NCBI RefSeq assembly: GCF_900101875.1
Contig: NZ_FNAI01000006.1
Coordinates: 248,001 to 312,000 of the forward strand
Direction of reading: 5' to 3'
Source: Mucilaginibacter pineti
GTDB taxonomy: Bacteria > Bacteroidota > Bacteroidia > Sphingobacteriales > Sphingobacteriaceae
DNA length: 64,000 nt
Part shown: in pieces, positions 1 through 64,000 of the stretch
Position numbering within the stretch: the stretch's first letter is position 1
Layout: every line of letters begins with the position of its first letter
Program-made: the position numbers and the translations under genes
Notes under the pieces: generated by a model
The model's database searches: none
Seen by the model: the letters and a program-made list of their open reading frames with translations, nothing else
Told to the model about the DNA's origin: nothing

Positions 1-1321
1 CAGAATTATGCCGATTATCGCCCATCATCCAATAGTAGTTCATTTTAAATGTGTAGCTATTGGTTCTTATTCCGTTTATGGTGATGTTGTTCCCATCAAC
101 CTTTAATTTGTTGTGCTCGTAAACTTCAATTGCACGCCGGTAAAATGGCAGCGTAAGGCTGTCTAACTTCACCGTCCACCCTTGTTTTGGGATAATGATA
201 GGGCCAAGGTTATCCGCGTTCCAGCGGTAATGCGGATTAAAAGGAAATTCTGCAGGATCATAAACACCCGCCGGCTGAATATTGGCCCTGATAGCTCTTA
301 TTTTCATATAATCTTTCAGCCGCGCTGCCGATTGTGCCGACATGTTCATCATATAATCTACCTGGGTAAACTGCTGCACGTTAGACAGGTGCAACTCATA
401 TATCATCTGCGGACGAAAAGTCTGGTTACTATCAACCGTGCTCACCATATATTCCATTTCGCCATTTGACGGCGTAAGTTCGGGTTTGCCATTGATGTAC
501 ACCTGCGCATTAACTACACTCAACGTATCGCCAGGGCCACCCTGACAGCGTTTTATATAGTTTTCCTGCTTATCTACCGGCCGGTAATACGGCGAATCGG
601 CCTCCATGGGATAATTAAAAACTACTACGTCGCCTTTTTTTACAGTGCTTAATCCCGGCAGACGAAAATATGGCAGTAGAAGTCCTCTCCAGTACGATGG
701 GATATTGGTATTGGGCATGGTGTTATGCACAAACGGAAAGGAAACCGCCGTTATTGGCAACCGCGCACCATAATTAACTTTGCTTACAAATAAATAATCG
801 CCCACCATTAAAGAACCTTCCATCGACGGGGTGGGTATAGTATAAGCTTCGATAAACAGGGTGCGGATAAGCGTAGCCGCCACAATAGCAAAAAGCACTG
901 CTTCCGACCATTCGCGGGTGGTGGATTTCTGCAAATTGTTGCTGTACTTTTCGCGAAATTCATCGCTAAAAGCCAGCCCCAGGTACTGGGTACTTTTATC
1001 AAAGCCCCATTTAGGCAAATAGATGAATGGCAATACAACAACTGCCGCATGTTGCCATATGTTGAATTTACCGTACGATTTTACAAAATTGATGAGGATA
1101 CTAAAACCGATTATTACATTAACGCCGGGTATAAAAAGAAAAAGCAGCAGCCACCAAGGCCTGCCGCTTAATTTTATCATGATATAAATGTTGTAAATAG
1201 GAATTACGGCCTCCCAACCCTGGCGACCAGCTTTTTCAAATAACCGCCATAAGCCGGCGGCTATTAAAATCATTAAAAGGGTCGCGATAATTTCAAACCC
1301 AATATAACCGGCTAACTCCAT
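1..1321 (-). CDS. lepB: Signal peptidase I (C-terminus beyond window edge)
   Basis: Membrane serine protease that removes signal peptides from Sec-exported proteins at the periplasmic face of the inner membrane. Read from the complement of 1321, about 440 residues are present without a stop, so the C-terminus lies left of the window. Visible are two or three hydrophobic N-terminal segments (about residues 8-70), then the family signature PTPSMEGSL near residue 165 with the catalytic Ser, and YIKRCQGGPGD near residue 255 with the catalytic Lys. The N-terminal membrane part is longer than in E. coli LepB, as is common in Bacteroidota. The start lies 9 bases after the dapB stop, so the two are probably co-transcribed. 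No clear Shine-Dalgarno site. Confidence 0.93.
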   Translation of the reverse strand, partial: MELAGYIGFEIIATLLMILIAAGLWRLFEKAGRQGWEAVIPIYNIYIMIKLSGRPWWLLLFLFIPGVNVIIGFSILINFVKSYGKFNIWQHAAVVVLPFIYLPKWGFDKSTQYLGLAFSDEFREKYSNNLQKSTTREWSEAVLFAIVAATLIRTLFIEAYTIPTPSMEGSLMVGDYLFVSKVNYGARLPITAVSFPFVHNTMPNTNIPSYWRGLLLPYFRLPGLSTVKKGDVVVFNYPMEADSPYYRPVDKQENYIKRCQGGPGDTLSVVNAQVYINGKPELTPSNGEMEYMVSTVDSNQTFRPQMIYELHLSNVQQFTQVDYMMNMSAQSAARLKDYMKIRAIRANIQPAGVYDPAEFPFNPHYRWNADNLGPIIIPKQGWTVKLDSLTLPFYRRAIEVYEHNKLKVDGNNITINGIRTNSYTFKMNYYWMMGDNRHNS

Positions 1322-1330
1322 TAACTGAGG

Positions 1331-2080
1331 TTAGTCTTTAAAATCAAACATGGCATCAACCGGGTAAAAACCTTTTTTATCGTGGATCCACTCGGCGGCC
1401 AGTACGGCGCCAAGGGCAAAACCATTGCGGTTATGAGCGGTGTGCTTAAATTCAATGGTATCAACTTCCGAATCATAAATTACGGTGTGGGTACCCGGCA
1501 CGCTGTCTATCCGCATAGATTCAATCAATAGCTGGTCTGGCGCAACGTTATCATCATCATGGTTATCATCTGTAGTTAACACATTAACCCATTCATTTTT
1601 AACGTCGAGGTTATTGATGATACCTTCGGCAATGGTGATGGCCGTACCGCTTGGGGCATCAAGCTTTTGGGTGTGGTGAATTTCTTCAACCTGTACATCA
1701 TAGTACGGGTAACTGTTCATCACCTTAGCCAGCAAACGGTTAACATGAAAAAATATATTGACGCCTACACTAAAATTGGTGGCATATAATAAAGCGTTGT
1801 TACTGTCTTCGCATTTTTGTTTTACTTCTGCCAATTTATCATACCAACCGGTAGTACCTACCACAATGGGTACGCCTGCATTAAAGCAATGGTCTATATT
1901 GCTTAAAACAGATGCAGGCGTTGTAAACTCAATTACGGCATCGGCTTTTTGCAGGTTTTCGGGAGTAAGATCATGCATGTTGTCATGATCAATAGTTAAT
2001 ACAATTTCATGCTTGCGGCTAATGGCGATCTTTTCGATGATCTTGCCCATTTTTCCATAGCCCAGTAATGCTATTTTCAT
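1331..2080 (-). CDS. dapB: 4-hydroxy-tetrahydrodipicolinate reductase
   Basis: Cytoplasmic NAD(P)H-dependent enzyme of the diaminopimelate/lysine pathway, which feeds peptidoglycan synthesis. The 249-residue protein begins MKIALLGYGKMGK, a Rossmann dinucleotide-binding motif. Near residue 135 it carries HHTQKLDAPSGTA, the family active-site signature with the paired His, the substrate-binding Lys and the SGTA segment. Length matches the family (about 240-270). It lies between a DUF5683 gene and lepB, an order I recognise from Bacteroidota next to parAB. A 142-bp spacer with repeated words separates it from the upstream gene. Confidence 0.96.
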   Translation of the reverse strand: MKIALLGYGKMGKIIEKIAISRKHEIVLTIDHDNMHDLTPENLQKADAVIEFTTPASVLSNIDHCFNAGVPIVVGTTGWYDKLAEVKQKCEDSNNALLYATNFSVGVNIFFHVNRLLAKVMNSYPYYDVQVEEIHHTQKLDAPSGTAITIAEGIINNLDVKNEWVNVLTTDDNHDDDNVAPDQLLIESMRIDSVPGTHTVIYDSEVDTIEFKHTAHNRNGFALGAVLAAEWIHDKKGFYPVDAMFDFKD

Positions 2081-2092
2081 TCTATATTTTTT

Positions 2093-2219
2093 TCTGTGGT
2101 CTGAGATCTGTGGTCTGAGGTGAGTGATTTAGTGCATGATCTGAAGTTTGTTAAGTATAAAGAGTTCTGGCCTCTTACAGTTCTTCCTACAACAGACAAC
2201 AGACCACTGACCACATATC
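2093..2219. repeat. Intergenic word-repeat hairpin (TGGTCTG words)
   Basis: The left side carries two copies of a TGTGGTCTGAG-type word in tandem. The right side carries the inverted words ACAGACCACTG and GACCACA. The arms can pair imperfectly around an unrelated loop. It lies between the start of dapB and the stop of the DUF5683 gene. Same architecture as several other spacers in this window, but with its own word. Function unknown. Confidence 0.6.
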
Positions 2220-2222
2220 TCA

Positions 2223-2897
2223 TTAAAACGTAAAGGTAATTTTTACACCGGGAATATACGAACCATTTACACTTTGTGCGTAAACCGGCTGATTTATTAC
2301 TGTTGGTGTAACTATCATGGAGAGGTTATTATCAACAGTATAAGCGTTAATAAACTTGGCATCAATATAAGCCTGCACGGTTTGTATGCCCCATGCACCC
2401 AATAAACCAAGGATACTTAAATCGCGGTTACGACGGTAGCCATCAACCGTATCATATATATTTTGATCGGGGATGCCTGTATAAGCTATATACTCGGCGT
2501 AATATTTATCTGTAGGTTTTGTAGGCGCTGGCAACGATCCGCGGCGGTATTTGGATAGCGTAACAAATTCTGTATAATAGTGCTGATTAAATATTACTGC
2601 CGATGTTAACAGCCCCATGCCTCCGTAAATAACAGGCACCCACCACCAACTGCGGTTATAAAGCTGCCCCCAGCCGGGTATCATTAACGAACGCATAACC
2701 GCTTTATGCGGGCTATGCGTACTATCCGGGTGATATTCTTTCTCTTTTTTTATCGGTGGCGCAAATGAACCGGGCGCTGTGTTAGAGGCCTTACGTACCG
2801 TATCGGCTTTTGGTGCCCGGGTGGTATCAATCCTTTGCGCATGAGCTGTAAAAGCAAATGCAATGATAAACCCGATGACTAACAAATATTTATACAT
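2223..2897 (-). CDS. DUF5683 family membrane protein
   Basis: Protein of 224 residues with a signal peptide or first membrane segment (MYKYLLVIGFIIAFAFTAHA), a low-complexity linker, and a conserved core starting MRSLMIPGWGQLYNRSWWW near residue 68, which is typical of DUF5683. Hydrophobic stretches follow near residues 85-105 and 160-180. Function is unknown; the family is found in Bacteroidota, usually next to parB and dapB as here. It is probably in the envelope. The spacer to parB is filled by an inverted word repeat, so co-transcription is not certain. Confidence 0.85.
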   Translation of the reverse strand: MYKYLLVIGFIIAFAFTAHAQRIDTTRAPKADTVRKASNTAPGSFAPPIKKEKEYHPDSTHSPHKAVMRSLMIPGWGQLYNRSWWWVPVIYGGMGLLTSAVIFNQHYYTEFVTLSKYRRGSLPAPTKPTDKYYAEYIAYTGIPDQNIYDTVDGYRRNRDLSILGLLGAWGIQTVQAYIDAKFINAYTVDNNLSMIVTPTVINQPVYAQSVNGSYIPGVKITFTF

Positions 2898-2904
2898 AGT
2901 TATT

Positions 2905-2999
2905 GAATATTTAGTATCAAACAGTTAGTATCAAGTATCATGACATTTTTATACGTTTTAAAAATTTTGATACTTGATACTAACTACTTGATACTTTCT
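2905..2999. repeat. Inverted word-repeat hairpin (TATCAAG words)
   Basis: The left arm (about 2911-2938) reads GTATCAAACAGTTAGTATC followed by AAGTATC. The right arm (about 2970-2995) is its inverse with about two mismatches over 26 bases. Each arm itself contains three copies of GTATCAA or its shifted form. The loop is A+T rich. It fills almost the whole gap between the parB stop and the DUF5683 start. Confidence 0.8.
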
Positions 3000-3000
3000 T

Positions 3001-3921
3001 TTACCAATCCAACATTTCAAGAATGCGGCCCAGATCGTCTTCAGACAGGAATGGAATTTCAATTACGCCATTGCCTTTGCTGCCCAACTTTAGGGTTACC
3101 CTTGTGCTAAACTTTGAAGCCAGGTCGTCCTGAATTTTTTGCAGTTGGTATGATACCGGCTCGGGTTGTTTGCCTTCTTTTTTTACCGGCGATTTCTGCA
3201 TTTCCCGCACCAATTCTTCAACCTTACGAACGGATAAACCTTGCTGAATGATATGCTGATGTATAAATAATTGTTTTGCAGGGTCTTCTATAGTGATAAG
3301 CGCCTTGGCATGGCCCATAGTAAGCTCACCATCACGAATGGAAGCCTGGATGCTTGGCGGCAGTTTTAACAGACGCAGGTAATTGGTAACTGTCGACCGG
3401 TTTTTGCTCACCCTATCGCCCAGTTCTTCCTGTTTAAGGTTACATTCTTCAATCATACGCTGAAAGCTCAGGGCAACTTCAATAGCATTCAGGTTTTCGC
3501 GCTGGATGTTCTCTATCAAAGCCATTTCCAGCATTTGCTGGTCGTTGGCCGTACGTACGTATGCCGGTATTTGCGTTAAGCCGGCCAGCTTTGAGGCACG
3601 AAACCTGCGCTCGCCAGATATCAGCTGGTATTTATGCGCATTAACACGCCTTACCGTTATCGGCTGAATAAGGCCTTGTAACTTAATGGAATCAGCAAGC
3701 TCATTAAGGGCCTGCTCATCAAAATCGGTACGGGGCTGAAAAGGGTTCACCTCTATTTCAGCAAGGCGAATTTCATTAACCGAGCCCAGGCTATTCACCT
3801 CGGCAGCCGATGTGCTCGCTTCCTGCTGCTTAGTTTTATTTTGATAAGGTTGTACGTTTACAGAGTCATTTAACAGCGCACTTAATCCTTTGCCCAGGGC
3901 ATTTCTTTTTTCACTACTCAT
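3001..3921 (-). CDS. parB: Chromosome-partitioning protein ParB
   Basis: DNA-binding CTP-switch protein that loads at parS sites and works with ParA in chromosome segregation. The 306-residue protein has the usual N-terminal start (MSSEKRNALGKGLSALL), a ParB/sulfiredoxin-like domain from about residue 50 with the box GERRFRA near residue 104, a helix-turn-helix around residues 150-175 (EELGDRVSKNRSTVTNYL), and a C-terminal dimerisation region. It starts 3 bases after the parA stop, so the pair is translationally linked. I saw no consensus parS palindrome in this window. Confidence 0.96.
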   Translation of the reverse strand: MSSEKRNALGKGLSALLNDSVNVQPYQNKTKQQEASTSAAEVNSLGSVNEIRLAEIEVNPFQPRTDFDEQALNELADSIKLQGLIQPITVRRVNAHKYQLISGERRFRASKLAGLTQIPAYVRTANDQQMLEMALIENIQRENLNAIEVALSFQRMIEECNLKQEELGDRVSKNRSTVTNYLRLLKLPPSIQASIRDGELTMGHAKALITIEDPAKQLFIHQHIIQQGLSVRKVEELVREMQKSPVKKEGKQPEPVSYQLQKIQDDLASKFSTRVTLKLGSKGNGVIEIPFLSEDDLGRILEMLDW

Positions 3922-3924
3922 GCG

Positions 3925-4728
3925 CTATACTATTGCTGTTGCCGTTTTTTCTTCGCCTTTAACAAGGCCATTTTTTTGGATTATTTCGCGGGCCAGATTT
4001 AAATAATTTATTGCTCCTTTACAGGTTGCATCATGCATAATAACCGATACGCCAAAGCTTGGGGCCTCGCTTAAACGGGTATTACGCTGTATAATGGTAT
4101 CAAATACCATATCTTCAAAATGCGTGCGTACCTCATCAACCACCTGGTTGCTCAGGCGCAGGCGCACATCATACATGGTTAATAATATACCTTCAATCTC
4201 TAACTGCGGGTTAAGGCGCGACTGAACAATTTTTATAGTGTTCAGTAATTTGCCCAAACCCTCTAACGCGAAGTATTCGCACTGCACGGGGATAATTACC
4301 GAATCGGCAGCTGTTAATGCGTTAATGGTGATTAAACCTAATGATGGCGAACAGTCAATTATAATAAAATCGTATTCATCGCGCACGGCTTCAAATACTT
4401 GTTTCATTTTGTATTCGCGGCCGCTTAGGTTTATCATTTCTATCTCAGCACCAACCAAATCAATATGGGCAGGCAGCAGATCAAGATTTGGGGTTTCCGT
4501 TTTTTGGATGGCCTCGTGCGGATCAACCTGGTTTATGATACACTCATAAATACTATTTTTAATATTACGGGGATCGAAACCTATACCGGATGTTGAATTG
4601 GCCTGCGGATCTGCATCAACCAATAAAGTTTTAAAATCTAACACGGCTAAACTTGCAGCCAGATTTATAGATGATGTAGTTTTTCCTACGCCACCTTTCT
4701 GGTTGGCTAAAGCAATAATTTTACTCAT
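3925..4728 (-). CDS. parA: Chromosome-partitioning ATPase ParA/Soj
   Basis: Nucleoid-associated ATPase that drives segregation of ParB-parS complexes. The 267-residue protein begins MSKIIALANQKGGVGKTT, with the deviant Walker A box KGGVGKTT, followed by LLVDADPQANST and a Walker B-type IIIDCSPSLG near residue 122. Length is normal for chromosomal ParA/Soj. It is first in the run parA-parB-DUF5683-dapB-lepB. Its upstream region (4729-4984) is shared with the divergent FMN reductase gene, so a promoter is expected there. Confidence 0.96.
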   Translation of the reverse strand: MSKIIALANQKGGVGKTTSSINLAASLAVLDFKTLLVDADPQANSTSGIGFDPRNIKNSIYECIINQVDPHEAIQKTETPNLDLLPAHIDLVGAEIEMINLSGREYKMKQVFEAVRDEYDFIIIDCSPSLGLITINALTAADSVIIPVQCEYFALEGLGKLLNTIKIVQSRLNPQLEIEGILLTMYDVRLRLSNQVVDEVRTHFEDMVFDTIIQRNTRLSEAPSFGVSVIMHDATCKGAINYLNLAREIIQKNGLVKGEEKTATAIV

Positions 4729-4884
4729 TCTATATGTTCAATATTTGATATTACAATGATTTATAACAACGAAAAATAGATTCAGAAATTTCTACTTTCG
4801 TAAAGTTTTTATTTGGTGATAAAGATACGGATTTAAACAATTAGGAAATCCACAGGTTTAACCAATTTACAAACAATATTTAGT

Positions 4885-4984
4885 TAGTAAATACAGATGT
4901 GCAAATATGCAGATTACAGATGTGCATATTAAATTACTATCAAAACTCACTAACTCGCCCAATCATTAACTCACTAATTAATCA
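4885..4984. repeat. Intergenic word repeats upstream of the FMN reductase
   Basis: ACAGATGTGCA occurs twice, followed by several ACTCACTAA-type words immediately before the start codon at 4985. Unlike other word repeats here I do not see a clean inverted partner. The region must also hold the gene's promoter or leader. Confidence 0.4.
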
Positions 4985-5506
4985 ATGATAACTATTATAT
5001 CATCTACAAACCGGCCCGGAAGTTCGACACTTAAACTGGCAAAATATTACCAGCAACAATTGCAGGCAAAAGGAGCCGAAGCCGGTTTATTATCATTGGA
5101 GCAATTGCCGGCCAACCTGCTGCAAACCGACCTGTATGGTAACCGTAGCCCAGAGTTTGAAGTAATACAGCATATTATAACCCAAACGGATAAGTTCCTT
5201 TTCATCATCCCCGAATATAACGGCAGCTATCCCGGCGTGTTAAAAGTTTTTGTAGATGCTTGCACCTTCCCCGAAAGCTTTTATGAGAAGAAGGCTGCGC
5301 TGGTGGGTATATCATCGGGCAAGTATGGCAACATCCGCGGGATAGATCATTTTACCGGTGTTTGCCACTATGTACACCTCAATGTAATGTCACTGAAATT
5401 GCATATCGCATCTATTAATAAGGAATTTGATGATAATGGCCAGCTTATAAGTGCCGATACGCTGAAGTTCACCAACGAGCAAATTGATAAGTTTATCGCT
5501 TTTTAG
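4985..5506 (+). CDS. NAD(P)H-dependent FMN reductase family protein
   Basis: Small flavodoxin-fold oxidoreductase of 173 residues, expected to bind FMN and be cytoplasmic. The phosphate-binding loop is SSTNRPGSSTLKLAKYY near residues 6-22. The flavin-ring region is PEYNGSYPGVLKVFVDAC near residues 77-94, the hallmark PEYN motif. The length is normal. It stands alone on the plus strand between divergent parA and a convergent CHU_C gene. The physiological substrate (quinone, chromate, azo dye or a partner flavoenzyme) cannot be told from the sequence. Confidence 0.9.
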   Translation: MITIISSTNRPGSSTLKLAKYYQQQLQAKGAEAGLLSLEQLPANLLQTDLYGNRSPEFEVIQHIITQTDKFLFIIPEYNGSYPGVLKVFVDACTFPESFYEKKAALVGISSGKYGNIRGIDHFTGVCHYVHLNVMSLKLHIASINKEFDDNGQLISADTLKFTNEQIDKFIAF

Positions 5507-5548
5507 AGGGGGGGGGCACACTAATTAACCTACCTCTCTTAACCCACT

Positions 5549-5627
5549 TGTCATTCTGAGGCACGAAGAATCTACTCTACGGCAAGTATATCGCATAACA
5601 GATTCTTCGCTACGCTCAGAATGACAA
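5549..5627. repeat. REP-like hairpin, GTCATTCTGAG class
   Basis: The left arm starts TTGTCATTCTGAG and continues with a GAAGAATCT segment; the right arm is AGATTCTTCGCTACGCTCAG followed by AATGACAA. They pair over about 25 bases with a few mismatches around a ~28-base loop. A related copy is at 11419-11501 and a variant at 35287-35350. It lies between convergent genes, where it could also end transcription. Confidence 0.8.
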
Positions 5628-5681
5628 TACGTATAGATGCTTATCCTTACTCCTTATTCCAAAAATCCTTGTTCAAAAAGC

Positions 5682-7646
5682 TTACTGTACCAGCAATACC
5701 CATCCTGTTAACTTAGGAGTATCATTTTTAAGGTCGATGATGTAGTAGTAGGTGCCGGGTGGTAATACTTTGCCGTTATAGGTACCTTTCCAGGGTTTGC
5801 TGTAGCCAATGCTTTTAAACACCTGCTGGCCGTAGCGGTTAAATATGGTTAATAAACTCTGCGGATAAGTTTCCAGCGACTCTATTTGCCAGGTATCATT
5901 TATACCATCGGCATTGGGCGAAAAAGTGTTGGGGATCACCACTTTTTTAAATACTCGCACAAAAACGCTGCTGGTATCAATACCGCAGTTATAGCTTGAT
6001 GTTACGGTGAGCGTGTACTTAATGTCATCGTGAGGCGTAGCTACGGGATTAAGTGCTGTTGGGTCGCTCAGGTAATCGGTTGGCGACCATGAATAAATAT
6101 CGGCGTTTTTCGCTGTAGCATCCAACGTTACCGATTGCCCTTCAAAGATCTTCTTTTTAATCCCTGCATTTGCTGTTGGCGGCGGCAGCACATTTACGGT
6201 TATTGTTTTAGTATCAAAGCAATCGGCATTACTGCTCACTTTAACAGTATATACCGTCGTATCTGCAGGTGTGGCTATAGGATTAGCTATCGATGGATTG
6301 GATAATCCTGCTGTAGGTGTCCAGCTATAGGTGACATTGCCGGGGGTTGACACATTGAGCTGAGTTGATGCTCCTACACAAATAGATACAGGATTAAAAT
6401 CACCCTGAATTACAGGCTTTTTATTAACTGTAAGCGTTGTGGTTTTAGAAGCTAAACAGCCCCCCGCCGATGTTACCGTAACCTTATAAGTACCCGCGTC
6501 TGCAGGAGTTACCACGCTAAAAACAAGCGGATTCTGGTCCTTATTAGCTGCAGTTATCCCAGGGCCTTCCCATTCGTAGCTAACGCCGCCCGAGGCGGTA
6601 ATGGTATACGCATCACCTTCGCAAACCGAAGCCGGCGATATATCGGGTACAACCGGAAGATCATTTACGGTTATGGAAAGCGGATCGGAAAAAACCTTGC
6701 AGGTTGATGAATTTATATTGTCGCCCTCGGCAGCGGCCAACCTGTATTGATAAGTTCTTGCAATGTTGCTGCTAATTGGAAAAGTATAACTTGGATTTGT
6801 TGTGTTAGGTATATCTGTCCACCCGCTGCCATCTATATTTCGCTGCCATTGAACTTTAGGATTAGTATAACCGGGCCCCAACTCTTCCTTAACGGTATAA
6901 GATTTATTATCGCCTACGCATTGATCTTTAGGCTGAGTGTCATCTACAGTAGTAAACCCTCTTTTAATAATTGGACCGCATGCACGAAAATTTATATCGT
7001 CAAGTAACAAGTCATTACCTCCCCCTCCGGGTGCTTGATTTGTTATTTTCAACACTACCTGGTTGTCTGTGGCACGGGTTTTAAAAGTTAAGTGCTCCCT
7101 AACCCAATCATCAACACTTGCCGAGGGCGGTATATCCCCGGTAATAAGCGGATCCACTAAGGGTGTTCCGTCAAGTGCCTCTATAGAAAATTTGAGATTA
7201 GGTTGTATTGCCCCCCCGCTCCCGATAAGGTTCAGTACATATGCAGAAAATTCATAGATAGTATTACCGCATAATAAAGGAGGAGTAACTTTGGTAAAAA
7301 AAACGCTTGGGGTATAAGAAGCGTTAATTAACATCATATAACCATTTACATCGCCCGTATGGTCATGCGGAACTAAGCGCCATCCTCCTCCCGGGCGGCA
7401 ATTATTTCCATTCCCCAAGTTAACATTGTTTACCAGTGTATACTGACCATCTTCGGGGCAAACGGTCACATATTGCATGTCAGTTCCTGTAGTTGCAGGA
7501 CCGGGGTTACTTGCACCGGCACCAAAGGTTTCGCTCACCACCGGATCACCTAACGCACCCTCGCAAGTATATACTTGTGCCTTACTTTGTAAAAAAGCAA
7601 AAGAAAAAACAAACAGTAAAAATAATTTTAGGATATGCAATCGCAT
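5682..7646 (-). CDS. Secreted Ig/PKD-like protein with CHU_C (type IX) C-terminus
   Basis: Exported protein, probably surface-anchored or released by the type IX secretion system. I place the start at the Met beginning MRLHILKLFLLFVFSF, a good signal peptide; an in-frame Met 11 codons earlier gives a poor one. A discoidin/lectin-like N-terminal part (about residues 30-230) is followed by several Ig/PKD-like modules (about 250-560). The last ~90 residues start IPNTFSPNADGINDTWQ, the gliding-motility-associated CHU_C sorting domain. The ligand is unknown. It is about 56 kb from the PorP/SprF gene in this window, so it is an orphan cargo. Confidence 0.88.
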   Translation of the reverse strand: MRLHILKLFLLFVFSFAFLQSKAQVYTCEGALGDPVVSETFGAGASNPGPATTGTDMQYVTVCPEDGQYTLVNNVNLGNGNNCRPGGGWRLVPHDHTGDVNGYMMLINASYTPSVFFTKVTPPLLCGNTIYEFSAYVLNLIGSGGAIQPNLKFSIEALDGTPLVDPLITGDIPPSASVDDWVREHLTFKTRATDNQVVLKITNQAPGGGGNDLLLDDINFRACGPIIKRGFTTVDDTQPKDQCVGDNKSYTVKEELGPGYTNPKVQWQRNIDGSGWTDIPNTTNPSYTFPISSNIARTYQYRLAAAEGDNINSSTCKVFSDPLSITVNDLPVVPDISPASVCEGDAYTITASGGVSYEWEGPGITAANKDQNPLVFSVVTPADAGTYKVTVTSAGGCLASKTTTLTVNKKPVIQGDFNPVSICVGASTQLNVSTPGNVTYSWTPTAGLSNPSIANPIATPADTTVYTVKVSSNADCFDTKTITVNVLPPPTANAGIKKKIFEGQSVTLDATAKNADIYSWSPTDYLSDPTALNPVATPHDDIKYTLTVTSSYNCGIDTSSVFVRVFKKVVIPNTFSPNADGINDTWQIESLETYPQSLLTIFNRYGQQVFKSIGYSKPWKGTYNGKVLPPGTYYYIIDLKNDTPKLTGWVLLVQ

Positions 7647-7797
7647 TATTGGTTTAACGCTTAAAACGTTAGCCATCAAAATTATATTTTTTTATCAATT
7701 AGTGTGTATAAATCACACGGTAACAGACATTATATTTAATTGCGGCGAATAAAAACACTTTCGCAACTAAAAAATCGGGGAAAGGCAAATAAGGACT

Positions 7798-8736
7798 TTA
7801 TTGAATGTAGTTTTGGTTTCTAACATGAACTCCCTTGCTTTCCAGGGCTTTTTTCAAAGCACGCCAATTTTTGTCCCATAATTTACCCGCTTTATAAACA
7901 TTGCTTTTAAAATCCTTCGTTATTATTCTCAGCGGATTAGGCCGCTTGTTGCCAGGCATTTCAAATACTGCTTCCTTAATTTCGGTAAGTTTAAACAGTT
8001 CCTTTTTCCAGAATAGATTATGATTTTTCACTATCAAGTAATTATCCGAAACACCAAAATAATACATGGTACCTGAAATTCCCCTAAAACAAATCCATCC
8101 TAAAACAATAAAAAGCAACCATCCTACTTGAAAATGATTTATAATCCCAAGATAAAGTAACAGAAATAAAGAAAGCCATATTATAATCCCCCGATGATTA
8201 AGAAACTGGGCAGACTTATAATAAACAAATTTTTCGTTGACAACGTCAGATAAATCCGGACGATGCAATTCATATTCTGGAATTTCATCCTGCCCGATAA
8301 CGTGACGCGCTATGAATCTTTTTACTGGAGCTATATTAGTGTAAAGATCATCATACAGGTAAATATCCGGCCCGCCTATAAACTGAATTTTCATACCCTC
8401 AGTGATACCGGTAAATTTAATACCAGGTCTTTTTCCCGATAGTTCAATATGAGCTAAATCAGTCCACAGAAATCTTCTTCTTCCTCGTAAAGTTATGCCG
8501 CTTAAATCAACCGTGAACGAGGGCATTACCATATAAGACTGATATATGAGATAAATTCCCGTTAATACATAAGCACTCCCCATAAATAACATTCCTATTT
8601 TACCAGAGTTGCCAATGCCTTCATTATAAAGAGATAGCGCCAAAGCACCAAGAATAATGAAGATCAGTATCATTGGAAGCATTGTCGAACAAAACTTGTC
8701 AATACTCCTTTTGCTTTTTATCTCGTCCATAAACAA
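7798..8736 (-). CDS. Membrane protein of unknown function, possibly with PH-like domains
   Basis: Protein of 312 residues I do not recognise by name. It has two pairs of membrane segments (about residues 18-65 and 185-225). After each pair comes a beta-rich stretch: VDLSGITLRGRRRFLWTDL near 75-95, and YFGVSDNYLIVKNHNLFWKK near 228-247. Two hydrophobic hairpins each followed by a small beta domain resemble bacterial PH-like membrane proteins, but this is a weak inference. The start abuts the stop of the upstream secreted protein gene, so the two are almost certainly one transcription unit. Confidence 0.75.
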   Translation of the reverse strand: MFMDEIKSKRSIDKFCSTMLPMILIFIILGALALSLYNEGIGNSGKIGMLFMGSAYVLTGIYLIYQSYMVMPSFTVDLSGITLRGRRRFLWTDLAHIELSGKRPGIKFTGITEGMKIQFIGGPDIYLYDDLYTNIAPVKRFIARHVIGQDEIPEYELHRPDLSDVVNEKFVYYKSAQFLNHRGIIIWLSLFLLLYLGIINHFQVGWLLFIVLGWICFRGISGTMYYFGVSDNYLIVKNHNLFWKKELFKLTEIKEAVFEMPGNKRPNPLRIITKDFKSNVYKAGKLWDKNWRALKKALESKGVHVRNQNYIQ

Positions 8737-9663
8737 TTACTCCTTCCTATAGTCCTTATGCACAATTAAAAAGCTGGCGCGTTCTTCTTTGTGGAATGGG
8801 ATATTCCAGTTGCCCTGGTAGGTGATTTTTACGGGGAGTAACTCACCTTGATAGTTATTGAGTTCAATATCCATCTGCACGTTAAAATCCACAAAGATAT
8901 TGCTGAATTTCATATCGATATAGCGACCAAGGATCTGGAATGTACGTTCATCAAAAATGGTGGTCATTTCCTTTATCATGGTGTCGCCGTCAGATGTGCT
9001 TGGCTTGGTTATTACCTTAAAGCGATAAACGGGTATCGTATCCAGGTATTTACCACGGGCAAATTCATAGCGGTAAAATTCTCGCATATCTGGCGAAAAT
9101 ATTTCAGTTTTGCTACTGATAAATGGGATGCCTTTTACTTTACGACCGGGTGTAAAAATGAGTGTTTTGAGCTTGTCTTTGTAGGATTCATTCTTCCCGC
9201 CCGAGCCCGGCAGCGCTTCGCCCTTTGTAAAATCGGAGTTGTAGGCGTTCATGAATATAAAGTCGAACATCTCTACCGTGTATAGCTGATACTTTCCGTT
9301 TTTCTTGTAAACGCTCCCGCTGTCCTGCTTAGCCACAAACTCAATTTTATGCTTACCGGCGGCGTTGCTATGCAGCAGTTTCCGGTAGATCTTCCCGTCT
9401 ACCTTGTTCTTTTTATCGTAGGTAAATATGCGGTTCTCGGCGGTGAACGCATAGTTTTTCATGTTCTGAAAAGCCTTGTAAAAGCCCGTATCGGCCATCA
9501 CTGCATCGATAAAATCCTGTGCATTTAACTTGTGCGACCGGATGTTAATAGCCGAATCTATAACGATAGTTTTAATGGTATCCGGATTAAAACGCTGGAT
9601 CTGCTGGGCAAATACCAGGCTACCGGAGAAAATTAAAGCAAACAGCAGTAGAAATTTCTTCAT
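8737..9663 (-). CDS. Secreted protein of unknown function
   Basis: Protein of 308 residues with a clear signal peptide (MKKFLLLFALIFSGSLVFAQ). The mature part has no motif I can assign with confidence. It is rich in charged and aromatic residues in beta-strand-like patterns (for example FDFIFMNAYNSDF and FSNIFVDFNVQMDIELNNY), suggesting a periplasmic or outer-membrane-associated beta protein. It ends exactly where the next gene (an unknown membrane protein) begins, so both may act together. An inverted word repeat lies just upstream of the start. Confidence 0.75.
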   Translation of the reverse strand: MKKFLLLFALIFSGSLVFAQQIQRFNPDTIKTIVIDSAINIRSHKLNAQDFIDAVMADTGFYKAFQNMKNYAFTAENRIFTYDKKNKVDGKIYRKLLHSNAAGKHKIEFVAKQDSGSVYKKNGKYQLYTVEMFDFIFMNAYNSDFTKGEALPGSGGKNESYKDKLKTLIFTPGRKVKGIPFISSKTEIFSPDMREFYRYEFARGKYLDTIPVYRFKVITKPSTSDGDTMIKEMTTIFDERTFQILGRYIDMKFSNIFVDFNVQMDIELNNYQGELLPVKITYQGNWNIPFHKEERASFLIVHKDYRKE

Positions 9664-9666
9664 AGA

Positions 9667-9748
9667 TAGTTCATTGGTTCATTAGCTCACTCGTTCATTG
9701 GGCCATATTTACTAATGAACCGGTGAACTAATGAACAAATGAACTTTA
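9667..9748. repeat. Inverted word-repeat hairpin (GTTCATT words)
   Basis: Left arm at about 9670-9702 contains GTTCATTGGTTCATTAG and a third GTTCATT. The right arm (about 9713-9745) is its inverse over about 33 bases with roughly six mismatches. Three copies of GTTCATT occur per arm. It fills the gap between the M20 amidohydrolase stop and the next start. Confidence 0.8.
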
Positions 9749-9750
9749 TA

Positions 9751-10935
9751 TTAGTTACCTAACTGTTTGATGGCCAGATAAGCCATCAAGCCAGTGCTAA
9801 TTCCGAAGGCGCTTTCTTCCACATCAAAAGTGGGGGTGTGTACTGACGAGGTGATACCGCGGGCCTCGTTGCGGGTACCTAAGCGGTAAAAACAACTGTC
9901 GGCAGCTTGTGAGTAGTAGGCAAAATCTTCGGCGGCCATCCATATATCAAGATCGAGCACGTTCTCTTTACCCAGGTAATCCTCTGCATGGCCGCGGGTT
10001 GCGGCGGTAAGCACCTCTTCATTGATCAGGAAAGGGTAACCCCTCATGATGTTAAAATCACAGCTGCCACCCATACTTTCGGCAATGCCTTCCGCCATCT
10101 TTTTCATGCGTTTGTGGGCTTCTTCGCGCCATTTTTCGTCCATTGTGCGGAAAGTACCCTCCATGTAAACCTCATTAGGGATTACATTGGTGGCACCGTT
10201 GGCTATCACTTTACCAAACGATAATACCGACGGGCTTTTAGGATCGGCGAAGCGGCTAACTACTTGTTGTAAGGCCGTTAATATATGGGCGGTGATGATC
10301 ACCGGATCGATATTTTGCTGGGGCTGGGCACCGTGGCCGCCTTTACCTTTAACGGTAACGTAGATCTCATCCGTAGAGGCCATATATTTCCCAGCACGGA
10401 AGCCTACCTTACCGGCATCAATCAACGGCATAACATGCTGACCTAAAACGGCCTGCGGTTTCGGATTTTCCAATACGCCCTCGGCAATCATGAGGCTTGC
10501 GCCACCCGGTAACTTCTCTTCGGCAGGCTGAAATATAAGCTTTACAGTACCTGCAAACTGGCTTTTCAGCTCGGTTAATATGCGGGCAGTACCCAGTAAC
10601 GATGAAGTATGCGCATCATGACCGCAGGCGTGCATAACGCCAATATTTTTTGATTTGTAGGGTACATCATTAGCCTCGGTAATGGGCAGGGCATCCATAT
10701 CGGCGCGCAGGGCAACTACCTTATCTGAAGGCTTATCGCCCTTTATAAGTGCAACAAGGCCCGTGTCGGCCATACTAACATATTCTAAACCAAGCTCTCC
10801 CAGTTTACCGGCAACAAATGCCGAGGTTTGCTGCTCATGGAACGACAACTCGGGGTTGGCATGCAGGTGGCGACGGTTGGCTACCACATCATCAAATATT
10901 TTTTTGGATAATTCCTGTATCTGCTCTTTAATCAT
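9751..10935 (-). CDS. M20 family amidohydrolase (N-acyl-amino-acid type)
   Basis: Zinc-dependent hydrolase of 394 residues of the M20/hippurate-hydrolase group, which cleaves N-acyl amino acids or related amides. Motifs: ALRADMDALPI near residue 76, HACGHDAHTSSLLGTA near 103 (metal-ligand region), and a dimerisation-domain segment KGKGGHGAQP near 195. No signal peptide is seen, so it is probably cytoplasmic. Its start overlaps the 3' end of the SPOR gene by 8 bases, indicating translational coupling. The exact substrate cannot be deduced. Confidence 0.92.
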   Translation of the reverse strand: MIKEQIQELSKKIFDDVVANRRHLHANPELSFHEQQTSAFVAGKLGELGLEYVSMADTGLVALIKGDKPSDKVVALRADMDALPITEANDVPYKSKNIGVMHACGHDAHTSSLLGTARILTELKSQFAGTVKLIFQPAEEKLPGGASLMIAEGVLENPKPQAVLGQHVMPLIDAGKVGFRAGKYMASTDEIYVTVKGKGGHGAQPQQNIDPVIITAHILTALQQVVSRFADPKSPSVLSFGKVIANGATNVIPNEVYMEGTFRTMDEKWREEAHKRMKKMAEGIAESMGGSCDFNIMRGYPFLINEEVLTAATRGHAEDYLGKENVLDLDIWMAAEDFAYYSQAADSCFYRLGTRNEARGITSSVHTPTFDVEESAFGISTGLMAYLAIKQLGN

Positions 10936-11398
10936 TATCTGCGTCGGTTTTGGGAGGGTTTATTTTTTCGGAAATGATAAACAGGCTCGGGAATTTATTC
11001 CGGATATCCTGGATCAATTTTTCGGCTTCCAGGCGCGACCTGAAATCACCGGCGCGAACCTTAAAATTGGGTTCGCTGTAAAGTATGTAGGTACGCAACT
11101 CGGGGTGCTCATTTTGCATACGGGCCTGGGCATTATAAGCATCCTTACGGTTAGAGCCGCTGAAGAATTGCACCCGGTAACCATAGGCTGAAAAAGTGCC
11201 CGGCAAAACGCCTTCTGTTACTTTATTAAGGGTAAAGCGCTTGGCAATCAACGTATCAACCAAAGGGTCTTTTATTACCTCAACCTTGCCGCGGGTTTGC
11301 TGGGCAAAGGCTTGGGCCGATGCCACTATCAGCAAAAAGAAAAAGCAGCATTTGATGAGGCTTTTGTAAGCTTTATGATCAAATGCTGCTTTTTTCAT
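10928..11398 (-). CDS. SPOR domain protein, exported
   Basis: Protein of 156 residues with an N-terminal signal peptide or anchor (about residues 15-33, ending AQAFAQ). Residues about 75-150 resemble a SPOR domain: GYRVQFFSGSNRKDAYNAQ, then a second repeat beginning FKVRAGDFRSRLEAEKL. SPOR domains bind denuded glycan strands of peptidoglycan, often at division sites. The gene overlaps the M20 amidohydrolase gene, an odd partner for a division protein; the link may only be transcriptional. Confidence 0.87.
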   Translation of the reverse strand: MKKAAFDHKAYKSLIKCCFFFLLIVASAQAFAQQTRGKVEVIKDPLVDTLIAKRFTLNKVTEGVLPGTFSAYGYRVQFFSGSNRKDAYNAQARMQNEHPELRTYILYSEPNFKVRAGDFRSRLEAEKLIQDIRNKFPSLFIISEKINPPKTDADND

Positions 11399-11418
11399 GT
11401 GTTATATTTTAAAAGATT

Positions 11419-11501
11419 TTGTCATTCTGAGCATAGCGAAGAATCTAATTGCCGATTGCATAGCTCGCTAATAGATCCTTCACTACGTTCAGGATGACAA
11501 A
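11419..11501. repeat. REP-like hairpin, GTCATTCTGAG class (second copy)
   Basis: Left arm TTGTCATTCTGAGCATAGCG with GAAGAATCTAA; right arm TTAATAGATCC-like sequence ending AGGATGACAAA. Arms pair imperfectly over about 25 bases around a ~25-base loop. Same family as 5549-5627. It ends about 10 bases past the secA stop codon, so it may serve as the secA terminator. Confidence 0.75.
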
Positions 11502-11511
11502 CTGTGTTCCC

Positions 11512-14500
11512 TTAATTCTGCCCTACGCCGTGGCAGTTTTTGTATTTTTTACCGCTACCGCAAGGACAAGGGTCGTTACGGCCAATTTTTTGTTCGACGC
11601 GTACTGGGGTAGTTTTTTGCTGCTCCTGAAAATCATCAAGCGGGATACCGCTTTCGCTTACCATTTCGGCTTTGATGGTTTTCATTTTACGCAGGTCAAG
11701 CTTTGGTTCCGGCTTTGCTTCGCGCACCTCTTCGGCTTGCTGCTGAACCGGGATACCTCCCCTGAACAGGAAGCTTACGATCTCTTTATTTACGTTGGCC
11801 AGCATCCCCCTGAATAGTTCAAAAGCTTCAAACTTGTAAACCAACAGCGGATCCTTTTGCTCATAAACCGCGTTTTGTACAGATTGTTTTAACTCATCCA
11901 TTTCGCGCAGGTGCTCTTTCCAGGCATCATCAATAAGATAAAGGGTAACGTTTTTCTCAAACGATTTAAACACCTCATGGCCGTGGTTTTCAATAGCCTT
12001 TTTAAGTGGTACAGAAACCTGGATGCCGTGAATACCGTCGCTAAACGGAACCACAATATTTTCTACATACTGGCCGCGGGTATCAAACACATCTTTAAGT
12101 ACCGGGAATGCCTGTTGGGCAATGGCCTCAGATTTTCGTTTGTAGAAATCCATTACCGTTTGGAAAGTAACATCGGTAAGGTTAACTATTGATTTTGATG
12201 CAAACTCATCAATGCTCATTTCGATATCAACTGAGAACAAACGGATCACCTCAAGCCTAAAGCCTTCGTAATTGTTGGCTTCTTTATATTCGGTAACGAT
12301 ATCCTCAACTACATCAAAAATGGTATTGCTCAAATCCACATCCAAACGATCACCAAACAGGGCATTTTTACGTTTGGTGTAAATAACGGTACGCTGTGAG
12401 TTCATCACATCATCATACTCCAGCAAACGCTTACGGATACCGAAGTTGTTTTCTTCTACCTTTTTCTGCGCACGCTCAATTGATTTGGAGATCATAGAGT
12501 GCTGAATAACTTCGCCTTCCTCGATACCCATACGCACCATCAGGTTAGAGATCCGCTCTGATCCGAATAAACGCATCAAGTTATCCTCTAACGATACGAA
12601 GAACTGGGAAGAACCCGGATCGCCCTGGCGACCTGCACGACCACGTAACTGCCTGTCTACACGACGGCTTTCATGGCGCTCGGTACCTACAATGGCCAAA
12701 CCGCCAGCTGCCTGTACGCCTTCGCCAAGTTTAATATCCGTACCACGACCAGCCATATTGGTAGCAATAGTAACCGTACCAGTTTGCCCAGCTTCAGCCA
12801 CAATATCGGCCTCTTTCTGGTGCATTTTGGCATTCAGTACGTTATGTTTAATGCCACGCAGTTTAAGCATACGGCTCAATAATTCAGAAATTTCTACCGA
12901 TGTGGTACCCACCAATACCGGGCGACCGGCCTGTGTAAGTGTCACTATCTCATCGGCAACGGCATTATATTTTTCGCGGATGGTACGGTATACCAAATCT
13001 TGCCTGTCCTCGCGGCTTGCAACAGTATTTGTTGGTATTTCTACTACATCCAGCTTGTATATCTCCCAAAACTCACCAGCCTCGGTTACGGCAGTACCCG
13101 TCATACCGCAAAGTTTGTGGTACATACGGAAGTAGTTTTGCAAAGTAATGGTAGCAAAGGTTTGCGTAGCATCCTCTACCTTAACATTTTCTTTTGCTTC
13201 GATAGCCTGGTGTAAACCATCGGAGTAACGGCGGCCATCCAATACACGGCCTGTTTGCTCATCAACAATTTTAACTTTGCCTTCGTCCAAAATATATTCG
13301 GTATCTTTTTCAAACAAGGTGTAAGCCTTCAGTAACTGATTTACCGAGTGAATACGTTCAGATTTGATAGAGAAATCGCGCATCAGCTCATCCTTACGGG
13401 CTATTTTATCTTCGGCGCTCAGGCTTGATTTTTCAATTTCGGCAATTTCGGTACCTACATCAGGCATCACAAAGAAGTGAGGGTCTTCGCCCGATGCAGT
13501 AATTAGTTCGATACCTTTTTCGGCCAGTTCAACCTGGTTATTTTTTTCGTCGATAATAAAGAAAAGTTCGGCATCAACCTTAGGCATATCCTTACCCTGA
13601 TCCTGCATGTAATGGTTCTCAACCTTCTGTAAAGTAGTACGGTTACCGCCTTCACTCAGGAATTTGATAAGCGCCTTGCTTTTTGGCAAACCTCTGTAAG
13701 CACGCAATAAGGCTAAGCCACCACCTTCGGCATCAGTATCACCGGCATTAATTGCCTTTTTGGCATCATTCAATACTTGGTTAACATAAGTTTTTTGGGC
13801 ATTAACCAAACGCTCAATGCGTGGTTTTAATTCATAAAACTCGTGCTCGTCGCCTCGTGGTATAGGGCCAGATATAATTAACGGTGTACGGGCATCATCA
13901 ATCAATACTGAATCGACCTCATCCACCATCGCAAAATGCAATCTTCTTTGTACCAGTTCTTCGGGACTGCGTGTCATGTTGTCACGCAGGTAATCAAAAC
14001 CAAACTCATTATTGGTACCAAAAGTAATATCGGCAAGGTAGGCTTTGCGGCGATCTTCAGAATTTGGCTCGTGCTTATCAATACAATCAACAGATAAACC
14101 ATGGAACTCATATAATGGCCCCATCCACTCACTATCCCTGCGGGCCAGGTAATCATTCACGGTTACAATGTGTACACCCTGCCCGGCAATAGCATTAAGG
14201 TATGCAGGCAGCGTAGCTACCAGCGTTTTACCCTCACCCGTTGCCATTTCAGATATTTTACCCTGGTGCAATACAACACCACCTATCAACTGTACATCGT
14301 AATGTACCATGTTCCAGGTAACTTCATTACCGGCGGCAAGCCAGGTATTGTGGTGTACGGCTTTATCACCTTTTATTATAACGTTGCCCTTGCGTGCAGC
14401 AAGTTCACGGTCAAAATCGGTAGCGGTAACTTCAATGGTTTTGTTGCCTGAAAAACGGCGGGCGGTTTCTTTAACAACCGCAAAAGCCTCTGGCAATATA

Positions 14501-14817
14501 TTTAACAATATATCTTCCAGTTCTTTATTACGGTCTTTCTCCAGTTTATCCAGCTGGGTATATAGCTCCACCTTTTCGCTCACGTCAAGGTCGGGTTCAT
14601 TTTCGGTACGGTCTTTAATAGCTTGTATTTCGCTATCAATACCAGAAAGCCCCTGGGCAATTGTTTCTTTAAAATCTATTGTTTTAGCTCTAAGCTCATC
14701 ATTGCTGATGTTATCGAGTTTTGCAAATTCGGCCTTAATTTTTTCAACTAAGGGCCTGATACTTTTTACATCCCGCTCTGATTTGCTTCCAAAAAGCTTA
14801 CTGATAAAATCTAACAT
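11512..14817 (-). CDS. secA: Preprotein translocase ATPase SecA
   Basis: Motor ATPase of the Sec pathway that pushes preproteins through SecYEG. The 1101-residue length exceeds the E. coli enzyme (about 900), as is usual for Bacteroidota, which carry an insertion in the first nucleotide-binding domain. Visible: [19 protein letters not shown] near residue 193 (Walker A), [16 protein letters not shown] near 297 (DEAD region), [12 protein letters not shown] near 690 and [14 protein letters not shown] near 725 (second motor domain). The C-terminus has the zinc-binding tail [17 protein letters not shown]. Single gene; the upstream spacer holds another repeat element. Confidence 0.98.
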
Positions 14818-14914
14818 ATTATTTTGATATGATCCTACAAACTCAACAATTGCGCCAACGCAAGTGATAAAGCCATATTGACAGGTAAAGGTACGGTTTT
14901 AGTTTTGAGTTTTA

Positions 14915-15043
14915 AGGGGTCGCCCCCTCTAAATCTCCCCCAAAAGAGGAGACTTCAAGAACAATTTAATTACTTATAATAGTACTTTATAAAATGGCCC
15001 CATGCTTAAAAGCCCTCTCCTTTGGAGAGGGTTGGGTGAGGCG
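14915..15043. repeat. Short palindromic intergenic element (CCCTCTCC-TTT-GGAGAGGG)
   Basis: About 130 bases bounded by GGGGTCGCCCCCTCT on the left and GAGAGGGTTGGGTGAGGC on the right. The right end is itself a perfect 8-bp stem with a TTT loop; the left end carries an imperfect inverse (CCCTCT ... AAAAGAGGAG). The element stops one base before the ribF stop codon. This type is common between genes in Sphingobacteriaceae, from memory. Confidence 0.65.
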
Positions 15044-15967
15044 CTACAACAACGCCAGCACATCAACCTTATCCTGGGCGAGTTGTACTTTCAGTTCATC
15101 AAGCGATGAAAACTTAACATCGCCCCTAACATAATGGTGAAATTCCATTTTTATGGACTGGTTATAGATCTCCTGGTCGAAATCAAAGATATTTACTTCG
15201 ATGTTGCGTGTGAGGCCGTTAACCGTTGGGCGGGTGCCTATGTAGGCCATGCCCTTATAGGTTTCGCCGGCTATGGTAACGGTTACCGCAAAAATACCAT
15301 CAGATGGGATAAGCTTGTACTTTTCCTCCACAACAATATTTGCCGTTGGATAGCCGATTTGCCTGCCAATCTGATCGCCGCGAACTACCTTACCACTAAT
15401 GTGAAAGGGGTACCCTAAAAAGGTATTGGCCAGGTCTATCTCGCCGTTTAACAGCGCTTTACGGATACGGGTTGAACTGATAGCCACCTCATTGATATCC
15501 TGTTCGGGAATTTCTACCACATCAAAACCATAAACCGGACCAAGCTTTAGCAGATCGACTAAGCCGCCCTGCCTGTCTTTCCCAAAACGGTGATCGTAGC
15601 CTATTACTATTTTTTTTGTACCTATTTTATTTACCAGCACATCGCGGATGTAGCCCTCTGCCGTCTGGTTGCTAAAATCACGGGAAAAAGGCGTGATGAT
15701 TAAATGATCTACACCTAATTCTTCCATTAGCTGGGCCTTCTCGGTGATGGTAGTTATCAGCTTTATGCTTTCATCCTCGGGATGCAGGATCATGCGCGGG
15801 TGCGGAAAAAAGGTAAGGATAACGGTTTCGCCATTGATCTCCTTAGCCAGTTCATTGATGCGTGAAATTATTTTACGATGCCCTATGTGTACCCCATCAA
15901 ACGTGCCGATAGTTACTACTGCATTTTTTACGGCTGTAAACTCGTTGATATTATTATAAACCCTCAT
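15044..15967 (-). CDS. ribF: Bifunctional riboflavin kinase / FAD synthetase
   Basis: Cytoplasmic enzyme that phosphorylates riboflavin to FMN and adenylylates FMN to FAD. The 307-residue protein has an N-terminal nucleotidyltransferase domain with TIGTFDGVHIGHRKII near residue 21 (HxGH box) and a second motif ISSTRIRKALLNGEIDLAN near 160. The C-terminal flavokinase domain shows GRQIGYPTANI near 200. Length matches the family. It is followed on the same strand, after a palindromic element, by secA. Confidence 0.96.
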   Translation of the reverse strand: MRVYNNINEFTAVKNAVVTIGTFDGVHIGHRKIISRINELAKEINGETVILTFFPHPRMILHPEDESIKLITTITEKAQLMEELGVDHLIITPFSRDFSNQTAEGYIRDVLVNKIGTKKIVIGYDHRFGKDRQGGLVDLLKLGPVYGFDVVEIPEQDINEVAISSTRIRKALLNGEIDLANTFLGYPFHISGKVVRGDQIGRQIGYPTANIVVEEKYKLIPSDGIFAVTVTIAGETYKGMAYIGTRPTVNGLTRNIEVNIFDFDQEIYNQSIKMEFHHYVRGDVKFSSLDELKVQLAQDKVDVLALL

Positions 15968-16046
15968 CTTATGCGTAAAAACACAAAGTTAGTTTTTTAG
16001 TTGAGCAGACTTACGGAGCCTGAAATTTTGACAGGAAAATGTAAAA

Positions 16047-16781
16047 CTACTCACCATCCCCATCTGCCACCTGCACTTTTGGCTCTTTTAAGGCCCTTAT
16101 GGTATTTACCAATTCCATCACTTCCCAGGCATCGGCCACCAAATAATTACCGCTGCGCGTGCGGCGCAGTTTAGACAGATAGGCCCCGTTACTCAACGTA
16201 GCCCCAAAATCATGCACCAGCGAACGGATATAAGTACCCTTGCTGCAAACCACCTTGAAATCAACCTCGGGCAGTTCAATACGAGTTAACTCAAACGTAC
16301 CGATGGTTACGGCACGCAGGCGGCGTTCCACTTCCTCGCCACGGCGGGCCTTTTCGTATAGCCGCTCGCCATCTATCTTAATGGCCGAGTGTGCCGGCGG
16401 ATATTGCTGAATATCACCTGTAAACTGCGCGCAATTATTACGCAGCTGCTGTTCGGTAAGTTGGCTGGTATCAAATTTATTGTCGGGCTCGGTTTCCATA
16501 TCGTACGATGGCGTGGTAGCGCCAAGCACCATGGTACCGGTATATTCTTTTTCTTCGGCCTGGAAGGTGTCTATCTGCTTGGTCATTTTTCCGGTGCAGA
16601 TAATGAGCAGACCTGTAGCCAGTGGATCAAGCGTACCTGCATGCCCCACTTTTAATTTAAGCGGCTTAAATGAATTGCGAATTTTGCCCACAACGTCAAA
16701 GCTGGTCCACCCATAGGGCTTATTAACCAGCAGCAACTGACCTTCGGCAAATTCTTCTATTTTGGAGTACGTGTTCTTCAA
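16047..16781 (-). CDS. truB: tRNA pseudouridine(55) synthase TruB
   Basis: Makes pseudouridine 55 in the T-loop of tRNAs. The 244-residue protein has LLVNKPYGWTSFDVV near residue 16 and the catalytic signature KVGHAGTLDPLATGLL near residue 43, with the active-site Asp. KGTYIRSLVHDFG near residue 180 is a further family motif. Length is slightly below the E. coli protein because the C-terminal PUA part is short. The 3' neighbour on the same strand is ribF, a frequent pairing in bacteria. Confidence 0.96.
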   Translation of the reverse strand: MKNTYSKIEEFAEGQLLLVNKPYGWTSFDVVGKIRNSFKPLKLKVGHAGTLDPLATGLLIICTGKMTKQIDTFQAEEKEYTGTMVLGATTPSYDMETEPDNKFDTSQLTEQQLRNNCAQFTGDIQQYPPAHSAIKIDGERLYEKARRGEEVERRLRAVTIGTFELTRIELPEVDFKVVCSKGTYIRSLVHDFGATLSNGAYLSKLRRTRSGNYLVADAWEVMELVNTIRALKEPKVQVADGDGE

Positions 16782-16835
16782 TTTGATAATTAAAGCGGCA
16801 AAGGTAGGGAAATTGTTGGAACCGGGGGACGCAGA

Positions 16836-17149
16836 GTTTACTCACCCGACCATCGCTACGCTTGGTCCCCCTCTCTTCGCCTTCGGCGGAAAGAGGATTG
16901 CAGGATCTGAGATTCCTTGCGCTCGTTTGTAACGAGTGCTTAAAGTGTTTTTGCGTTTACAACGCTTCGTCGCGATGCAATCGCGTAACCGTGTTAAGCA
17001 CTCGTTACAAACGAGCGCAAGTGAGATGGATAGTATTGATATTACTAAGGAGAATAGAAAGAGAAAAGGTGTCTTCACCCTCTTTCCAGCGAAGCTGAAG
17101 AGAGGGTCGCCGCACGAAGTGCCGGCGGGGTGAGTCGAACCGATAGCAG
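16836..17149 (+). repeat. Nested palindromic MITE-like element, copy A
   Basis: Non-coding element of about 310 bp. Outer ends: TTTACTCACCCGACCATCGC left and GGGTGAGTCGAAC right. Next inward on each side is a hairpin of the CTCTTCAGC-TTC-GCTGGAAAGAG type. A 26-bp inverted pair follows, beginning TTGCGCTCGTTTGTAACGAG and ending CGAGCGCAAG. The centre has a further stem, CGCGAT-GCA-ATCGCG. It matches 24899-25199 in inverse orientation, with an 8-base difference near the centre. ORFs inside are by-products of the palindromes. It sits between uppP and truB. Confidence 0.9.
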
Positions 17150-17157
17150 AGCCTCCC

Positions 17158-17955
17158 TTATAAGATCTCCAGTTGATGCCCGCTTGCAATAAGCCCGATA
17201 ATTACGGCGCCCACAATTATACGGTACCAGCCAAACAAACGAAAGCCTTTACGCTCCAAAAAGGTAATAAATGATTTAATGGCCAGCATGGCTATTATAA
17301 ACGCAATGATATTACCAATAATCAGGAATTTTATCTGATCGGCGGTAAAAAGTGGTGTGTGATCTTTATGATAATCCCATATCTCTTTTAAAGTAGCACC
17401 AAACATGGTGGGTACTGCCAGGAAAAATGAAAATTCGGCTGCGGCAGTACGGGTTAACTTTTGGCTCATACCCCCAACAATGGTAGCTGCCGAACGTGAT
17501 ACTCCCGGTATTACTGCAAGACATTGAAATAAACCCACCTTGAATGCGGTAGCATAGCCTATTTGCTGCTCTTCCTTAACATCTGTTTTGTTAAACCATT
17601 TATCAACAAATAACAATATAATACCGCCTACCAACAGGGATACTGCTACCACCATTGGGCTTTCCAGTAAGGCATCTATGTGCTTTTTAAACAATACCCC
17701 AACAATCACCGCCGGGATAACGCCCACTACCAACTTAAAGTAAAAATCTATCGACTTTAAAAATCGCTTGTAATATAAAACAACTACCGAAAGAATAGCA
17801 CCCAACTGAATAGCAACCTCAAATAGTTTTACAAAATCGTCTTTCCCTATTCCGAGTATTGAAGAGGCTATAACCATGTGCCCGGTTGATGACACGGGTA
17901 AAAATTCTGTTAAGCCTTCAATTATGGCAAGTACAATTACGTGAATTAAATTCAT
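17158..17955 (-). CDS. uppP: Undecaprenyl-diphosphate phosphatase
   Basis: Integral membrane phosphatase that recycles undecaprenyl diphosphate to the monophosphate lipid carrier for peptidoglycan and polysaccharide synthesis (UppP/BacA family). I start it at [20 protein letters not shown], giving 265 residues, the normal length; the longer frame upstream runs through a word repeat and adds no membrane segment. Family motifs are [15 protein letters not shown] at residues 13-27 and [13 protein letters not shown] near 150. Several membrane helices are visible to the C-terminus. Confidence 0.95.
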
Positions 17956-17961
17956 GGGGTA

Positions 17962-18062
17962 TTGTGGTAGGGTTGAGTGGTTGATTAGGTGAGTAGTGAA
18001 GGTTGATTGAGTAAAGAGCGTTGAATAGCTAATCAACCACTCATCAAATCAACCATTCGCCA
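17962..18062. repeat. Inverted word-repeat hairpin (GGTTGATT words)
   Basis: Left arm (about 17970-18015) carries GTGGTTGATTAGGTGAGTAG then GGTTGATTGAG. Right arm (about 18030-18060) carries CTAATCAACCACTCATC then AATCAACCATTC, the inverse with a short gap. It lies between the DUF3098 stop and the chosen uppP start, which supports the shorter uppP reading frame. Confidence 0.75.
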
Positions 18063-18064
18063 AT

Positions 18065-18334
18065 TTATTGAGCCGACGGCTTTTTTAATATAGCAAAAAA
18101 GCCTAATGCGAAACCGGCTAATACTACTATTGGCGCTATAACTATTTTGGTGTTGCTGTAAATATCGGTAGTACCAGACATCAGCACAAAACCAAATGCT
18201 ACAACAGCCACACTAATGATGAGTAACCTGTAATTGCTTTTATCAAATATAAATTTAACCTGCTCGGTGCTGGTTGATTTTGCTGCAGGCGCTGTAGTTT
18301 TTACAGTTGCAGACGGTTTAACTTGTTGTGCCAT
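18065..18334 (-). CDS. DUF3098 family small membrane protein
   Basis: Protein of 89 residues: a Lys/Thr/Ala-rich N-terminal stretch, then FIFDKSNYRLLIISVAVVAF and a second membrane segment (IVIAPIVVLAGFALGFFAI). FxxxNYxxxxxxxxxxxxGFxLMSG is the family pattern of DUF3098. Function unknown. It lies between ftsX and uppP on the same strand, an arrangement common in Bacteroidota, suggesting an envelope or division role by association only. Confidence 0.88.
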   Translation of the reverse strand: MAQQVKPSATVKTTAPAAKSTSTEQVKFIFDKSNYRLLIISVAVVAFGFVLMSGTTDIYSNTKIVIAPIVVLAGFALGFFAILKKPSAQ

Positions 18335-18339
18335 GTTTT

Positions 18340-18450
18340 TAATTAGCGAATTATTGATTTAGTGAATTGGTGATTTTTTCCGTTTCACTCACTTAATATT
18401 TTTATTTATTTGCTCCGGGTCAAAACCTTTCGCCTTTGACCTTTTGCCTT
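18340..18450. repeat. Word repeats between ftsX and the DUF3098 gene
   Basis: The upstream part repeats GTGAATT / GCGAATTATTGATT-like words and the inverse TCACTCACTT. The downstream part is a run of ACCTTTCGCCTTTGACC and CTTTTGCCTTTAACC. Nearly the same CCTTT-word run occurs at 25313-25348, so this word is shared by two loci. Confidence 0.55.
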
Positions 18451-18454
18451 TAAC

Positions 18455-19333
18455 CTATCTATACAGGTCGTATATTTTTAAACGTAAAAACTTGTTAACC
18501 GCCAGGAAGGTACTAAAGGCCGATATGAAAACGCCTATACCTATCACACCTAAAAATACGATGCCAAATTCGGTATAATCCTGCAAAAATACCAGCTCGG
18601 GTACTTGCCTGTAAGCCAGGTAAAGTGACCCTATTAATATAATAATAGCGATAAGGCCACCCAGCAAACCGTGCCAGATACCATACAGCAAAAACGGCTT
18701 GCGAATAAATCCTTTGGTAGCCCCTACCAATTGCATTGATTTGATAAGGAAACGCTGCGAATAAATGGCCAGCCTAATGGTATTGTTGATAAGCGCGACA
18801 GACAAGATCACAAATATGCTGGCAAACGCCAATATAATTAAACTGATAGAAGTAAGGTTTTGGTTCATTTGGTCAACCAACGATTGCTGGTATTTTACCT
18901 CTTTAACCAGGGGGTTCTTCAGCAATTCGGCTTTAAATTTTTCGATGTCTTTATTGTTGGCATAATCTGCTTTAAGATAAACATCCAATGATTGCGACAG
19001 TGGGTTGTAACCTAAGAACTTTACAAAATCTTCGCCCAGGTCTTTTTGCAGATTGCGCGCAGCCAATTCTTTACCCACATACTGAGTTTGCTTAACCATA
19101 AGGTTGGCATCCAGCTGTTTTTGTAATTGCATTACATCGGTTTCGTGGGCGGCGTCATCAACAAAAATATTAAGCACTATATTTTCTTTTACATAGCGGC
19201 TAAGGTTGTTGGCGTGTACCAAAATCAAACCCAAAAGCCCTATCATTAACAACACCATAGCAATACCAAATACAGTAGAAATGTAAATGGTTTTTACTTT
19301 TTTTGACGATGCACTTGCTTCAAATTCTTCCAT
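18455..19333 (-). CDS. ftsX: Cell division protein FtsX
   Basis: Permease-like subunit of the FtsEX complex, which relays ATP binding to peptidoglycan hydrolases at the septum. I start at MEEFEASASSKKVKTIYIST, giving 292 residues; the longer frame upstream translates a word repeat. There is an N-terminal membrane helix (about residues 17-42), a periplasmic domain (about 45-165, including VKENIVLNIFVDDAAHE), and three C-terminal helices (about 170-195, 220-250, 260-280). ftsE is not adjacent, which is usual in this phylum. Confidence 0.93.
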   Translation of the reverse strand: MEEFEASASSKKVKTIYISTVFGIAMVLLMIGLLGLILVHANNLSRYVKENIVLNIFVDDAAHETDVMQLQKQLDANLMVKQTQYVGKELAARNLQKDLGEDFVKFLGYNPLSQSLDVYLKADYANNKDIEKFKAELLKNPLVKEVKYQQSLVDQMNQNLTSISLIILAFASIFVILSVALINNTIRLAIYSQRFLIKSMQLVGATKGFIRKPFLLYGIWHGLLGGLIAIIILIGSLYLAYRQVPELVFLQDYTEFGIVFLGVIGIGVFISAFSTFLAVNKFLRLKIYDLYR

Positions 19334-19336
19334 AGT

Positions 19337-19432
19337 TGAGATTTGAGACGTGAGATTTGAGATCTGAGATAAATAAAACAGCCTCGCGTTGAAGCTTGTC
19401 TCACATCTCATATCTCACATCTCACATCTGAT
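19337..19432. repeat. Inverted word-repeat hairpin (GAGATNTGAG words)
   Basis: Left arm repeats TGAGATTTGAGACGTGAG and ATTTGAGATCTGAG. The right arm repeats CTCACATCTCATATCTCAC and ATCTCACATCTG. They are mutual inverses over about 35 bases with scattered mismatches. It lies directly upstream of the chosen ftsX start. Confidence 0.78.
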
Positions 19433-19673
19433 ATTACGTGCGAAATTAAGAAACACGCCTTAAAGGTAAAAGTTTATTGCTTATAAATATTGTTTAATAG
19501 CTTATTAGCAGATTAGTTTTAACATTTATTAACTTTTTTGTTGGAACCGTGATTAAACAGATTTATCGGAATCCGCGGATTTTGATTTACAAAGGAATCG
19601 CTAAATCTGCCAGATCCTATAAATCCTGGTTCAGACCAATAAACAATTAGTCGTTATTGCTTGTTATCCCATC

Positions 19674-19877
19674 ATGACAAAGCCAGCAAATTCACCCGAC
19701 AAACCATCACCTGCTGATACTCCTACCCACCGCCCCGATGATAACGGCGGCAAAAGCAAGGTAGCAAAGGAGGATAAGCAATACCATGCCGATGAACCGC
19801 ATGGCGGCGATATTGCCAAAAAGCACGAAAGGGAAGAACAACCTGTTGAACCCATAAAAAAAGCGCCTAAAAATTAG
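19674..19877 (+). CDS. Small hydrophilic hypothetical protein
   Basis: Predicted 67-residue protein rich in Pro, Lys, Asp and His, with no hydrophobic segment and no family I recognise; likely unstructured and cytoplasmic. It has an ATG start and ends TAG at 19875. The last nine codons lie in a 22-bp perfect hairpin that looks like its own terminator, which supports it being a transcribed unit. The opposite frame across it is an unlikely Ser/Gly/Cys-rich protein. It may be a stress-type small protein, but that is a guess. Confidence 0.55.
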   Translation: MTKPANSPDKPSPADTPTHRPDDNGGKSKVAKEDKQYHADEPHGGDIAKKHEREEQPVEPIKKAPKN

Positions 19878-19895
19878 GCGCTTTTTTTATGGGTT
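19849..19895. terminator. Perfect 22-bp hairpin, bidirectional terminator
   Basis: The left arm 19849-19870 (AACCCATAAAAAAAGCGCCT plus AA) is exactly inverted at 19874-19895, with a 3-base loop AAA. The GC core is flanked by seven A and seven T, so it has a U-tract on both strands. It lies between two convergent genes and overlaps the stop codon of the plus-strand one. Confidence 0.88.
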
Positions 19896-19906
19896 ATTCT
19901 TTCTTT

Positions 19907-22900
19907 TTATTTACTGTAATGTTTAAATACCAGGTATGCAATTACCGCTATTGCTAAGCCAATTATAACAATATATATGGGCTTCGTTTTAGTTTGCTGC
20001 GTCTTAACGTTTACATTACCTGTACGTTTTAGTACGCCCCAGCCACTTAGTTCGCCTTTGAGGGCTTTGCGTAAAGACTTAAACAATACGTAATACATTA
20101 GCTGCCGCCACATAAAGCGCTGCGGGATAATGTAAATGAGCTTGCGGTAATCTTCCTTTTCCATACGGAAGGCGATGATGCCTACAATAAAGTCGATAAC
20201 CACAAATGCTACATAGTATATAAGCATCTTCTCTGGCTTCTCGCCAAACAGGGCGAAGATCATCATCAGATCGGCCAGCGGCGAAAACAGTGGCAGGATG
20301 ATCTGGAAGATGAGGATATTTGGCATACCCACCATCCCGAAGAATTTATACTTTTTGTTGAACAGCGCGTCGCGATTTTTGTAAAAGCTTTGCATTACTC
20401 CAAAGCTCCAGCGGAAACGCTGTTTCAGCAGCATATCTACTGTTTCCGGTGCCTCGGTATAGGCGATAGCTTCGGCGCAGTTTTTTATGATGTAGCCTTG
20501 TTTAAGTATGCGCATAGTAAGGTCGCAATCCTCGGCAAGGGTATCATAAGTAAACCCTCCGGCACGGAAAATGGCCGATTTCCGGAACGCACCGATAGCT
20601 CCCGGCACCACGGTTATGCTGTTGATCAAATCAAAAGCACGGCGGTCCATATTTTGGGCGGTGATGTATTCTATTGACTGCCAGCGGGTGATGATATTGG
20701 TTTCGTTACCCACCTTTACGGTACCTGCCACGGCGCCTATTTCCTCATCGGTAAAGTACGTCATGAGGTGATAAATGGCATCTGTTTTAAGCTGGGTATC
20801 GGCATCAATACAAACTACAAAATCGCTTTGGGCGTGGGTAATACCAAAATTAAGTGCCGATGCCTTGCCTCCGTTTGGCTTGGTTAATATTTTAACCAGC
20901 GGATTATCGGCGTAAGCGGCGCTAACTACCTCAAAGGTTTTATCTTTCGATCCGTCATCTACAAATATGATCTCGAATACCGGGTACTCGGTTTTTAACA
21001 AACTCTGGATGGTTGCAACGGCATTCACCTCCTCGTTATAGGCAGGCACAATGATACTTACCGGCGGCAGCGGAATATTATCGCCACGCAGTTTCACCAT
21101 TTTTTTATTCTCTTTATTTTGCCTTACCGCAAGTATGCCTATCAATACAATACGCCCAACAGCCAGGAAAATAGCCGACAAGAATATGTACACCAAAATC
21201 CAATTCACGTAATAGTAACCATGTATAAACACATTGTACAGTGGCCCAAATATTCCGCTATGGTCGTCCTTAATGGGCGGCATCAAATCGTCTTTGGTTT
21301 TATCGAGTATATCGGCAATGGTGGTAAACTGGTAGCCATGTGCTTTAAAATAATGAATAATTGCCGGCAATGCCTTTACAGTTTCTTCACGGGTATCGCC
21401 TCCGGCATCGTGCAGCAATATCATTGATCCGTTATCCTTTTGCCTTATGGTGCGGGCAATAATACTATCGGCAATTACACCAGGTTGCCAATCCCAAGGG
21501 TCTATAGATTCACCTATGGTGATGTAGCTTTGCCTGCGGCTTTCGGCTACCGGGATAACCTCGGCCAGGGTTTGTGGCTCGGCATCGGCATTAAATGGCG
21601 GACGGAACAGGATGGTACTGCGCCCCGTTACCGCCTCTATAAGCTTACGGGTGGCATTAAGTTCCAGTATTACGCGCTTAAGGCTTATAGTTGATATATC
21701 CGGGTGGAAGAAGGTGTGGTTACCAATTTCATAACCCGCTTCATATTCGCGCCTTAACAGCTGAATATTTTTCTCGGCCATGGAGCCTACCACGAAAAAC
21801 GCTGCCGGTACATTTTCCTTTTTAAGGATATCTATGATCCGCGGCGTATAATCAGGGTCTGGACCGTCATCAAAAGTTAAAACGATCTTCTTAGGCTTAT
21901 ACCCATACCTGCGGATCACGTACTTGGTAGGCAGTTTAATATAATGCTGATCGGCAATCATAAAATCGCCGGTTTTGCTGTTGGTATCTATTTTAACCGC
22001 TATTTCGCCAGTGGCGGGAGTGGTAATAAGGTCAAGCACCTCGCCATCGCCATCATAATCAACGTTAACGCGGTTATTTAAGCCTACACTGGTTAATTTG
22101 CGCATATCAACCCCTGTTTTGCGCAGAGAATCAATAGAAAGATTTTTTTGGAAGAACGACCATAACCGTGGATCCTCGGTGCCTAAGCGCCAAAGGGCAA
22201 CGCCGCCTGTGGCCCAGTCATCGGCCATGCGGATAACGTTAAAATTGGTGGCCGCATCTGTAAAATATACGGTATGGTCAAGGCTATCCTTATCCATATA
22301 GGTGTAACGCAAATTGGCCGACATAGGATCAAAAGTGATCTTACTTTGTTTTTCCTCTGCTGTACTAATAGCCTGCTGATAGCCAATTGGCTTGCCTACA
22401 CTACTTTCGCGCCAGTCATAAGCGCCGCCTGCAAAGGTTAAAATGATCTTTTCGCTCGGCACTTTTGAACATACATCATCCAATATCTGCTCAACCCAGT
22501 GCTGATTACTCAGGTCGCCGGCATTACTTTGTTCATTATGCTCATCAATGGCCATAATAAACAGAAAATCGTTAACATGCTGCAGCCTCACAATATCATA
22601 CGCCTCGTCCTCGGGCACTACGTTTTGTGTAACCAGGAAGTGTTTTGCGTTTAAGGTTGCATAAAGTTCGTTTTGGAAAGCCACATAGCTGGCGCTGTTC
22701 CTGTCCTTTATCTCATCCAGATCTACGTTGATACCCTTGAACTTATATTTAGTGAGCGAGTTTACTATACTGTTTATAAAACCGGTACGTAATTTTTTAT
22801 TTTTAAATATACGTTCAACATCTTTGCTATCGTACCCACCAGTAGTATTATTGACGTTAACATAGTTTGAAAGCGTAACTAAGATGGGCTTTTTATATTT

Positions 22901-23371
22901 TTTATTGAGGTTCATTAACCCCGTATCAATTTTGGTAACAACGGTATCAATGCCGGGCAATACAGAAAAACCTTCGCTCACCACCATATCCAGATGCTTG
23001 ATGTTCACTACCAGCGAATTGTAGGCCTGCGGCTCCCAGGGGCGATAAAAACCCGCGTTTATCCTGTCGTTATTGTTGGGTTGTTTTAGCTGGTGCAAAC
23101 GCCTTGCCCGCTCCATGCTTTCAATTTCGGATTTCTGAATACGGAAGTATTTGTATTTAGTTGACCGTTTAAGTTGCTCCAACTCCTCTTTCGACATCTT
23201 TTTTGGGGCAGGATCAAGGTTGGGAAGATCAGGGTAGTAGGTAGATTTTATAGTAACTATTACGGCAACGATACCAATAATGAGCACGATAAGTAAAACA
23301 CGGCTAAGCCATTTAAACTTATTCCATCTACCCGGTGAATCGGCCTGAAAAACTTGCTTGTTTGAAGACAT
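19907..23371 (-). CDS. GH18-like / polysaccharide deacetylase / GT2 fusion protein
   Basis: Membrane protein of 1154 residues combining three enzyme domains. After a membrane helix (about residues 20-43) comes a GH18-type barrel (about 120-440) with FKGINVDLDEI, the DxDxE-type active-site strand. A NodB polysaccharide deacetylase follows (about 490-700) with LTFDDGPDPDYTPR, GNHTFFHPDIS and FRPPFNAD. After another helix comes a family 2 glycosyltransferase (about 770-1010) with VSIIVPAYNEE, DDGSKDKT, CIDADTQ, EDCDLT and QRFRW. The terminal part has membrane helices. It probably makes, deacetylates and trims a beta-linked hexosamine polymer, with the hydrolase and deacetylase outside and GT2 inside; the polymer is inferred. 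Confidence 0.92.
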   Translation of the reverse strand: MSSNKQVFQADSPGRWNKFKWLSRVLLIVLIIGIVAVIVTIKSTYYPDLPNLDPAPKKMSKEELEQLKRSTKYKYFRIQKSEIESMERARRLHQLKQPNNNDRINAGFYRPWEPQAYNSLVVNIKHLDMVVSEGFSVLPGIDTVVTKIDTGLMNLNKKYKKPILVTLSNYVNVNNTTGGYDSKDVERIFKNKKLRTGFINSIVNSLTKYKFKGINVDLDEIKDRNSASYVAFQNELYATLNAKHFLVTQNVVPEDEAYDIVRLQHVNDFLFIMAIDEHNEQSNAGDLSNQHWVEQILDDVCSKVPSEKIILTFAGGAYDWRESSVGKPIGYQQAISTAEEKQSKITFDPMSANLRYTYMDKDSLDHTVYFTDAATNFNVIRMADDWATGGVALWRLGTEDPRLWSFFQKNLSIDSLRKTGVDMRKLTSVGLNNRVNVDYDGDGEVLDLITTPATGEIAVKIDTNSKTGDFMIADQHYIKLPTKYVIRRYGYKPKKIVLTFDDGPDPDYTPRIIDILKKENVPAAFFVVGSMAEKNIQLLRREYEAGYEIGNHTFFHPDISTISLKRVILELNATRKLIEAVTGRSTILFRPPFNADAEPQTLAEVIPVAESRRQSYITIGESIDPWDWQPGVIADSIIARTIRQKDNGSMILLHDAGGDTREETVKALPAIIHYFKAHGYQFTTIADILDKTKDDLMPPIKDDHSGIFGPLYNVFIHGYYYVNWILVYIFLSAIFLAVGRIVLIGILAVRQNKENKKMVKLRGDNIPLPPVSIIVPAYNEEVNAVATIQSLLKTEYPVFEIIFVDDGSKDKTFEVVSAAYADNPLVKILTKPNGGKASALNFGITHAQSDFVVCIDADTQLKTDAIYHLMTYFTDEEIGAVAGTVKVGNETNIITRWQSIEYITAQNMDRRAFDLINSITVVPGAIGAFRKSAIFRAGGFTYDTLAEDCDLTMRILKQGYIIKNCAEAIAYTEAPETVDMLLKQRFRWSFGVMQSFYKNRDALFNKKYKFFGMVGMPNILIFQIILPLFSPLADLMMIFALFGEKPEKMLIYYVAFVVIDFIVGIIAFRMEKEDYRKLIYIIPQRFMWRQLMYYVLFKSLRKALKGELSGWGVLKRTGNVNVKTQQTKTKPIYIVIIGLAIAVIAYLVFKHYSK

Positions 23372-23438
23372 TAAGTGAGGTTACTTCTGGTTAAAAGTAT
23401 GGCTAACATATGAAGATTTAATGAATGGTAACCGTTAA

Positions 23439-23600
23439 TTACTTGCGCGCTTTTGGGGCATCAACGCCCGAAAAATCGACCCCACATTTACAATTACCAC
23501 CGCATCCTTTTTTTGCCGTAAGGCTTTTATACATCATACGGCCGATGTAAAATATTGCAGCAGCAAATAAAACTATTATAATGATGGCTTGAATATTCAT
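23439..23600 (-). CDS. Small Cys-rich single-span membrane protein
   Basis: A 53-residue reading frame from the ATG at 23600 to the TAA at 23439. It begins MNIQAIIIIVLFAAAIFYIG, a single membrane helix, then a basic stretch, then KKGCGGNCKCGVDF with four Cys. This layout (one helix followed by a Cys cluster) resembles FeoB-associated Cys-rich membrane proteins, but no feoB is nearby. The Cys set could bind metal. It lies between the GH18-GT2 fusion and an ATP-grasp-like gene, all on the minus strand. Confidence 0.75.
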   Translation of the reverse strand: MNIQAIIIIVLFAAAIFYIGRMMYKSLTAKKGCGGNCKCGVDFSGVDAPKARK

Positions 23601-23658
23601 GTTGCAAAAATACTACATTTTTAATATATACGTACAGACACTTTTATTAGTATAAAGT

Positions 23659-24852
23659 TTAACGTGGCATAAGGGCAATTGTTCCGCCTACCCAGTCAAA
23701 ATCTTTGTTATAACGCACCCCTATCATTTTACCTCGACTAAGCCGGGCCAGGTTTATGGCCAGCGTAGGTTGCGCATCACCATCGGGCCATAAATACAAC
23801 AGGCGGATCTCGGCTTTTACACCGCCATCAGGGGCCTCCACAAAGGGTTCGTAATTAACCTTTTGCTGCAATATCCAGTTCTCGGGATCTTTTATACTGC
23901 GAATATCATCCACAGTAACATCAATAATCACCCCTTGCCCGGCAAAGGAAAACAGTGGTTTAAGCACATAATTTTCCAGGTCGGCAGGCAAGTATTCTAT
24001 CTGGTGCAGGAATTGTGTTTGGGGAATATAGTCGCCGCTTAAAAATGGCATGGTGAATTTGCTTACGCGATAAAACCAGTTAGGGTGCGTTATCCACTCC
24101 ATATCAAGCGGCTGGCGTATATCAACCACCTTATCAAAAATGGCATTATCCCCATCAATTTCATCAAATATCAGGCGGTTATAAATACGCTTAATAAGTT
24201 TCAGTTCTCCATCGGCTTCATAAAAAAGTTGGTTGCCCCGTTGCTTCAGATCGTTTAACGAAACTACCGGAATACCCAGGTATTTTTGGGTGATGTAAAA
24301 ATCAACAGCCGTTTTTTGTTCGGGCGCATTCACATCCATCAGCACCACTTCTTCGGGTTTATTATCGCCAATTATGGTTTTCCGCAGCAGATCAAGATAA
24401 CCGGCTTTATCCAGGTTATTAAAATAGACGGTCTGATCGTCGCCAATACCAAATACATCTTTATAAGCATCGCCCATTAATACCTGAAAACCATATAACG
24501 ACGGAAAGCCCTGCAGCTCTATAAGTTTTGGCACAATGTTGCCGGCATCATCCTTACAAACCCCAAAATCAAGCGCTATAAAATGCGGATGGTCGTTTTC
24601 ATTGGCAACCCGCCATTTAGCCGGGATGGCGCGTTCAGTAAGTTCCTTAAAGCCGGGCTGCAAAATGGCATCAACAATGGCGTTACCGGCATCTATCAGC
24701 TTATCCCTGAAATCAGCAGTCAAAAAAACAGGTGTTTCAGCAACCCGAAACTGCACCGGGCCATGCAGGTTGTTATCAAGCTGTTTTAAAAACTGCTGGT
24801 ATTTTTCGTTGGTAAAATTTTGGTTAAAGGATTTCCTGGCTGACGGGTTCAT
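23659..24852 (-). CDS. Conserved protein, ATP-grasp-like
   Basis: Protein of 397 residues without signal peptide. I do not recognise a named family. The C-terminal half resembles ATP-grasp ligases: NYVLKPLFSFAGQGVIIDV near residue 291, WILQQKVNYEPFV near 321, and an acidic strand KAEIRLLYLW near 339. The first half includes FIALDFGVCKDDAGN and LIELQGFPSLYGFQ. A circularly permuted ATP-grasp, such as in glutathionylspermidine-synthase-like proteins, is a possible match, inferred from motif order only. Expected to be cytoplasmic; substrates unknown. Confidence 0.72.
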   Translation of the reverse strand: MNPSARKSFNQNFTNEKYQQFLKQLDNNLHGPVQFRVAETPVFLTADFRDKLIDAGNAIVDAILQPGFKELTERAIPAKWRVANENDHPHFIALDFGVCKDDAGNIVPKLIELQGFPSLYGFQVLMGDAYKDVFGIGDDQTVYFNNLDKAGYLDLLRKTIIGDNKPEEVVLMDVNAPEQKTAVDFYITQKYLGIPVVSLNDLKQRGNQLFYEADGELKLIKRIYNRLIFDEIDGDNAIFDKVVDIRQPLDMEWITHPNWFYRVSKFTMPFLSGDYIPQTQFLHQIEYLPADLENYVLKPLFSFAGQGVIIDVTVDDIRSIKDPENWILQQKVNYEPFVEAPDGGVKAEIRLLYLWPDGDAQPTLAINLARLSRGKMIGVRYNKDFDWVGGTIALMPR

Positions 24853-24898
24853 ATTCCATTTGTTGTTGTAAACTTTTTAGTTGGGGAGTGATAACAAT

Positions 24899-25199
24899 GG
24901 TGACTCTGCACACTGTTAGACTCACCCAGTCGGCACTTCGTGCGGCGACCCTCTCTTCAGCTTCGCTGGAAAGAGGGTAAAACCATTTTCGACTTAATTC
25001 ATAATCTTACATATCACTCACTTGCGCTCGTTTGTAACGAGTGCTTAACACGATTGCATCGCGACGAAGCGTTGTAAACGCAAAAACACTTTAAGCACTC
25101 GTTACAAACGAGCGCAAGGAATATCAAATCCTGCTATCCCTCTTTCCAGCGAAGCTGAAGAGCGGGTGGCCGAGCGCAGCGATGGTCGGGTGAGTAAAC
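24899..25199 (-). repeat. Nested palindromic MITE-like element, copy B
   Basis: About 300 bp, the inverse-orientation partner of 16836-17149. It shows the same succession: terminal GACTCACCC / GGGTGAGTAAAC, flanking CTTCAGC-TTC-GCTGGAAAG hairpins, and the inner inverted pair with TTGCGCTCGTTTGTAACGAG at 25022-25041 and its inverse at 25093-25118. The centre (25048-25092) is nearly identical to copy A; the spacer arms diverge. It lies in the gap between divergent genes, upstream of gpsA. Confidence 0.9.
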
Positions 25200-25200
25200 C

Positions 25201-25348
25201 CTTCGGTTAACTCTATAAACAAACTTAACTAATTTAGTTTCAATTTTATCCTTTATCCAAAAGTCCATTGTCCTTGCTCCTACTTAACTAATTTAGTTTA
25301 TCCATCCCCCAAAAACCTTTCGCCTTTAACCTTTTACCTTTCACCTCC
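25201..25348. repeat. Word repeats upstream of gpsA
   Basis: CTTAACTAATTTAGTTT occurs twice as an exact direct repeat (about 25224 and 25284). TATCC-AAAAGTCCATTGTCC words lie between them. The block ends with CCTTTCGCCTTTAACC and TTTTACCTTTCACC, nearly the same word run as at 18418-18450. There is no coding potential. The gpsA promoter should lie in the remaining ~60 bases. Confidence 0.6.
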
Positions 25349-25408
25349 AAATTCTGCATAATATTTCATTAATTTGCTTCGTCAATTAAAACCTGGCAAT
25401 TCTATTTA

Positions 25409-26416
25409 ATGTTAAAGCAAAAGAAAAAGATCACAGTAGTTGGCGGTGGGAGCTGGGCTACAGCCAATATTAAAATGCTGGCCGATAACGTTACCGAGAA
25501 GGAAATTTTTTGGTGGATGCGTAACGAGCAGGCTGTTGAACATCTGCACAAATTTAATCATAACCCGCATTACCTGAGTTCGGTGGAGATAAAGCTACCG
25601 CCAGAAAATATATCAACTAATCTTAAAGCACTTATACAGCAAGCCGATATTGTATTGCTTAATGTACCTGCCGCGTTTTTAAAGGAGGCATTTGCAGGCA
25701 TTACCCCTGCCGACCTTGCCGGTAAAAAAGTGGTATCGGCCATTAAAGGTATAGTGCCGGATGAAAACCAGATCATAGGCGAATTTTTGAACCAGCACTA
25801 CGGCATATCATTCAATGATTTTATAGTGATAAGCGGGCCATGCCATGCCGAGGAGGTTGCTCTGGAAAAACTCTCCTACTTAACTATTGCCTCTGGCGAC
25901 CTGGAGCTTGCCGCTGAATTTGCCGGTATGATTAATACCCGCTACATAAAAACCAACGTATCTGACGATATATACGGTACCGAGTACGGCGCTGTACTTA
26001 AAAACGTATATGCCATTGCCAGCGGCATCTGCCACGGCGTAGGCTATGGCGATAACTTCCAGGCGGTGCTTATTTCAAACGCCATACGCGAGCTGGAGCG
26101 ATTTGTTGACGCGGTACATCCTATAAATCGTGATATTAAGGAGTCAGCCTACCTGGGCGATCTGCTGGTTACCGCTTACTCGCAGTTTAGCCGTAACCGT
26201 ACGTTTGGTAATATGATAGGCAAGGGCTATACGGTAACATCGGCCCAGTTAGAGATGAATATGATTGCCGAGGGGTATTATGCAGTAAATTGCCTACAAC
26301 AGGTTAACAAACAGTACAAGGTGAATATGCCCGTTTGCGATGCCGTTTACGCTATTTTATACCAAAAACGGTCGCCGGTGATAGAAATGCGCAACTTGGC
26401 AGAAAAATTGAGTTAG
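25409..26416 (+). CDS. gpsA: Glycerol-3-phosphate dehydrogenase (NAD(P)+)-type
   Basis: Soluble enzyme reducing dihydroxyacetone phosphate to sn-glycerol 3-phosphate for phospholipid synthesis. The 335-residue length is normal. The N-terminal motif is VVGGGSWATANIKML, with Ala where GpsA proteins usually have Gly (GxGxWGTA). The family signature follows at about residue 195: AVLKNVYAIASGICHGVGYGD, plus NAIRELERF. ISGPCHAEEVA near 142 matches the GPSFAxE region. The variant motif suggests a divergent Bacteroidota form, but catalytic Lys and GD(L) segments are retained. Confidence 0.9.
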   Translation: MLKQKKKITVVGGGSWATANIKMLADNVTEKEIFWWMRNEQAVEHLHKFNHNPHYLSSVEIKLPPENISTNLKALIQQADIVLLNVPAAFLKEAFAGITPADLAGKKVVSAIKGIVPDENQIIGEFLNQHYGISFNDFIVISGPCHAEEVALEKLSYLTIASGDLELAAEFAGMINTRYIKTNVSDDIYGTEYGAVLKNVYAIASGICHGVGYGDNFQAVLISNAIRELERFVDAVHPINRDIKESAYLGDLLVTAYSQFSRNRTFGNMIGKGYTVTSAQLEMNMIAEGYYAVNCLQQVNKQYKVNMPVCDAVYAILYQKRSPVIEMRNLAEKLS

Positions 26417-26447
26417 TACCATAACATACTAATTTAAAAACACTGTT

Positions 26448-26762
26448 ATGAAAAATTTATTCAAAATAGCCATGTTTGCGGCCGGATCATTCATGATATC
26501 GCAAACCAGCTTTGCGCAAACCCACAAGGATTCAACCCTTGGTCATAAAATAGGCAATACCGCAAAAAAGGTTGGCCATAAAACATCAGAGATTGCTGCT
26601 AAAGGCGCCGCTGGTGTGGTTGATAAAAAGTACGATGGCAAGGTAGCACCCGGTGGGCAAACCATTTACATTGATAAAAACTCGTACTACTATTACATAA
26701 ACAAAAAAGGCCACAAGGTTTATGTTAAAAAATCATTACTGGTTGACAAGCCCGCAACCTAA
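26448..26762 (+). CDS. Small exported basic protein of unknown function
   Basis: Protein of 104 residues with a signal peptide (MKNLFKIAMFAAGSFMISQTSFA). The mature part is Lys-rich and ends in a Tyr/Lys-rich segment (IYIDKNSYYYYINKKGHKVY). It probably resides in the periplasm or at the cell surface. No family recognised. It starts 31 bases after the gpsA stop and precedes a small lipoprotein, so the three may be transcribed together. Confidence 0.75.
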   Translation: MKNLFKIAMFAAGSFMISQTSFAQTHKDSTLGHKIGNTAKKVGHKTSEIAAKGAAGVVDKKYDGKVAPGGQTIYIDKNSYYYYINKKGHKVYVKKSLLVDKPAT

Positions 26763-26815
26763 TATTTAGTAAATTTAACCTGCCGGCAAGGCTTGTACGT
26801 TAAAACCCACCTGTC

Positions 26816-27139
26816 ATGAAAAAATATCCTTTAGTACTGCCATGCGCTATTTGTGCATTGATCTTGTTTGCTTTTGCATGTACCACCAGCCAACCCAATA
26901 AAAAACTGGAAGGTAAATGGACATCAAAAGATGGTGAAACTAAACTGGTTATTACCGATAAGAAATTTACTACCGATGACGGGCAGCCGGTTACTGAGGA
27001 TTATTTTGTGAATAAGGATACCATTTGTACATCGTACGAAGGCAGCAGGCCATATACCAAGTTTGTGATAAAAGCGCTTGATGAGCACAAGCTCACGCTT
27101 TTATATCCTGATTCGGATGTAGTGGAATTTGCCCGATAA
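26816..27139 (+). CDS. Small lipoprotein of unknown function
   Basis: Protein of 107 residues with a lipoprotein signal: hydrophobic ILFAFAC with the lipobox Cys near residue 22. The mature part begins TTSQPNKKLEGKWTSKDGETKL and has a lipocalin-like or small beta-barrel look (KLEGKW, KFVIKALDEHKLTLLY), as in many short Bacteroidota lipoproteins. Function unknown. A strong hairpin follows at 27140-27180. Confidence 0.78.
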   Translation: MKKYPLVLPCAICALILFAFACTTSQPNKKLEGKWTSKDGETKLVITDKKFTTDDGQPVTEDYFVNKDTICTSYEGSRPYTKFVIKALDEHKLTLLYPDSDVVEFAR

Positions 27140-27180
27140 AACAAAAGCCTTCACTGCTGGCGGCAGATGAAGGCTTTGTT
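27140..27180. terminator. Terminator hairpin between convergent genes
   Basis: AACAAAAGCCTTCACTGC pairs with GCAGATGAAGGCTTTGTT, with one or two bulges and a 5-base loop. On the minus strand it is followed by a T-rich run (TTTTGTTTTATC), so it probably ends the helicase transcript and may also stop the plus-strand lipoprotein transcript. Confidence 0.65.
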
Positions 27181-27235
27181 AACAAAACTAAACTAAAACT
27201 AATGCTTCTTACCAAGGAAGCGCATGAAAACTATC

Positions 27236-27328
27236 TTTTAGTAACGAGTATTTAGTATCAGGTACCAAGATTGATTTAGCTGTGTTGCTATTGTCTTGCT
27301 ACTTGATACTAAAACTTGCTACTTTATT
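27236..27328. repeat. Inverted word-repeat hairpin (TTTAGTATCA words)
   Basis: Left arm (about 27240-27270) has GAGTATTTAGTATCAGGTAC and CAAGAT. The right arm (about 27294-27324) inverts it over about 31 bases with roughly seven mismatches (CTTGCTACTTGATACTAAAA). It directly follows the helicase stop codon. Its TTAGTATCAAG word is shared with 2905-2999. Confidence 0.75.
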
Positions 27329-29177
27329 AGAATCTTCTTCTACGTTCGGGACGTTCTTCGCGGGGTTTTCCGGAGAAATCACGGAAACCACCGCTACGAC
27401 GGTCGCCACCAGAACTATTTCTGTCGCCACCACGGTAACCACCGCCACCTTCACGGCGTTCGCCGCCACGGTAACCGCCGCCGCCTTCACGACGATCGCC
27501 ACCACGACTGCCACCACCTTCACGACGATCGCTGGTACCCTCGCCAGATACTTCTATCCTTACAGGACGACCTTTAAATTCGGCACCTGCAAAACCTGCA
27601 GATACTTTTTCAACGTCTTCGTTTGGTACTTCAAAGAAAGAGTAAACACCCTTAACATCTATTTTACCAACGGTGCGGCCGCTAATTTTTGATTGGTTGC
27701 AAATGTAACCTAACAAATCGCCACGGTTAAACTCATCAACAGAACCTAAGTTTATAAATAAACGGGTATAAGCCGATGGACCGCTTGGGGCACCACGTTC
27801 GCCACGCTCACCACGGTCATCAAACCTGTCACGTGAACGACCTTCTTCAACATTTGCGTTAAGATCTGGTGCGTTTTTGTAGTAATCAAGGAAACGGTTA
27901 AATTCAATTGAAGCAAAACGTTTAATGAAATCCTCTTTGCTAAAATCTTTAAATTCTTCAAGAATGCGTGGCAGGTATTGCTCAATTTGCTCTTCGTTAA
28001 CCTGTACATTATGTACTTTGTGAACAATAGAGAATAATTGTTTTTCGCAAACATCAAAACCCGTAGGAATTTCGGCTTTAACAAACTTTTTACCTATAAC
28101 GCGTTCAATCTGGCGTATTTTGCCTAATTCCTTAGCGTTAACAATAGCTATTGATACACCTGTTTTACCGGCACGGGCTGTACGGCCGCTACGGTGGGTG
28201 TAATTTTCAACTTCGTCTGGCAGACTGTAGTTAATAACGTGTGTTACATCATTAACATCAATACCACGTGCAGCAACGTCTGTAGCAATTAACAGCTGCA
28301 GGTTACGCTCGCGGTAACGTTTCATTACCTTGTCGCGTTGTTGCTGTGACAAATCGCCGTGTAAAGAATCGGCATTGTAACCGTCTTTTATAAGGGCTTC
28401 TGCAATATCCTGTGTTTCAATTTTGGTACGGCAAAATACAATACCAAAAATATCGGGGTTAAAATCAACAATGCGTTTAAAAGCAGCATACTTATCACGG
28501 GCACGTACTATATAGTACTCGTGCTCAATGTTAACATTACCTGTGTTTTTTTCGCCCATGGTAAGTTCAAACGGGTTATCCATGTACTTTTTCGCTATAC
28601 GGCGAACTTCAGCAGGCATGGTAGCCGAGAATAACCATGTTTTTTTCTCATCGGGCGTGGTAGATAGGATATTATCAATGTCTTCCTGAAAGCCCATATT
28701 GAGCATTTCATCAGCTTCATCCAATACTACATATTTTACCTTCGAGAAATCAATAGCCTTACGGTTAATGATATCAAGCATACGACCTGGCGTTGCAACT
28801 ACGATTTGTACGCCGCGTTTGATCTGGCGTAACTGATCCATAATGCTTGCTCCTCCATAAACGGCAACAACGTGTACGTTGTCCATTTTTTTGGAGTAAT
28901 TTTTAATGTCGTTTGTAATTTGTAAGCAAAGCTCACGTGTTGGGCATAAAATAAGTGCCTGTGGATGATTTTGTTCAAAATCCAATAGCTCTAATAATGG
29001 CAAGCCAAAGGCAGCAGTTTTACCGGTCCCGGTTTGGGCTAATCCGACAAAATCGTTGCTGCCTGTTAACAATACCGGAATTGACTGTTCCTGGATTGGC
29101 GTTGGGTTTTCAAACCCTAACTCAGAGATGGCATTAACAATATCATGACGGATTCCCAGATTAATAAATGGGTTCAT
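27327..29177 (-). CDS. DEAD-box RNA helicase with RGG tail
   Basis: ATP-dependent RNA helicase of 616 residues, probably in ribosome assembly or cold adaptation (CsdA/DbpA-like). Motifs: FENPTPIQEQSIPVL near residue 22 (Q motif), AQTGTGKTAAFGLP near 45 (motif I), VLDEADEML near 152 (DEAD), FSATMP near 183, and HRSGRTARAGKTG near 330. A DbpA-type RNA-binding domain lies around residues 460-535. The tail (about 540-616) is a run of RGG/RREGGG repeats that should bind RNA nonspecifically. The long spacer upstream (29178-29397) could hold a regulated leader. Confidence 0.95.
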   Translation of the reverse strand: MNPFINLGIRHDIVNAISELGFENPTPIQEQSIPVLLTGSNDFVGLAQTGTGKTAAFGLPLLELLDFEQNHPQALILCPTRELCLQITNDIKNYSKKMDNVHVVAVYGGASIMDQLRQIKRGVQIVVATPGRMLDIINRKAIDFSKVKYVVLDEADEMLNMGFQEDIDNILSTTPDEKKTWLFSATMPAEVRRIAKKYMDNPFELTMGEKNTGNVNIEHEYYIVRARDKYAAFKRIVDFNPDIFGIVFCRTKIETQDIAEALIKDGYNADSLHGDLSQQQRDKVMKRYRERNLQLLIATDVAARGIDVNDVTHVINYSLPDEVENYTHRSGRTARAGKTGVSIAIVNAKELGKIRQIERVIGKKFVKAEIPTGFDVCEKQLFSIVHKVHNVQVNEEQIEQYLPRILEEFKDFSKEDFIKRFASIEFNRFLDYYKNAPDLNANVEEGRSRDRFDDRGERGERGAPSGPSAYTRLFINLGSVDEFNRGDLLGYICNQSKISGRTVGKIDVKGVYSFFEVPNEDVEKVSAGFAGAEFKGRPVRIEVSGEGTSDRREGGGSRGGDRREGGGGYRGGERREGGGGYRGGDRNSSGGDRRSGGFRDFSGKPREERPERRRRF

Positions 29178-29397
29178 GAATTAAAATAACGAATTTGGCA
29201 ACATCGCCAAATCGGGCGCAAAGATAGGAATTATATTTGGCAAAAGCAATGCCTTCGGCAGATTATTTTAAACAGTCAACCTTTTGAAAATTTGATAGTT
29301 ACGTAAACAGCAGCAACCCGGCCGTTAACCTATTTGAAATTCGCTTTGGAGGTCAGTTTTTTTTATGTAGGTTTAAAGCCATAAAATCGTAACAGAA

Positions 29398-30186
29398 ATG
29401 AATGATCTTGAAATATATTTTAAGAATAATACAGAACGGGTAATATATAAATGGGCTCATTATTTTGATGTTTATGAAAGGCATTTTGCCAAATACCGCG
29501 GCAAAGAAATAGTGATCCTGGAAATAGGCACCCTGCATGGCGGCAGCCTGCAAATGTGGAAGAGCTACTTTGGCGATAAAGCTAAAATTTACGGCATAGA
29601 TATTAACCCAAACTGCAAAGCGGTTGAAGAAGAGAATATTAAGATCCTGATAGGTTCACAAACCGACCGTAATTTCCTGCAAACAGTAAAGCGGGAGATT
29701 CCCCCTATTGATATTTTAATTGACGATGGCGGCCATACCATGCTGCAGCAAATAATATCATACGAGGAGTTGTTTAGCCATGTAAAGCCTGATGGCGTTT
29801 ACCTGTGTGAAGATATCCATACCTCTTACTGGTTAAAATACGGCGGCGGCCATAAAAGGCAGGGCACCTTTATTGAGTACTCAAAAAACTTTATTGATCA
29901 GCTAAACGCTTATCACTCGGTTGAAAATTCATTAAAGGTTAATGATTTTACCCGGTCAGTAAACTCGCTGCATTATTATGATTCGATAGTAGTGATAGAG
30001 AAACGGCCAACTCCGCAGCCCACTTCTTCAAAAACAGGCACCATTACCACTCCATTTATGAACCTGGAAGCGCACGGCTTAGCCAAGGTTAAAAAGAACG
30101 CTAATTATCGCCTGAAACATATTTGGAATGTAACCACTGCATTTTTCAAACTTCCGTTTAAAAAGGGAAGCTTTGATTATTCATAG
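29398..30186 (+). CDS. Class I SAM-dependent methyltransferase (CmcI/MycE-like)
   Basis: Protein of 262 residues with a Rossmann-type SAM-binding core: VILEIGTLHGGSLQMWKSYF near residue 38, KIYGIDINPNC near 62 and IDILIDDGGHTMLQQIISYE near 100, then GVYLCEDIHTSYW near 138. The DDGGH segment is typical of CmcI/MycE/TylF-like small-molecule or sugar O-methyltransferases. Substrate unknown. It is a single gene followed by a strong terminator; the upstream gene is divergent. Confidence 0.85.
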   Translation: MNDLEIYFKNNTERVIYKWAHYFDVYERHFAKYRGKEIVILEIGTLHGGSLQMWKSYFGDKAKIYGIDINPNCKAVEEENIKILIGSQTDRNFLQTVKREIPPIDILIDDGGHTMLQQIISYEELFSHVKPDGVYLCEDIHTSYWLKYGGGHKRQGTFIEYSKNFIDQLNAYHSVENSLKVNDFTRSVNSLHYYDSIVVIEKRPTPQPTSSKTGTITTPFMNLEAHGLAKVKKNANYRLKHIWNVTTAFFKLPFKKGSFDYS

Positions 30187-30203
30187 GCAATTTATATTTA
30201 CAG

Positions 30204-30245
30204 AAAAGCCCATCTCAGCATATTTGAGATGGGCTTTTTTATTTT
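30204..30245 (+). terminator. Rho-independent terminator of the methyltransferase gene
   Basis: AAAAGCCCATCTCA pairs with TGAGATGGGCTTTT around a short loop (GCATATT), followed by TTATTTTC. It lies 17 bases after the stop codon at 30186. Confidence 0.88.
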
Positions 30246-30318
30246 CAGTGAATTTTCACCGGCATATGCAACTGAAATTTATAATTTTTATATTTAAGGC
30301 ATTAATTATTAACCCATT

Positions 30319-31191
30319 ATGAAAAACCTTAAAACCACTTTCGCAATTATACTTTTTACATTCTTCGCCAGCTTTTGCAACGCGCAGCAATTACCAGATA
30401 AGGATACCACCAAATACGGCCATAACCCAGCCGTGGGTAAATATGCAGATATAAGAGGATTTAAGATGTACTACGAGGTTTATGGCAAGGGTCAGCCATT
30501 GCTTATCATCCATGGCAACGGCGGCTCCATCAATAACTTCAGGTACCAGATCCCTTATTTTGCTAAAAACTACCAGGTGATACTTGCCGATAGCCGCGCC
30601 CAGGGAAAATCGGCAGACGATAAAGACTCCTTAAGTTATGAAATGATGACCGACGATCTGAATGCCCTGCTGGATAACCTTAAGCTGAAAGACGTTAATG
30701 TGATTGGATGGAGCGACGGCGGCATTGAAGGCTTACTGCTGGCCATTAACCACCCGGATAAGGTGAAAAAACTGGCCGTAACCGGCGCTAATCTTTGGCC
30801 CGATACCAGCGCGGTTGATGAGTTTGTGTATAACTATGCTTTTAAGATGAACCAGGTTGCTGCCGATACCATGAAAAAGATAAAAAACCCCACAGCCGAA
30901 ATGAAAAACCAGGTAAAGCTTTTACACCTGCTAACCTACGAACCGCATATTAAGCTGGAAGCATTAAAGAAAATAACCTGCCCAACATTGGTAATTGGCG
31001 GCGATCATGATGTGCTGCGTACCAAACATACCATGCTTATTGCAGATAATATAGCAAACGCTTATTTATGGATCTTGCCAAATTCCGGCCACTCCACCCC
31101 AATCTTTTACAGGGACATATTTAACCAGGTGGTCGGCGATTTTTTGAGCAAGCCTTATCGTAAAATTGAGAAATTTGGCAGGTTTGAGTAA
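30319..31191 (+). CDS. Exported alpha/beta hydrolase
   Basis: Protein of 290 residues with a signal peptide (KTTFAIILFTFFASFCNAQ). Fold motifs: IIHGNGGSINNFRYQIPYF near residue 63 (oxyanion-hole region), IGWSDGGIEGL near 135 (nucleophile elbow, Ser), LVIGGDHDVLRT near 230 (acidic residue) and PNSGHSTP near 254 (catalytic His). Complete Ser-Asp-His triad. Probably a periplasmic esterase or peptidase-like hydrolase; substrate unknown. Confidence 0.87.
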   Translation: MKNLKTTFAIILFTFFASFCNAQQLPDKDTTKYGHNPAVGKYADIRGFKMYYEVYGKGQPLLIIHGNGGSINNFRYQIPYFAKNYQVILADSRAQGKSADDKDSLSYEMMTDDLNALLDNLKLKDVNVIGWSDGGIEGLLLAINHPDKVKKLAVTGANLWPDTSAVDEFVYNYAFKMNQVAADTMKKIKNPTAEMKNQVKLLHLLTYEPHIKLEALKKITCPTLVIGGDHDVLRTKHTMLIADNIANAYLWILPNSGHSTPIFYRDIFNQVVGDFLSKPYRKIEKFGRFE

Positions 31192-31250
31192 TTCGTTGAA
31201 TGGTTGATTAGTGGAGTGGTTCTAAGCAATCGTCCAGTTCCTTATATCCA

Positions 31251-31721
31251 CTACCGCAATCTATCCGCAGATTTTATCAGCTTCTCATCTCTTTGGATGC
31301 TTTTTGTTGCCAGGATAAGCAGCACTATACTTAACGAGGTAAGAAACAACCCTATGCCCATTGTTTTGGTATCAAGCTGCACGCTATCGCCAACGGCATT
31401 TTTTACGGTTTGCGCCATCCAATAGCTATAACCAATTAATACCAGTATGCAGCTGTAGCAAAGGGCCACCTGCTGTTTACGGTTTTTAAATAAAAATATA
31501 ATAACCAACGGAATTACTGCCACAACGCCTGTAATGGCTGTAAGTGCTGTAAAAGATGTGGTGTGTTGTTGTATGCCGTTAACATCCTGGTAAATACCAG
31601 TAACCATAATACTCGATGGTTTATCGGCTATATAAACGTTGTGGGCCAGCGGAAAAAAGAAAAGGGCAAACAGCACCAAACCGGCAAACAATAAATAGAC
31701 GCTTTGAATTCGTTGTAACAT
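31251..31721 (-). CDS. DUF4293 family membrane protein
   Basis: Membrane protein of 156 residues starting at MLQRIQSVYLLFAGLVLFAL; seven extra codons upstream are possible but add nothing. Four hydrophobic segments are visible (about residues 7-30, 60-80, 87-108, 120-145). MLQRIQSVYLL at the N-terminus is the hallmark of DUF4293, a Bacteroidota family of unknown function. It stands alone between two plus-strand genes. Confidence 0.85.
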   Translation of the reverse strand: MLQRIQSVYLLFAGLVLFALFFFPLAHNVYIADKPSSIMVTGIYQDVNGIQQHTTSFTALTAITGVVAVIPLVIIFLFKNRKQQVALCYSCILVLIGYSYWMAQTVKNAVGDSVQLDTKTMGIGLFLTSLSIVLLILATKSIQRDEKLIKSADRLR

Positions 31722-31852
31722 AACATTAAAATTATGGGGCAAATATAATTGTTTTACGTATTGCCTGCTGTCATTTTATTAGCGCTGCAATTTGCTTTTT
31801 ATGATAATTAATACCGTATCTTTAAATTTAGTTTCTGATTAGTAATTAATAT

Positions 31853-32383
31853 ATGGCCCTTACCCCCGTTAACTCACTATCACCCCAGGAGGTGAAGTTT
31901 GAGGATGCCCACCTGAAAAAAATATTTCTGGAACATTTAAACAGCATTTATTGCGGCAAACAGCACCTTATTCATTTTTTTGATGAGATAAGATCGCTTG
32001 CCACGCTTAAATTTTTAAAAAACGCCATACAGGATTGTGCCGATGACGCCAAAAGTCAACTGGAGCACATGGATGGTATTTTTGCAGCTATAAACGAAGA
32101 TCAATCAAAGATTAGCGTATTGGGAATGAAAGCCATGACGCTGGAGGCCTACCTATCTGCCATCAAAACTGGTAAAACCGCAATGGAGCGCGATGTGTTT
32201 ATCCTGTTTTATTTACAGTTGATTGAGGGCATTGAGGTTACTTATTTTAAAGTATTAAAGAACCTGGCCAAAGCTATTGGCTACAGCAACACTTTTTTAG
32301 ACAAACCCTTTAACCAAGCCGTTGAAGACAGGATAATGTTTGAATCTATCTACAAAGAATATATTAGTGAGCCGGCTGAATAA
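31853..32383 (+). CDS. DUF892 ferritin-like protein (YciE/YciF type)
   Basis: Protein of 176 residues, mostly helical. LKKIFLEHLNSIYCGKQHLI near residue 21 and a second helix with CADDAKSQLEHMDGIFAAI near 62 match the DUF892 ferritin-like pattern, with Glu and His residues that could bind metal. Members are often stress-induced; the reaction is unknown. No signal peptide. Followed 57 bases downstream by truA, which appears to have its own promoter. Confidence 0.82.
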   Translation: MALTPVNSLSPQEVKFEDAHLKKIFLEHLNSIYCGKQHLIHFFDEIRSLATLKFLKNAIQDCADDAKSQLEHMDGIFAAINEDQSKISVLGMKAMTLEAYLSAIKTGKTAMERDVFILFYLQLIEGIEVTYFKVLKNLAKAIGYSNTFLDKPFNQAVEDRIMFESIYKEYISEPAE

Positions 32384-32427
32384 ACCAAGAATGACCAAAT
32401 AATGAATACCCATCCCCGGCATATTAT

Positions 32428-32435
32428 TAACTTTG
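32428..32435 (+). promoter_or_regulatory. Putative -7 promoter element of truA
   Basis: TAACTTTG matches the Bacteroidota -7 consensus TAnnTTTG exactly. It ends 4 bases before the GTG start of truA, so the transcript would begin at or very near the start codon. I see no clear -33 TTG at the expected distance, which lowers confidence. Confidence 0.4.
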
Positions 32436-32439
32436 CCGT

Positions 32440-33276
32440 GTGAGTACCAAACAGCGCTATTTTATTGAACTTGCTTATGATGGCGGCAGCTATCATGGCT
32501 GGCAAATACAGCCTAACGCGGTAAGTGTGCAGGAGGTATTGAATAAAGCCCTGGCAACTATTTTACGCCAGCCTATTGAAACCATCGGCTGTGGACGTAC
32601 TGATACCGGCGTTCATGCAAAGGAGTTTTTCGCGCATTTTGATTTGGAGGTTGATAGCAATGTGGTCGATAGTCCATTGTTTATAGACCATAGTAATGCA
32701 GGTAAAACTGAAACACCAACTATGGACCATCATCCATCGCCAATCAACCAAAAACTAAGAAGCCTCAACGCCCTGCTACCTTATGATATTGCCATAAAAA
32801 ATATATTTCCGGTTAATGAGGATGCACATGCCCGGTTTGATGCCACCTTACGCTCATACCAATACCACATAAATTTTAATAAAGACCCTTTTTTAAGAGG
32901 ATACTCATGGCTGGTGCGTAATGTACCTGATCTGGAAGTGATGAACCAGGCGGCAACCATAATCATGGAATACACGGATTTTAGTTGTTTCAGCAAATCT
33001 AACACGCAGGTAAAGACCAATAATTGCAAAATAACCCGTGCCGAATGGTTAAAAACCGAACAGGGCATGATATTCCATATATCTGCCGACAGGTTTTTAC
33101 GTAACATGGTACGCGCTATTGTGGGCACCCTCATGATGGTAGGCAAACACGAAATGCCACCCGAGGCCGTACGCGAAATCATCGAAAGCAAGAACCGCTC
33201 AAATGCCGGCATGAGTGTGCCTGCATGCGGCTTGTATTTAACGGAAGTAAAATATCCTTTTGGAAATAAATTCTAA
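32440..33276 (+). CDS. truA: tRNA pseudouridine(38-40) synthase TruA
   Basis: Converts uridines 38-40 in the anticodon stem-loop to pseudouridine. The 278-residue protein has FIELAYDGGSYHGWQ near residue 8 and the catalytic signature GCGRTDTGVHAKEF near residue 51 with the active-site Asp. FLRNMVRAIVGTL near 218 is another family motif. The start is GTG: an in-frame TAA lies 10 bases upstream and no ATG precedes the conserved region. Residues about 75-100 form a short insert relative to typical TruA. Confidence 0.95.
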   Translation: MSTKQRYFIELAYDGGSYHGWQIQPNAVSVQEVLNKALATILRQPIETIGCGRTDTGVHAKEFFAHFDLEVDSNVVDSPLFIDHSNAGKTETPTMDHHPSPINQKLRSLNALLPYDIAIKNIFPVNEDAHARFDATLRSYQYHINFNKDPFLRGYSWLVRNVPDLEVMNQAATIIMEYTDFSCFSKSNTQVKTNNCKITRAEWLKTEQGMIFHISADRFLRNMVRAIVGTLMMVGKHEMPPEAVREIIESKNRSNAGMSVPACGLYLTEVKYPFGNKF

Positions 33277-33452
33277 ACACTAAATTCTAAAATAAAAAGG
33301 ATTATGTATAAAACCCTAAATGCCTTTACCAAATATTGGCGTAGTTTGTGTTTCTTTATAAATGTTAATTTTAGAGTTTTTTAGATTTAGAGTTCTTTTA
33401 AGTTTAGAATTTTCTTTTTTAGAGTTTAGAATTTAGATATTAGAATTTTAAC
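33265..33452. repeat. Word repeats (TTTAGAATT) between truA and the ABC exporter
   Basis: The left side has AAATTCTAAACACTAAATTC then TAAAATAAAAAGG. The right side has six or more words of TTTAGAGTTT, TTTAGAATTT and TTAGAATTTTA form, inverse to the left. The truA stop codon lies inside the left arm. The middle (about 33300-33360) is unrelated sequence. No coding potential. Confidence 0.7.
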
Positions 33453-33457
33453 AAAAC

Positions 33458-35257
33458 ATGTCTGAAATCACTGGTAAAGCGCTTGATTGGAAACTGTTAA
33501 AGCGGGTAATGCACTACGTAAAGCCCTACAACAAAACCTTTGTTGTGGCAGCGTTTTTAACCATCTTTTTGGCGGTTAGTGCTTTGTTGCAGCCCATACT
33601 TATCCAGCGCACGCTTGATGTTGATATTTTGGGCGATAATTATAACGGTCTTGTTTTTATGGTGGGACTGATGATAGCACAGCTCATTGTTCAAACGATT
33701 GCGCAGTATTACCAAACTTATTTAACAAACGCGCTGGGCCAATCCGTTATCCGTGATCTGCGGATAGATATTTTCAATCACATTACCAGTCTGCGGCTTA
33801 AATATTTTGATCGTACGCCTATCGGGATGCTCATTACCCGCACCGTATCTGACCTGGAAACCATTGCCGATATCTTTTCTGAAGGGCTGATCTCCATCAT
33901 GGGCGATATGCTGCTGGTGCTGGCCGTTATTGGCTATATGCTGTATGAGGACTGGAAACTGGCCCTCATTACGCTTATCCCCATGCCTTTTCTTTTTGCA
34001 TCAACCTATGTATTTAAGGAAGCCATTAAATCATCTTTCCAGGAGGTACGTACGCAGGTGGCCCGGTTAAATACATTTTTGGCCGAGCATATTTCAGGTA
34101 TCAGCATTATCCAGTTATTTGCCCGCGAAGACCAGGAGATGCGCAAATTCAAGGATGTAAACCAGAAATACCGCGATGCCAACATCCGCTCCAACTGGTA
34201 TTACTCTATATTTTTCCCTGTAGTGGAAATTTTGTTTGCCATTTGTATGGGCCTGCTGGTTTGGTATGGCTGTAAACGCATGCTGTCTGATAATCAGCTG
34301 GCGGCGTTATCGGCCTCACACAAGGGCATTACACCGGGGGTAATTACAAGCTTTATTGTATTGCTCAATATGCTTTTCAGGCCGATCCGTCAGTTGGCCG
34401 ATAAATTCAATACCCTGCAAATGGGCATGGTTGGCGCCGACAGGATCTTTAAAGTTTTAGATACCGATGAAGTAGCTACCGACAACGGCACCCTAAAAAC
34501 CGGCCGCTTAAAAGGCGAGATTGAATTTGACAATGTTTGGTTTGCTTATAATGATGAGAACTGGGTGCTGAAAAACATCAGTTTCCACGTAAAACCCGGT
34601 GAAACACTGGCGCTTGTTGGTGCTACCGGCGCGGGCAAATCATCAACCATAAATATCCTTAACCGTTTTTATGAAATAGGCAAGGGCAGTGCTAAAGTTG
34701 ACGGGCACGATATCCGCGATTACGAGGTGGAGTTTTTGCGCTCGCAGATTGCTACCGTGATACAGGATGTATTTTTATTTACCGATACTATCGCCAACAA
34801 CATAAGCCTCAATAACCAGGCTATTACCCGCGAGCAAATTATTGCCGCCGCCAAAGACGTTGGCGCGCATGAATTTATTGAGCGTCTGCCCGGCGGATAT
34901 GATTATAATGTGATGGAACGCGGCGCTACACTTTCAGCAGGGCAATCGCAGCTTATTTCATTTATAAGGGCGCTGGTTTACAACCCCGCCATTTTAGTTT
35001 TGGACGAGGCCACGTCATCTGTTGATACCGAAACCGAAATCCTCATCCAGAATGCCATTAATAAGCTGATGCAGGGCCGCACGGCAATAGTGATAGCGCA
35101 CCGCCTATCTACCATACAAAACGCCGACAGGATCATTGTGCTTGACCATGGCGAGATCATGGAAAGCGGCACCCACCAGGAACTCCTTAAAATTGAGGAC
35201 GGCCACTATCGCAAACTTTACGACCTACAGTTTAATTCGGCAGGGATAGCGAGGTAG
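33458..35257 (+). CDS. ABC transporter, fused permease and ATPase (exporter type)
   Basis: Half-size ABC exporter of 599 residues that should work as a dimer. Residues 1-320 hold the membrane domain with six helices. The ATPase domain shows GATGAGKSS near residue 388 (Walker A), a Q-loop (VIQDVFLF) near 430, LSAGQSQL near 491 (signature, Ser-Ala-Gly-Gln rather than SGGQ), ILVLDEATSSVD near 512 (Walker B) and AHRLSTI near 546. Closest in layout to MsbA/multidrug-type exporters; cargo unknown. The word-repeat block upstream makes it a separate transcript. Confidence 0.93.
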   Translation: MSEITGKALDWKLLKRVMHYVKPYNKTFVVAAFLTIFLAVSALLQPILIQRTLDVDILGDNYNGLVFMVGLMIAQLIVQTIAQYYQTYLTNALGQSVIRDLRIDIFNHITSLRLKYFDRTPIGMLITRTVSDLETIADIFSEGLISIMGDMLLVLAVIGYMLYEDWKLALITLIPMPFLFASTYVFKEAIKSSFQEVRTQVARLNTFLAEHISGISIIQLFAREDQEMRKFKDVNQKYRDANIRSNWYYSIFFPVVEILFAICMGLLVWYGCKRMLSDNQLAALSASHKGITPGVITSFIVLLNMLFRPIRQLADKFNTLQMGMVGADRIFKVLDTDEVATDNGTLKTGRLKGEIEFDNVWFAYNDENWVLKNISFHVKPGETLALVGATGAGKSSTINILNRFYEIGKGSAKVDGHDIRDYEVEFLRSQIATVIQDVFLFTDTIANNISLNNQAITREQIIAAAKDVGAHEFIERLPGGYDYNVMERGATLSAGQSQLISFIRALVYNPAILVLDEATSSVDTETEILIQNAINKLMQGRTAIVIAHRLSTIQNADRIIVLDHGEIMESGTHQELLKIEDGHYRKLYDLQFNSAGIAR

Positions 35258-35286
35258 GGTTCCTTTAGTTCACAATTATGGTGGCT

Positions 35287-35350
35287 GTCATGCTGAGCCT
35301 GTCGAAGCAATGGTGGGCAGCGCGCCCCTTCGACAAGCTCAGGGTGAGAC
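35287..35350. repeat. REP-like hairpin, TGTCGAAG variant
   Basis: GTCATGCTGAGCCTGTCGAA on the left pairs with CTTCGACAAGCTCAGGGTGA on the right, about 20 bases with two or three mismatches, around a ~24-base loop. It differs from the GAAGAATCT-type copies at 5549 and 11419 but shares the GTCATnCTGAG start. It lies between convergent genes. Confidence 0.8.
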
Positions 35351-35374
35351 CTCATCTTGCAGACATTCTTCTAC

Positions 35375-36535
35375 TTACAGCTTCCTCACATATTTATACA
35401 ATTCCGATCCTGTGAGTAAGAACGCGCCTACGCCGTAAACTTCGGTACTGTCATCGGTTACCGAATCGGGGCTTGCACCAATGCGCTGTACATTGCCCAG
35501 CATCCCATCTGTATGAACAGAGGCTGTAAGCGCCTGCCATGCCTTTTGCACCACCGGCCAGTATATTTTTTTATCTAACAGTTTACGGTTTAATCCCCAA
35601 AGTATGGCGTAGGTGTAAAAACCGGTACCACTCGTTTCTTTAACGGGATAACTCTCGGGATCAAGCAGTGAGGCATGCCAGCTGCCATCCGACTGTTGCA
35701 GGGAGGCTATTTTGGCTACCATATCTTTATACAGCGCTTCAAACTTCTTCTTCTCGGGATTCTCCTCGGGGATATTCTCCATCACCCGCACCAGCCCGGC
35801 CAATACCCAACCGTTACCGCGCGACCAAAAGATTTTTTTACCGTTCTTTTCGGTTTTGTTGAGATAGCTGCCATCTCTAAAATAAAGATGCTCGGCAGGA
35901 TCATATAAATAAGCCGTGGTTTTCCACCAAAGGGAAATAGCCGTATTCAAATATTTAGGATTTTCGGTTACTGTACTCAAATACGCTAACGCCGGTGGCC
36001 CCATAAACAAAGCATCGCACCAGGCCCATTGCCGCTGTGCAATATTGTTTTTCCACTCTAAGGACTCATCATGGGGAGCGTTCACAATGCTATCGCCCTG
36101 TTGAATAAAAGGGGCAAGCATGCGCATTTGTTTATATTTTTTATACAGCAGCGAATAGGTTTGCCCAATGCAATAATCGTCGGCCATAAAACGGGATGGA
36201 CCAGTATCCCAGTTAAGCGCGTTACCGATATTAACAAGGGCGCGTAAATATTCTTCATTGTTTTTTATGGTGCCAAGTGCGTAAATACCGGTGTAGCAGG
36301 CGGCGTTTGTCCAGTCGTACTTTTTATGGGTAAAGCCTTTGGTGTTCCATTCGTTCAGCTGCCAATCGGCCACCTTGTGCATTATATTTAGTATCCCGGC
36401 TTGTTTAAACAGGGAATCATCGACAGCAGGGGGGCGCTTCACTACCGCGGCATTGGTACTTACAAAAGCCGAAAGCAACAGGCTGCACAGTAGTAAACCG
36501 CGACGTTTTAATTTTAAATAAGGTATCATTCTCAA
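35375..36535 (-). CDS. GH88/GH105 family glycosidase (unsaturated uronyl hydrolase type)
   Basis: Exported enzyme of 386 residues with a signal peptide (about residues 12-30). Motifs fit GH88/GH105, the (alpha/alpha)6 barrels that remove unsaturated uronic acid left by polysaccharide lyases: DDYCIGQTYSLLYKKY near residue 118, WCDALFMGPPALAYLS near 171 (Asp) and FWSRGNGWVLAGLVRVME near 237. It may act on rhamnogalacturonan-type fragments. It lies at the edge of the SusC/D locus but is separated from it by an opposite-strand SDR gene, so membership in the same regulon is uncertain. Confidence 0.88.
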   Translation of the reverse strand: MRMIPYLKLKRRGLLLCSLLLSAFVSTNAAVVKRPPAVDDSLFKQAGILNIMHKVADWQLNEWNTKGFTHKKYDWTNAACYTGIYALGTIKNNEEYLRALVNIGNALNWDTGPSRFMADDYCIGQTYSLLYKKYKQMRMLAPFIQQGDSIVNAPHDESLEWKNNIAQRQWAWCDALFMGPPALAYLSTVTENPKYLNTAISLWWKTTAYLYDPAEHLYFRDGSYLNKTEKNGKKIFWSRGNGWVLAGLVRVMENIPEENPEKKKFEALYKDMVAKIASLQQSDGSWHASLLDPESYPVKETSGTGFYTYAILWGLNRKLLDKKIYWPVVQKAWQALTASVHTDGMLGNVQRIGASPDSVTDDSTEVYGVGAFLLTGSELYKYVRKL

Positions 36536-36713
36536 AGGTTAATTGATGGCAGTTAAATATAGGTGATTACTATAATTAATCAACAGTTAATTTGTAAAGA
36601 GTGTGGGCAAACGCATACCATATTTGAATTTTGCAACTATTGGATTGATGTTTGCAAACAATACCGCCGTTTGCCGCCTTACCTTTACATCATAAAACAA
36701 ATAAAAAAACAAA

Positions 36714-37478
36714 ATGGCAAATAACAATAAAATAGCCCTTGTAACCGGCGGTAGTCGTGGCCTGGGTAAAAACGCGGCATTAAGTCTTGCTCAAAAAGGC
36801 ATCAACGTAATATTTACCTACAACAGCAAAAAAGATGAGGCAGATGCTTTAGTAGCTGAACTCGAAAAAGCAGGCGTAAAAGCAGCCACACTTCAGTTAA
36901 ACACCGGCAACGTAAAAAGTTTCGACAGTTTTTTTGAGTCGATAACAACCTTACTGAAAGATAAGTTTGATACTGATCATTTCGATTTTTTGATAAACAA
37001 TGCAGGTATTGGTCACCATGCCCTGTTTGCCGAAACTACCGAAGAAGATTTTGACAACATCCTGAACATCCACTTTAAAGGTGTATTCTTTTTAACGCAA
37101 AAAGCGTTACCGTTAATAAACGATGGCGGCCGCATCATTAACCTGTCATCGGGTTTGGCAAGATTCAGCTTCCCGGGTTCAAGCACTTACGCATCCATGA
37201 AGGGTGCTGTAGAGGTACTTACCAGGTACCTGGCTAAAGAACTTGGCGCACGCGGTATTACAGCCAACATAGTTGCACCTGGTGCAATTGAAACCGATTT
37301 TAGCGGCGGTATGGTGCGTGATAACCAGGAATTAAACAAAACGATCTCAGGCCTTACCGCTCTGGGTCGTGTAGGTTTACCCGACGATATTGGCGGTGTG
37401 GTTTCATTTTTATGTACCGAAGATGCCCGCTGGATAAATGGTCAGCGTATTGAGGTATCGGGCGGTATGAATTTATAA
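36714..37478 (+). CDS. SDR family oxidoreductase
   Basis: Short-chain dehydrogenase/reductase of 254 residues. ALVTGGSRGLGKNAALSLAQ at residue 9 is the NADP-type cofactor loop; LINNAGIGHHA near 90 and STYASMKGAVEVLTRYLAKE near 160 carry the NNAG and Tyr-x3-Lys catalytic motifs. It ends with WINGQRIEVSGGM. It may act on a sugar or ketone released by the neighbouring glycosidases, or be unrelated. A 12-base palindrome TGTTTGCAAACA at 36650-36661 lies about 52 bases before the start and could be an operator. Confidence 0.93.
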   Translation: MANNNKIALVTGGSRGLGKNAALSLAQKGINVIFTYNSKKDEADALVAELEKAGVKAATLQLNTGNVKSFDSFFESITTLLKDKFDTDHFDFLINNAGIGHHALFAETTEEDFDNILNIHFKGVFFLTQKALPLINDGGRIINLSSGLARFSFPGSSTYASMKGAVEVLTRYLAKELGARGITANIVAPGAIETDFSGGMVRDNQELNKTISGLTALGRVGLPDDIGGVVSFLCTEDARWINGQRIEVSGGMNL

Positions 37479-37499
37479 GATTCCCTCCCCGCTTTAAAT

Positions 37500-37541
37500 A
37501 AAAACCCCGCTGCATCAGGAGATACAGCGGGTGTTTTTTAG
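37500..37541. terminator. Bidirectional terminator between SDR gene and PUL operon
   Basis: CCCGCTG (37506-37512) pairs with CAGCGGG (37525-37531) around a 12-base loop, flanked by an A-run on the left and GTTTTTT on the right. It can stop the plus-strand SDR transcript and the minus-strand SusC/D operon, whose last gene ends at 37567. Confidence 0.85.
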
Positions 37542-37566
37542 GATCGTTGATTCTTACCAATTAATA

Positions 37567-38790
37567 CTACTGATCCAAGCTATACATGCTGATCTCCAAC
37601 AGGTGCCAATAGTTAGCTTCACCCCATGTTTCCAGCACTTTAATTCTCATGTAACGATAGCGTGTTGTAGCAGCAGGAAACATAAACTGTTCGCCAGCGG
37701 TGTTAAAATCCACATCGGTCTGGTTGGTTTGCCCCCTTGGTAAACCTGACGGCTTAACCGAGTTAAAGCTGCCCAGCATTGTCCAGGAACTAAAATTACC
37801 GTCAGCGCTTGGGTTATTGCTACCCCAAATTTCAAACCGTTTAGGATTACCCTGATCATAAAGGGCTCCGCCCCCGGTTCTTTGCCATATTTTCATACTG
37901 TATAATAATGCCGGCCGGCCCATATCAATAGTAACCCATGAAGGAACCTGATTATTTGCATAGAAACCGGGTTCATCCAGCGTCTTACCATCCCACATGT
38001 AAGGTAAATACCATCCATATGCCGAATTAATGTCTGTTGGCAGATCGTATTCTTTAAATAATGACTTATCTAACAAAACAATGTGTAGGATCTTAACAAA
38101 ATCCACATCCGCAGCCGGACTAAACTCATCGGCCGCGCCAGCCTCCGGGATATAAAATGACCGGTACTTAATATCGGTACCAATTTTATAATCGGTTAAT
38201 GTAATGGAGCTGCTTTTAGCGTCGAGCTTTGCTTCGGCAGCCGCGCCGGCTGTATTGGTGTACTTTATAGTAGTTGATACGTTACCGGTATCGGGCGAGT
38301 TAAAATTTAACTTTAATGAGTTATCGGCACTAAATTCATAAGGAGCGGCCAGGTTTATTGCCCGGTTTGCAAGAGCGCCAGAGTAAACAGCTCCATATAC
38401 CCTTACATTGTTCAGCTCCTGCCCTACCGATGTATTACCGGCATTATCATGGGCAATTATTTTAAAGGTATAAACATACTCCTTAAGGTTAGGGATAGAC
38501 ACCTTTATTGAATCGCCGGGATCATGTGTTGTGGCATCAACTATAACAGAATCGCTGCCGTTATTCCATGAAACAACATAGTTTTTGATACTGGGATCAG
38601 GGCTGGGGTGCCAAACCAGTACAGCCCTTAAATTACCGGCATGGTAAGTTACGCCGGTTGCCAAACCCGGGTACGTAACTTCATGATGATCTAAAAATGA
38701 CTTATAATCCGTATCGTACCTTTTACAACCAAACATTGCAAAGCATACACATAGGAAAACAGTAACGTTGAATGTGATTTTCATTTTCAT
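37567..38790 (-). CDS. DUF4998 surface lipoprotein with discoidin-like C-terminus
   Basis: Lipoprotein of 407 residues; start chosen at MKMKITFNVTVFLCVCFAMF, with lipobox Cys in AMFGCKRY near residue 22. The N-terminal part (about 45-220, GLATGVTYHAGNLRAVLVW) matches DUF4998, a fibronectin-like module. The C-terminal ~150 residues resemble the DUF5000/F5-8 discoidin fold (MWDGKTLDEPGFYANN, WVTIDMGRPALLYSMKIWQR, RYRYMRIKVLETWG). It is probably a surface glycan-binding protein. Last gene of the SusC-SusD operon, 19 bases after its upstream neighbour. Confidence 0.85.
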   Translation of the reverse strand: MKMKITFNVTVFLCVCFAMFGCKRYDTDYKSFLDHHEVTYPGLATGVTYHAGNLRAVLVWHPSPDPSIKNYVVSWNNGSDSVIVDATTHDPGDSIKVSIPNLKEYVYTFKIIAHDNAGNTSVGQELNNVRVYGAVYSGALANRAINLAAPYEFSADNSLKLNFNSPDTGNVSTTIKYTNTAGAAAEAKLDAKSSSITLTDYKIGTDIKYRSFYIPEAGAADEFSPAADVDFVKILHIVLLDKSLFKEYDLPTDINSAYGWYLPYMWDGKTLDEPGFYANNQVPSWVTIDMGRPALLYSMKIWQRTGGGALYDQGNPKRFEIWGSNNPSADGNFSSWTMLGSFNSVKPSGLPRGQTNQTDVDFNTAGEQFMFPAATTRYRYMRIKVLETWGEANYWHLLEISMYSLDQ

Positions 38791-38809
38791 AATTTTTTTA
38801 TTTAACGAT

Positions 38810-40045
38810 TTACTGTGAAGGATCACCAAATAATGTAATTTCCTTAGCGTGAACATAATCAAGCCCGGCCCAGGTTTGTGTACATTGGAACCTTATGAAC
38901 CTAACGGCAGGCGCGGTGATTGGCATTTTAAAGCTAACCCCATCAGCCCCAAACTGTATGTCTGACGCATTGGCCTGGTTTGCCGGTAAACCCGATGGCG
39001 GATTTGGATACACAAAGTTGCCCATGTTAACCCAATCGCCAAGCACGGTACCCACAGGGGTAATACCTGCAGGCCAGGCAGGATAATCTCCCGGCGCATC
39101 AACATCAGATCCCCAGATGGTAAACATGCGGGAGTTTTGATAGCCATAGATATCCGGCAGGCGGTTATAAAGCTTAAGACTGCTTATTTTGGCCCGCACA
39201 CCAAGACTAAAGGTTCCTATTTTTAAAGGAGCACTCAGCGTGTGCCATCCCGGATCGCCCAGGTTGCCATCAAAGAAGTATCTGAACTCCCAGCCGTAAC
39301 CTATAGGGCTATCGGTACCAAGATGATAAGTGGCAAATTTGGTTTTATCAAGCTCTATTGCAAACAAAGGTGTTAACGTGGTAAACACGGTATCAGAAAT
39401 ATTGCCGAACCTGTCTGTAGTGTAAACACCAAATTTGCGTGGCGTAGCTGCATATCCATCTACCGAAATATTAACAGTATCAGTGCTTAAATACTTGGGC
39501 TCAATATCGTCATAGCCCTTAATAGCATCATTATAGGTAATAATGTGAACGGCTATAGGCACTTTATTAGGGTTCAAACCAAAAAAGTTTGCACCACCAA
39601 AATCTGGGGTGATGGCAAAGTTGGTATTTACCAGCAGGTAGTTGGGCGTAAGCGGACTTACTGTAACCGTTACCGGATCTGACATGATATTAGCGCGACT
39701 TACCGCGTAAAGGGTTACCGTGTAATCCTTAGCCCTTGCAAAACCATCAACCACTATGGTGTCGGTATAATAGCTGGCTTTGGTTTCCCTTGATTTGGTA
39801 TCGTTAATATTGTAACGGGCAAGTACATAAAGCAAGTTCTTTGAATCGGGCAGGGTATAAGTAAGCCTGGCGCTGCCGTTAAGGTTTTCCACCTTTACGT
39901 TAGTTATCGGTCCCGGTTTTGTTTTATCATCAGATACCACCTGAATGTTCGATTCGGCTTTTTTGCATGATGAAAACAGCATAATAAGCAAAACCGGAGC
40001 TAACACTAACCATGTAAGGTATCTGCGGTTATTTATCTTTTTCAT
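38810..40045 (-). CDS. DUF4959/DUF5126/DUF5000 surface lipoprotein
   Basis: Lipoprotein of 411 residues, lipobox MLFSSCKK near residue 25. Three modules are recognisable in order: DUF4959 (about 40-130, GPITNVKVENLNGSARLTYT), DUF5126 (about 130-235, AIHI-type strand region) and a DUF5000 discoidin-like domain (about 255-411, FRYFFDGNLGDPGWHT and RFIRFQCTQTWAGLDYVH). Members follow susD in many loci and are thought to bind glycans at the surface. It starts 53 bases after the SusD stop. It is a paralogue in style of the next gene, but not a duplicate. Confidence 0.85.
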   Translation of the reverse strand: MKKINNRRYLTWLVLAPVLLIMLFSSCKKAESNIQVVSDDKTKPGPITNVKVENLNGSARLTYTLPDSKNLLYVLARYNINDTKSRETKASYYTDTIVVDGFARAKDYTVTLYAVSRANIMSDPVTVTVSPLTPNYLLVNTNFAITPDFGGANFFGLNPNKVPIAVHIITYNDAIKGYDDIEPKYLSTDTVNISVDGYAATPRKFGVYTTDRFGNISDTVFTTLTPLFAIELDKTKFATYHLGTDSPIGYGWEFRYFFDGNLGDPGWHTLSAPLKIGTFSLGVRAKISSLKLYNRLPDIYGYQNSRMFTIWGSDVDAPGDYPAWPAGITPVGTVLGDWVNMGNFVYPNPPSGLPANQANASDIQFGADGVSFKMPITAPAVRFIRFQCTQTWAGLDYVHAKEITLFGDPSQ

Positions 40046-40098
40046 AATTTATATTTTAATATTAATCATTACAAACACACTATTAATGCGGGTTACTG

Positions 40099-42009
40099 CT
40101 ACCAGTACGGGTTTTGCGTAAGGTTTTCATTTACTATCACATCCTGCGTGCTGATAGGCCATAGATAATCCTTTAAGCCAAATACCGGTATAATAACCGT
40201 TTGCGGTCGGTAGTAATTGGCAGATGAACCTTCATTAATGTTCCAGCCTTGCAATGGTTTGCTTAACACTTGCTGCAATTCTTTCCAGCGGCGCAGGTCC
40301 CAGCCGGTTTGCCCTTCAAATGATAATTCGATGCGGCGTTCCTGGTGAATGATATCGCGCAAACCTTCTTTTGTATTTACCTTATCCGGTGTTTTTGAAT
40401 AATTGGCCCATGATGCCTGTACACCATCTAACCCGGCCCTTGTTCTTACCTTATCAATATAGTTGTATACATCTGCCGTTGGGCCCTGGGCCTCGTTCAG
40501 CGTTTCGGCATATAAAAGGTACAAGCCCGATAAACGGATAAGCGGTAAATGAAAATCAATAGGCGAATAAGTATTATCCATTACCGATTGGTAATTTGCC
40601 AGTTTTTTTGGCCAGATACCGGTAAAGTTGGTAGAGTTAAAGCTTTTGGGACCAGATACTGCGAAAATACCGCGGGCCTGTACATAATAAGCTTTACTTT
40701 CATCAACCACACCGTTACCAAACCAAATACCGCCATCAAAACCTATAGAAGCATAAAACCTGTTTTCGCGGTTAAAATGTTCTTTAGCAGTTTCGTAGCC
40801 TTGCTCAATAAAATGCTTGTTGGCATCATCGCCTACTTGCGGGGTAAAGCGGTTGTTATAATCAAAAGTTTTATCCTGATCTAACGGTACGCCGTGATTG
40901 GTATAAAACAATTCCGATTCGGAAAGCGGCACCGCCCAGTTTGACGGGTAAGTATTTGCCAGGCTTACCGATTTTGAAGTTAGCTTGGGTATTACAAATC
41001 CCTGGTAACCAAAACCATAGTTTAATGCCCAGATCAGCTCGGGGTTTTGTTCCCATTTTTCAGTTACTGCCGATTGCAGGGTTAATATTTTCTTCAACTC
41101 GTCAGACACCGTGCCCACACCTGTTGTAGGCGGCGTGTTATAAAGATGCAGTCCCTGTGCTTCGCACTCTGTTATGGCATCTTTACAGGCATCGGCTGCT
41201 TTTTGCCATTTGGTGGCATCATAAGTGGTAGAGAACAGATTTTTACCATCATGATCTTTAAAGCTCACATAATCGGGGTTGCCGTTAAATAATGGGCTGG
41301 CAGCAGTAGTTAGCACCTCGGCCTTAACGCTCATGGCAATAAACTTGGTGATGCGGCCAAACTCCTTTGCCTGGTTTTCAATAACCGGTGGCAAATCTGG
41401 TATGGCTTCGTCAAGTAATGAAACTACGTAAGCAAACGCCTCATCTGTTGATACCCTTTTACGTTTAAGGCTTTCTGGCGATGCATCAATGGCGTAGCTA
41501 TCTTTTATTAACAGGATAGGCCCATATAAGCGGATCATGTAATAATGATAATAGGCTTTAAGGAATTTAACTTCGGCTATCCAGCGTTTCTTTTCGGGTG
41601 CACCAAGGTCAATAGGTTTATCAATATTTTCCAGCATAGTATTACACCGCCTTAAAGCCTGGAAAATATTTACAGCGCCAACACCGCCACCCCAATAATT
41701 TAAAATAGGGTTACCGGTGCTTTGTACACCCCTGATAAGGTTAAACCCATTCTGATCGAAAAAATTAGCAGTAAGGTTATTGGGGTAAATAATTTCCGAC
41801 GATGTAGTAAAGCCCGCGTTATAAATAACATCGTTCATGTGCTGCATGGTGGAGTAGCATCCAAAAAGATAATTTTCGGCCTCGTTCCTGTTCCTGAATG
41901 CGTAATCAAGCGTACCCACATTATCGGGGGTTACATCAAGATATTTTTTACATGAAATGCTCGTCATACAAAGCATCGTCATGAAAATAAATTTATAATA
42001 TGATCTCAT
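40099..42009 (-). CDS. SusD/RagB family glycan-binding lipoprotein
   Basis: Surface lipoprotein of 636 residues, lid of the SusCD glycan importer. Lipobox at SISCKKYLD near residue 20. The helical SusD fold is shown by AEVKFLKAYYHYYMIRLYGPI near residue 143 and the C-terminal motif GLRDIIHQERRIELSFEGQTGWDLRRWKEL near 560, written here in two parts: IIHQERRIELSFEGQ and WDLRRW. It is separated from susC by 25 bases. The bound glycan cannot be read from the sequence. Confidence 0.95.
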   Translation of the reverse strand: MRSYYKFIFMTMLCMTSISCKKYLDVTPDNVGTLDYAFRNRNEAENYLFGCYSTMQHMNDVIYNAGFTTSSEIIYPNNLTANFFDQNGFNLIRGVQSTGNPILNYWGGGVGAVNIFQALRRCNTMLENIDKPIDLGAPEKKRWIAEVKFLKAYYHYYMIRLYGPILLIKDSYAIDASPESLKRKRVSTDEAFAYVVSLLDEAIPDLPPVIENQAKEFGRITKFIAMSVKAEVLTTAASPLFNGNPDYVSFKDHDGKNLFSTTYDATKWQKAADACKDAITECEAQGLHLYNTPPTTGVGTVSDELKKILTLQSAVTEKWEQNPELIWALNYGFGYQGFVIPKLTSKSVSLANTYPSNWAVPLSESELFYTNHGVPLDQDKTFDYNNRFTPQVGDDANKHFIEQGYETAKEHFNRENRFYASIGFDGGIWFGNGVVDESKAYYVQARGIFAVSGPKSFNSTNFTGIWPKKLANYQSVMDNTYSPIDFHLPLIRLSGLYLLYAETLNEAQGPTADVYNYIDKVRTRAGLDGVQASWANYSKTPDKVNTKEGLRDIIHQERRIELSFEGQTGWDLRRWKELQQVLSKPLQGWNINEGSSANYYRPQTVIIPVFGLKDYLWPISTQDVIVNENLTQNPYW

Positions 42010-42034
42010 ATCGTATGTTTTAATCTGTTAATGA

Positions 42035-45000
42035 TTATAAATTCACGTTTAGGCCAATATTGAACACCTTTTGAATAGGATACGCGAATCCGTTACCCGC
42101 CTGCTCAGGATCCCACATTTTGAAGGGGCTCCAGGTAAGCAGGTTTAACCCGTTAAAATATATCCTGCAATTGGTAAGCTTCAATGATTTTGATATGCGC
42201 ACCGGCAGTGTATAACCTATTTCCAATGATTTAAGGCGCATAAAGCTTGCATCGCGCAGCCACCATGTGCTGGGCTGTATGTTGTTTTCAATTGCCGCAC
42301 GGGTAGTACCTAATCTTGGATAATCGGCATAAAGATTTTGGTTCTCTTCGCTCCAGTGGCTATCTGCAAAATCTTTTAATACCTGCGTATTACCGTAAAC
42401 GTAAGCATCCGGACTTGGTATAAACGGACTTACCCTTGTTGGATCAACAAAGAAAGATACCCTTGCCTGCCCCTGGAAAAATGCCGAAAGATCAAATCCT
42501 TTAAAGCCAGTGGAGAAACCAAAGCCGTAAACAATTTCGGGTGTTTGCGGATAACCTAAAAAGGTTAAATCCAGGTTATCAATTTTACCATCGCCATTTA
42601 AATCGCGGTATTTGATATCACCACCCTGCGGAGGGATCCCGCTGCCACTGAATATTTGCGATGGGGAGTTCTTTGCTTCCTGATCATCAACAAATAAGCG
42701 TTCGGCCACGTAACCGTAACCACGGCTTATAGGCTGACCAATAAAATGCCGCCATGGCTCTTTATAGTTGGGCTCTTCTATGTAGGTGTACTTATTGGTT
42801 GAGTAAGTAAAGTTACCCCTGAAGGATGCCCACAAACCGTTATTAAAGTTTTGCTTATAATCTGCAGAGAGGTCCATACCTTTTGAATCGGCCACACCCA
42901 AATTGGTGCTGATGGTTGATTCAAAACCTTCGCTTGATGGCACCTGCCTGTCGCGCAGGATATCGTAACGGTGGTTTTTATAAAACTCGGCTACAATGTT
43001 CAGGTTTTTGAGCAGCGTCATTTCAACCGCTAAATTGGTTTGCCTTGAAGTTTCCCAGGTGATGTTGTCATTTTCATAACTGTTAATGTACACACCTTTA
43101 CGTTCGTACGAGTTATTGAAACCAAACTGCGCGTAGTTAGGGCCTGTTGACAGGTTAACATCAGACAGGTAGAAGAAACGCTGCTGACCGATGGCATCGT
43201 TACCCACTAAACCATAGCTGGCGCGAAATTTCAAACGATCGATAATAGCAGGGTTCCAGAACTTTTCGTTAGATACCACCCATGATGCACCAATAGTTGG
43301 AAAGAAACCATATCTGTGGTTTTCAGAAAAACGCTCAGAGCCGTTGTAACCAAAGTTACCCTCAATAAAATACTTGCTTTTATAACCGTAAGTTAACCTG
43401 CCGGCCAAACCAAGGTTACGGAAAGGCAAGGAGTACTGTAAGGTGGTAGTATTTGTTTTAGGATCCTTAGCACTTGAATAAACAGTTTGCTGCATGGTGC
43501 CAATAAGAGTGGCGTTAATGTTATGATCGCCCAATTGTTTATTGTAATCAAGCGCTGTTTGCAGGTACAGGAAGGTATCGGCATTTGGCTCGTTCTTACT
43601 GTAAGACAGGTACTCCTGCGCCACGTTGTAGCCCGTAGGCTGTGGATTAAGCCAGGTTAAGGTATACTGATCTGTAGGTTTATCGTACGTATTTACGTTA
43701 TAGTAAAAAGGACTGTAAGCCAGCTGCGAATCAAAATATGAGTGCCTGTTAGTATTAAACAAAGTCCTGAATTTTAAGCCATCGGTTAAAAAGTTCAAAT
43801 TCTGGTTTAACTCCAACTGCGCCGACATCCTTGATTCCGACGAGTTTTTATGCCCTCTTAATAAAGCAGCATAAGGGTTATTGTACAATATATTGTTGTT
43901 GCTTGTGCCATCGGCTGTACCAACGTTACCAAACAGGATATGCTGCGCGTTCATATTTGCCGCATCAGGCTGAAAATACGCGGGAAACAATACCGGGCTG
44001 GTGTGGATAGCGATGTTATAAAGATCAGACGCGAAAGAACCGTCTGTAGTGATAGGACCATTATACTCATTAAAGTTACCGGATAACCTTACAATGATCT
44101 CGGTAGTTTTGGTAAGGTTAATGTTGATGTTGGAACGTAACTGGTAATTCCTGAATTTAACGTTGTTATCGTTATTATTGCGGATATCTGTTCTTAACAC
44201 GCCATTATCCTGGTTGTAAGTACCGGTTATGTAGTAACGCGCCAGCCCGCTGCCGCCATTAATACTCAGGTTATTACGCTGGGTGGTGGCATTCTTTTTA
44301 AACAACAGTTTAAGCCAGTCAACCGCCGGGTAAACGTAGGCATTGCTGCCGGGTGTACCGTTAATGGTGTTTATGGTATTGTTTATTTTGCTTTGAGGAA
44401 ACGGGATAGGCAATTTAGGATCACGTGTTAACGAAGCCTCGTTATACAAATTCATGTACTCGATAGGGTCAACGATCTCCGGTGTTTGGGTAGCCTGAGA
44501 TGATGAATACTCCGACCGGAAGTTGATCTTGGCCGGGCCTTCCTTACCCTCTTTAGTAGCCACCAGGATAACGCCGTTGGCACCCCTTGCACCGTAAAGC
44601 GCGGTAGCACTCGCATCCTTTAATATGGAAAAGCTGGCAATATCATCAACCTGCAAACGTGCCAGGTCTGTTGTGGTAAGTTCTACGTTATCTATCAAGA
44701 TAAGTGGGTCTTGCTTGTAGCCGAAGGTTGTTACACCACGCACAAAAAACGAAGCGTTATCCTGCCCCGGCTGACCGCTGCGCTGATAGGCAATTATACC
44801 AGCCGCCTGCCCAGCAAGCGCGGTAGTAAGGTTGCTCGATGGTATTTTTAGCTCGCCGGGTTTAATACTGGTAACCGAGCCTACCAAGGCTTCTTTACGC
44901 TCCTTTTTACCAAAGGCGGTAATTACAACCTCATCTTTAATTAAGGATGCTTCCTTTAAAATAATATTAAACACCCTGTTTTCACTTGTAACTGTAATAT

Positions 45001-45307
45001 GCTGGTCTACATAACCTACAAATGAAATTCTGATGGAGGTTCCCGGCGCAACATCAAGCACAAATTTTCCGTTTTGGTCCGTAGTTGTGCCTATGTTTTT
45101 AACGTTTTCGGCGGTAATGCCCGCGCCCGGAATTTTGAGGCCTAAAGTATCGGTAACCGTACCTGTAATGGTAACTTTGGTTTGCGCGTACGTTGGGCAA
45201 CAAAATAAGGTTAATAGCAAAAGCATTAAAAAGCCTGGCAGCAGGTATTGCTTAGACCTTTTATACTTTTTTAAAAACACTTTACTAAAAATGTAAGATT
45301 GCTTCAT
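42035..45307 (-). CDS. SusC/RagA family TonB-linked outer membrane transporter
   Basis: Outer-membrane importer of 1090 residues working with the SusD lid and TonB energy. A long signal peptide (cleavage after CCPTYAQ near residue 42) is followed by a CarboxypepD_reg-like domain (about 45-130, VTDTLGLKIPGAGITAENV), the plug (about 140-250, with GVTTFGYKQDPLILIDNV and ALYGARGANGVILVATK) and a beta-barrel ending in an aromatic-rich strand. First gene of the downstream operon; a 580-base gene-free region lies upstream and should hold its promoter. Confidence 0.96.
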   Translation of the reverse strand: MKQSYIFSKVFLKKYKRSKQYLLPGFLMLLLLTLFCCPTYAQTKVTITGTVTDTLGLKIPGAGITAENVKNIGTTTDQNGKFVLDVAPGTSIRISFVGYVDQHITVTSENRVFNIILKEASLIKDEVVITAFGKKERKEALVGSVTSIKPGELKIPSSNLTTALAGQAAGIIAYQRSGQPGQDNASFFVRGVTTFGYKQDPLILIDNVELTTTDLARLQVDDIASFSILKDASATALYGARGANGVILVATKEGKEGPAKINFRSEYSSSQATQTPEIVDPIEYMNLYNEASLTRDPKLPIPFPQSKINNTINTINGTPGSNAYVYPAVDWLKLLFKKNATTQRNNLSINGGSGLARYYITGTYNQDNGVLRTDIRNNNDNNVKFRNYQLRSNININLTKTTEIIVRLSGNFNEYNGPITTDGSFASDLYNIAIHTSPVLFPAYFQPDAANMNAQHILFGNVGTADGTSNNNILYNNPYAALLRGHKNSSESRMSAQLELNQNLNFLTDGLKFRTLFNTNRHSYFDSQLAYSPFYYNVNTYDKPTDQYTLTWLNPQPTGYNVAQEYLSYSKNEPNADTFLYLQTALDYNKQLGDHNINATLIGTMQQTVYSSAKDPKTNTTTLQYSLPFRNLGLAGRLTYGYKSKYFIEGNFGYNGSERFSENHRYGFFPTIGASWVVSNEKFWNPAIIDRLKFRASYGLVGNDAIGQQRFFYLSDVNLSTGPNYAQFGFNNSYERKGVYINSYENDNITWETSRQTNLAVEMTLLKNLNIVAEFYKNHRYDILRDRQVPSSEGFESTISTNLGVADSKGMDLSADYKQNFNNGLWASFRGNFTYSTNKYTYIEEPNYKEPWRHFIGQPISRGYGYVAERLFVDDQEAKNSPSQIFSGSGIPPQGGDIKYRDLNGDGKIDNLDLTFLGYPQTPEIVYGFGFSTGFKGFDLSAFFQGQARVSFFVDPTRVSPFIPSPDAYVYGNTQVLKDFADSHWSEENQNLYADYPRLGTTRAAIENNIQPSTWWLRDASFMRLKSLEIGYTLPVRISKSLKLTNCRIYFNGLNLLTWSPFKMWDPEQAGNGFAYPIQKVFNIGLNVNL

Positions 45308-45887
45308 AAAATTGGTTCATAAAAATTATTTCAATTAATTGGGTTTAATCAAATCAGTTTCTTTATTATCCACTGGATTTTAAGGGAGGGAATAAGGAAT
45401 TTTAACGCAGCTACGTTCGCAATAACAAGGCAAAAAATGGCCGTTAGGCGCTTTTTCGTAAAAGCCCTTTAGTTAAATAAAATGATGTGCTTAGCTTATT
45501 TGCTGCGCAATTTACCTGGTCAGGGTAAATTGGATATTTTCTCCCCTTTAAGTTAAAAGTCAGTTTTTCTACATACAGAGTTGGTTTAGTTAATAATTGG
45601 TTCTGTAAATGTAAGTGGAGGGATGAGTTTTAAAAATGGATAAACTTTCAAAAAAGATGGACAATTTTATGAATTTAATACAAATAATTGTTTTGTCTAT
45701 TATTTGCCCGGTCTGAAAATCGATTGCGAAACAAAAAACTATCGATGTTAATAGATTATTTAGCATATAATTTGCGTGATAAAGATTTTATCCATCACGA
45801 CACAACCACAAAAAGCTGTGGATAAAAGATTTACTTCAAATAAAAATGAGCAGGGTTTTATTAAAGAAGATAATTTAACCGATGGAG
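45308..45887. other. Gene-free regulatory region upstream of susC
   Basis: No convincing ORF. It contains a perfect 9-bp inverted repeat CAATTTACC / GGTAAATTG (45508-45532, 7-base loop), a longer A+T-rich inverted pair near 45660-45705 (ACAATT / AATTGT), and CGTGAT/ATCACG near 45775-45800. A weak hairpin CCACA-TGTGG near 45810 could end the galM transcript. The susC promoter and any regulator site should be here; I could not identify an unambiguous TTG/TAnnTTTG pair. Confidence 0.6.
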
Positions 45888-46940
45888 TTACCGGATAGTG
45901 CCGAATTTATAGACGATAGTTTCCTCAAACACTTCGCCTACATTTAGTACGGCTGAGGGAAATATTGGTTGATTAGGACTATCCGGGCAATGCTGACATT
46001 CCAGGCACAACCCATCAAAGGGTTGGTACTTGCGCATTGCATGGCCGGGGGCTTTACTGTGCAAATAGTCGGCAGTATAAAGCATAAGAGCGGGGTAGGT
46101 GGTAAACACTTCCATCCATCTGCCCGATGTTTGTTCCTGAAGTTTGGCCGCGGGTTTAAGTTGTTCAGGACTAACGTTAAGTAAATAACAATCATTTAAA
46201 CCGGTCACTTTATCCCCGTTTATGTTCATGTTATTTTTAACGGGGGTATTCAGAAAAACTTTATTCCCGGCAGCTTTTATTACGCCTGTCGGCGTGTAAT
46301 CTGCATCGGCTTCCAGTATATTATCGGCATAAATTGTTAACAGATGATCCTGGATATCTTGGCCAGTGTTTGATAAATTGAAATAGGCATGGTTAGTAAA
46401 ATTAGCAATCGTTTTCTTATCACTTGTTGCAGTGTAAGTTATAATCAACTCGTTCAGATCTGTCCACCGGTAATTTACCGTAAGGCTAAGATTGCCGGGA
46501 TAGCCCCCTTCCCCATCCTTACTCAAAATAGTGAACGACACACTGCCATCTGTAATAACATAATCAAAAACCTTTTTATTAAAACCAGCGTTGCCACCGT
46601 GGTTGGAGTTTTTTCCGTCGTTGTTCTCCAGTTGATAGACAACGCCATCCAATGTAAACTGTGCACCGGCTATCCTGTTGGCAAACCGACCTACAGTTGA
46701 GCCAATGTAGCAATCATCATCCAGGTATCCCTGCAGATCGGGAAAACCCAGGACCACATTACCAAGATTATTATCACCATCGGGCACTACTACCGATACC
46801 AGCGTGGCCCCGTAATTGGTAAGTTCAATATACGCACCGGCAGCATTCACCAGCTTAAAAAGATAAACGGGCCGGCCCTCATGTGTGCCCCATAGCTTAC
46901 TTGATATTGTGGCCCGCCCGCCTATCATAAATTCCGTCAT
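45888..46940 (-). CDS. galM: Aldose 1-epimerase
   Basis: Mutarotase interconverting alpha and beta anomers of hexoses. The 350-residue protein has HGGNAGFNKKVFDY near residue 117 (His), FTNHAYFNLS near 182 (catalytic His) and FDGLCLECQHCPDSPNQP near 312 (catalytic Glu). No signal peptide is evident, so it should act in the cytoplasm on sugars brought in by the neighbouring porter. It starts 47 bases after the GH2 gene and is probably the last gene of that transcript. Confidence 0.95.
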   Translation of the reverse strand: MTEFMIGGRATISSKLWGTHEGRPVYLFKLVNAAGAYIELTNYGATLVSVVVPDGDNNLGNVVLGFPDLQGYLDDDCYIGSTVGRFANRIAGAQFTLDGVVYQLENNDGKNSNHGGNAGFNKKVFDYVITDGSVSFTILSKDGEGGYPGNLSLTVNYRWTDLNELIITYTATSDKKTIANFTNHAYFNLSNTGQDIQDHLLTIYADNILEADADYTPTGVIKAAGNKVFLNTPVKNNMNINGDKVTGLNDCYLLNVSPEQLKPAAKLQEQTSGRWMEVFTTYPALMLYTADYLHSKAPGHAMRKYQPFDGLCLECQHCPDSPNQPIFPSAVLNVGEVFEETIVYKFGTIR

Positions 46941-46987
46941 TTTTATTACAAGATAGATTATATTACTGTAAACTTAACCGCCTGATG

Positions 46988-49942
46988 CTATTTTACGATC
47001 ATGTTGTTGTATGGTTCAACTTTAAGGCTTGCTGTGCCCTTACCTAACGCATCTGCATTAAACTCAATTTTTATCGTTTTGGTTTCGCCCTTTAGCAGGG
47101 AGAAATAATTGTCGCTGGTTATGGCTGGCAAAATCTGCTCGCCGGTGGCCGAATTTATGGTCTGTACCCTTACCCCAAAAGCTACCGCCACCGATGACGA
47201 AGGATTGGTGATCTGCGCGGTGATATAATACTTGCCATCGCTTTTTACTGTTTTTGAACTTACTTTCAGATCAACCTTCGGCAAAGTGCTCAGTGCCGAG
47301 TAATCTTTGCGTTTGTTGCCCCTCCAGTAAAAGTTATCTGATACCAGTTTGCCTGCTTTATCGGTTAATTTAAGCTTGATGAAATGCACCGCCGATAGCC
47401 CTTCGCTGGCTACATCGCCCTGGTAAACTTCAAAGTTCCATAAGGAGTAGCCCCAGTAAGTTCCGCGTTCTACACCCTGCACCCTAACGTAGCGAGCCGT
47501 ATTTTCAACAAAGCTTATCTGCTGCTCGCCGGGGCGGCCCTCATTAGTTACGTAAACATCGTTCCACCTTTTGGCATCGTTTGATACCTGTACCTTGAAT
47601 GTTTTAGGGTAAGCGTCTTCCCAGTTAAGGCCCACGCCGTTTATTACCTCTTCCTTACCCAGGTCTACATAGATCCACTCATCATCGTTTGATCTGCTGG
47701 CCCAGCGCGTGCCGTTATTGCCATCGTTCACCGCGCTTGGGTCGCCATTGGTTGAGGATGAGGCAAACACCGGTTTATTGAGTGCCAGGTTAAGTTTACT
47801 TTCGCTCAGTTTCAGTTTAAAGCATTCCGTAGCACTATTGGATGGTGCATCTATTGTTTTTGAATCGCTGTAATGGTTTACCAGTTTGCCGTCCAGGTTA
47901 TAGATTTCAGCGGTTGCTGTTAATTCTCCAGCATCGGCATGGGTGGTATTGATCACCTTAATGGCATTGTCAACCGGGTTCCATTGGATGTGCAGCGGCT
48001 CGCAGGCTTTTTTGGCACCGTAATAAGCTCCTGTTAAATCGTAATAGTAATCATATGTTTGCCACACCATTGATGGGTATGCCGACTGGCTCATCCAGGT
48101 CATGATGCCCGACGCATCTTCGCCGATATGGTCCTGCCAACCTTCAAACATGGCCTTGTTGGCTTCCACATTTACAAACTGGGCCTTGCGGCAATAATCT
48201 TCAATATCTTTGGCCGTGCCGTAGGCATTTACGCTTGCATCATAATTATCAGGACCGGCGTTAAATGCGAGTGGACCAAAAAAGTGTTGGTTCCACATTT
48301 CGTTACGCGGCCACCATTTGTCTTTAGGGATAAACCTTTTAAAACTTTCAAAATTGGTGAATACTGCCGTACCCAATTCGGTACGCAAGCCCCAGCCTTT
48401 GTTACCTCCTGTGGCTGTGGGGTAAGCAGTAAAATAAAACCGTGGGTCGCGGTTATCCCAGGGACCGCTACCTGTCAAATTTTCGGCGTGCGAGTTGGGT
48501 TGATACCAGCGGTCGCCACCATCAAAAGTAGTCAGGTCTTCCTTTAGCCAGCCGCTAAGCGGCGGCTCGGGCCAACCCTCGTTATCGGCACACCAAACCG
48601 CAATGGCCGGGTGGTTGCGGAAACGTTTTATTTTTTCAATAGCATTGCTGTTAAAGGCATTCAGGTCGGCAGGCAGGTTGGGGTTGGCATTCAGCCAGAA
48701 CTCATCCCAAACCATAATACCATATTTATCGCAGGCATCGTAAAATTCCTCATCGGTAGTTGAACCTATCCAGTTACGGATCATGTTAAAGTTCATTTCG
48801 CGATGCAGTTTTATTTTGGTATCGTACTCATCGCCGCGGCAGCGCAGCAAATATTCTGACATACCCCAGGCGCCGCCCTTTATAAATACGGGGGTACCAT
48901 TTATAGCTACGTGCAATACATGACCAACCGTATCATAACTGTATCTTTTTATGCCGAATTTAATATGTTGCACATCAGATACCTGGTCGCCAACGGTAAG
49001 ACTTAGCTTACAATCATACAAATTTGGATCACCATAGCCGTTTGGCCACCAAAGTTTGGGGCTGTGGATCATCAATTGCGAAAAATATCTTTTATCCATT
49101 TTCACGGTTGTGCTGCCGTTGGCATCAACAAATACCTTTTGCGAAAACTCGATATTGCCGGGATTGATCACGCCTTTTATATAGCCCTGCTGACCGGCAG
49201 TGGTATTGTTTTTAACTTCCAAAGCTACAGACAAATCGGCCCGTGCATTGGTAGGCAGCTTGGTTTGGATCCAGGGATCCTGAATGGTGAGGTCGCCGGT
49301 ATTGGTGAGGTAAACCTTATCGGTGATGCCTGAGTTAAGACCCGGTACATAGGGCATCCAATCCCAGCCGGCGCTTGATACATAGTTGGGGCTGCCTATA
49401 TTGGCCAGCGGTTGTTTAGGGATAAACACCAGCACGGTCAACACGTTCTTTTGTTTGCGGCTGGCAATATCTGTAATATCAAAATTTCCGCGCTGCATAA
49501 AACCATCAAGTGTGCCCAGTTTAATGCCATTCAGGTAGATATCGGCCTTACGGTTTACACCTTTAAAATTCAGCCAGATCTTTTTTTTGGTGTAATTGAC
49601 AGGTATGTTAAATTCTGTACGGTACCAGAAGCTGCGGTTGTATTTGGTACGATCTACCTTGTAAATATTATCGGCATAGTTGGGATCTTTTTCCAATCCG
49701 GCTGCTACGTAGGAGGCAAAAACAGTTCCGGGTACTACAGCCGCCACCCAGTTTTGGGTATTGTAATTGGGTTGGTTCATCTCCGCAGGATTAACAACAT
49801 CAGCCTGAGGGGTTACTTTCCAAACCTGTTTACCGGTACTGCTAAGTGAAACTATGTTAGACTGTGCAAACGAGATTGAACCAATGCAAGTAAGTAATAA
49901 AGTAGCAATGAATTTAAAATTTGCTATGTAATTTTTTAACAT
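46988..49942 (-). CDS. GH2 family glycosidase with discoidin domain
   Basis: Exported 984-residue glycosidase. After a signal peptide (ending GSISFAQ) comes the GH2 sugar-binding domain (about 35-215, WLNFKGVNRKADIYLNGIKLG), an Ig-like domain, and a TIM barrel (about 340-690) with NFNMIRNWIGSTTDEEFYD and HPAIAVWCADNEGWPEPPL near 450 (acid/base region). An F5/8-type discoidin module is inserted at about 715-850 (PKTFKVQVSNDAKRW). The overall pattern fits the exo-beta-glucosaminidase / endo-beta-mannosidase branch rather than beta-galactosidase. A strong hairpin separates it from the upstream gene. Confidence 0.88.
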   Translation of the reverse strand: MLKNYIANFKFIATLLLTCIGSISFAQSNIVSLSSTGKQVWKVTPQADVVNPAEMNQPNYNTQNWVAAVVPGTVFASYVAAGLEKDPNYADNIYKVDRTKYNRSFWYRTEFNIPVNYTKKKIWLNFKGVNRKADIYLNGIKLGTLDGFMQRGNFDITDIASRKQKNVLTVLVFIPKQPLANIGSPNYVSSAGWDWMPYVPGLNSGITDKVYLTNTGDLTIQDPWIQTKLPTNARADLSVALEVKNNTTAGQQGYIKGVINPGNIEFSQKVFVDANGSTTVKMDKRYFSQLMIHSPKLWWPNGYGDPNLYDCKLSLTVGDQVSDVQHIKFGIKRYSYDTVGHVLHVAINGTPVFIKGGAWGMSEYLLRCRGDEYDTKIKLHREMNFNMIRNWIGSTTDEEFYDACDKYGIMVWDEFWLNANPNLPADLNAFNSNAIEKIKRFRNHPAIAVWCADNEGWPEPPLSGWLKEDLTTFDGGDRWYQPNSHAENLTGSGPWDNRDPRFYFTAYPTATGGNKGWGLRTELGTAVFTNFESFKRFIPKDKWWPRNEMWNQHFFGPLAFNAGPDNYDASVNAYGTAKDIEDYCRKAQFVNVEANKAMFEGWQDHIGEDASGIMTWMSQSAYPSMVWQTYDYYYDLTGAYYGAKKACEPLHIQWNPVDNAIKVINTTHADAGELTATAEIYNLDGKLVNHYSDSKTIDAPSNSATECFKLKLSESKLNLALNKPVFASSSTNGDPSAVNDGNNGTRWASRSNDDEWIYVDLGKEEVINGVGLNWEDAYPKTFKVQVSNDAKRWNDVYVTNEGRPGEQQISFVENTARYVRVQGVERGTYWGYSLWNFEVYQGDVASEGLSAVHFIKLKLTDKAGKLVSDNFYWRGNKRKDYSALSTLPKVDLKVSSKTVKSDGKYYITAQITNPSSSVAVAFGVRVQTINSATGEQILPAITSDNYFSLLKGETKTIKIEFNADALGKGTASLKVEPYNNMIVK

Positions 49943-49975
49943 GTTTAGTTTTAAGAATTAGGTATTGATTTTAGA

Positions 49976-50018
49976 TAAAAACCCACTGACTGCCGTTTGG
50001 CTACCAGTGGGTTTTTAC
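49976..50018 (-). terminator. Terminator-like hairpin between DUF5107 and GH2 genes
   Basis: AAAAACCCACTG (49977-49988) pairs perfectly with CAGTGGGTTTTT (50005-50016); the 16-base loop contains a minor GCC/GGC stem. On the minus strand the stem ends in TTTTT. It lies inside a run of co-directional PUL genes, 8 bases after the DUF5107 stop, so it should reduce read-through into GH2 and galM. Confidence 0.85.
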
Positions 50019-50025
50019 TTAATCA

Positions 50026-53000
50026 TTAAATAACATTCAATTGCTGCGCAGCCATTTCCAGATGGGCCATGCCACCGGTGTGCGCAGCATCAAGCTCCAA
50101 TACCTTGTTGAACATACAATTTGCAGCCTCATGATCATGCAAACCAAGCAATCCCAAACCTTGTAAAAAGTAAGTATGGATGCGGTTACGCACATTCAGA
50201 TCGTCATCAAAGATGAGCAGGTTGGGTAGTGATACAGCAAAGTAATCAATCTTCACCTCATCGTTTTCGTGGGCTTTGCCATAGCTAACCAGTTTATCAA
50301 AGATGTGTTTTGCCTTTTTGTCATTGCCAAGTTTTTTCCAGCCGAGGCCCTGGTAAAAAATCTTATCGGGTTGCTGGTCGTTATAAAAAACAGCTGCCGA
50401 CGGTTCATCCAAACCAACTGTAGCCTGCTCAAAATATTTTTTTGCTTCGGTTTGATTGCCGGCTAATTCATAGGCGCATCCTAACCAATAATCAATATCA
50501 TTTTCCTGAGTGCCGTAAAGTTTGCCTTCGCCCAGGTTATGCGGATAGCTTTTGGCAGCGTTTAAATTGGCAATGGCTTTATCATACAAACCTTCGGCGC
50601 AATATTTTTTAGCTAACTGAACCAGACTAAATACGTACTGGCCCGATGCCTTGCCTTCGCCGCCCTCCCAGGGGTGAAACTGGCGTTTGTTCAATAATTC
50701 AAGCGCGGTATCGTAGTTACCGGTGAGGTTATATAGGGTAACTTTTTCTAAATAAGTATCATCGCGCTGATCTGCTACCGCGAGGTTGGACTCGATGAAT
50801 TTCAGGCGTTCCTGTGGCGAGCGGTTCAACCTTTTATAAAGCTGGTCGAGCTCCATAAAAACACGGGCATCGGTGTTATCCAAAGCAAAGGCTTTTTCAA
50901 AGTATTCCAGCGCTTTTTCGGCATTATTTTGCTTATTGAAATAGGCAATAGCCAAATTCCTGAACACCGTAGGGAAGCTATCATCCTTTTGCGCCGATTG
51001 CTCCCAATAACCAATAGCATCGGCATACTGGCGTTTATCGTAAAACAAGTTTCCTAAATAATACGGAGCTTTAGCGTCGGCCGGATTAATTTCGATTGCC
51101 AGTTTCAATATGTTCACCTCATCTAACCGGTTAGGGAAACACAGGTACGGATCGGCAGCGGCGGCTTTTTCAAACCAGGCTTTTGCATCTGCCTGCAACC
51201 CTGCATTGTGGCTAAACCAACCGAGGCTATAATATACCATTGGGTTTGTACCCCGCTCTTTTAAGGTAAGCTGCAGTAATTGGCTGGCCTCGGTATATAA
51301 ACCTGCGGCGGCGTAATCCAAAGCGTATTCTATAAAATTCTGGTCGTCGTTTCTTGATAGGGAGATCAACTCATCCAAACATTTGGCAACCTGCTCGGCA
51401 TCGCCGCTTTGTTTGTACACCTGTACCTTTTCGAAGATAACACCCAGGTTAAAGCCATCACGTTCCAAAGCTATATCCGCAACTTTTAACGCTTTATCCA
51501 ATTGGTTAAGCTTGCGGTAAGCAGCCATTTTTATAACATAGGCTTTGCTGTTATTCGCGTTCCTGTCCAACGATTGGGTAATATGATCCAGCGAAAGGGC
51601 GTAATGACCACGTGCCATATCTATCTGTGCTACCGCAAAAAAACCGGTATCCTTCCAGGCATTGCTCCAGGTTGATTTGTAGGAAACGGTGTACGCTTCA
51701 TCTGCGCGATCAAGATATTTTAAACAAAGACCCAGGTTATAATACGGCTCGCTATCATAAGGATTAGGGTTACGCTGAATGCTGGTTTCAACCGCTGTTC
51801 TTAAAAAGGCTTCGGCTTTGGCAAACTGGCCTTTGCGCAGGTACCATTTGCCCAAGGCGTTATTATTACGCAAATCTGTAGGCTCACGGCGCAATGCTTC
51901 CTCATAATAGGGCACCGGGCTGTAAGTAGCATGACGGTACTGCTCCAAATGCTGGGCAGTTAAAAACAGCTGTTCCACGCTTTCTACATCGGCAGGTTCC
52001 AAAGCAGGTTTCGCAGCTGTAGGTAGTTCGTTCAGTTTGTTTTTGGCTGGCTCGTAACGCAGCACTTCCTGATTATTGTTGTCGGTTATAATCAGCAGCA
52101 ATTCGTTCTCGTTTAAGCTGGCACCTATGGCCAATTCTTTTACAAAAACATCTTCGGGGCTAATAGTTACGTTGTGTTTAAACAGTTCAGCATCATTATG
52201 GCTCAGACTAACGGTAAGGTTTGGCTGCGCCGATGTAACCTGTATCTTGATAGTTACTTTATCTCCCGTTTTGCTCAGGGCTAATAAAATATCTTTTGAC
52301 GCGTTTTTTACCATGCCCAATTCGCGGTATGGCAAAAAGTATTGCGTAAAAGTTTTTTCTTCGTAAGGCATCAGCCAGCTAAAATCGGGCTGATTATCGG
52401 TGAACACGCCTGTCATCAATTCAATGTACGGACCGTCCTCGTCGGTAAGGTTCCTGTCCCAGGCTTGGCCGAAATCGCTGTGCCCCCATGTCCATTGTTT
52501 TTTACCGGGTGATACATGGTGATTAGCTACGTGGAGCAAACCTGCCTGGCTATCATGCTCATATCCCCCCACAAAATCATAATCAGAATTGATGGCCATA
52601 TACGAGGTAGGCACCGGAATATTCTTATACATCGAAATATCGGTACCTGGTGAATAATCAACTTTGTAATAAGTACCCGTGGCGATTGGAAAATCAGATA
52701 CATCTCGCTTGCCGTGGTCAAATACCGCGTTAACATCTGGCGGGAAAACCGATTGATAATAATCATTAACCTTTACTGCCGGGTTAGCCCACCATAAAAA
52801 GGTTTGTGGCAGGGCCGAACGGTTAAACAATTTTGCTTTTATTTCGATGTATGCAGTATCGGGGCGTAACGTAAAACCAGCCATCCCCTTGGTATGGAAC
52901 ATGCGCTCCACCTCGTTAACCCAAATGGTTTTGCTGCCGTCGGCATGTTCTTCCAGTTTGTAATCTATCGGATCAAAAGTACTTGGGCGATGGTGCTGCG

Positions 53001-53364
53001 GCCAGTTAAACTCAATACCACCAGAGATCCAGGGCCCGGTTAAACCAACCAGCGCAGGTTTAATTACCTGGTTATGGTATATGAAATGGCGCTGTTTTAT
53101 TTTATCAAAAGCTGTTTGAATACGGCCGCCTAATTGCGGCAATATCATCACTTTAATGTATTTGTTTTCAAGAAACAGACCTATGTATTCTTTATCCTCT
53201 TTTTCGTCGGCAATTTTTTCGATAACGGGATTTGGATAAACCACGCCGCTGCTGCCCTGGTAAACACGTTTTTCAAAAAACATAGGGTTTTTATCGGGTT
53301 TACCAACGCCATAAGTAGGGATCACTACTACCTCTTCCCAAACGGAAACACTTGAAGTTTGCAT
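50026..53364 (-). CDS. DUF5107 protein with TPR array
   Basis: Protein of 1112 residues without a signal peptide. The N-terminal ~350 residues match DUF5107, an aldose-epimerase-like beta-sandwich (VMILPQLGGRIQTAFDKIKQ, GGIEFNWPQHHRP, FLWWANPAVKVNDYYQ). From about residue 470 to the end are a dozen or more TPR-like helix pairs (ALGKWYLRKGQFAKAEAFLR, YFNKQNNAEKALEYFEKAF). Such proteins recur in carbohydrate loci of Bacteroidota; function unproven. The epimerase-like fold suggests a sugar-binding role. It starts 13 bases after the sugar porter gene. Confidence 0.87.
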   Translation of the reverse strand: MQTSSVSVWEEVVVIPTYGVGKPDKNPMFFEKRVYQGSSGVVYPNPVIEKIADEKEDKEYIGLFLENKYIKVMILPQLGGRIQTAFDKIKQRHFIYHNQVIKPALVGLTGPWISGGIEFNWPQHHRPSTFDPIDYKLEEHADGSKTIWVNEVERMFHTKGMAGFTLRPDTAYIEIKAKLFNRSALPQTFLWWANPAVKVNDYYQSVFPPDVNAVFDHGKRDVSDFPIATGTYYKVDYSPGTDISMYKNIPVPTSYMAINSDYDFVGGYEHDSQAGLLHVANHHVSPGKKQWTWGHSDFGQAWDRNLTDEDGPYIELMTGVFTDNQPDFSWLMPYEEKTFTQYFLPYRELGMVKNASKDILLALSKTGDKVTIKIQVTSAQPNLTVSLSHNDAELFKHNVTISPEDVFVKELAIGASLNENELLLIITDNNNQEVLRYEPAKNKLNELPTAAKPALEPADVESVEQLFLTAQHLEQYRHATYSPVPYYEEALRREPTDLRNNNALGKWYLRKGQFAKAEAFLRTAVETSIQRNPNPYDSEPYYNLGLCLKYLDRADEAYTVSYKSTWSNAWKDTGFFAVAQIDMARGHYALSLDHITQSLDRNANNSKAYVIKMAAYRKLNQLDKALKVADIALERDGFNLGVIFEKVQVYKQSGDAEQVAKCLDELISLSRNDDQNFIEYALDYAAAGLYTEASQLLQLTLKERGTNPMVYYSLGWFSHNAGLQADAKAWFEKAAAADPYLCFPNRLDEVNILKLAIEINPADAKAPYYLGNLFYDKRQYADAIGYWEQSAQKDDSFPTVFRNLAIAYFNKQNNAEKALEYFEKAFALDNTDARVFMELDQLYKRLNRSPQERLKFIESNLAVADQRDDTYLEKVTLYNLTGNYDTALELLNKRQFHPWEGGEGKASGQYVFSLVQLAKKYCAEGLYDKAIANLNAAKSYPHNLGEGKLYGTQENDIDYWLGCAYELAGNQTEAKKYFEQATVGLDEPSAAVFYNDQQPDKIFYQGLGWKKLGNDKKAKHIFDKLVSYGKAHENDEVKIDYFAVSLPNLLIFDDDLNVRNRIHTYFLQGLGLLGLHDHEAANCMFNKVLELDAAHTGGMAHLEMAAQQLNVI

Positions 53365-53377
53365 AATATATGTACTG

Positions 53378-54721
53378 TTAATGTCTTATTAAATTGTCTT
53401 CTAACTCTTCAAGGGTTTGTCCCTTGGTTTCTTTAACCTTGGCCTTCACAAACAGGAACCCGCAGAAACAAATTACCGCGTACAGGTAAAATGGCCCGTA
53501 AGCGCCTAAGATCTTGGCAAGGATTGGGAAGGTAAAAACCAGTATAAAGTAAGCTCCCCATAATGATACTATGGCAACGGATGAGGCCACACCACGAATT
53601 TTATTAGGGAAGATCTCGGAGATAAGCACCCAGGTAACCGGGGCCAATGAAATAGCGTATGTACTGATAGCCAGCAATACAAATATGGATACCAACCCTG
53701 CCGGGAAATGGTTTTGCAGCGCAACCGCCAACACAATGTAAAGGATGGATAAGCCCAAAGAACCGTAAAGCATCAGCGGGCGGCGACCAAGCTTATCAAC
53801 CTGCCACATGGCCAGCAGCGTAAATACAAGGTTAACTATGCCAATGGCTACGGTTTCAAATAACTGCCGGTTAAGATTTGCCCCTACCGATTCAAATATG
53901 GTTGAGGTGTAATTGAACACCACGTTAATACCACAAAACTGCTGAAAAACAGCCAGCGTGATCCCCACCACCACTGCCGGGCGAACGGCCTTTTCAAACA
54001 CCATGCCGTATGATTGCTTGGTTGAACCCACCAGCGATTTTTCGACGGCTTTAAATGTGGCTTCGGCAAAATAGGGTGAGCCAATTTTGTTGAGGATAAC
54101 TTTAGCTTTTTCAGTCTGGCCGGATTTCATGAGCCATCTTGGGCTTTCGGGCAGCCAGGTAACACCTATTAAAAATATGGCAGATGGTACCGCACCTAAA
54201 CCAAACATCCAGCGCCAGGCATCAACGCCATGATCGGCCAGGAAATAATTCACGAGGTTAGTAACCAAAATACCTATAACCACCGTAAGCTGGTTAATGG
54301 CCACATTACGCCCGCGCACTTCGGCAGGCGAAACTTCGGCTATGTACATGGGGCAAAGCATAGATGCCATACCCACCCCAATACCGGCAGCAAACCGCAG
54401 GGCGATAAAATAGGTAAACGATTCAGAGAACGCTATCCCGATAGACGAGATGGCAAAAATGAGGGCAGCAATCATCAAACCCGGTTTGCGGCCGTATTTA
54501 TCGGCGATGTTACCGGCCATAAGGCAGCCCACTATGCAACCCAATGCCAGCGAGCCGGTTAAAAAACCTTCCCACAAAGGCGTAAGTACAAATTGGGTAC
54601 GCAAAAAAGGCAATGCGCCCGAGATCACCGCAAAATCGAACCCGAAAAGGTATCCGCCCAGGGCCGAAATAAAAGAGATCCCGATAATGTACCGGCTGTT
54701 AAAGGTTTGTAATTTGCTCAT
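53378..54721 (-). CDS. Sugar porter family MFS transporter
   Basis: Inner-membrane sugar:H+ symporter-type protein. I start it at MSKLQTFNSRYIIGISFISA, giving 447 residues; the 15 upstream codons are unlike the family. Motifs: GYLFGFDFAVISGALPFL near residue 22, GNIADKYGRKPGL near 70, PESPRWLMKSG near 197 and the central repeat VDKLGRRPLMLYGS near 310. Twelve membrane helices. Resembles xylose/arabinose/glucose porters. It should import monosaccharides released in the periplasm by the GH2 and GH-D enzymes. Confidence 0.95.
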   Translation of the reverse strand: MSKLQTFNSRYIIGISFISALGGYLFGFDFAVISGALPFLRTQFVLTPLWEGFLTGSLALGCIVGCLMAGNIADKYGRKPGLMIAALIFAISSIGIAFSESFTYFIALRFAAGIGVGMASMLCPMYIAEVSPAEVRGRNVAINQLTVVIGILVTNLVNYFLADHGVDAWRWMFGLGAVPSAIFLIGVTWLPESPRWLMKSGQTEKAKVILNKIGSPYFAEATFKAVEKSLVGSTKQSYGMVFEKAVRPAVVVGITLAVFQQFCGINVVFNYTSTIFESVGANLNRQLFETVAIGIVNLVFTLLAMWQVDKLGRRPLMLYGSLGLSILYIVLAVALQNHFPAGLVSIFVLLAISTYAISLAPVTWVLISEIFPNKIRGVASSVAIVSLWGAYFILVFTFPILAKILGAYGPFYLYAVICFCGFLFVKAKVKETKGQTLEELEDNLIRH

Positions 54722-54769
54722 TTTTATACTATTATCTTCTGTGTAAACTTGCAGTTTATAGTGCAATAA

Positions 54770-56989
54770 TTATTCATTAACCGGGATAAGTTTTATCAGC
54801 ACTGCATCTTCATGGGCAGCACTCAGCGTAAACTCCGGTGAATCTTTTTTTAATTCGCCTATGGTTGTATCGGTTAAAAAATCTTTTAAAATATATTTTT
54901 TGTGTTCATTTAAATGCAGGGCTTGCCGCGTTAGTACCTGCGTAAATTCTTTTTCCCTGTCGAAATTAAACAGTGCCAGCATGGTGGTATCTCCGGGCAG
55001 GTAAAATGACAACTGCTGATCGAATGTTTCGCCATCGGCGGTTTTAATTGGGATGAATGCTTTAGGCTGACTAAAAAACGCGGCTATATTCTTATTGTTT
55101 AAAAATGCCTGCGCACGGTAGGCGGCAATCGGGTTCCTGAAATCCGATCCATCGCCCAGGATACTGCCCATTACCATCATGGCGTACAGACGTACCTTTA
55201 TTTCCTGCTCGTTCAGATCCGGATTTTTCTGGAAGTTTTTCATAATGCTTACATCCAGATTGGTATAGGGGAACAAAGTACCCTGCACCCAACCCATGTG
55301 CGAACCCGTAGCTAACGACGATTCGGTACTGCCCCATCCCGGGAAACCTTTCTGGTCATCACGCAGGTGCGAATACACATCTGTAGATACAAAACGGGTA
55401 TGCGCGTATTGATGCGGGAACAGCGGCGATATAGCCTGGGTAATAAAAATATCCTTACCCATAATAGAATCAACCAAATGCCGCAGGGTTTTCATACCAT
55501 AATCATAGGCCTGCATCCCGGTGCGTATATTTTTATCATAACGGCGGGTTGTCTCTAAAGAACCAGCGGTTAAAAAGTCGATCTTTAAAAATTTGGCATT
55601 GATGGTCTTGGCCTTTTTTAACTGCTGAATAATGTACAGGCGAATGGCCGGATGCGTTGGGTCCATAGCATAAGCGCCCCACTTACCATCCTTGTACATA
55701 ATGGGGTTGCCACTTTTATCATGCAGTAAAACATCTTTTAAGGCATAGTTTGAACCGGGTACTTTTTTATTGTTGATATCATCCTTCCAGCTCCACATGG
55801 CAAAAGGAATAAAATAAAAGCCCATTTGCTGCCCGTTCTTTTTGCCATATTCACCTATTGATTTTAAAACCTCGGTTGAGTAGATGCCCTGATCGTAGGA
55901 GTCTATACTTAATACAGGTTTTGAATAAGCGCTAAAGTTGGGCATGGAATGTATAAAATCTGAGATCTGCTCAACCGCGGGCGGCATCATAACGCCTTCG
56001 TAACCAAGTACGCCCTCTACCCCAAAGCTGTTCCAGTAAACGGGAGCATAGCCCTGCCAGGTTTGCTTGCCATTTATTGTTGAATTAACCCTGCCGTAAT
56101 CTAAAAACGCCTCGTGCAGATCGGCCGATCCGCATAAATAAATATTGGGCGAGCTTACGCTTTGACCCGTCATGGTGCCATGATCTGCATGGTCATGTGT
56201 ACCATCTAAACCTCCATAGGCCGATTTTAACGATGGATTATCTGCTGTAGCTACACCGCCGAAAACATTCAATGAATCTACATAGCCTAATTGGCTCCCG
56301 GTTTGATAGGCAAGTCCTGTTTTCCAGAAATTATGCTTTACACTGCCAATAACCAAACCGGCGTTTTTTAACTGATCATAAACGGCAATAAACTCATAGC
56401 TGATACCTACATTTTTTGGCGCATTTGCAGCCGGCCAGCTTCGCTCCAGGGTGGGCGTCCAGTCGTCGTTATCAAACGGAACATCCAGGATGCGCGGCTC
56501 GGTACCGGGGATAAATAATGAGCCTTTATTAGCCGGCAATATAGCAAGCGCGCTGATATCCCTTGTTTCCAACGGCTTATCCTTCGCATTTCTATTTGCA
56601 GCTATTAAACTAAGCAGCACATAAGGGTGCTGTTTATATAGAGTAAAACTTTGCGTTAGTATAATATTATGCTTGCTGTCGGTATGTTTTACAGACAATA
56701 CTGCGCCGCTGCCCAGGCTATCGGTAATGGTACTTACCGTGCAGGTATGGCTTGTAAAATCGGTGGTAGAAAAGTAGCCGGAGTTTATACCCCGCAAGTA
56801 AGCCACCGTATTATCCATCCGGATGCCGCTGCTGAACAGGTAATTAACCATGCCTGTTGCGCTATTAACAGTAATTTTTACCTGTGTGTTGCTGAAGGTA
56901 TATTCGCTCCCATTTTTTTTCAAATCCTGCGCATACAGGCCTTGGCTAAACAACAACACGATAATAACTAAGCGAAATATTCTCATCAT
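54770..56989 (-). CDS. Clan GH-D glycosidase (GH36/GH27-like)
   Basis: Exported enzyme of about 739 residues. I choose the start MMRIFRLVIIVLLFSQGLYA, a good signal peptide; 28 further codons upstream lack one. An N-terminal beta-sandwich (about 25-280) precedes a TIM barrel with MGFYFIPFAMWSWKDDI near residue 400 and AKFLKIDFLTAGS near 463, the KxD-type nucleophile strand of clan GH-D (alpha-galactosidase-like). A C-terminal beta domain follows. Substrate specificity (alpha-galactoside or N-acetylgalactosaminide) cannot be fixed. First gene of the run ending with galM, divergent from the AraC regulator. Confidence 0.8.
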   Translation of the reverse strand: MMRIFRLVIIVLLFSQGLYAQDLKKNGSEYTFSNTQVKITVNSATGMVNYLFSSGIRMDNTVAYLRGINSGYFSTTDFTSHTCTVSTITDSLGSGAVLSVKHTDSKHNIILTQSFTLYKQHPYVLLSLIAANRNAKDKPLETRDISALAILPANKGSLFIPGTEPRILDVPFDNDDWTPTLERSWPAANAPKNVGISYEFIAVYDQLKNAGLVIGSVKHNFWKTGLAYQTGSQLGYVDSLNVFGGVATADNPSLKSAYGGLDGTHDHADHGTMTGQSVSSPNIYLCGSADLHEAFLDYGRVNSTINGKQTWQGYAPVYWNSFGVEGVLGYEGVMMPPAVEQISDFIHSMPNFSAYSKPVLSIDSYDQGIYSTEVLKSIGEYGKKNGQQMGFYFIPFAMWSWKDDINNKKVPGSNYALKDVLLHDKSGNPIMYKDGKWGAYAMDPTHPAIRLYIIQQLKKAKTINAKFLKIDFLTAGSLETTRRYDKNIRTGMQAYDYGMKTLRHLVDSIMGKDIFITQAISPLFPHQYAHTRFVSTDVYSHLRDDQKGFPGWGSTESSLATGSHMGWVQGTLFPYTNLDVSIMKNFQKNPDLNEQEIKVRLYAMMVMGSILGDGSDFRNPIAAYRAQAFLNNKNIAAFFSQPKAFIPIKTADGETFDQQLSFYLPGDTTMLALFNFDREKEFTQVLTRQALHLNEHKKYILKDFLTDTTIGELKKDSPEFTLSAAHEDAVLIKLIPVNE

Positions 56990-57087
56990 AAAAAATTGCC
57001 GGTAACGGTTTAACGTATTGCTGTGTATTTGTTTAACATATTGGTTAAGCCTGCTGGTTATTTTATCTATCATTATTTATATAGTGC

Positions 57088-57196
57088 GTGTACAATTAAC
57101 TTATTCCAGCCATTTGCACCGGATAAAATTAAAATGTGTACAAGCTCAAATATTTGCTGATAACTCAAAAGGAAACAGAACGGATAATTCTTGTAC
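57088..57196. promoter_or_regulatory. Candidate operator repeats (GTGTACAA) between GH-D and AraC genes
   Basis: GTGTACAA occurs at 57088-57095 and again at 57136-57143, with an inverse-type TTGTAC at 57191-57196. The repeats are about 50 bases apart, in the 343-base space shared by the divergent glycosidase and AraC genes. Direct half-sites at such spacing suit an AraC-type regulator, but no alignment supports the assignment. Confidence 0.35.
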
Positions 57197-57332
57197 CTGA
57201 TAAAATAACTAATTGGCTATGATGTAAATCTCACGGAATAAAAGAGAATAAAAAATAGGTAATGTTATTATAATGATGGACTTTATTATGGTATTATTGT
57301 AAATAAATCATGAATAAGCCTTTACAAATAAA

Positions 57333-58253
57333 ATGGCAAAAAATACGGTTTTAAGGAGAAGGGACGGTTTCGAAGGACAGAAACTCATGGTGCTACCTAA
57401 AAAGATCATCACCAACTTTTTAAGTAAGGACCCTGTTACCAAGCAAATTTACATTACCGATATTGGCTATTACCCCAAAGCCAAGCACCATTATGCCGAA
57501 CGGCCTAACGGGATCAGCCAGCACATTATCATTTATTGTACCGAGGGCTACGGTTGGCTGGAGATCAATAAAAAAAAGGTAGAGGTTTCGCCATCGCAGT
57601 TTATTGCCATACCGGCCAACACCCCGCACAAGTACGCCGCCAACATGGATAAACCCTGGACTATCTACTGGATCCACTTTAAGGGTGAAACTGCAGCGTT
57701 TATTATAGACCTGATCTTAAAAAACTCAGAAAACTATAAACCATACCTATCCTACAGCGAAGACAGGATCAAGCTGTTTGAGGATATCTGTTATAATTTG
57801 GAGAAAGGTTACAGCAGCGATACCCTGCGTTATGTTAACATGATATTTTCTCATTTTTTATCGTCGCTCATTTATGAAGACAAATTTAACCACGTTGATG
57901 AGCAAACCGGTCCCGATATTGTAGATAAAACCATCACCTACATGCAGGACAACATTAAACTGATGATCAGGCTTGATGAGTTTTCTGCGTTTGCCAATCT
58001 TTCAACTTCTCATTTTTCGGCTATTTTCAGGGCTCGTACCGGCTACTCGCCTATAGAATATTTTAACCAACTGAAAGTGCAAAAGGCATGTCAGTATATT
58101 TCATTTACCACCATGTCTATCAAAAGCATAGCTATAAGTTTAGGCATTGAAGATCAATATTATTTTTCGCGGATGTTTACCAAACTCATGGGCAGCTCGC
58201 CGAATGAGTACCGTAAAAAAATAAAACAGCACAATCAATTGCTGGGGTCCTAA
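57333..58253 (+). CDS. AraC family transcriptional regulator
   Basis: Regulator of 306 residues. The N-terminal cupin-like sensor (about residues 45-150) shows GISQHIIIYCTEGYGWLEIN and FIAIPANTPHKYAANMDKPW, the sugar-binding jelly-roll pattern. The C-terminal double helix-turn-helix (about 205-300) includes FANLSTSHFSAIFRARTGYS and SIAISLGIEDQYYFSRMFTK with the closing GSSPNEYRKK. It is divergent from the glycosidase-porter operon and is the only regulator in the locus, so it likely senses a released sugar and activates these genes. No SusR-type or HTCS regulator or sigma/anti-sigma pair is seen here. Confidence 0.95.
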   Translation: MAKNTVLRRRDGFEGQKLMVLPKKIITNFLSKDPVTKQIYITDIGYYPKAKHHYAERPNGISQHIIIYCTEGYGWLEINKKKVEVSPSQFIAIPANTPHKYAANMDKPWTIYWIHFKGETAAFIIDLILKNSENYKPYLSYSEDRIKLFEDICYNLEKGYSSDTLRYVNMIFSHFLSSLIYEDKFNHVDEQTGPDIVDKTITYMQDNIKLMIRLDEFSAFANLSTSHFSAIFRARTGYSPIEYFNQLKVQKACQYISFTTMSIKSIAISLGIEDQYYFSRMFTKLMGSSPNEYRKKIKQHNQLLGS

Positions 58254-58401
58254 CACGCCCGAAAATCCCCTGCGATTAAATGTTTAGCAGGTCTGTATTA
58301 CTGAAAAATAATCAGTAGCTTCACGTACGTTGCAATAAAACGACCACACATCCATACAATCCGATCCTTCTTTTTAATTGCCTCAACCGTATCCTTCTAA
58401 A

Positions 58402-59280
58402 ATGTATAAACGAAAAAGATCTAACGATTTAATTAATGCCAACAATGAACTTATTTTCCAAAATAAGGAGAAGGAGAAGCGTGCTGCCGAATTATTGATT
58501 GCCAATGCCGAACTGGCTTTTCAAAACCAGGAAAAGGAAAATCGTGCAGCTGAACTAATTGTTGCCAACACTGAACTGGCTTTTCAAAACCAGGAAAAGG
58601 AAAATCGTGCAGCTGAACTAATTGTTGCCAATACTGAACTGGCTTTCCAAAACCAGGAAAAGGAAAACCGCGCGGCCGAACTAATTGTTGCCAATACAGA
58701 GCTGGCTTTTCAAAACAAGGAAAAAGAAAACCGGGCCGCTGAATTGATCATTGCTAATATTGAGCTGGCTTTTCAAAACAAGGAAAAGGAAAAACGCGCG
58801 GCAGAACTCTTTATTGCCAATGAGGAACTGATATTTCAGAACGGCGAAAAAGAAAACCGAGCTGCCGAATTAATTATAGCCAATAAGGAGCTTGTTTTTC
58901 AAAATAAAGAAAAAGAGAACCGTGCTGCCGAGCTCGTTGTAGCCAACCACGAGTTGGTTTTTCAAAACGAAGAGAAAGAAAAAAGATCCCAGGAACTAAC
59001 TATAGCTTACAACAAAATCAAAAAAGCCGAAGAGTTTTTGAAAGAATATATTCATGGCCTGGAAGAAATGATGTTTTTAACCCACCATAAGGTAAGGCAA
59101 CCGGTGGCTAATATTTTAGGAATATCAAATGTGCTTACCGAGTGCCTGGCATCGCCTGCCGAACTCAAGAAAATGGTAGATTATATGAAAGTATCCGCGT
59201 TATCCCTTGACGCTTTCACTAAAGAACTCACCCTGTTTATTACTGATCTGGATCAAAAAGGTAAAAACAAGAATTTTTAA
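58402..59280 (+). CDS. Coiled-coil repeat protein with H-box (DHp-like) C-terminus
   Basis: Protein of about 292 residues starting at MYKRKRSNDLINANNELIFQ; an earlier TTG start is possible. Residues about 15-205 are nine or so copies of a 21-residue unit of the form ENRAAELIVANTELAFQNQ, three heptads each, predicted to form a long coiled coil. The end contains EEMMFLTHHKVRQPVANILG near residue 223, which resembles a histidine-kinase H-box (HxxRxP). There is no ATPase domain, no PAS and no membrane segment. The fragment may be a phosphotransfer or dimerisation partner, or the remnant of a kinase. Confidence 0.8.
   Translation: MYKRKRSNDLINANNELIFQNKEKEKRAAELLIANAELAFQNQEKENRAAELIVANTELAFQNQEKENRAAELIVANTELAFQNQEKENRAAELIVANTELAFQNKEKENRAAELIIANIELAFQNKEKEKRAAELFIANEELIFQNGEKENRAAELIIANKELVFQNKEKENRAAELVVANHELVFQNEEKEKRSQELTIAYNKIKKAEEFLKEYIHGLEEMMFLTHHKVRQPVANILGISNVLTECLASPAELKKMVDYMKVSALSLDAFTKELTLFITDLDQKGKNKNF
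58438..59010 (+). repeat. 63-bp tandem coding repeats
   Basis: About nine in-frame units of 63 bp. Units 2-4 (from about 58500 to 58690) are nearly identical in DNA (CTGGCTTTTCAAAACCAGGA and AAGGAAAATCGTGCAGCTGA recur), while outer units diverge. This indicates recent unequal expansion of the middle units. Confidence 0.85.
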
Positions 59281-59304
59281 TTTACCTGCCACCAGCAGTA
59301 TTAA

Positions 59305-59345
59305 AAACAAAAAAAGCAACAGGCTTTTACACCCATTGCTTTATA
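59305..59345. terminator. Weak hairpin between convergent genes
   Basis: AAAAAGCAA pairs with TTGCTTTAT around an 18-base loop. The stem is short (7-8 bp), but it lies between the stops of two convergent genes and has A/T runs on both sides. Confidence 0.35.
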
Positions 59346-59385
59346 TAATCAGTTATAACTACAATTAAAAATACTTAAGCATCGT

Positions 59386-59715
59386 TTACTCATAAAATTT
59401 AGGCACAATAGCCCGCAGCACAAGATCATCTTTGTGTTTCACTAATAGTTTCATCCACCAAAACTGAAACTTACGCGGATAGGTTACCCTATCCTTAAAA
59501 TTGGCTTTATGCAAATCCTCCATCGCCAGCAGTTTGTACATCACCTTGCGCGAGTGGTCAACCACGGCATGTGACCGTTCTGAATAACCCAGCATCCGGT
59601 TTATTTCGCGGTTGGTTTTGCCTACCAGTATATATTCAAAAATTTCCAGGTGCAGTGTCGAAAAACCTTTGGTTTTAAGTAGCGGCCTGCTTAATGATAT
59701 TCCGTCCTGATTCAT
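59386..59715 (-). CDS. Orphan LuxR-type helix-turn-helix protein
   Basis: Protein of 109 residues. Residues about 20-65 (LEIFEYILVGKTNREINRML, then a helix with VVDHSRKVMYKLL) match the LuxR/GerE DNA-binding pattern, including GKTNREI. The last ~40 residues are basic and aromatic. There is no receiver or ligand domain. It could be a stand-alone regulator, or a partner of the nearby H-box coiled-coil protein; both are inferences. No other family was recognised. Confidence 0.72.
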   Translation of the reverse strand: MNQDGISLSRPLLKTKGFSTLHLEIFEYILVGKTNREINRMLGYSERSHAVVDHSRKVMYKLLAMEDLHKANFKDRVTYPRKFQFWWMKLLVKHKDDLVLRAIVPKFYE

Positions 59716-59757
59716 AGTATCCTTATTTAACAGTTTATATCAATTCGTTTAATTCAA

Positions 59758-59985
59758 TTATCTGGCAATGCATATTATAGTGCATATGGATACAACCCCT
59801 ACAAGCACATTAAAAAATCCAATAACCAGCTTATCTGAAGCCACTGTGTTGGGTTTATAATGTGATAGCCTGAATACAACGCTGCTTAAATTCATTACTC
59901 CATATACTGCTGTGCCCAGCGCTAAAACCATCATGAGGGTAAAATACCCGTGTGGCAGTCCATGTAAATTTGTTGGCGTTGTCAT
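59758..59985 (-). CDS. Small two-span membrane protein
   Basis: Protein of 75 residues with two hydrophobic segments, YFTLMMVLALGTAVYGVM near residues 14-31 and LVIGFFNVLVGVVSICTIIC near 53-72, separated by a short polar loop. No family recognised. The start is an ATG following an A+T-rich stretch. It lies between the LuxR-type gene and the OmpA-type gene, all on the minus strand, with small gaps. Confidence 0.65.
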   Translation of the reverse strand: MTTPTNLHGLPHGYFTLMMVLALGTAVYGVMNLSSVVFRLSHYKPNTVASDKLVIGFFNVLVGVVSICTIICIAR

Positions 59986-60010
59986 GTTATATTTAATTAG
60001 GGTTAATAAA

Positions 60011-61966
60011 TCATTCCAGTTTAAGCACCGTAAACTCGGTACGCCTGTTTAACTGGCGTCCTTCGGGATTATCTTTACCATTGGGTAGCGTATTTGGCGC
60101 AATTGGTCGTTTTTCGCCATAACCTTTAGCATAGATCCTGCTATCGGCTATCCCTTTAGATACAATATAATCCACACAAGCTTGCGCACGGGCTTGCGAT
60201 AGTTTTTGGTTATAGGCGTCAGATCCTTTTGAATCGGTATGCGCGCCAAGCTCAACTTTTATCTTGGGGTTATCATTCATGATGGTAACCAACTCATCTA
60301 ATACCACTTTTGATTCGGGCCGCAGGGTTGCCTTGTCATAATCATACAATACGTTTTTTATAACGATAGGCTTGTCAACGGCGAAGGCTTGCAGGCAGAT
60401 ATCGGGATTATTGAGGGTATCACCAGCCATTTGCCCATTAGCGGGTACCGGAATTACTTTTGTAAAGTAGCCCGATTTTTCGAGCACCAGTTTGTATGGG
60501 CGTTTTGTACGTACATCAAAAGCGTAACGCGCAGTATTATCGGTTACTAATTCTTTGATGGTTTGTTTAGATAGTGAATCAACAAAACTTACCTTAACAC
60601 CCGGCAGCGCCTTATGGGTTTCGCAGTCGATTACTATGCCCGACAGGATGTGCCTTTTATCAAAAGCCTCGAACAGGCCAAGACAACAATCCGATTCGCG
60701 GTCGGAACTGATGTAGAACTTATTTGCATCCGAATGATCGGGCAGAAAATACAGATCGTCCTTAGCCGAATTCATCGGGTAGCCCATATTTTTAGGCTCA
60801 CTCCATTTATCGCCCTCATTAAAACTTTCAAAAAAATCAAACCCGCCCAGGCCGGTGAAACCTTTTGAACTATAGATCAGCCTTTTGGCAGCTACATCAT
60901 AATAAGCAGCCTGTTCATCCATTGCTGTGTTAATATCCTTACCCAGGTTGGTTGAGTTAACAGCGTCACCACTGGCATCAAGGTCGCTTACCCAGATATC
61001 ATCGCCACCCTGGCCACCGGGTTTGTTTGATGTAAAATACAGCTGCTTACCATCGGCCGTAACAAAGGGCTGTATGGTATTAAAACCATCGGCATTTACA
61101 TTGCTGTTGAGTTTTTTTGGCGTGCTCCATTCGTTATTGGCCCATGCGCTGTAATAAATGGCATGTACGGTTTTGCTGCCTTCCTTGTACCAGCGCGTGA
61201 GGTACATTTTTTGCCCGGTTTCGTTTAATGAGGGTGTTCCATATTCCAGTTCATTTTTACTTTCGTCATTTTTAAAATTGATCACCTGCGGATCGGCTTT
61301 ATCTTTTATAGCATAGATCCTGTTCAGGTGTTTTTTATCATCCTTAACAAACCTCGATGAGGTAAAAAAGCCATTGCCATCGCGTTGGATCAGCGCATAG
61401 TCTGATCCATCAGATGCGTAAGCGCCTTTTAATTTGCTAACCTCCATCAATTGCGGATACAGATATTGATCCTTTGCAAACTGGCAATTCTCCACCTCAT
61501 TATCGGCAATATCATTGTACTTACTTTCGCCTTTGTAAGCATTATTAAATTGTTTAAGCTGGATGATAGCTTCATCAAAATGCTGATTAGCACGCAAGCA
61601 TACCCCGTACCACAACCGGGCCAATGGGTATTTCGACTCATTATTCTCGGTAATTACTTTATAGTACCAGCCCTCGGCTTCCAGATAGTTTTCATACATG
61701 CGGTATGACTCTGCCAGCTGATAGCAGATATACGCGCGATCATCGGGCTTGCCATTTTTCTCTGTTTTACCCGAGGCATGGTACGGAATGGCCTGTTGTT
61801 TAATAAGGCTCAAACCTTCGGCTGCTTTTTTATAGTATACAGCGGCTTCGTAGTAGTCCTTATTTGCAAAGGCTTTATCGCCCAAGGCACGTGGATTTGC
61901 CCTGTACTGGGCATTAACCCCGGTAAATACGCTTAAAATAAATATGGTTAATAATATCTTCTTCAT
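60011..61966 (-). CDS. PorE-like TPR / beta-propeller / OmpA protein
   Basis: Exported protein of 651 residues. Order of modules: signal peptide (ending VFTGVNAQ), TPR-like repeats (about 25-150, ALGDKAFANKDYYEAAVYYK), PD40/WD40-like propeller (about 190-400, TPKKLNSNVNADGFNTIQPF), a CarboxypepD_reg domain (about 440-530) and an OmpA C-terminal domain (about 545-650, KVELGAHTDSKGSDAYNQKL). This is the layout of PorE, which anchors the type IX secretion system to peptidoglycan. The start is 13 bases after the PorP/SprF stop, so they form an operon. Confidence 0.92.
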   Translation of the reverse strand: MKKILLTIFILSVFTGVNAQYRANPRALGDKAFANKDYYEAAVYYKKAAEGLSLIKQQAIPYHASGKTEKNGKPDDRAYICYQLAESYRMYENYLEAEGWYYKVITENNESKYPLARLWYGVCLRANQHFDEAIIQLKQFNNAYKGESKYNDIADNEVENCQFAKDQYLYPQLMEVSKLKGAYASDGSDYALIQRDGNGFFTSSRFVKDDKKHLNRIYAIKDKADPQVINFKNDESKNELEYGTPSLNETGQKMYLTRWYKEGSKTVHAIYYSAWANNEWSTPKKLNSNVNADGFNTIQPFVTADGKQLYFTSNKPGGQGGDDIWVSDLDASGDAVNSTNLGKDINTAMDEQAAYYDVAAKRLIYSSKGFTGLGGFDFFESFNEGDKWSEPKNMGYPMNSAKDDLYFLPDHSDANKFYISSDRESDCCLGLFEAFDKRHILSGIVIDCETHKALPGVKVSFVDSLSKQTIKELVTDNTARYAFDVRTKRPYKLVLEKSGYFTKVIPVPANGQMAGDTLNNPDICLQAFAVDKPIVIKNVLYDYDKATLRPESKVVLDELVTIMNDNPKIKVELGAHTDSKGSDAYNQKLSQARAQACVDYIVSKGIADSRIYAKGYGEKRPIAPNTLPNGKDNPEGRQLNRRTEFTVLKLE

Positions 61967-61978
61967 GTGAATATAGGT

Positions 61979-62980
61979 TTAAAGCCTTGGGCATATAGGT
62001 TCGGGCTCGCTGATGTGCTTACGGAAAACGTAGCTTATTGACAGCTCGATGCCACCCTGCCCTGATGTGGCCCTGTTAAGCGCCGAGGTATTAAAATCAT
62101 AGCTGGCACCTATAATTAAACTGTTTACATGGTAACCTAAGTTGGCAATAGCGGCATCTTTAAAGCGGTACATACCACCAAATATCAACCCTCTATCATC
62201 GGGTAATTTTAATTCGGAGTAGGCGCCAACAGCCTTTTCCTCGGCTTTTTGCTGCCTCATATAAATAGCATGCGGAATCAGATCGAAAATTTCAGAAGCT
62301 TTAATGCGCACTCCTCCATGAATGGTATATCGCACCGGTAATTTGCTGCTGCTGCCATCAACCGCAAAAGGATCTTTGGAGCGGGCAAGGTGCGCCAAAC
62401 TTACTCCCCCAAATAAGTTGGCATCATGAAGCGGATCGCCATCATAATAAAATACACCTGCACCCGCATCAAAGATTGTGGCATTGGTATTTAAAAAATT
62501 CTCGTTGCTTGGTAACGACGGATCAAAACCGCTGCCGGGGTTAAACTGGCTGCCAAACTGCGCCTTTGACGGATCAAAGCTGCGGTTAATAACACCGGCC
62601 TGTACGCCAAAGCTCACTTTCTTATACCCATCGTTTGATACCGATATGGCATAGCCAAACGAGCCGTAAGCCGCAAAATAGTTATAACCAATATCGCCGG
62701 CCGCCTGGTTAAGTACATTAAAACCCAAACCAACCTTATCTGTAGGACGGTAATCAAGCGACAGGCCGCCTGTTTGGTAAGCATTATTGATAGTTGCATA
62801 TTGATTTTTAAAGTTGGCGTTAACTCTCAGGTCGCCGTTTATAACACCGGTTAATGCAGGGTTAAGATATAGCGGGTAGGCATAATATTGCGAAAAGTGC
62901 GGGTCAATCTGCGCTTTTAACTGGCTTATTGCCCCCAACTGGAGCACTATAGCCAACATGATCATTAATCTTCTTTTCAT
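61979..62980 (-). CDS. PorP/SprF family type IX secretion membrane protein
   Basis: Outer-membrane protein of 333 residues with a signal peptide (about residues 1-23) and the family opening DPHFSQYYAYPLYLNPALTG near residue 26. The remaining sequence is typical beta-barrel, with alternating polar and aromatic residues. PorP/SprF proteins bind or assist secretion of CHU_C-bearing adhesins; the adhesin encoded just upstream (from 63056 to the window edge) is the obvious partner. Confidence 0.94.
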   Translation of the reverse strand: MKRRLMIMLAIVLQLGAISQLKAQIDPHFSQYYAYPLYLNPALTGVINGDLRVNANFKNQYATINNAYQTGGLSLDYRPTDKVGLGFNVLNQAAGDIGYNYFAAYGSFGYAISVSNDGYKKVSFGVQAGVINRSFDPSKAQFGSQFNPGSGFDPSLPSNENFLNTNATIFDAGAGVFYYDGDPLHDANLFGGVSLAHLARSKDPFAVDGSSSKLPVRYTIHGGVRIKASEIFDLIPHAIYMRQQKAEEKAVGAYSELKLPDDRGLIFGGMYRFKDAAIANLGYHVNSLIIGASYDFNTSALNRATSGQGGIELSISYVFRKHISEPEPICPRL

Positions 62981-63055
62981 AGTGTAGGTTTTTATTTTTA
63001 TTATGGATCATGTGCTGCAGCAAACATTTCTGCCTGCTGCAGCACTTGCCCGCTT

Positions 63056-64000
63056 TTATCGTAATAGCGTAACTGTACCCTTCTTTTTAATTACCTGGTT
63101 ATCCTTTGTGGTTACCTCCAGGTAATACACATATACACCTACCGGCTGGCGCGTACCTTTATAAGTTCCATCCCATCCAGAATCTTTATTGGTTGTTTTA
63201 AACTGAAGGCCGCCCCATTGATCATATATGGAGAATACTATGCTTTGAATGGTGTTACCATAAACCATCAGTATATCGTTATTACCATCGCCGTTGGGCG
63301 TAAAGGCGTTAGGGACAAAGATGCCGTCGCCCAGCGGATTGGTTGATGTTCCGGTAACCGCGGCAGAGTTGGCACTCAGCTCGCAATCTGTTGCTCCAAT
63401 TGCACGTACTATAATGGTTACGCTTTGATCTGGTTTTAAGCCTGTAACTACATGGGTTAAGCCGTTTGATCCTGAGCTTGGTGCCGAGAAGGTATTCCCG
63501 TTATCCAAACTTACTTCGTAACCTGTAGCCCCGCTTACCGCACCCCATTCAAATGCCACGCTTGATATGGTTGTTGTACCAACGCTTGGCACCGGCGCAG
63601 GTAGTGGCTGCAATATGGTAACCATAACCGGCGTACGTGATGGCGACACGCAATTACCTGTAGCACTCACGGCCTCGGCATAGTAAGTGGTATTTACCGA
63701 TAGCGGAGGTGTACCAAAACTATTACCTGTTGATAACGCTGTACCGCCCGTTGCTTCACCATACCATTTTATGGTAGCGCCCACAGTAGCTGTTGTAGCA
63801 TTTAACGTGGTGGTTAATCCCGGGCATATTGATGTACCTGCGCTGCTTACCTGCGGTTGCTCTGGCGATGGTGTTACTGTAACCATAGCACTTGTACGTG
63901 TTACCGATGGGCAGCTTGTGCTGTTAATAGCCTCGGCATAATAAGTGACGTTGGCAGATAACTGCGGAGTTAAGAAGTCTACCCCGGTAAATAATGCATT
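63056..64000 (-). CDS. CHU_C adhesin, partial (N-terminus beyond window edge)
   Basis: Only the C-terminal ~314 residues are in the window; the frame is open across base 64000, so the true start lies further right. The visible part has Ig-like modules of the CHU_C-associated type (TTYYAEAVSATGNCVSPSRT; LSANVTYYAEAINSTSC), a fibronectin-type module (VTGLKPDQSVTIIVRAIG), and a terminal sorting domain IFVPNAFTPNGDGNNDILM. It is probably a large secreted adhesin exported by the type IX system. It is first in the run adhesin-PorP/SprF-PorE-like. The Met at 63886 is not the start. Confidence 0.9.
   Translation of the reverse strand, partial: NALFTGVDFLTPQLSANVTYYAEAINSTSCPSVTRTSAMVTVTPSPEQPQVSSAGTSICPGLTTTLNATTATVGATIKWYGEATGGTALSTGNSFGTPPLSVNTTYYAEAVSATGNCVSPSRTPVMVTILQPLPAPVPSVGTTTISSVAFEWGAVSGATGYEVSLDNGNTFSAPSSGSNGLTHVVTGLKPDQSVTIIVRAIGATDCELSANSAAVTGTSTNPLGDGIFVPNAFTPNGDGNNDILMVYGNTIQSIVFSIYDQWGGLQFKTTNKDSGWDGTYKGTRQPVGVYVYYLEVTTKDNQVIKKKGTVTLLR

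Follow-up and report, generated by a model that had tools for sequence, protein, structure and literature searches.

Positions 16836-17149 of the window, by which we mean the whole stretch of 64,000 nucleotides of Mucilaginibacter pineti DNA that was analysed, hold a palindrome of about 310 bp in which inverted repeats enclose further inverted repeats, and this raises the question of what kind of element it is and which enzyme could have brought it there. A sequence-only reading had taken it for one element with four levels of symmetry, belonging to no named family and resembling a MITE mobilised by an enzyme encoded elsewhere, or else a structured RNA or DNA element. We found instead that the 310-bp palindrome is a REPIN nested inside an unrelated gene-less palindromic element, and that the two layers belong to two independent dispersed families. 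The reading we prefer, at a probability of roughly 0.7, is that both layers are gene-less mobile palindromes, the outer one derived from an element with a DUF559 nuclease gene, and that each was moved by its own enzyme.

Anatomy and copy number of the palindrome

All parts described from the sequence alone, namely the outer pair, the hairpins on both flanks, the inner pair with arms that are hairpins too and the central stem, were located, with the outer tags ACTCACCC and GGGTGAGT at 16840-16847 and 17128-17135, and the central stem CGCGAT-GCA-ATCGCG at about 16971-16985. The inner inverted pair, given earlier as 26 bp, was measured as 28 bp of perfect match (16916-16943 and 16994-17021), and an additional small stem, GCGTT-TAC-AACGC at about 16953-16965, was missing from the earlier list. 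Folded as a single strand, the whole element reached -85.4 kcal/mol, compared to -41.0 +/- 3.7 kcal/mol for dinucleotide shuffles (z -12.1, with 0 of 200 shuffles as good), and the inner part folded alone gave a z of -10.0. A search of positions 16000-18000 against Rfam gave no meaningful match, and a structured RNA family was set aside for this reason. The palindrome is placed between two genes on the reverse strand that we take, from reading the sequence, to be truB (16047-16781) and uppP (17158-18036).

The left arm of the outer element (16839-16897, forward strand; profile match 53 bits, with hairpins that covary over 54 arms) is composed of the tag ACTCACCC, a variable hairpin GACCATCGCTACGCTTGGTC and a long hairpin CCCTCTCTTCGCC-TTC-GGCGGAAAGAGG, while the inverted right arm (17078-17137, reverse strand; 58.6 bits with the arm profile) carries the tag, the variable hairpin CGCCGGCACTTCGTGCGGCG and the long hairpin CCCTCTCTTCAGC-TTC-GCTGGAAAGAGGG. 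Between the arms, on the forward strand, lie the left remainder of the outer spacer (16898-16915), which resembles that of copy B, then the inner element (16916-17021) with its 28-bp outer stem and two small internal stems, and then the A+T-rich right remainder of the spacer (17022-17077). Just outside the left arm, GCAGAG is found at 16831-16836, and a direct copy of it at 17146-17151 lies just outside the right arm, both on the forward strand; this hexamer recurs in many outer copies and possibly marks an end or a target. Copy B of the composite occupies 24919-25195 on the reverse strand, with outer arms at 24919-24977 and 25138-25195 and the inner element at 25021-25118.

The host genome comprises 7.2 Mb in 52 contigs, and a comparison of copy A (16836-17149) with it returned 109 BLAST matches, far beyond chance and far from the only two copies genome-wide that would have pointed to a local duplication. 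These matches split into the outer and the inner family, with many outer copies in this genome lacking the inner part and several inner copies lacking the outer part.

The inner layer and its transposase

The inner part has about 17 paired copies in its own genome. At C26:127.8-128.6 kb, its two halves bracket an intact gene for a protein of 190 aa, which is a REP-associated tyrosine transposase (RAYT) by the NCBIfam equivalog NF047646 (104.6 bits against a cut-off of 80) and has conserved motifs NHLH, WQ and YIHNNP. The halves of the window's inner copy match the ends of the C26 element at about 90%, and the inner copy corresponds to the left end plus the right end of that RAYT element minus the gene. 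RAYTs at least 60% identical are bracketed by the same hairpin, of the CTTGCGCTCGTTTGTAACGAGTG type, in 15 related genomes, including those of Mucilaginibacter, Pedobacter puniceum and Hufsiella, and below about 58% identity most RAYTs are accompanied by other hairpins.

TnpA-REP subclass 2.6 of Bacteroidetes, described as atypical, has the motifs NH[LIV]H, WQ and YIH[QN]NP (PMC6006769). Since the GTAG tetranucleotide is absent from the 5′ hairpin foot of the inner element, whose feet read CTTGCGC and GCGCAAG, we filed the element under this subclass and not under the GTAG REPs. Judging from hairpins and motifs, the inner layer can be classified as a REPIN of TnpA-REP subclass 2.6, a kind already described, and the earlier statement that no named family fits does not apply to it. 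Like the published REPINs and the subclass 2.6 systems (PMC6006769, PMC3116915), it consists of an inverted hairpin pair dispersed between genes, and these hairpins also stand on either side of an HUH tyrosine transposase that has the motifs of the subclass; it differs from classic REPs in being longer and in having no GTAG tag. Mobilisation of REPINs in trans by a RAYT has been proposed (PMC3116915), and the inner element was probably mobilised in trans by the C26 RAYT. In the predicted reaction, the hairpin would be cut at its feet as a single strand and rejoined by the HUH tyrosine transposase acting in trans, for which the intact RAYT gene at C26, in the same genome, would be the source.

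The outer layer and DUF559 nucleases

About 90 outer arms were found, each with two hairpins. In the window's own genome, the arms (query positions 1-67 and 249-324) recur as inverted pairs at about 30 places, and in most pairs they are 43-72 bp apart with nothing in between. In an arm, 59 bp long, the tag GACTCACCC is accompanied by two hairpins, one that varies in sequence and a longer one, CCCTCTCT..AGAGGG. Across 54 arms, 95.1% of cells were paired and 123 double changes were counted, compared to 42.8 in shuffles; these are the compensatory changes between copies that the sequence-only reading had proposed to look for. The covariation score was 0.327, against 0.118 for shuffles and at most 0.055 for slid structures, a gap that is still large although the arm structure was drawn by hand from three of the 54 rows, which somewhat favours it over the slid versions. 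The shape of the variable hairpin is more conserved than its sequence, which points to recognition of the folded form. When the flanks of 39 outer pairs were compared, many copies had GCAGAG at each end, the alignments with empty sites being too disturbed for boundaries to be read.

Five DUF559 (PF04480) genes in relatives coincided with outer matches. Because these five had been noticed through the arms, the clade, here called clade O, was collected again by a protein search, which yielded 11 intact genes at least 63% identical to one of the five, together with one pseudogene, in 12 genomes of the genus. Each of the 11 intact genes is enclosed by a pair of outer arms, in orientations that differ from locus to locus. 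The arm profile gave no match at the remaining DUF559 loci scanned, and outer arms were also absent from 13 loci whose DUF559 proteins are mostly long. In the full elements, the DUF559 frame is the only gene between the two arms, with no DDE transposase; a DDE partner could conceivably be encoded elsewhere. Arms are present in 12 of 12 genus genomes that have clade O and in 13 of 24 that do not (p = 0.004, uncorrected for shared descent), so that about half of the arm-bearing genomes of the genus are without the nuclease.

The connection between full and gene-less elements is seen in a relative, G019, where a full DUF559 element is followed by two gene-less tandem copies with a period of about 197 bp (L399:1405-2335). 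The first of these matches positions 7-82 (92%) and 446-538 (95%) of the full element, and the middle with the nuclease gene is missing; the gene-less copies are exact internal deletions of the adjacent nuclease element, and both deletion and amplification can be traced at this locus. The window's outer copy is about 86% identical per arm to the G019 copies, and an uninterrupted outer copy from the window's genome is 74-75% identical to them over the full length. A search of the window's own genome found no intact clade-O gene, and for that reason the outer copies there may have lost their mobility or may depend on a different mover. This genome does contain two small DUF559 genes that stand alone; they were rejected as partners of the outer layer, being members of other clades with other palindromes.

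The clade-O protein model (pLDDT 86.7) was nearest to 3hrl (Z 14.8, rmsd 2.2, 90 aligned), and it also resembled the homing endonuclease I-Bth0305I (3r3p; Z 9.5, rmsd 3.0, 90 aligned) and Vsr (1cw0; Z 8.4, rmsd 2.9, 95 aligned). The protein is thus predicted to have a Vsr-like PD-(D/E)XK or homing-endonuclease fold, which alone proves no activity. A role as a defence system was set aside, the PADLOC similarities to a methyl-directed REase, DpdF and a homing endonuclease being weak. We lean towards a catalytic role of the nuclease in mobility of the outer layer. The coupling of nuclease and repeat and the derivation of gene-less copies are shown; the shared fold and the gene neighbourhood are no proof that the one moves the other. 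The cognate nuclease would recognise the paired hairpins and the ACTCACCC tag and nick or cut there, repair or strand transfer would then copy the element to new sites, and gene-less copies would be mobilised by the nuclease in trans.

In layout, the outer element is similar to a REP-RAYT system, with gene-less dispersed hairpin pairs and hairpin types that correspond to the enzyme clades one by one, but its partner is a nuclease of predicted Vsr fold and not an HUH enzyme. It is similar to MITEs in that gene-less copies keep both ends of the full element and lack the gene, yet the full element has only a small DUF559 gene in place of a DDE transposase, and target duplications have so far been unseen. 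What held of the earlier proposal of a MITE mobilised from elsewhere is that the copies are non-autonomous, dispersed and coupled to enzymes encoded elsewhere. In predicted fold, the outer partner's protein is like the EDxHD or Vsr-fold homing endonucleases such as I-Bth0305I, but it belongs to an intergenic palindromic element with gene-less satellites and not to an intron or intein. Short palindromic repeats of bacteria have so far been tied to HUH transposases, as in REP-RAYT systems, or to DDE insertion sequences. If the preferred reading is true, a second enzyme fold is added to REP-like systems, and DUF559, a domain of unknown function, gains a role that can be tested, with nuclease and hairpin pairs ready for a cleavage assay. 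It would also explain a class of unannotated repeats in Bacteroidota genomes.

The small DUF559 proteins of the genus form three main clades, clade O being 25-41% identical to the other two. Clade II genes adjoin TTCCCCTCTTGAGAGGGG palindromes and clade III genes adjoin CCCTCCC..GGGAGGG, CCTAAA..TTTAGG hairpins occur on one side of two genes that are more divergent, and small DUF559 genes from other families of the class lie between copies of a GC-rich palindrome (L190, L215, L409, L413). Among 34 small DUF559 genes, 25 have a repeated sequence common to both sides, in a few cases as a short match, compared to 2 of 68 control ORFs (p = 3e-14). We suggest, as a tentative proposal that is somewhat less probable than its opposite, that stand-alone DUF559 genes of Bacteroidota represent a further class of short mobile elements, with one nuclease gene of the PD-(D/E)XK type between paired hairpins, clade-specific palindromes and large populations of gene-less satellites; such a class would resemble REP-RAYT in design while relying on another enzyme fold.

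Palindromes of their own, including CTCATCCCCGGCCCTTCTCCT, were also noted at the other small DUF559 clades (L107, L108, L338-L345; L190, L215, L409, L413). At L342, L343 and L344, the open frames of clades II and III extend upstream into the palindromes (SLPREGREGF, PLERGRER), and the repeat thus lies directly before the presumed start codon. A Caulobacter member of DUF559 is a proposed repair nuclease (PMC12907096). No link between DUF559 and palindromic repeats was found in the literature searched, most subscription journals lying outside it. Within the same literature, the outer layer had no described counterpart, so that the earlier judgement of no named family stands for this layer, and an earlier description is possible.

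Nesting, mobility and rival explanations

In several relatives, both layers are missing from the uppP-truB junction, and with the copy numbers given above each layer has more than ten copies together with empty orthologous sites, the combination named in advance as support for mobility. In the closest relative, G022, an apparent decayed outer left arm is present at this junction and no inner element. This fits an order in which the outer element arrived first and the inner second, the G022 flanks aligning too poorly to decide against two separate arrivals. According to the preferred reading, an outer element, itself an internal-deletion derivative of a DUF559 element, would have entered the uppP/truB intergenic region first, and a REPIN, made of the two REP ends of a RAYT element without its gene, would later have landed in its spacer.

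In the window's genome, an outer arm is no more than 100 bp away from 11 of the 17 inner copies, compared to about 2% of intergenic DNA, a figure that assumes 12% intergenic DNA and 45 outer elements; the inner element has therefore repeatedly landed in or beside outer elements. A comparison of two closer relatives, G017 and G013, gave three outer copies and three inner copies that only one of the two genomes has, which supports mobility of both layers, the alignments being too disturbed to read exact ends or target duplications of either. The nest itself is evidence that one mobile palindrome prefers landing sites in or next to another. REP-targeting insertion sequences (PMC1525189) are alike in that mobile DNA lands in palindromic repeats, as the inner element does here in outer spacers and a third element of 185 bp in an inner hairpin, but in our cases the inserted pieces are themselves short gene-less palindromes.

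A different account of the outer arms, in our view rather unlikely, is that they represent REPs, of the RAYT type or another, whose mover is some other enzyme (another Y1 transposase, for instance), with the small DUF559 genes hitch-hiking as cargo or as selfish genes. Four further Y1_Tnp matches in the window's genome, the existence of double-hairpin REPs in TnpA-REP subclass 2.4 (PMC6006769) and the retention of arms without the nuclease in many genomes all agree with it. However, none of the five Y1_Tnp loci of that genome has outer arms, and the arms were rejected as REPs of its other Y1 transposases on this basis; moreover, a separate palindrome for each DUF559 clade is hard to square with passive cargo, and the full elements offer no other gene as mover. 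Still less probable is that a function in the host, such as the termination of transcription or the protection of mRNA ends between genes, is the main reason why the palindromes persist, with old dispersal and incidental enzymes. The intergenic position, the strong GC-rich hairpins in both directions, the T-rich stretches some bases inward of the arms and the covariation, which indicates a maintained shape, could be read in this way, but orthologous sites of related species differ in the presence of copies, internal-deletion copies adjoin a full element, and each layer is coupled to an enzyme clade.

The single element with four-level hierarchy, that is, a composite MITE spread as one unit, has the lowest probability of all, a very small one. 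The window's own two copies speak for it to some extent: copies A and B can be aligned over their whole length and resemble each other in the short spacer to the left of the inner element, and this pair may descend from one composite ancestor. As a general account it is refuted by inner-free and outer-free copies, since more than 30 outer pairs have no inner element and there are several inner copies with no outer arm nearby; furthermore, each layer has its own enzyme, and in other copies the inner element sits at different positions of the outer spacer or just outside the outer element.

Further observations were made at the polymorphic sites and around the inner copies. At two of the outer sites that differ between G017 (L381, L376) and G013 (L429, L434), G013 has palindromes of other DUF559 types instead, and it seems that different palindrome families settle at the same intergenic places. 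In G017, the inner copy at L388 (element 1002-1103) is flanked by a direct repeat of ~45 bp, ACATGATTTTATTATAC[AG]TTAAACAAAAAATCCCGGCCAAA, which is single in G013. The flanks of two inner copies (L384 and L386 of G017) are exchanged in comparison with G013:C1 near 5972100-5972700 and 6757400-6758250, as would be expected of recombination between copies. Many inner copies have yet another frequent repeat, GTCATTGCGAGG..GAAGCAATCGCA, next to them (flanks of L383, L385, L387, L388 and L391 in G017). The third dispersed palindromic element, of 185 bp (once 210 bp) with ends CACAGGTGTTGGGAAGA / TCTTCCCAACACCTGTG, was found inserted in inner hairpins at L114:2233 (reverse strand), L116:2228, L120:2369, L109:2211, L079:2148 (reverse strand) and L121:1813. 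These insertions share one 9-bp target, which is duplicated exactly in three of the copies (GTTACAAAC/GTTTGTAAC), and the element is a REP-targeting MITE that forms a third level of nesting.
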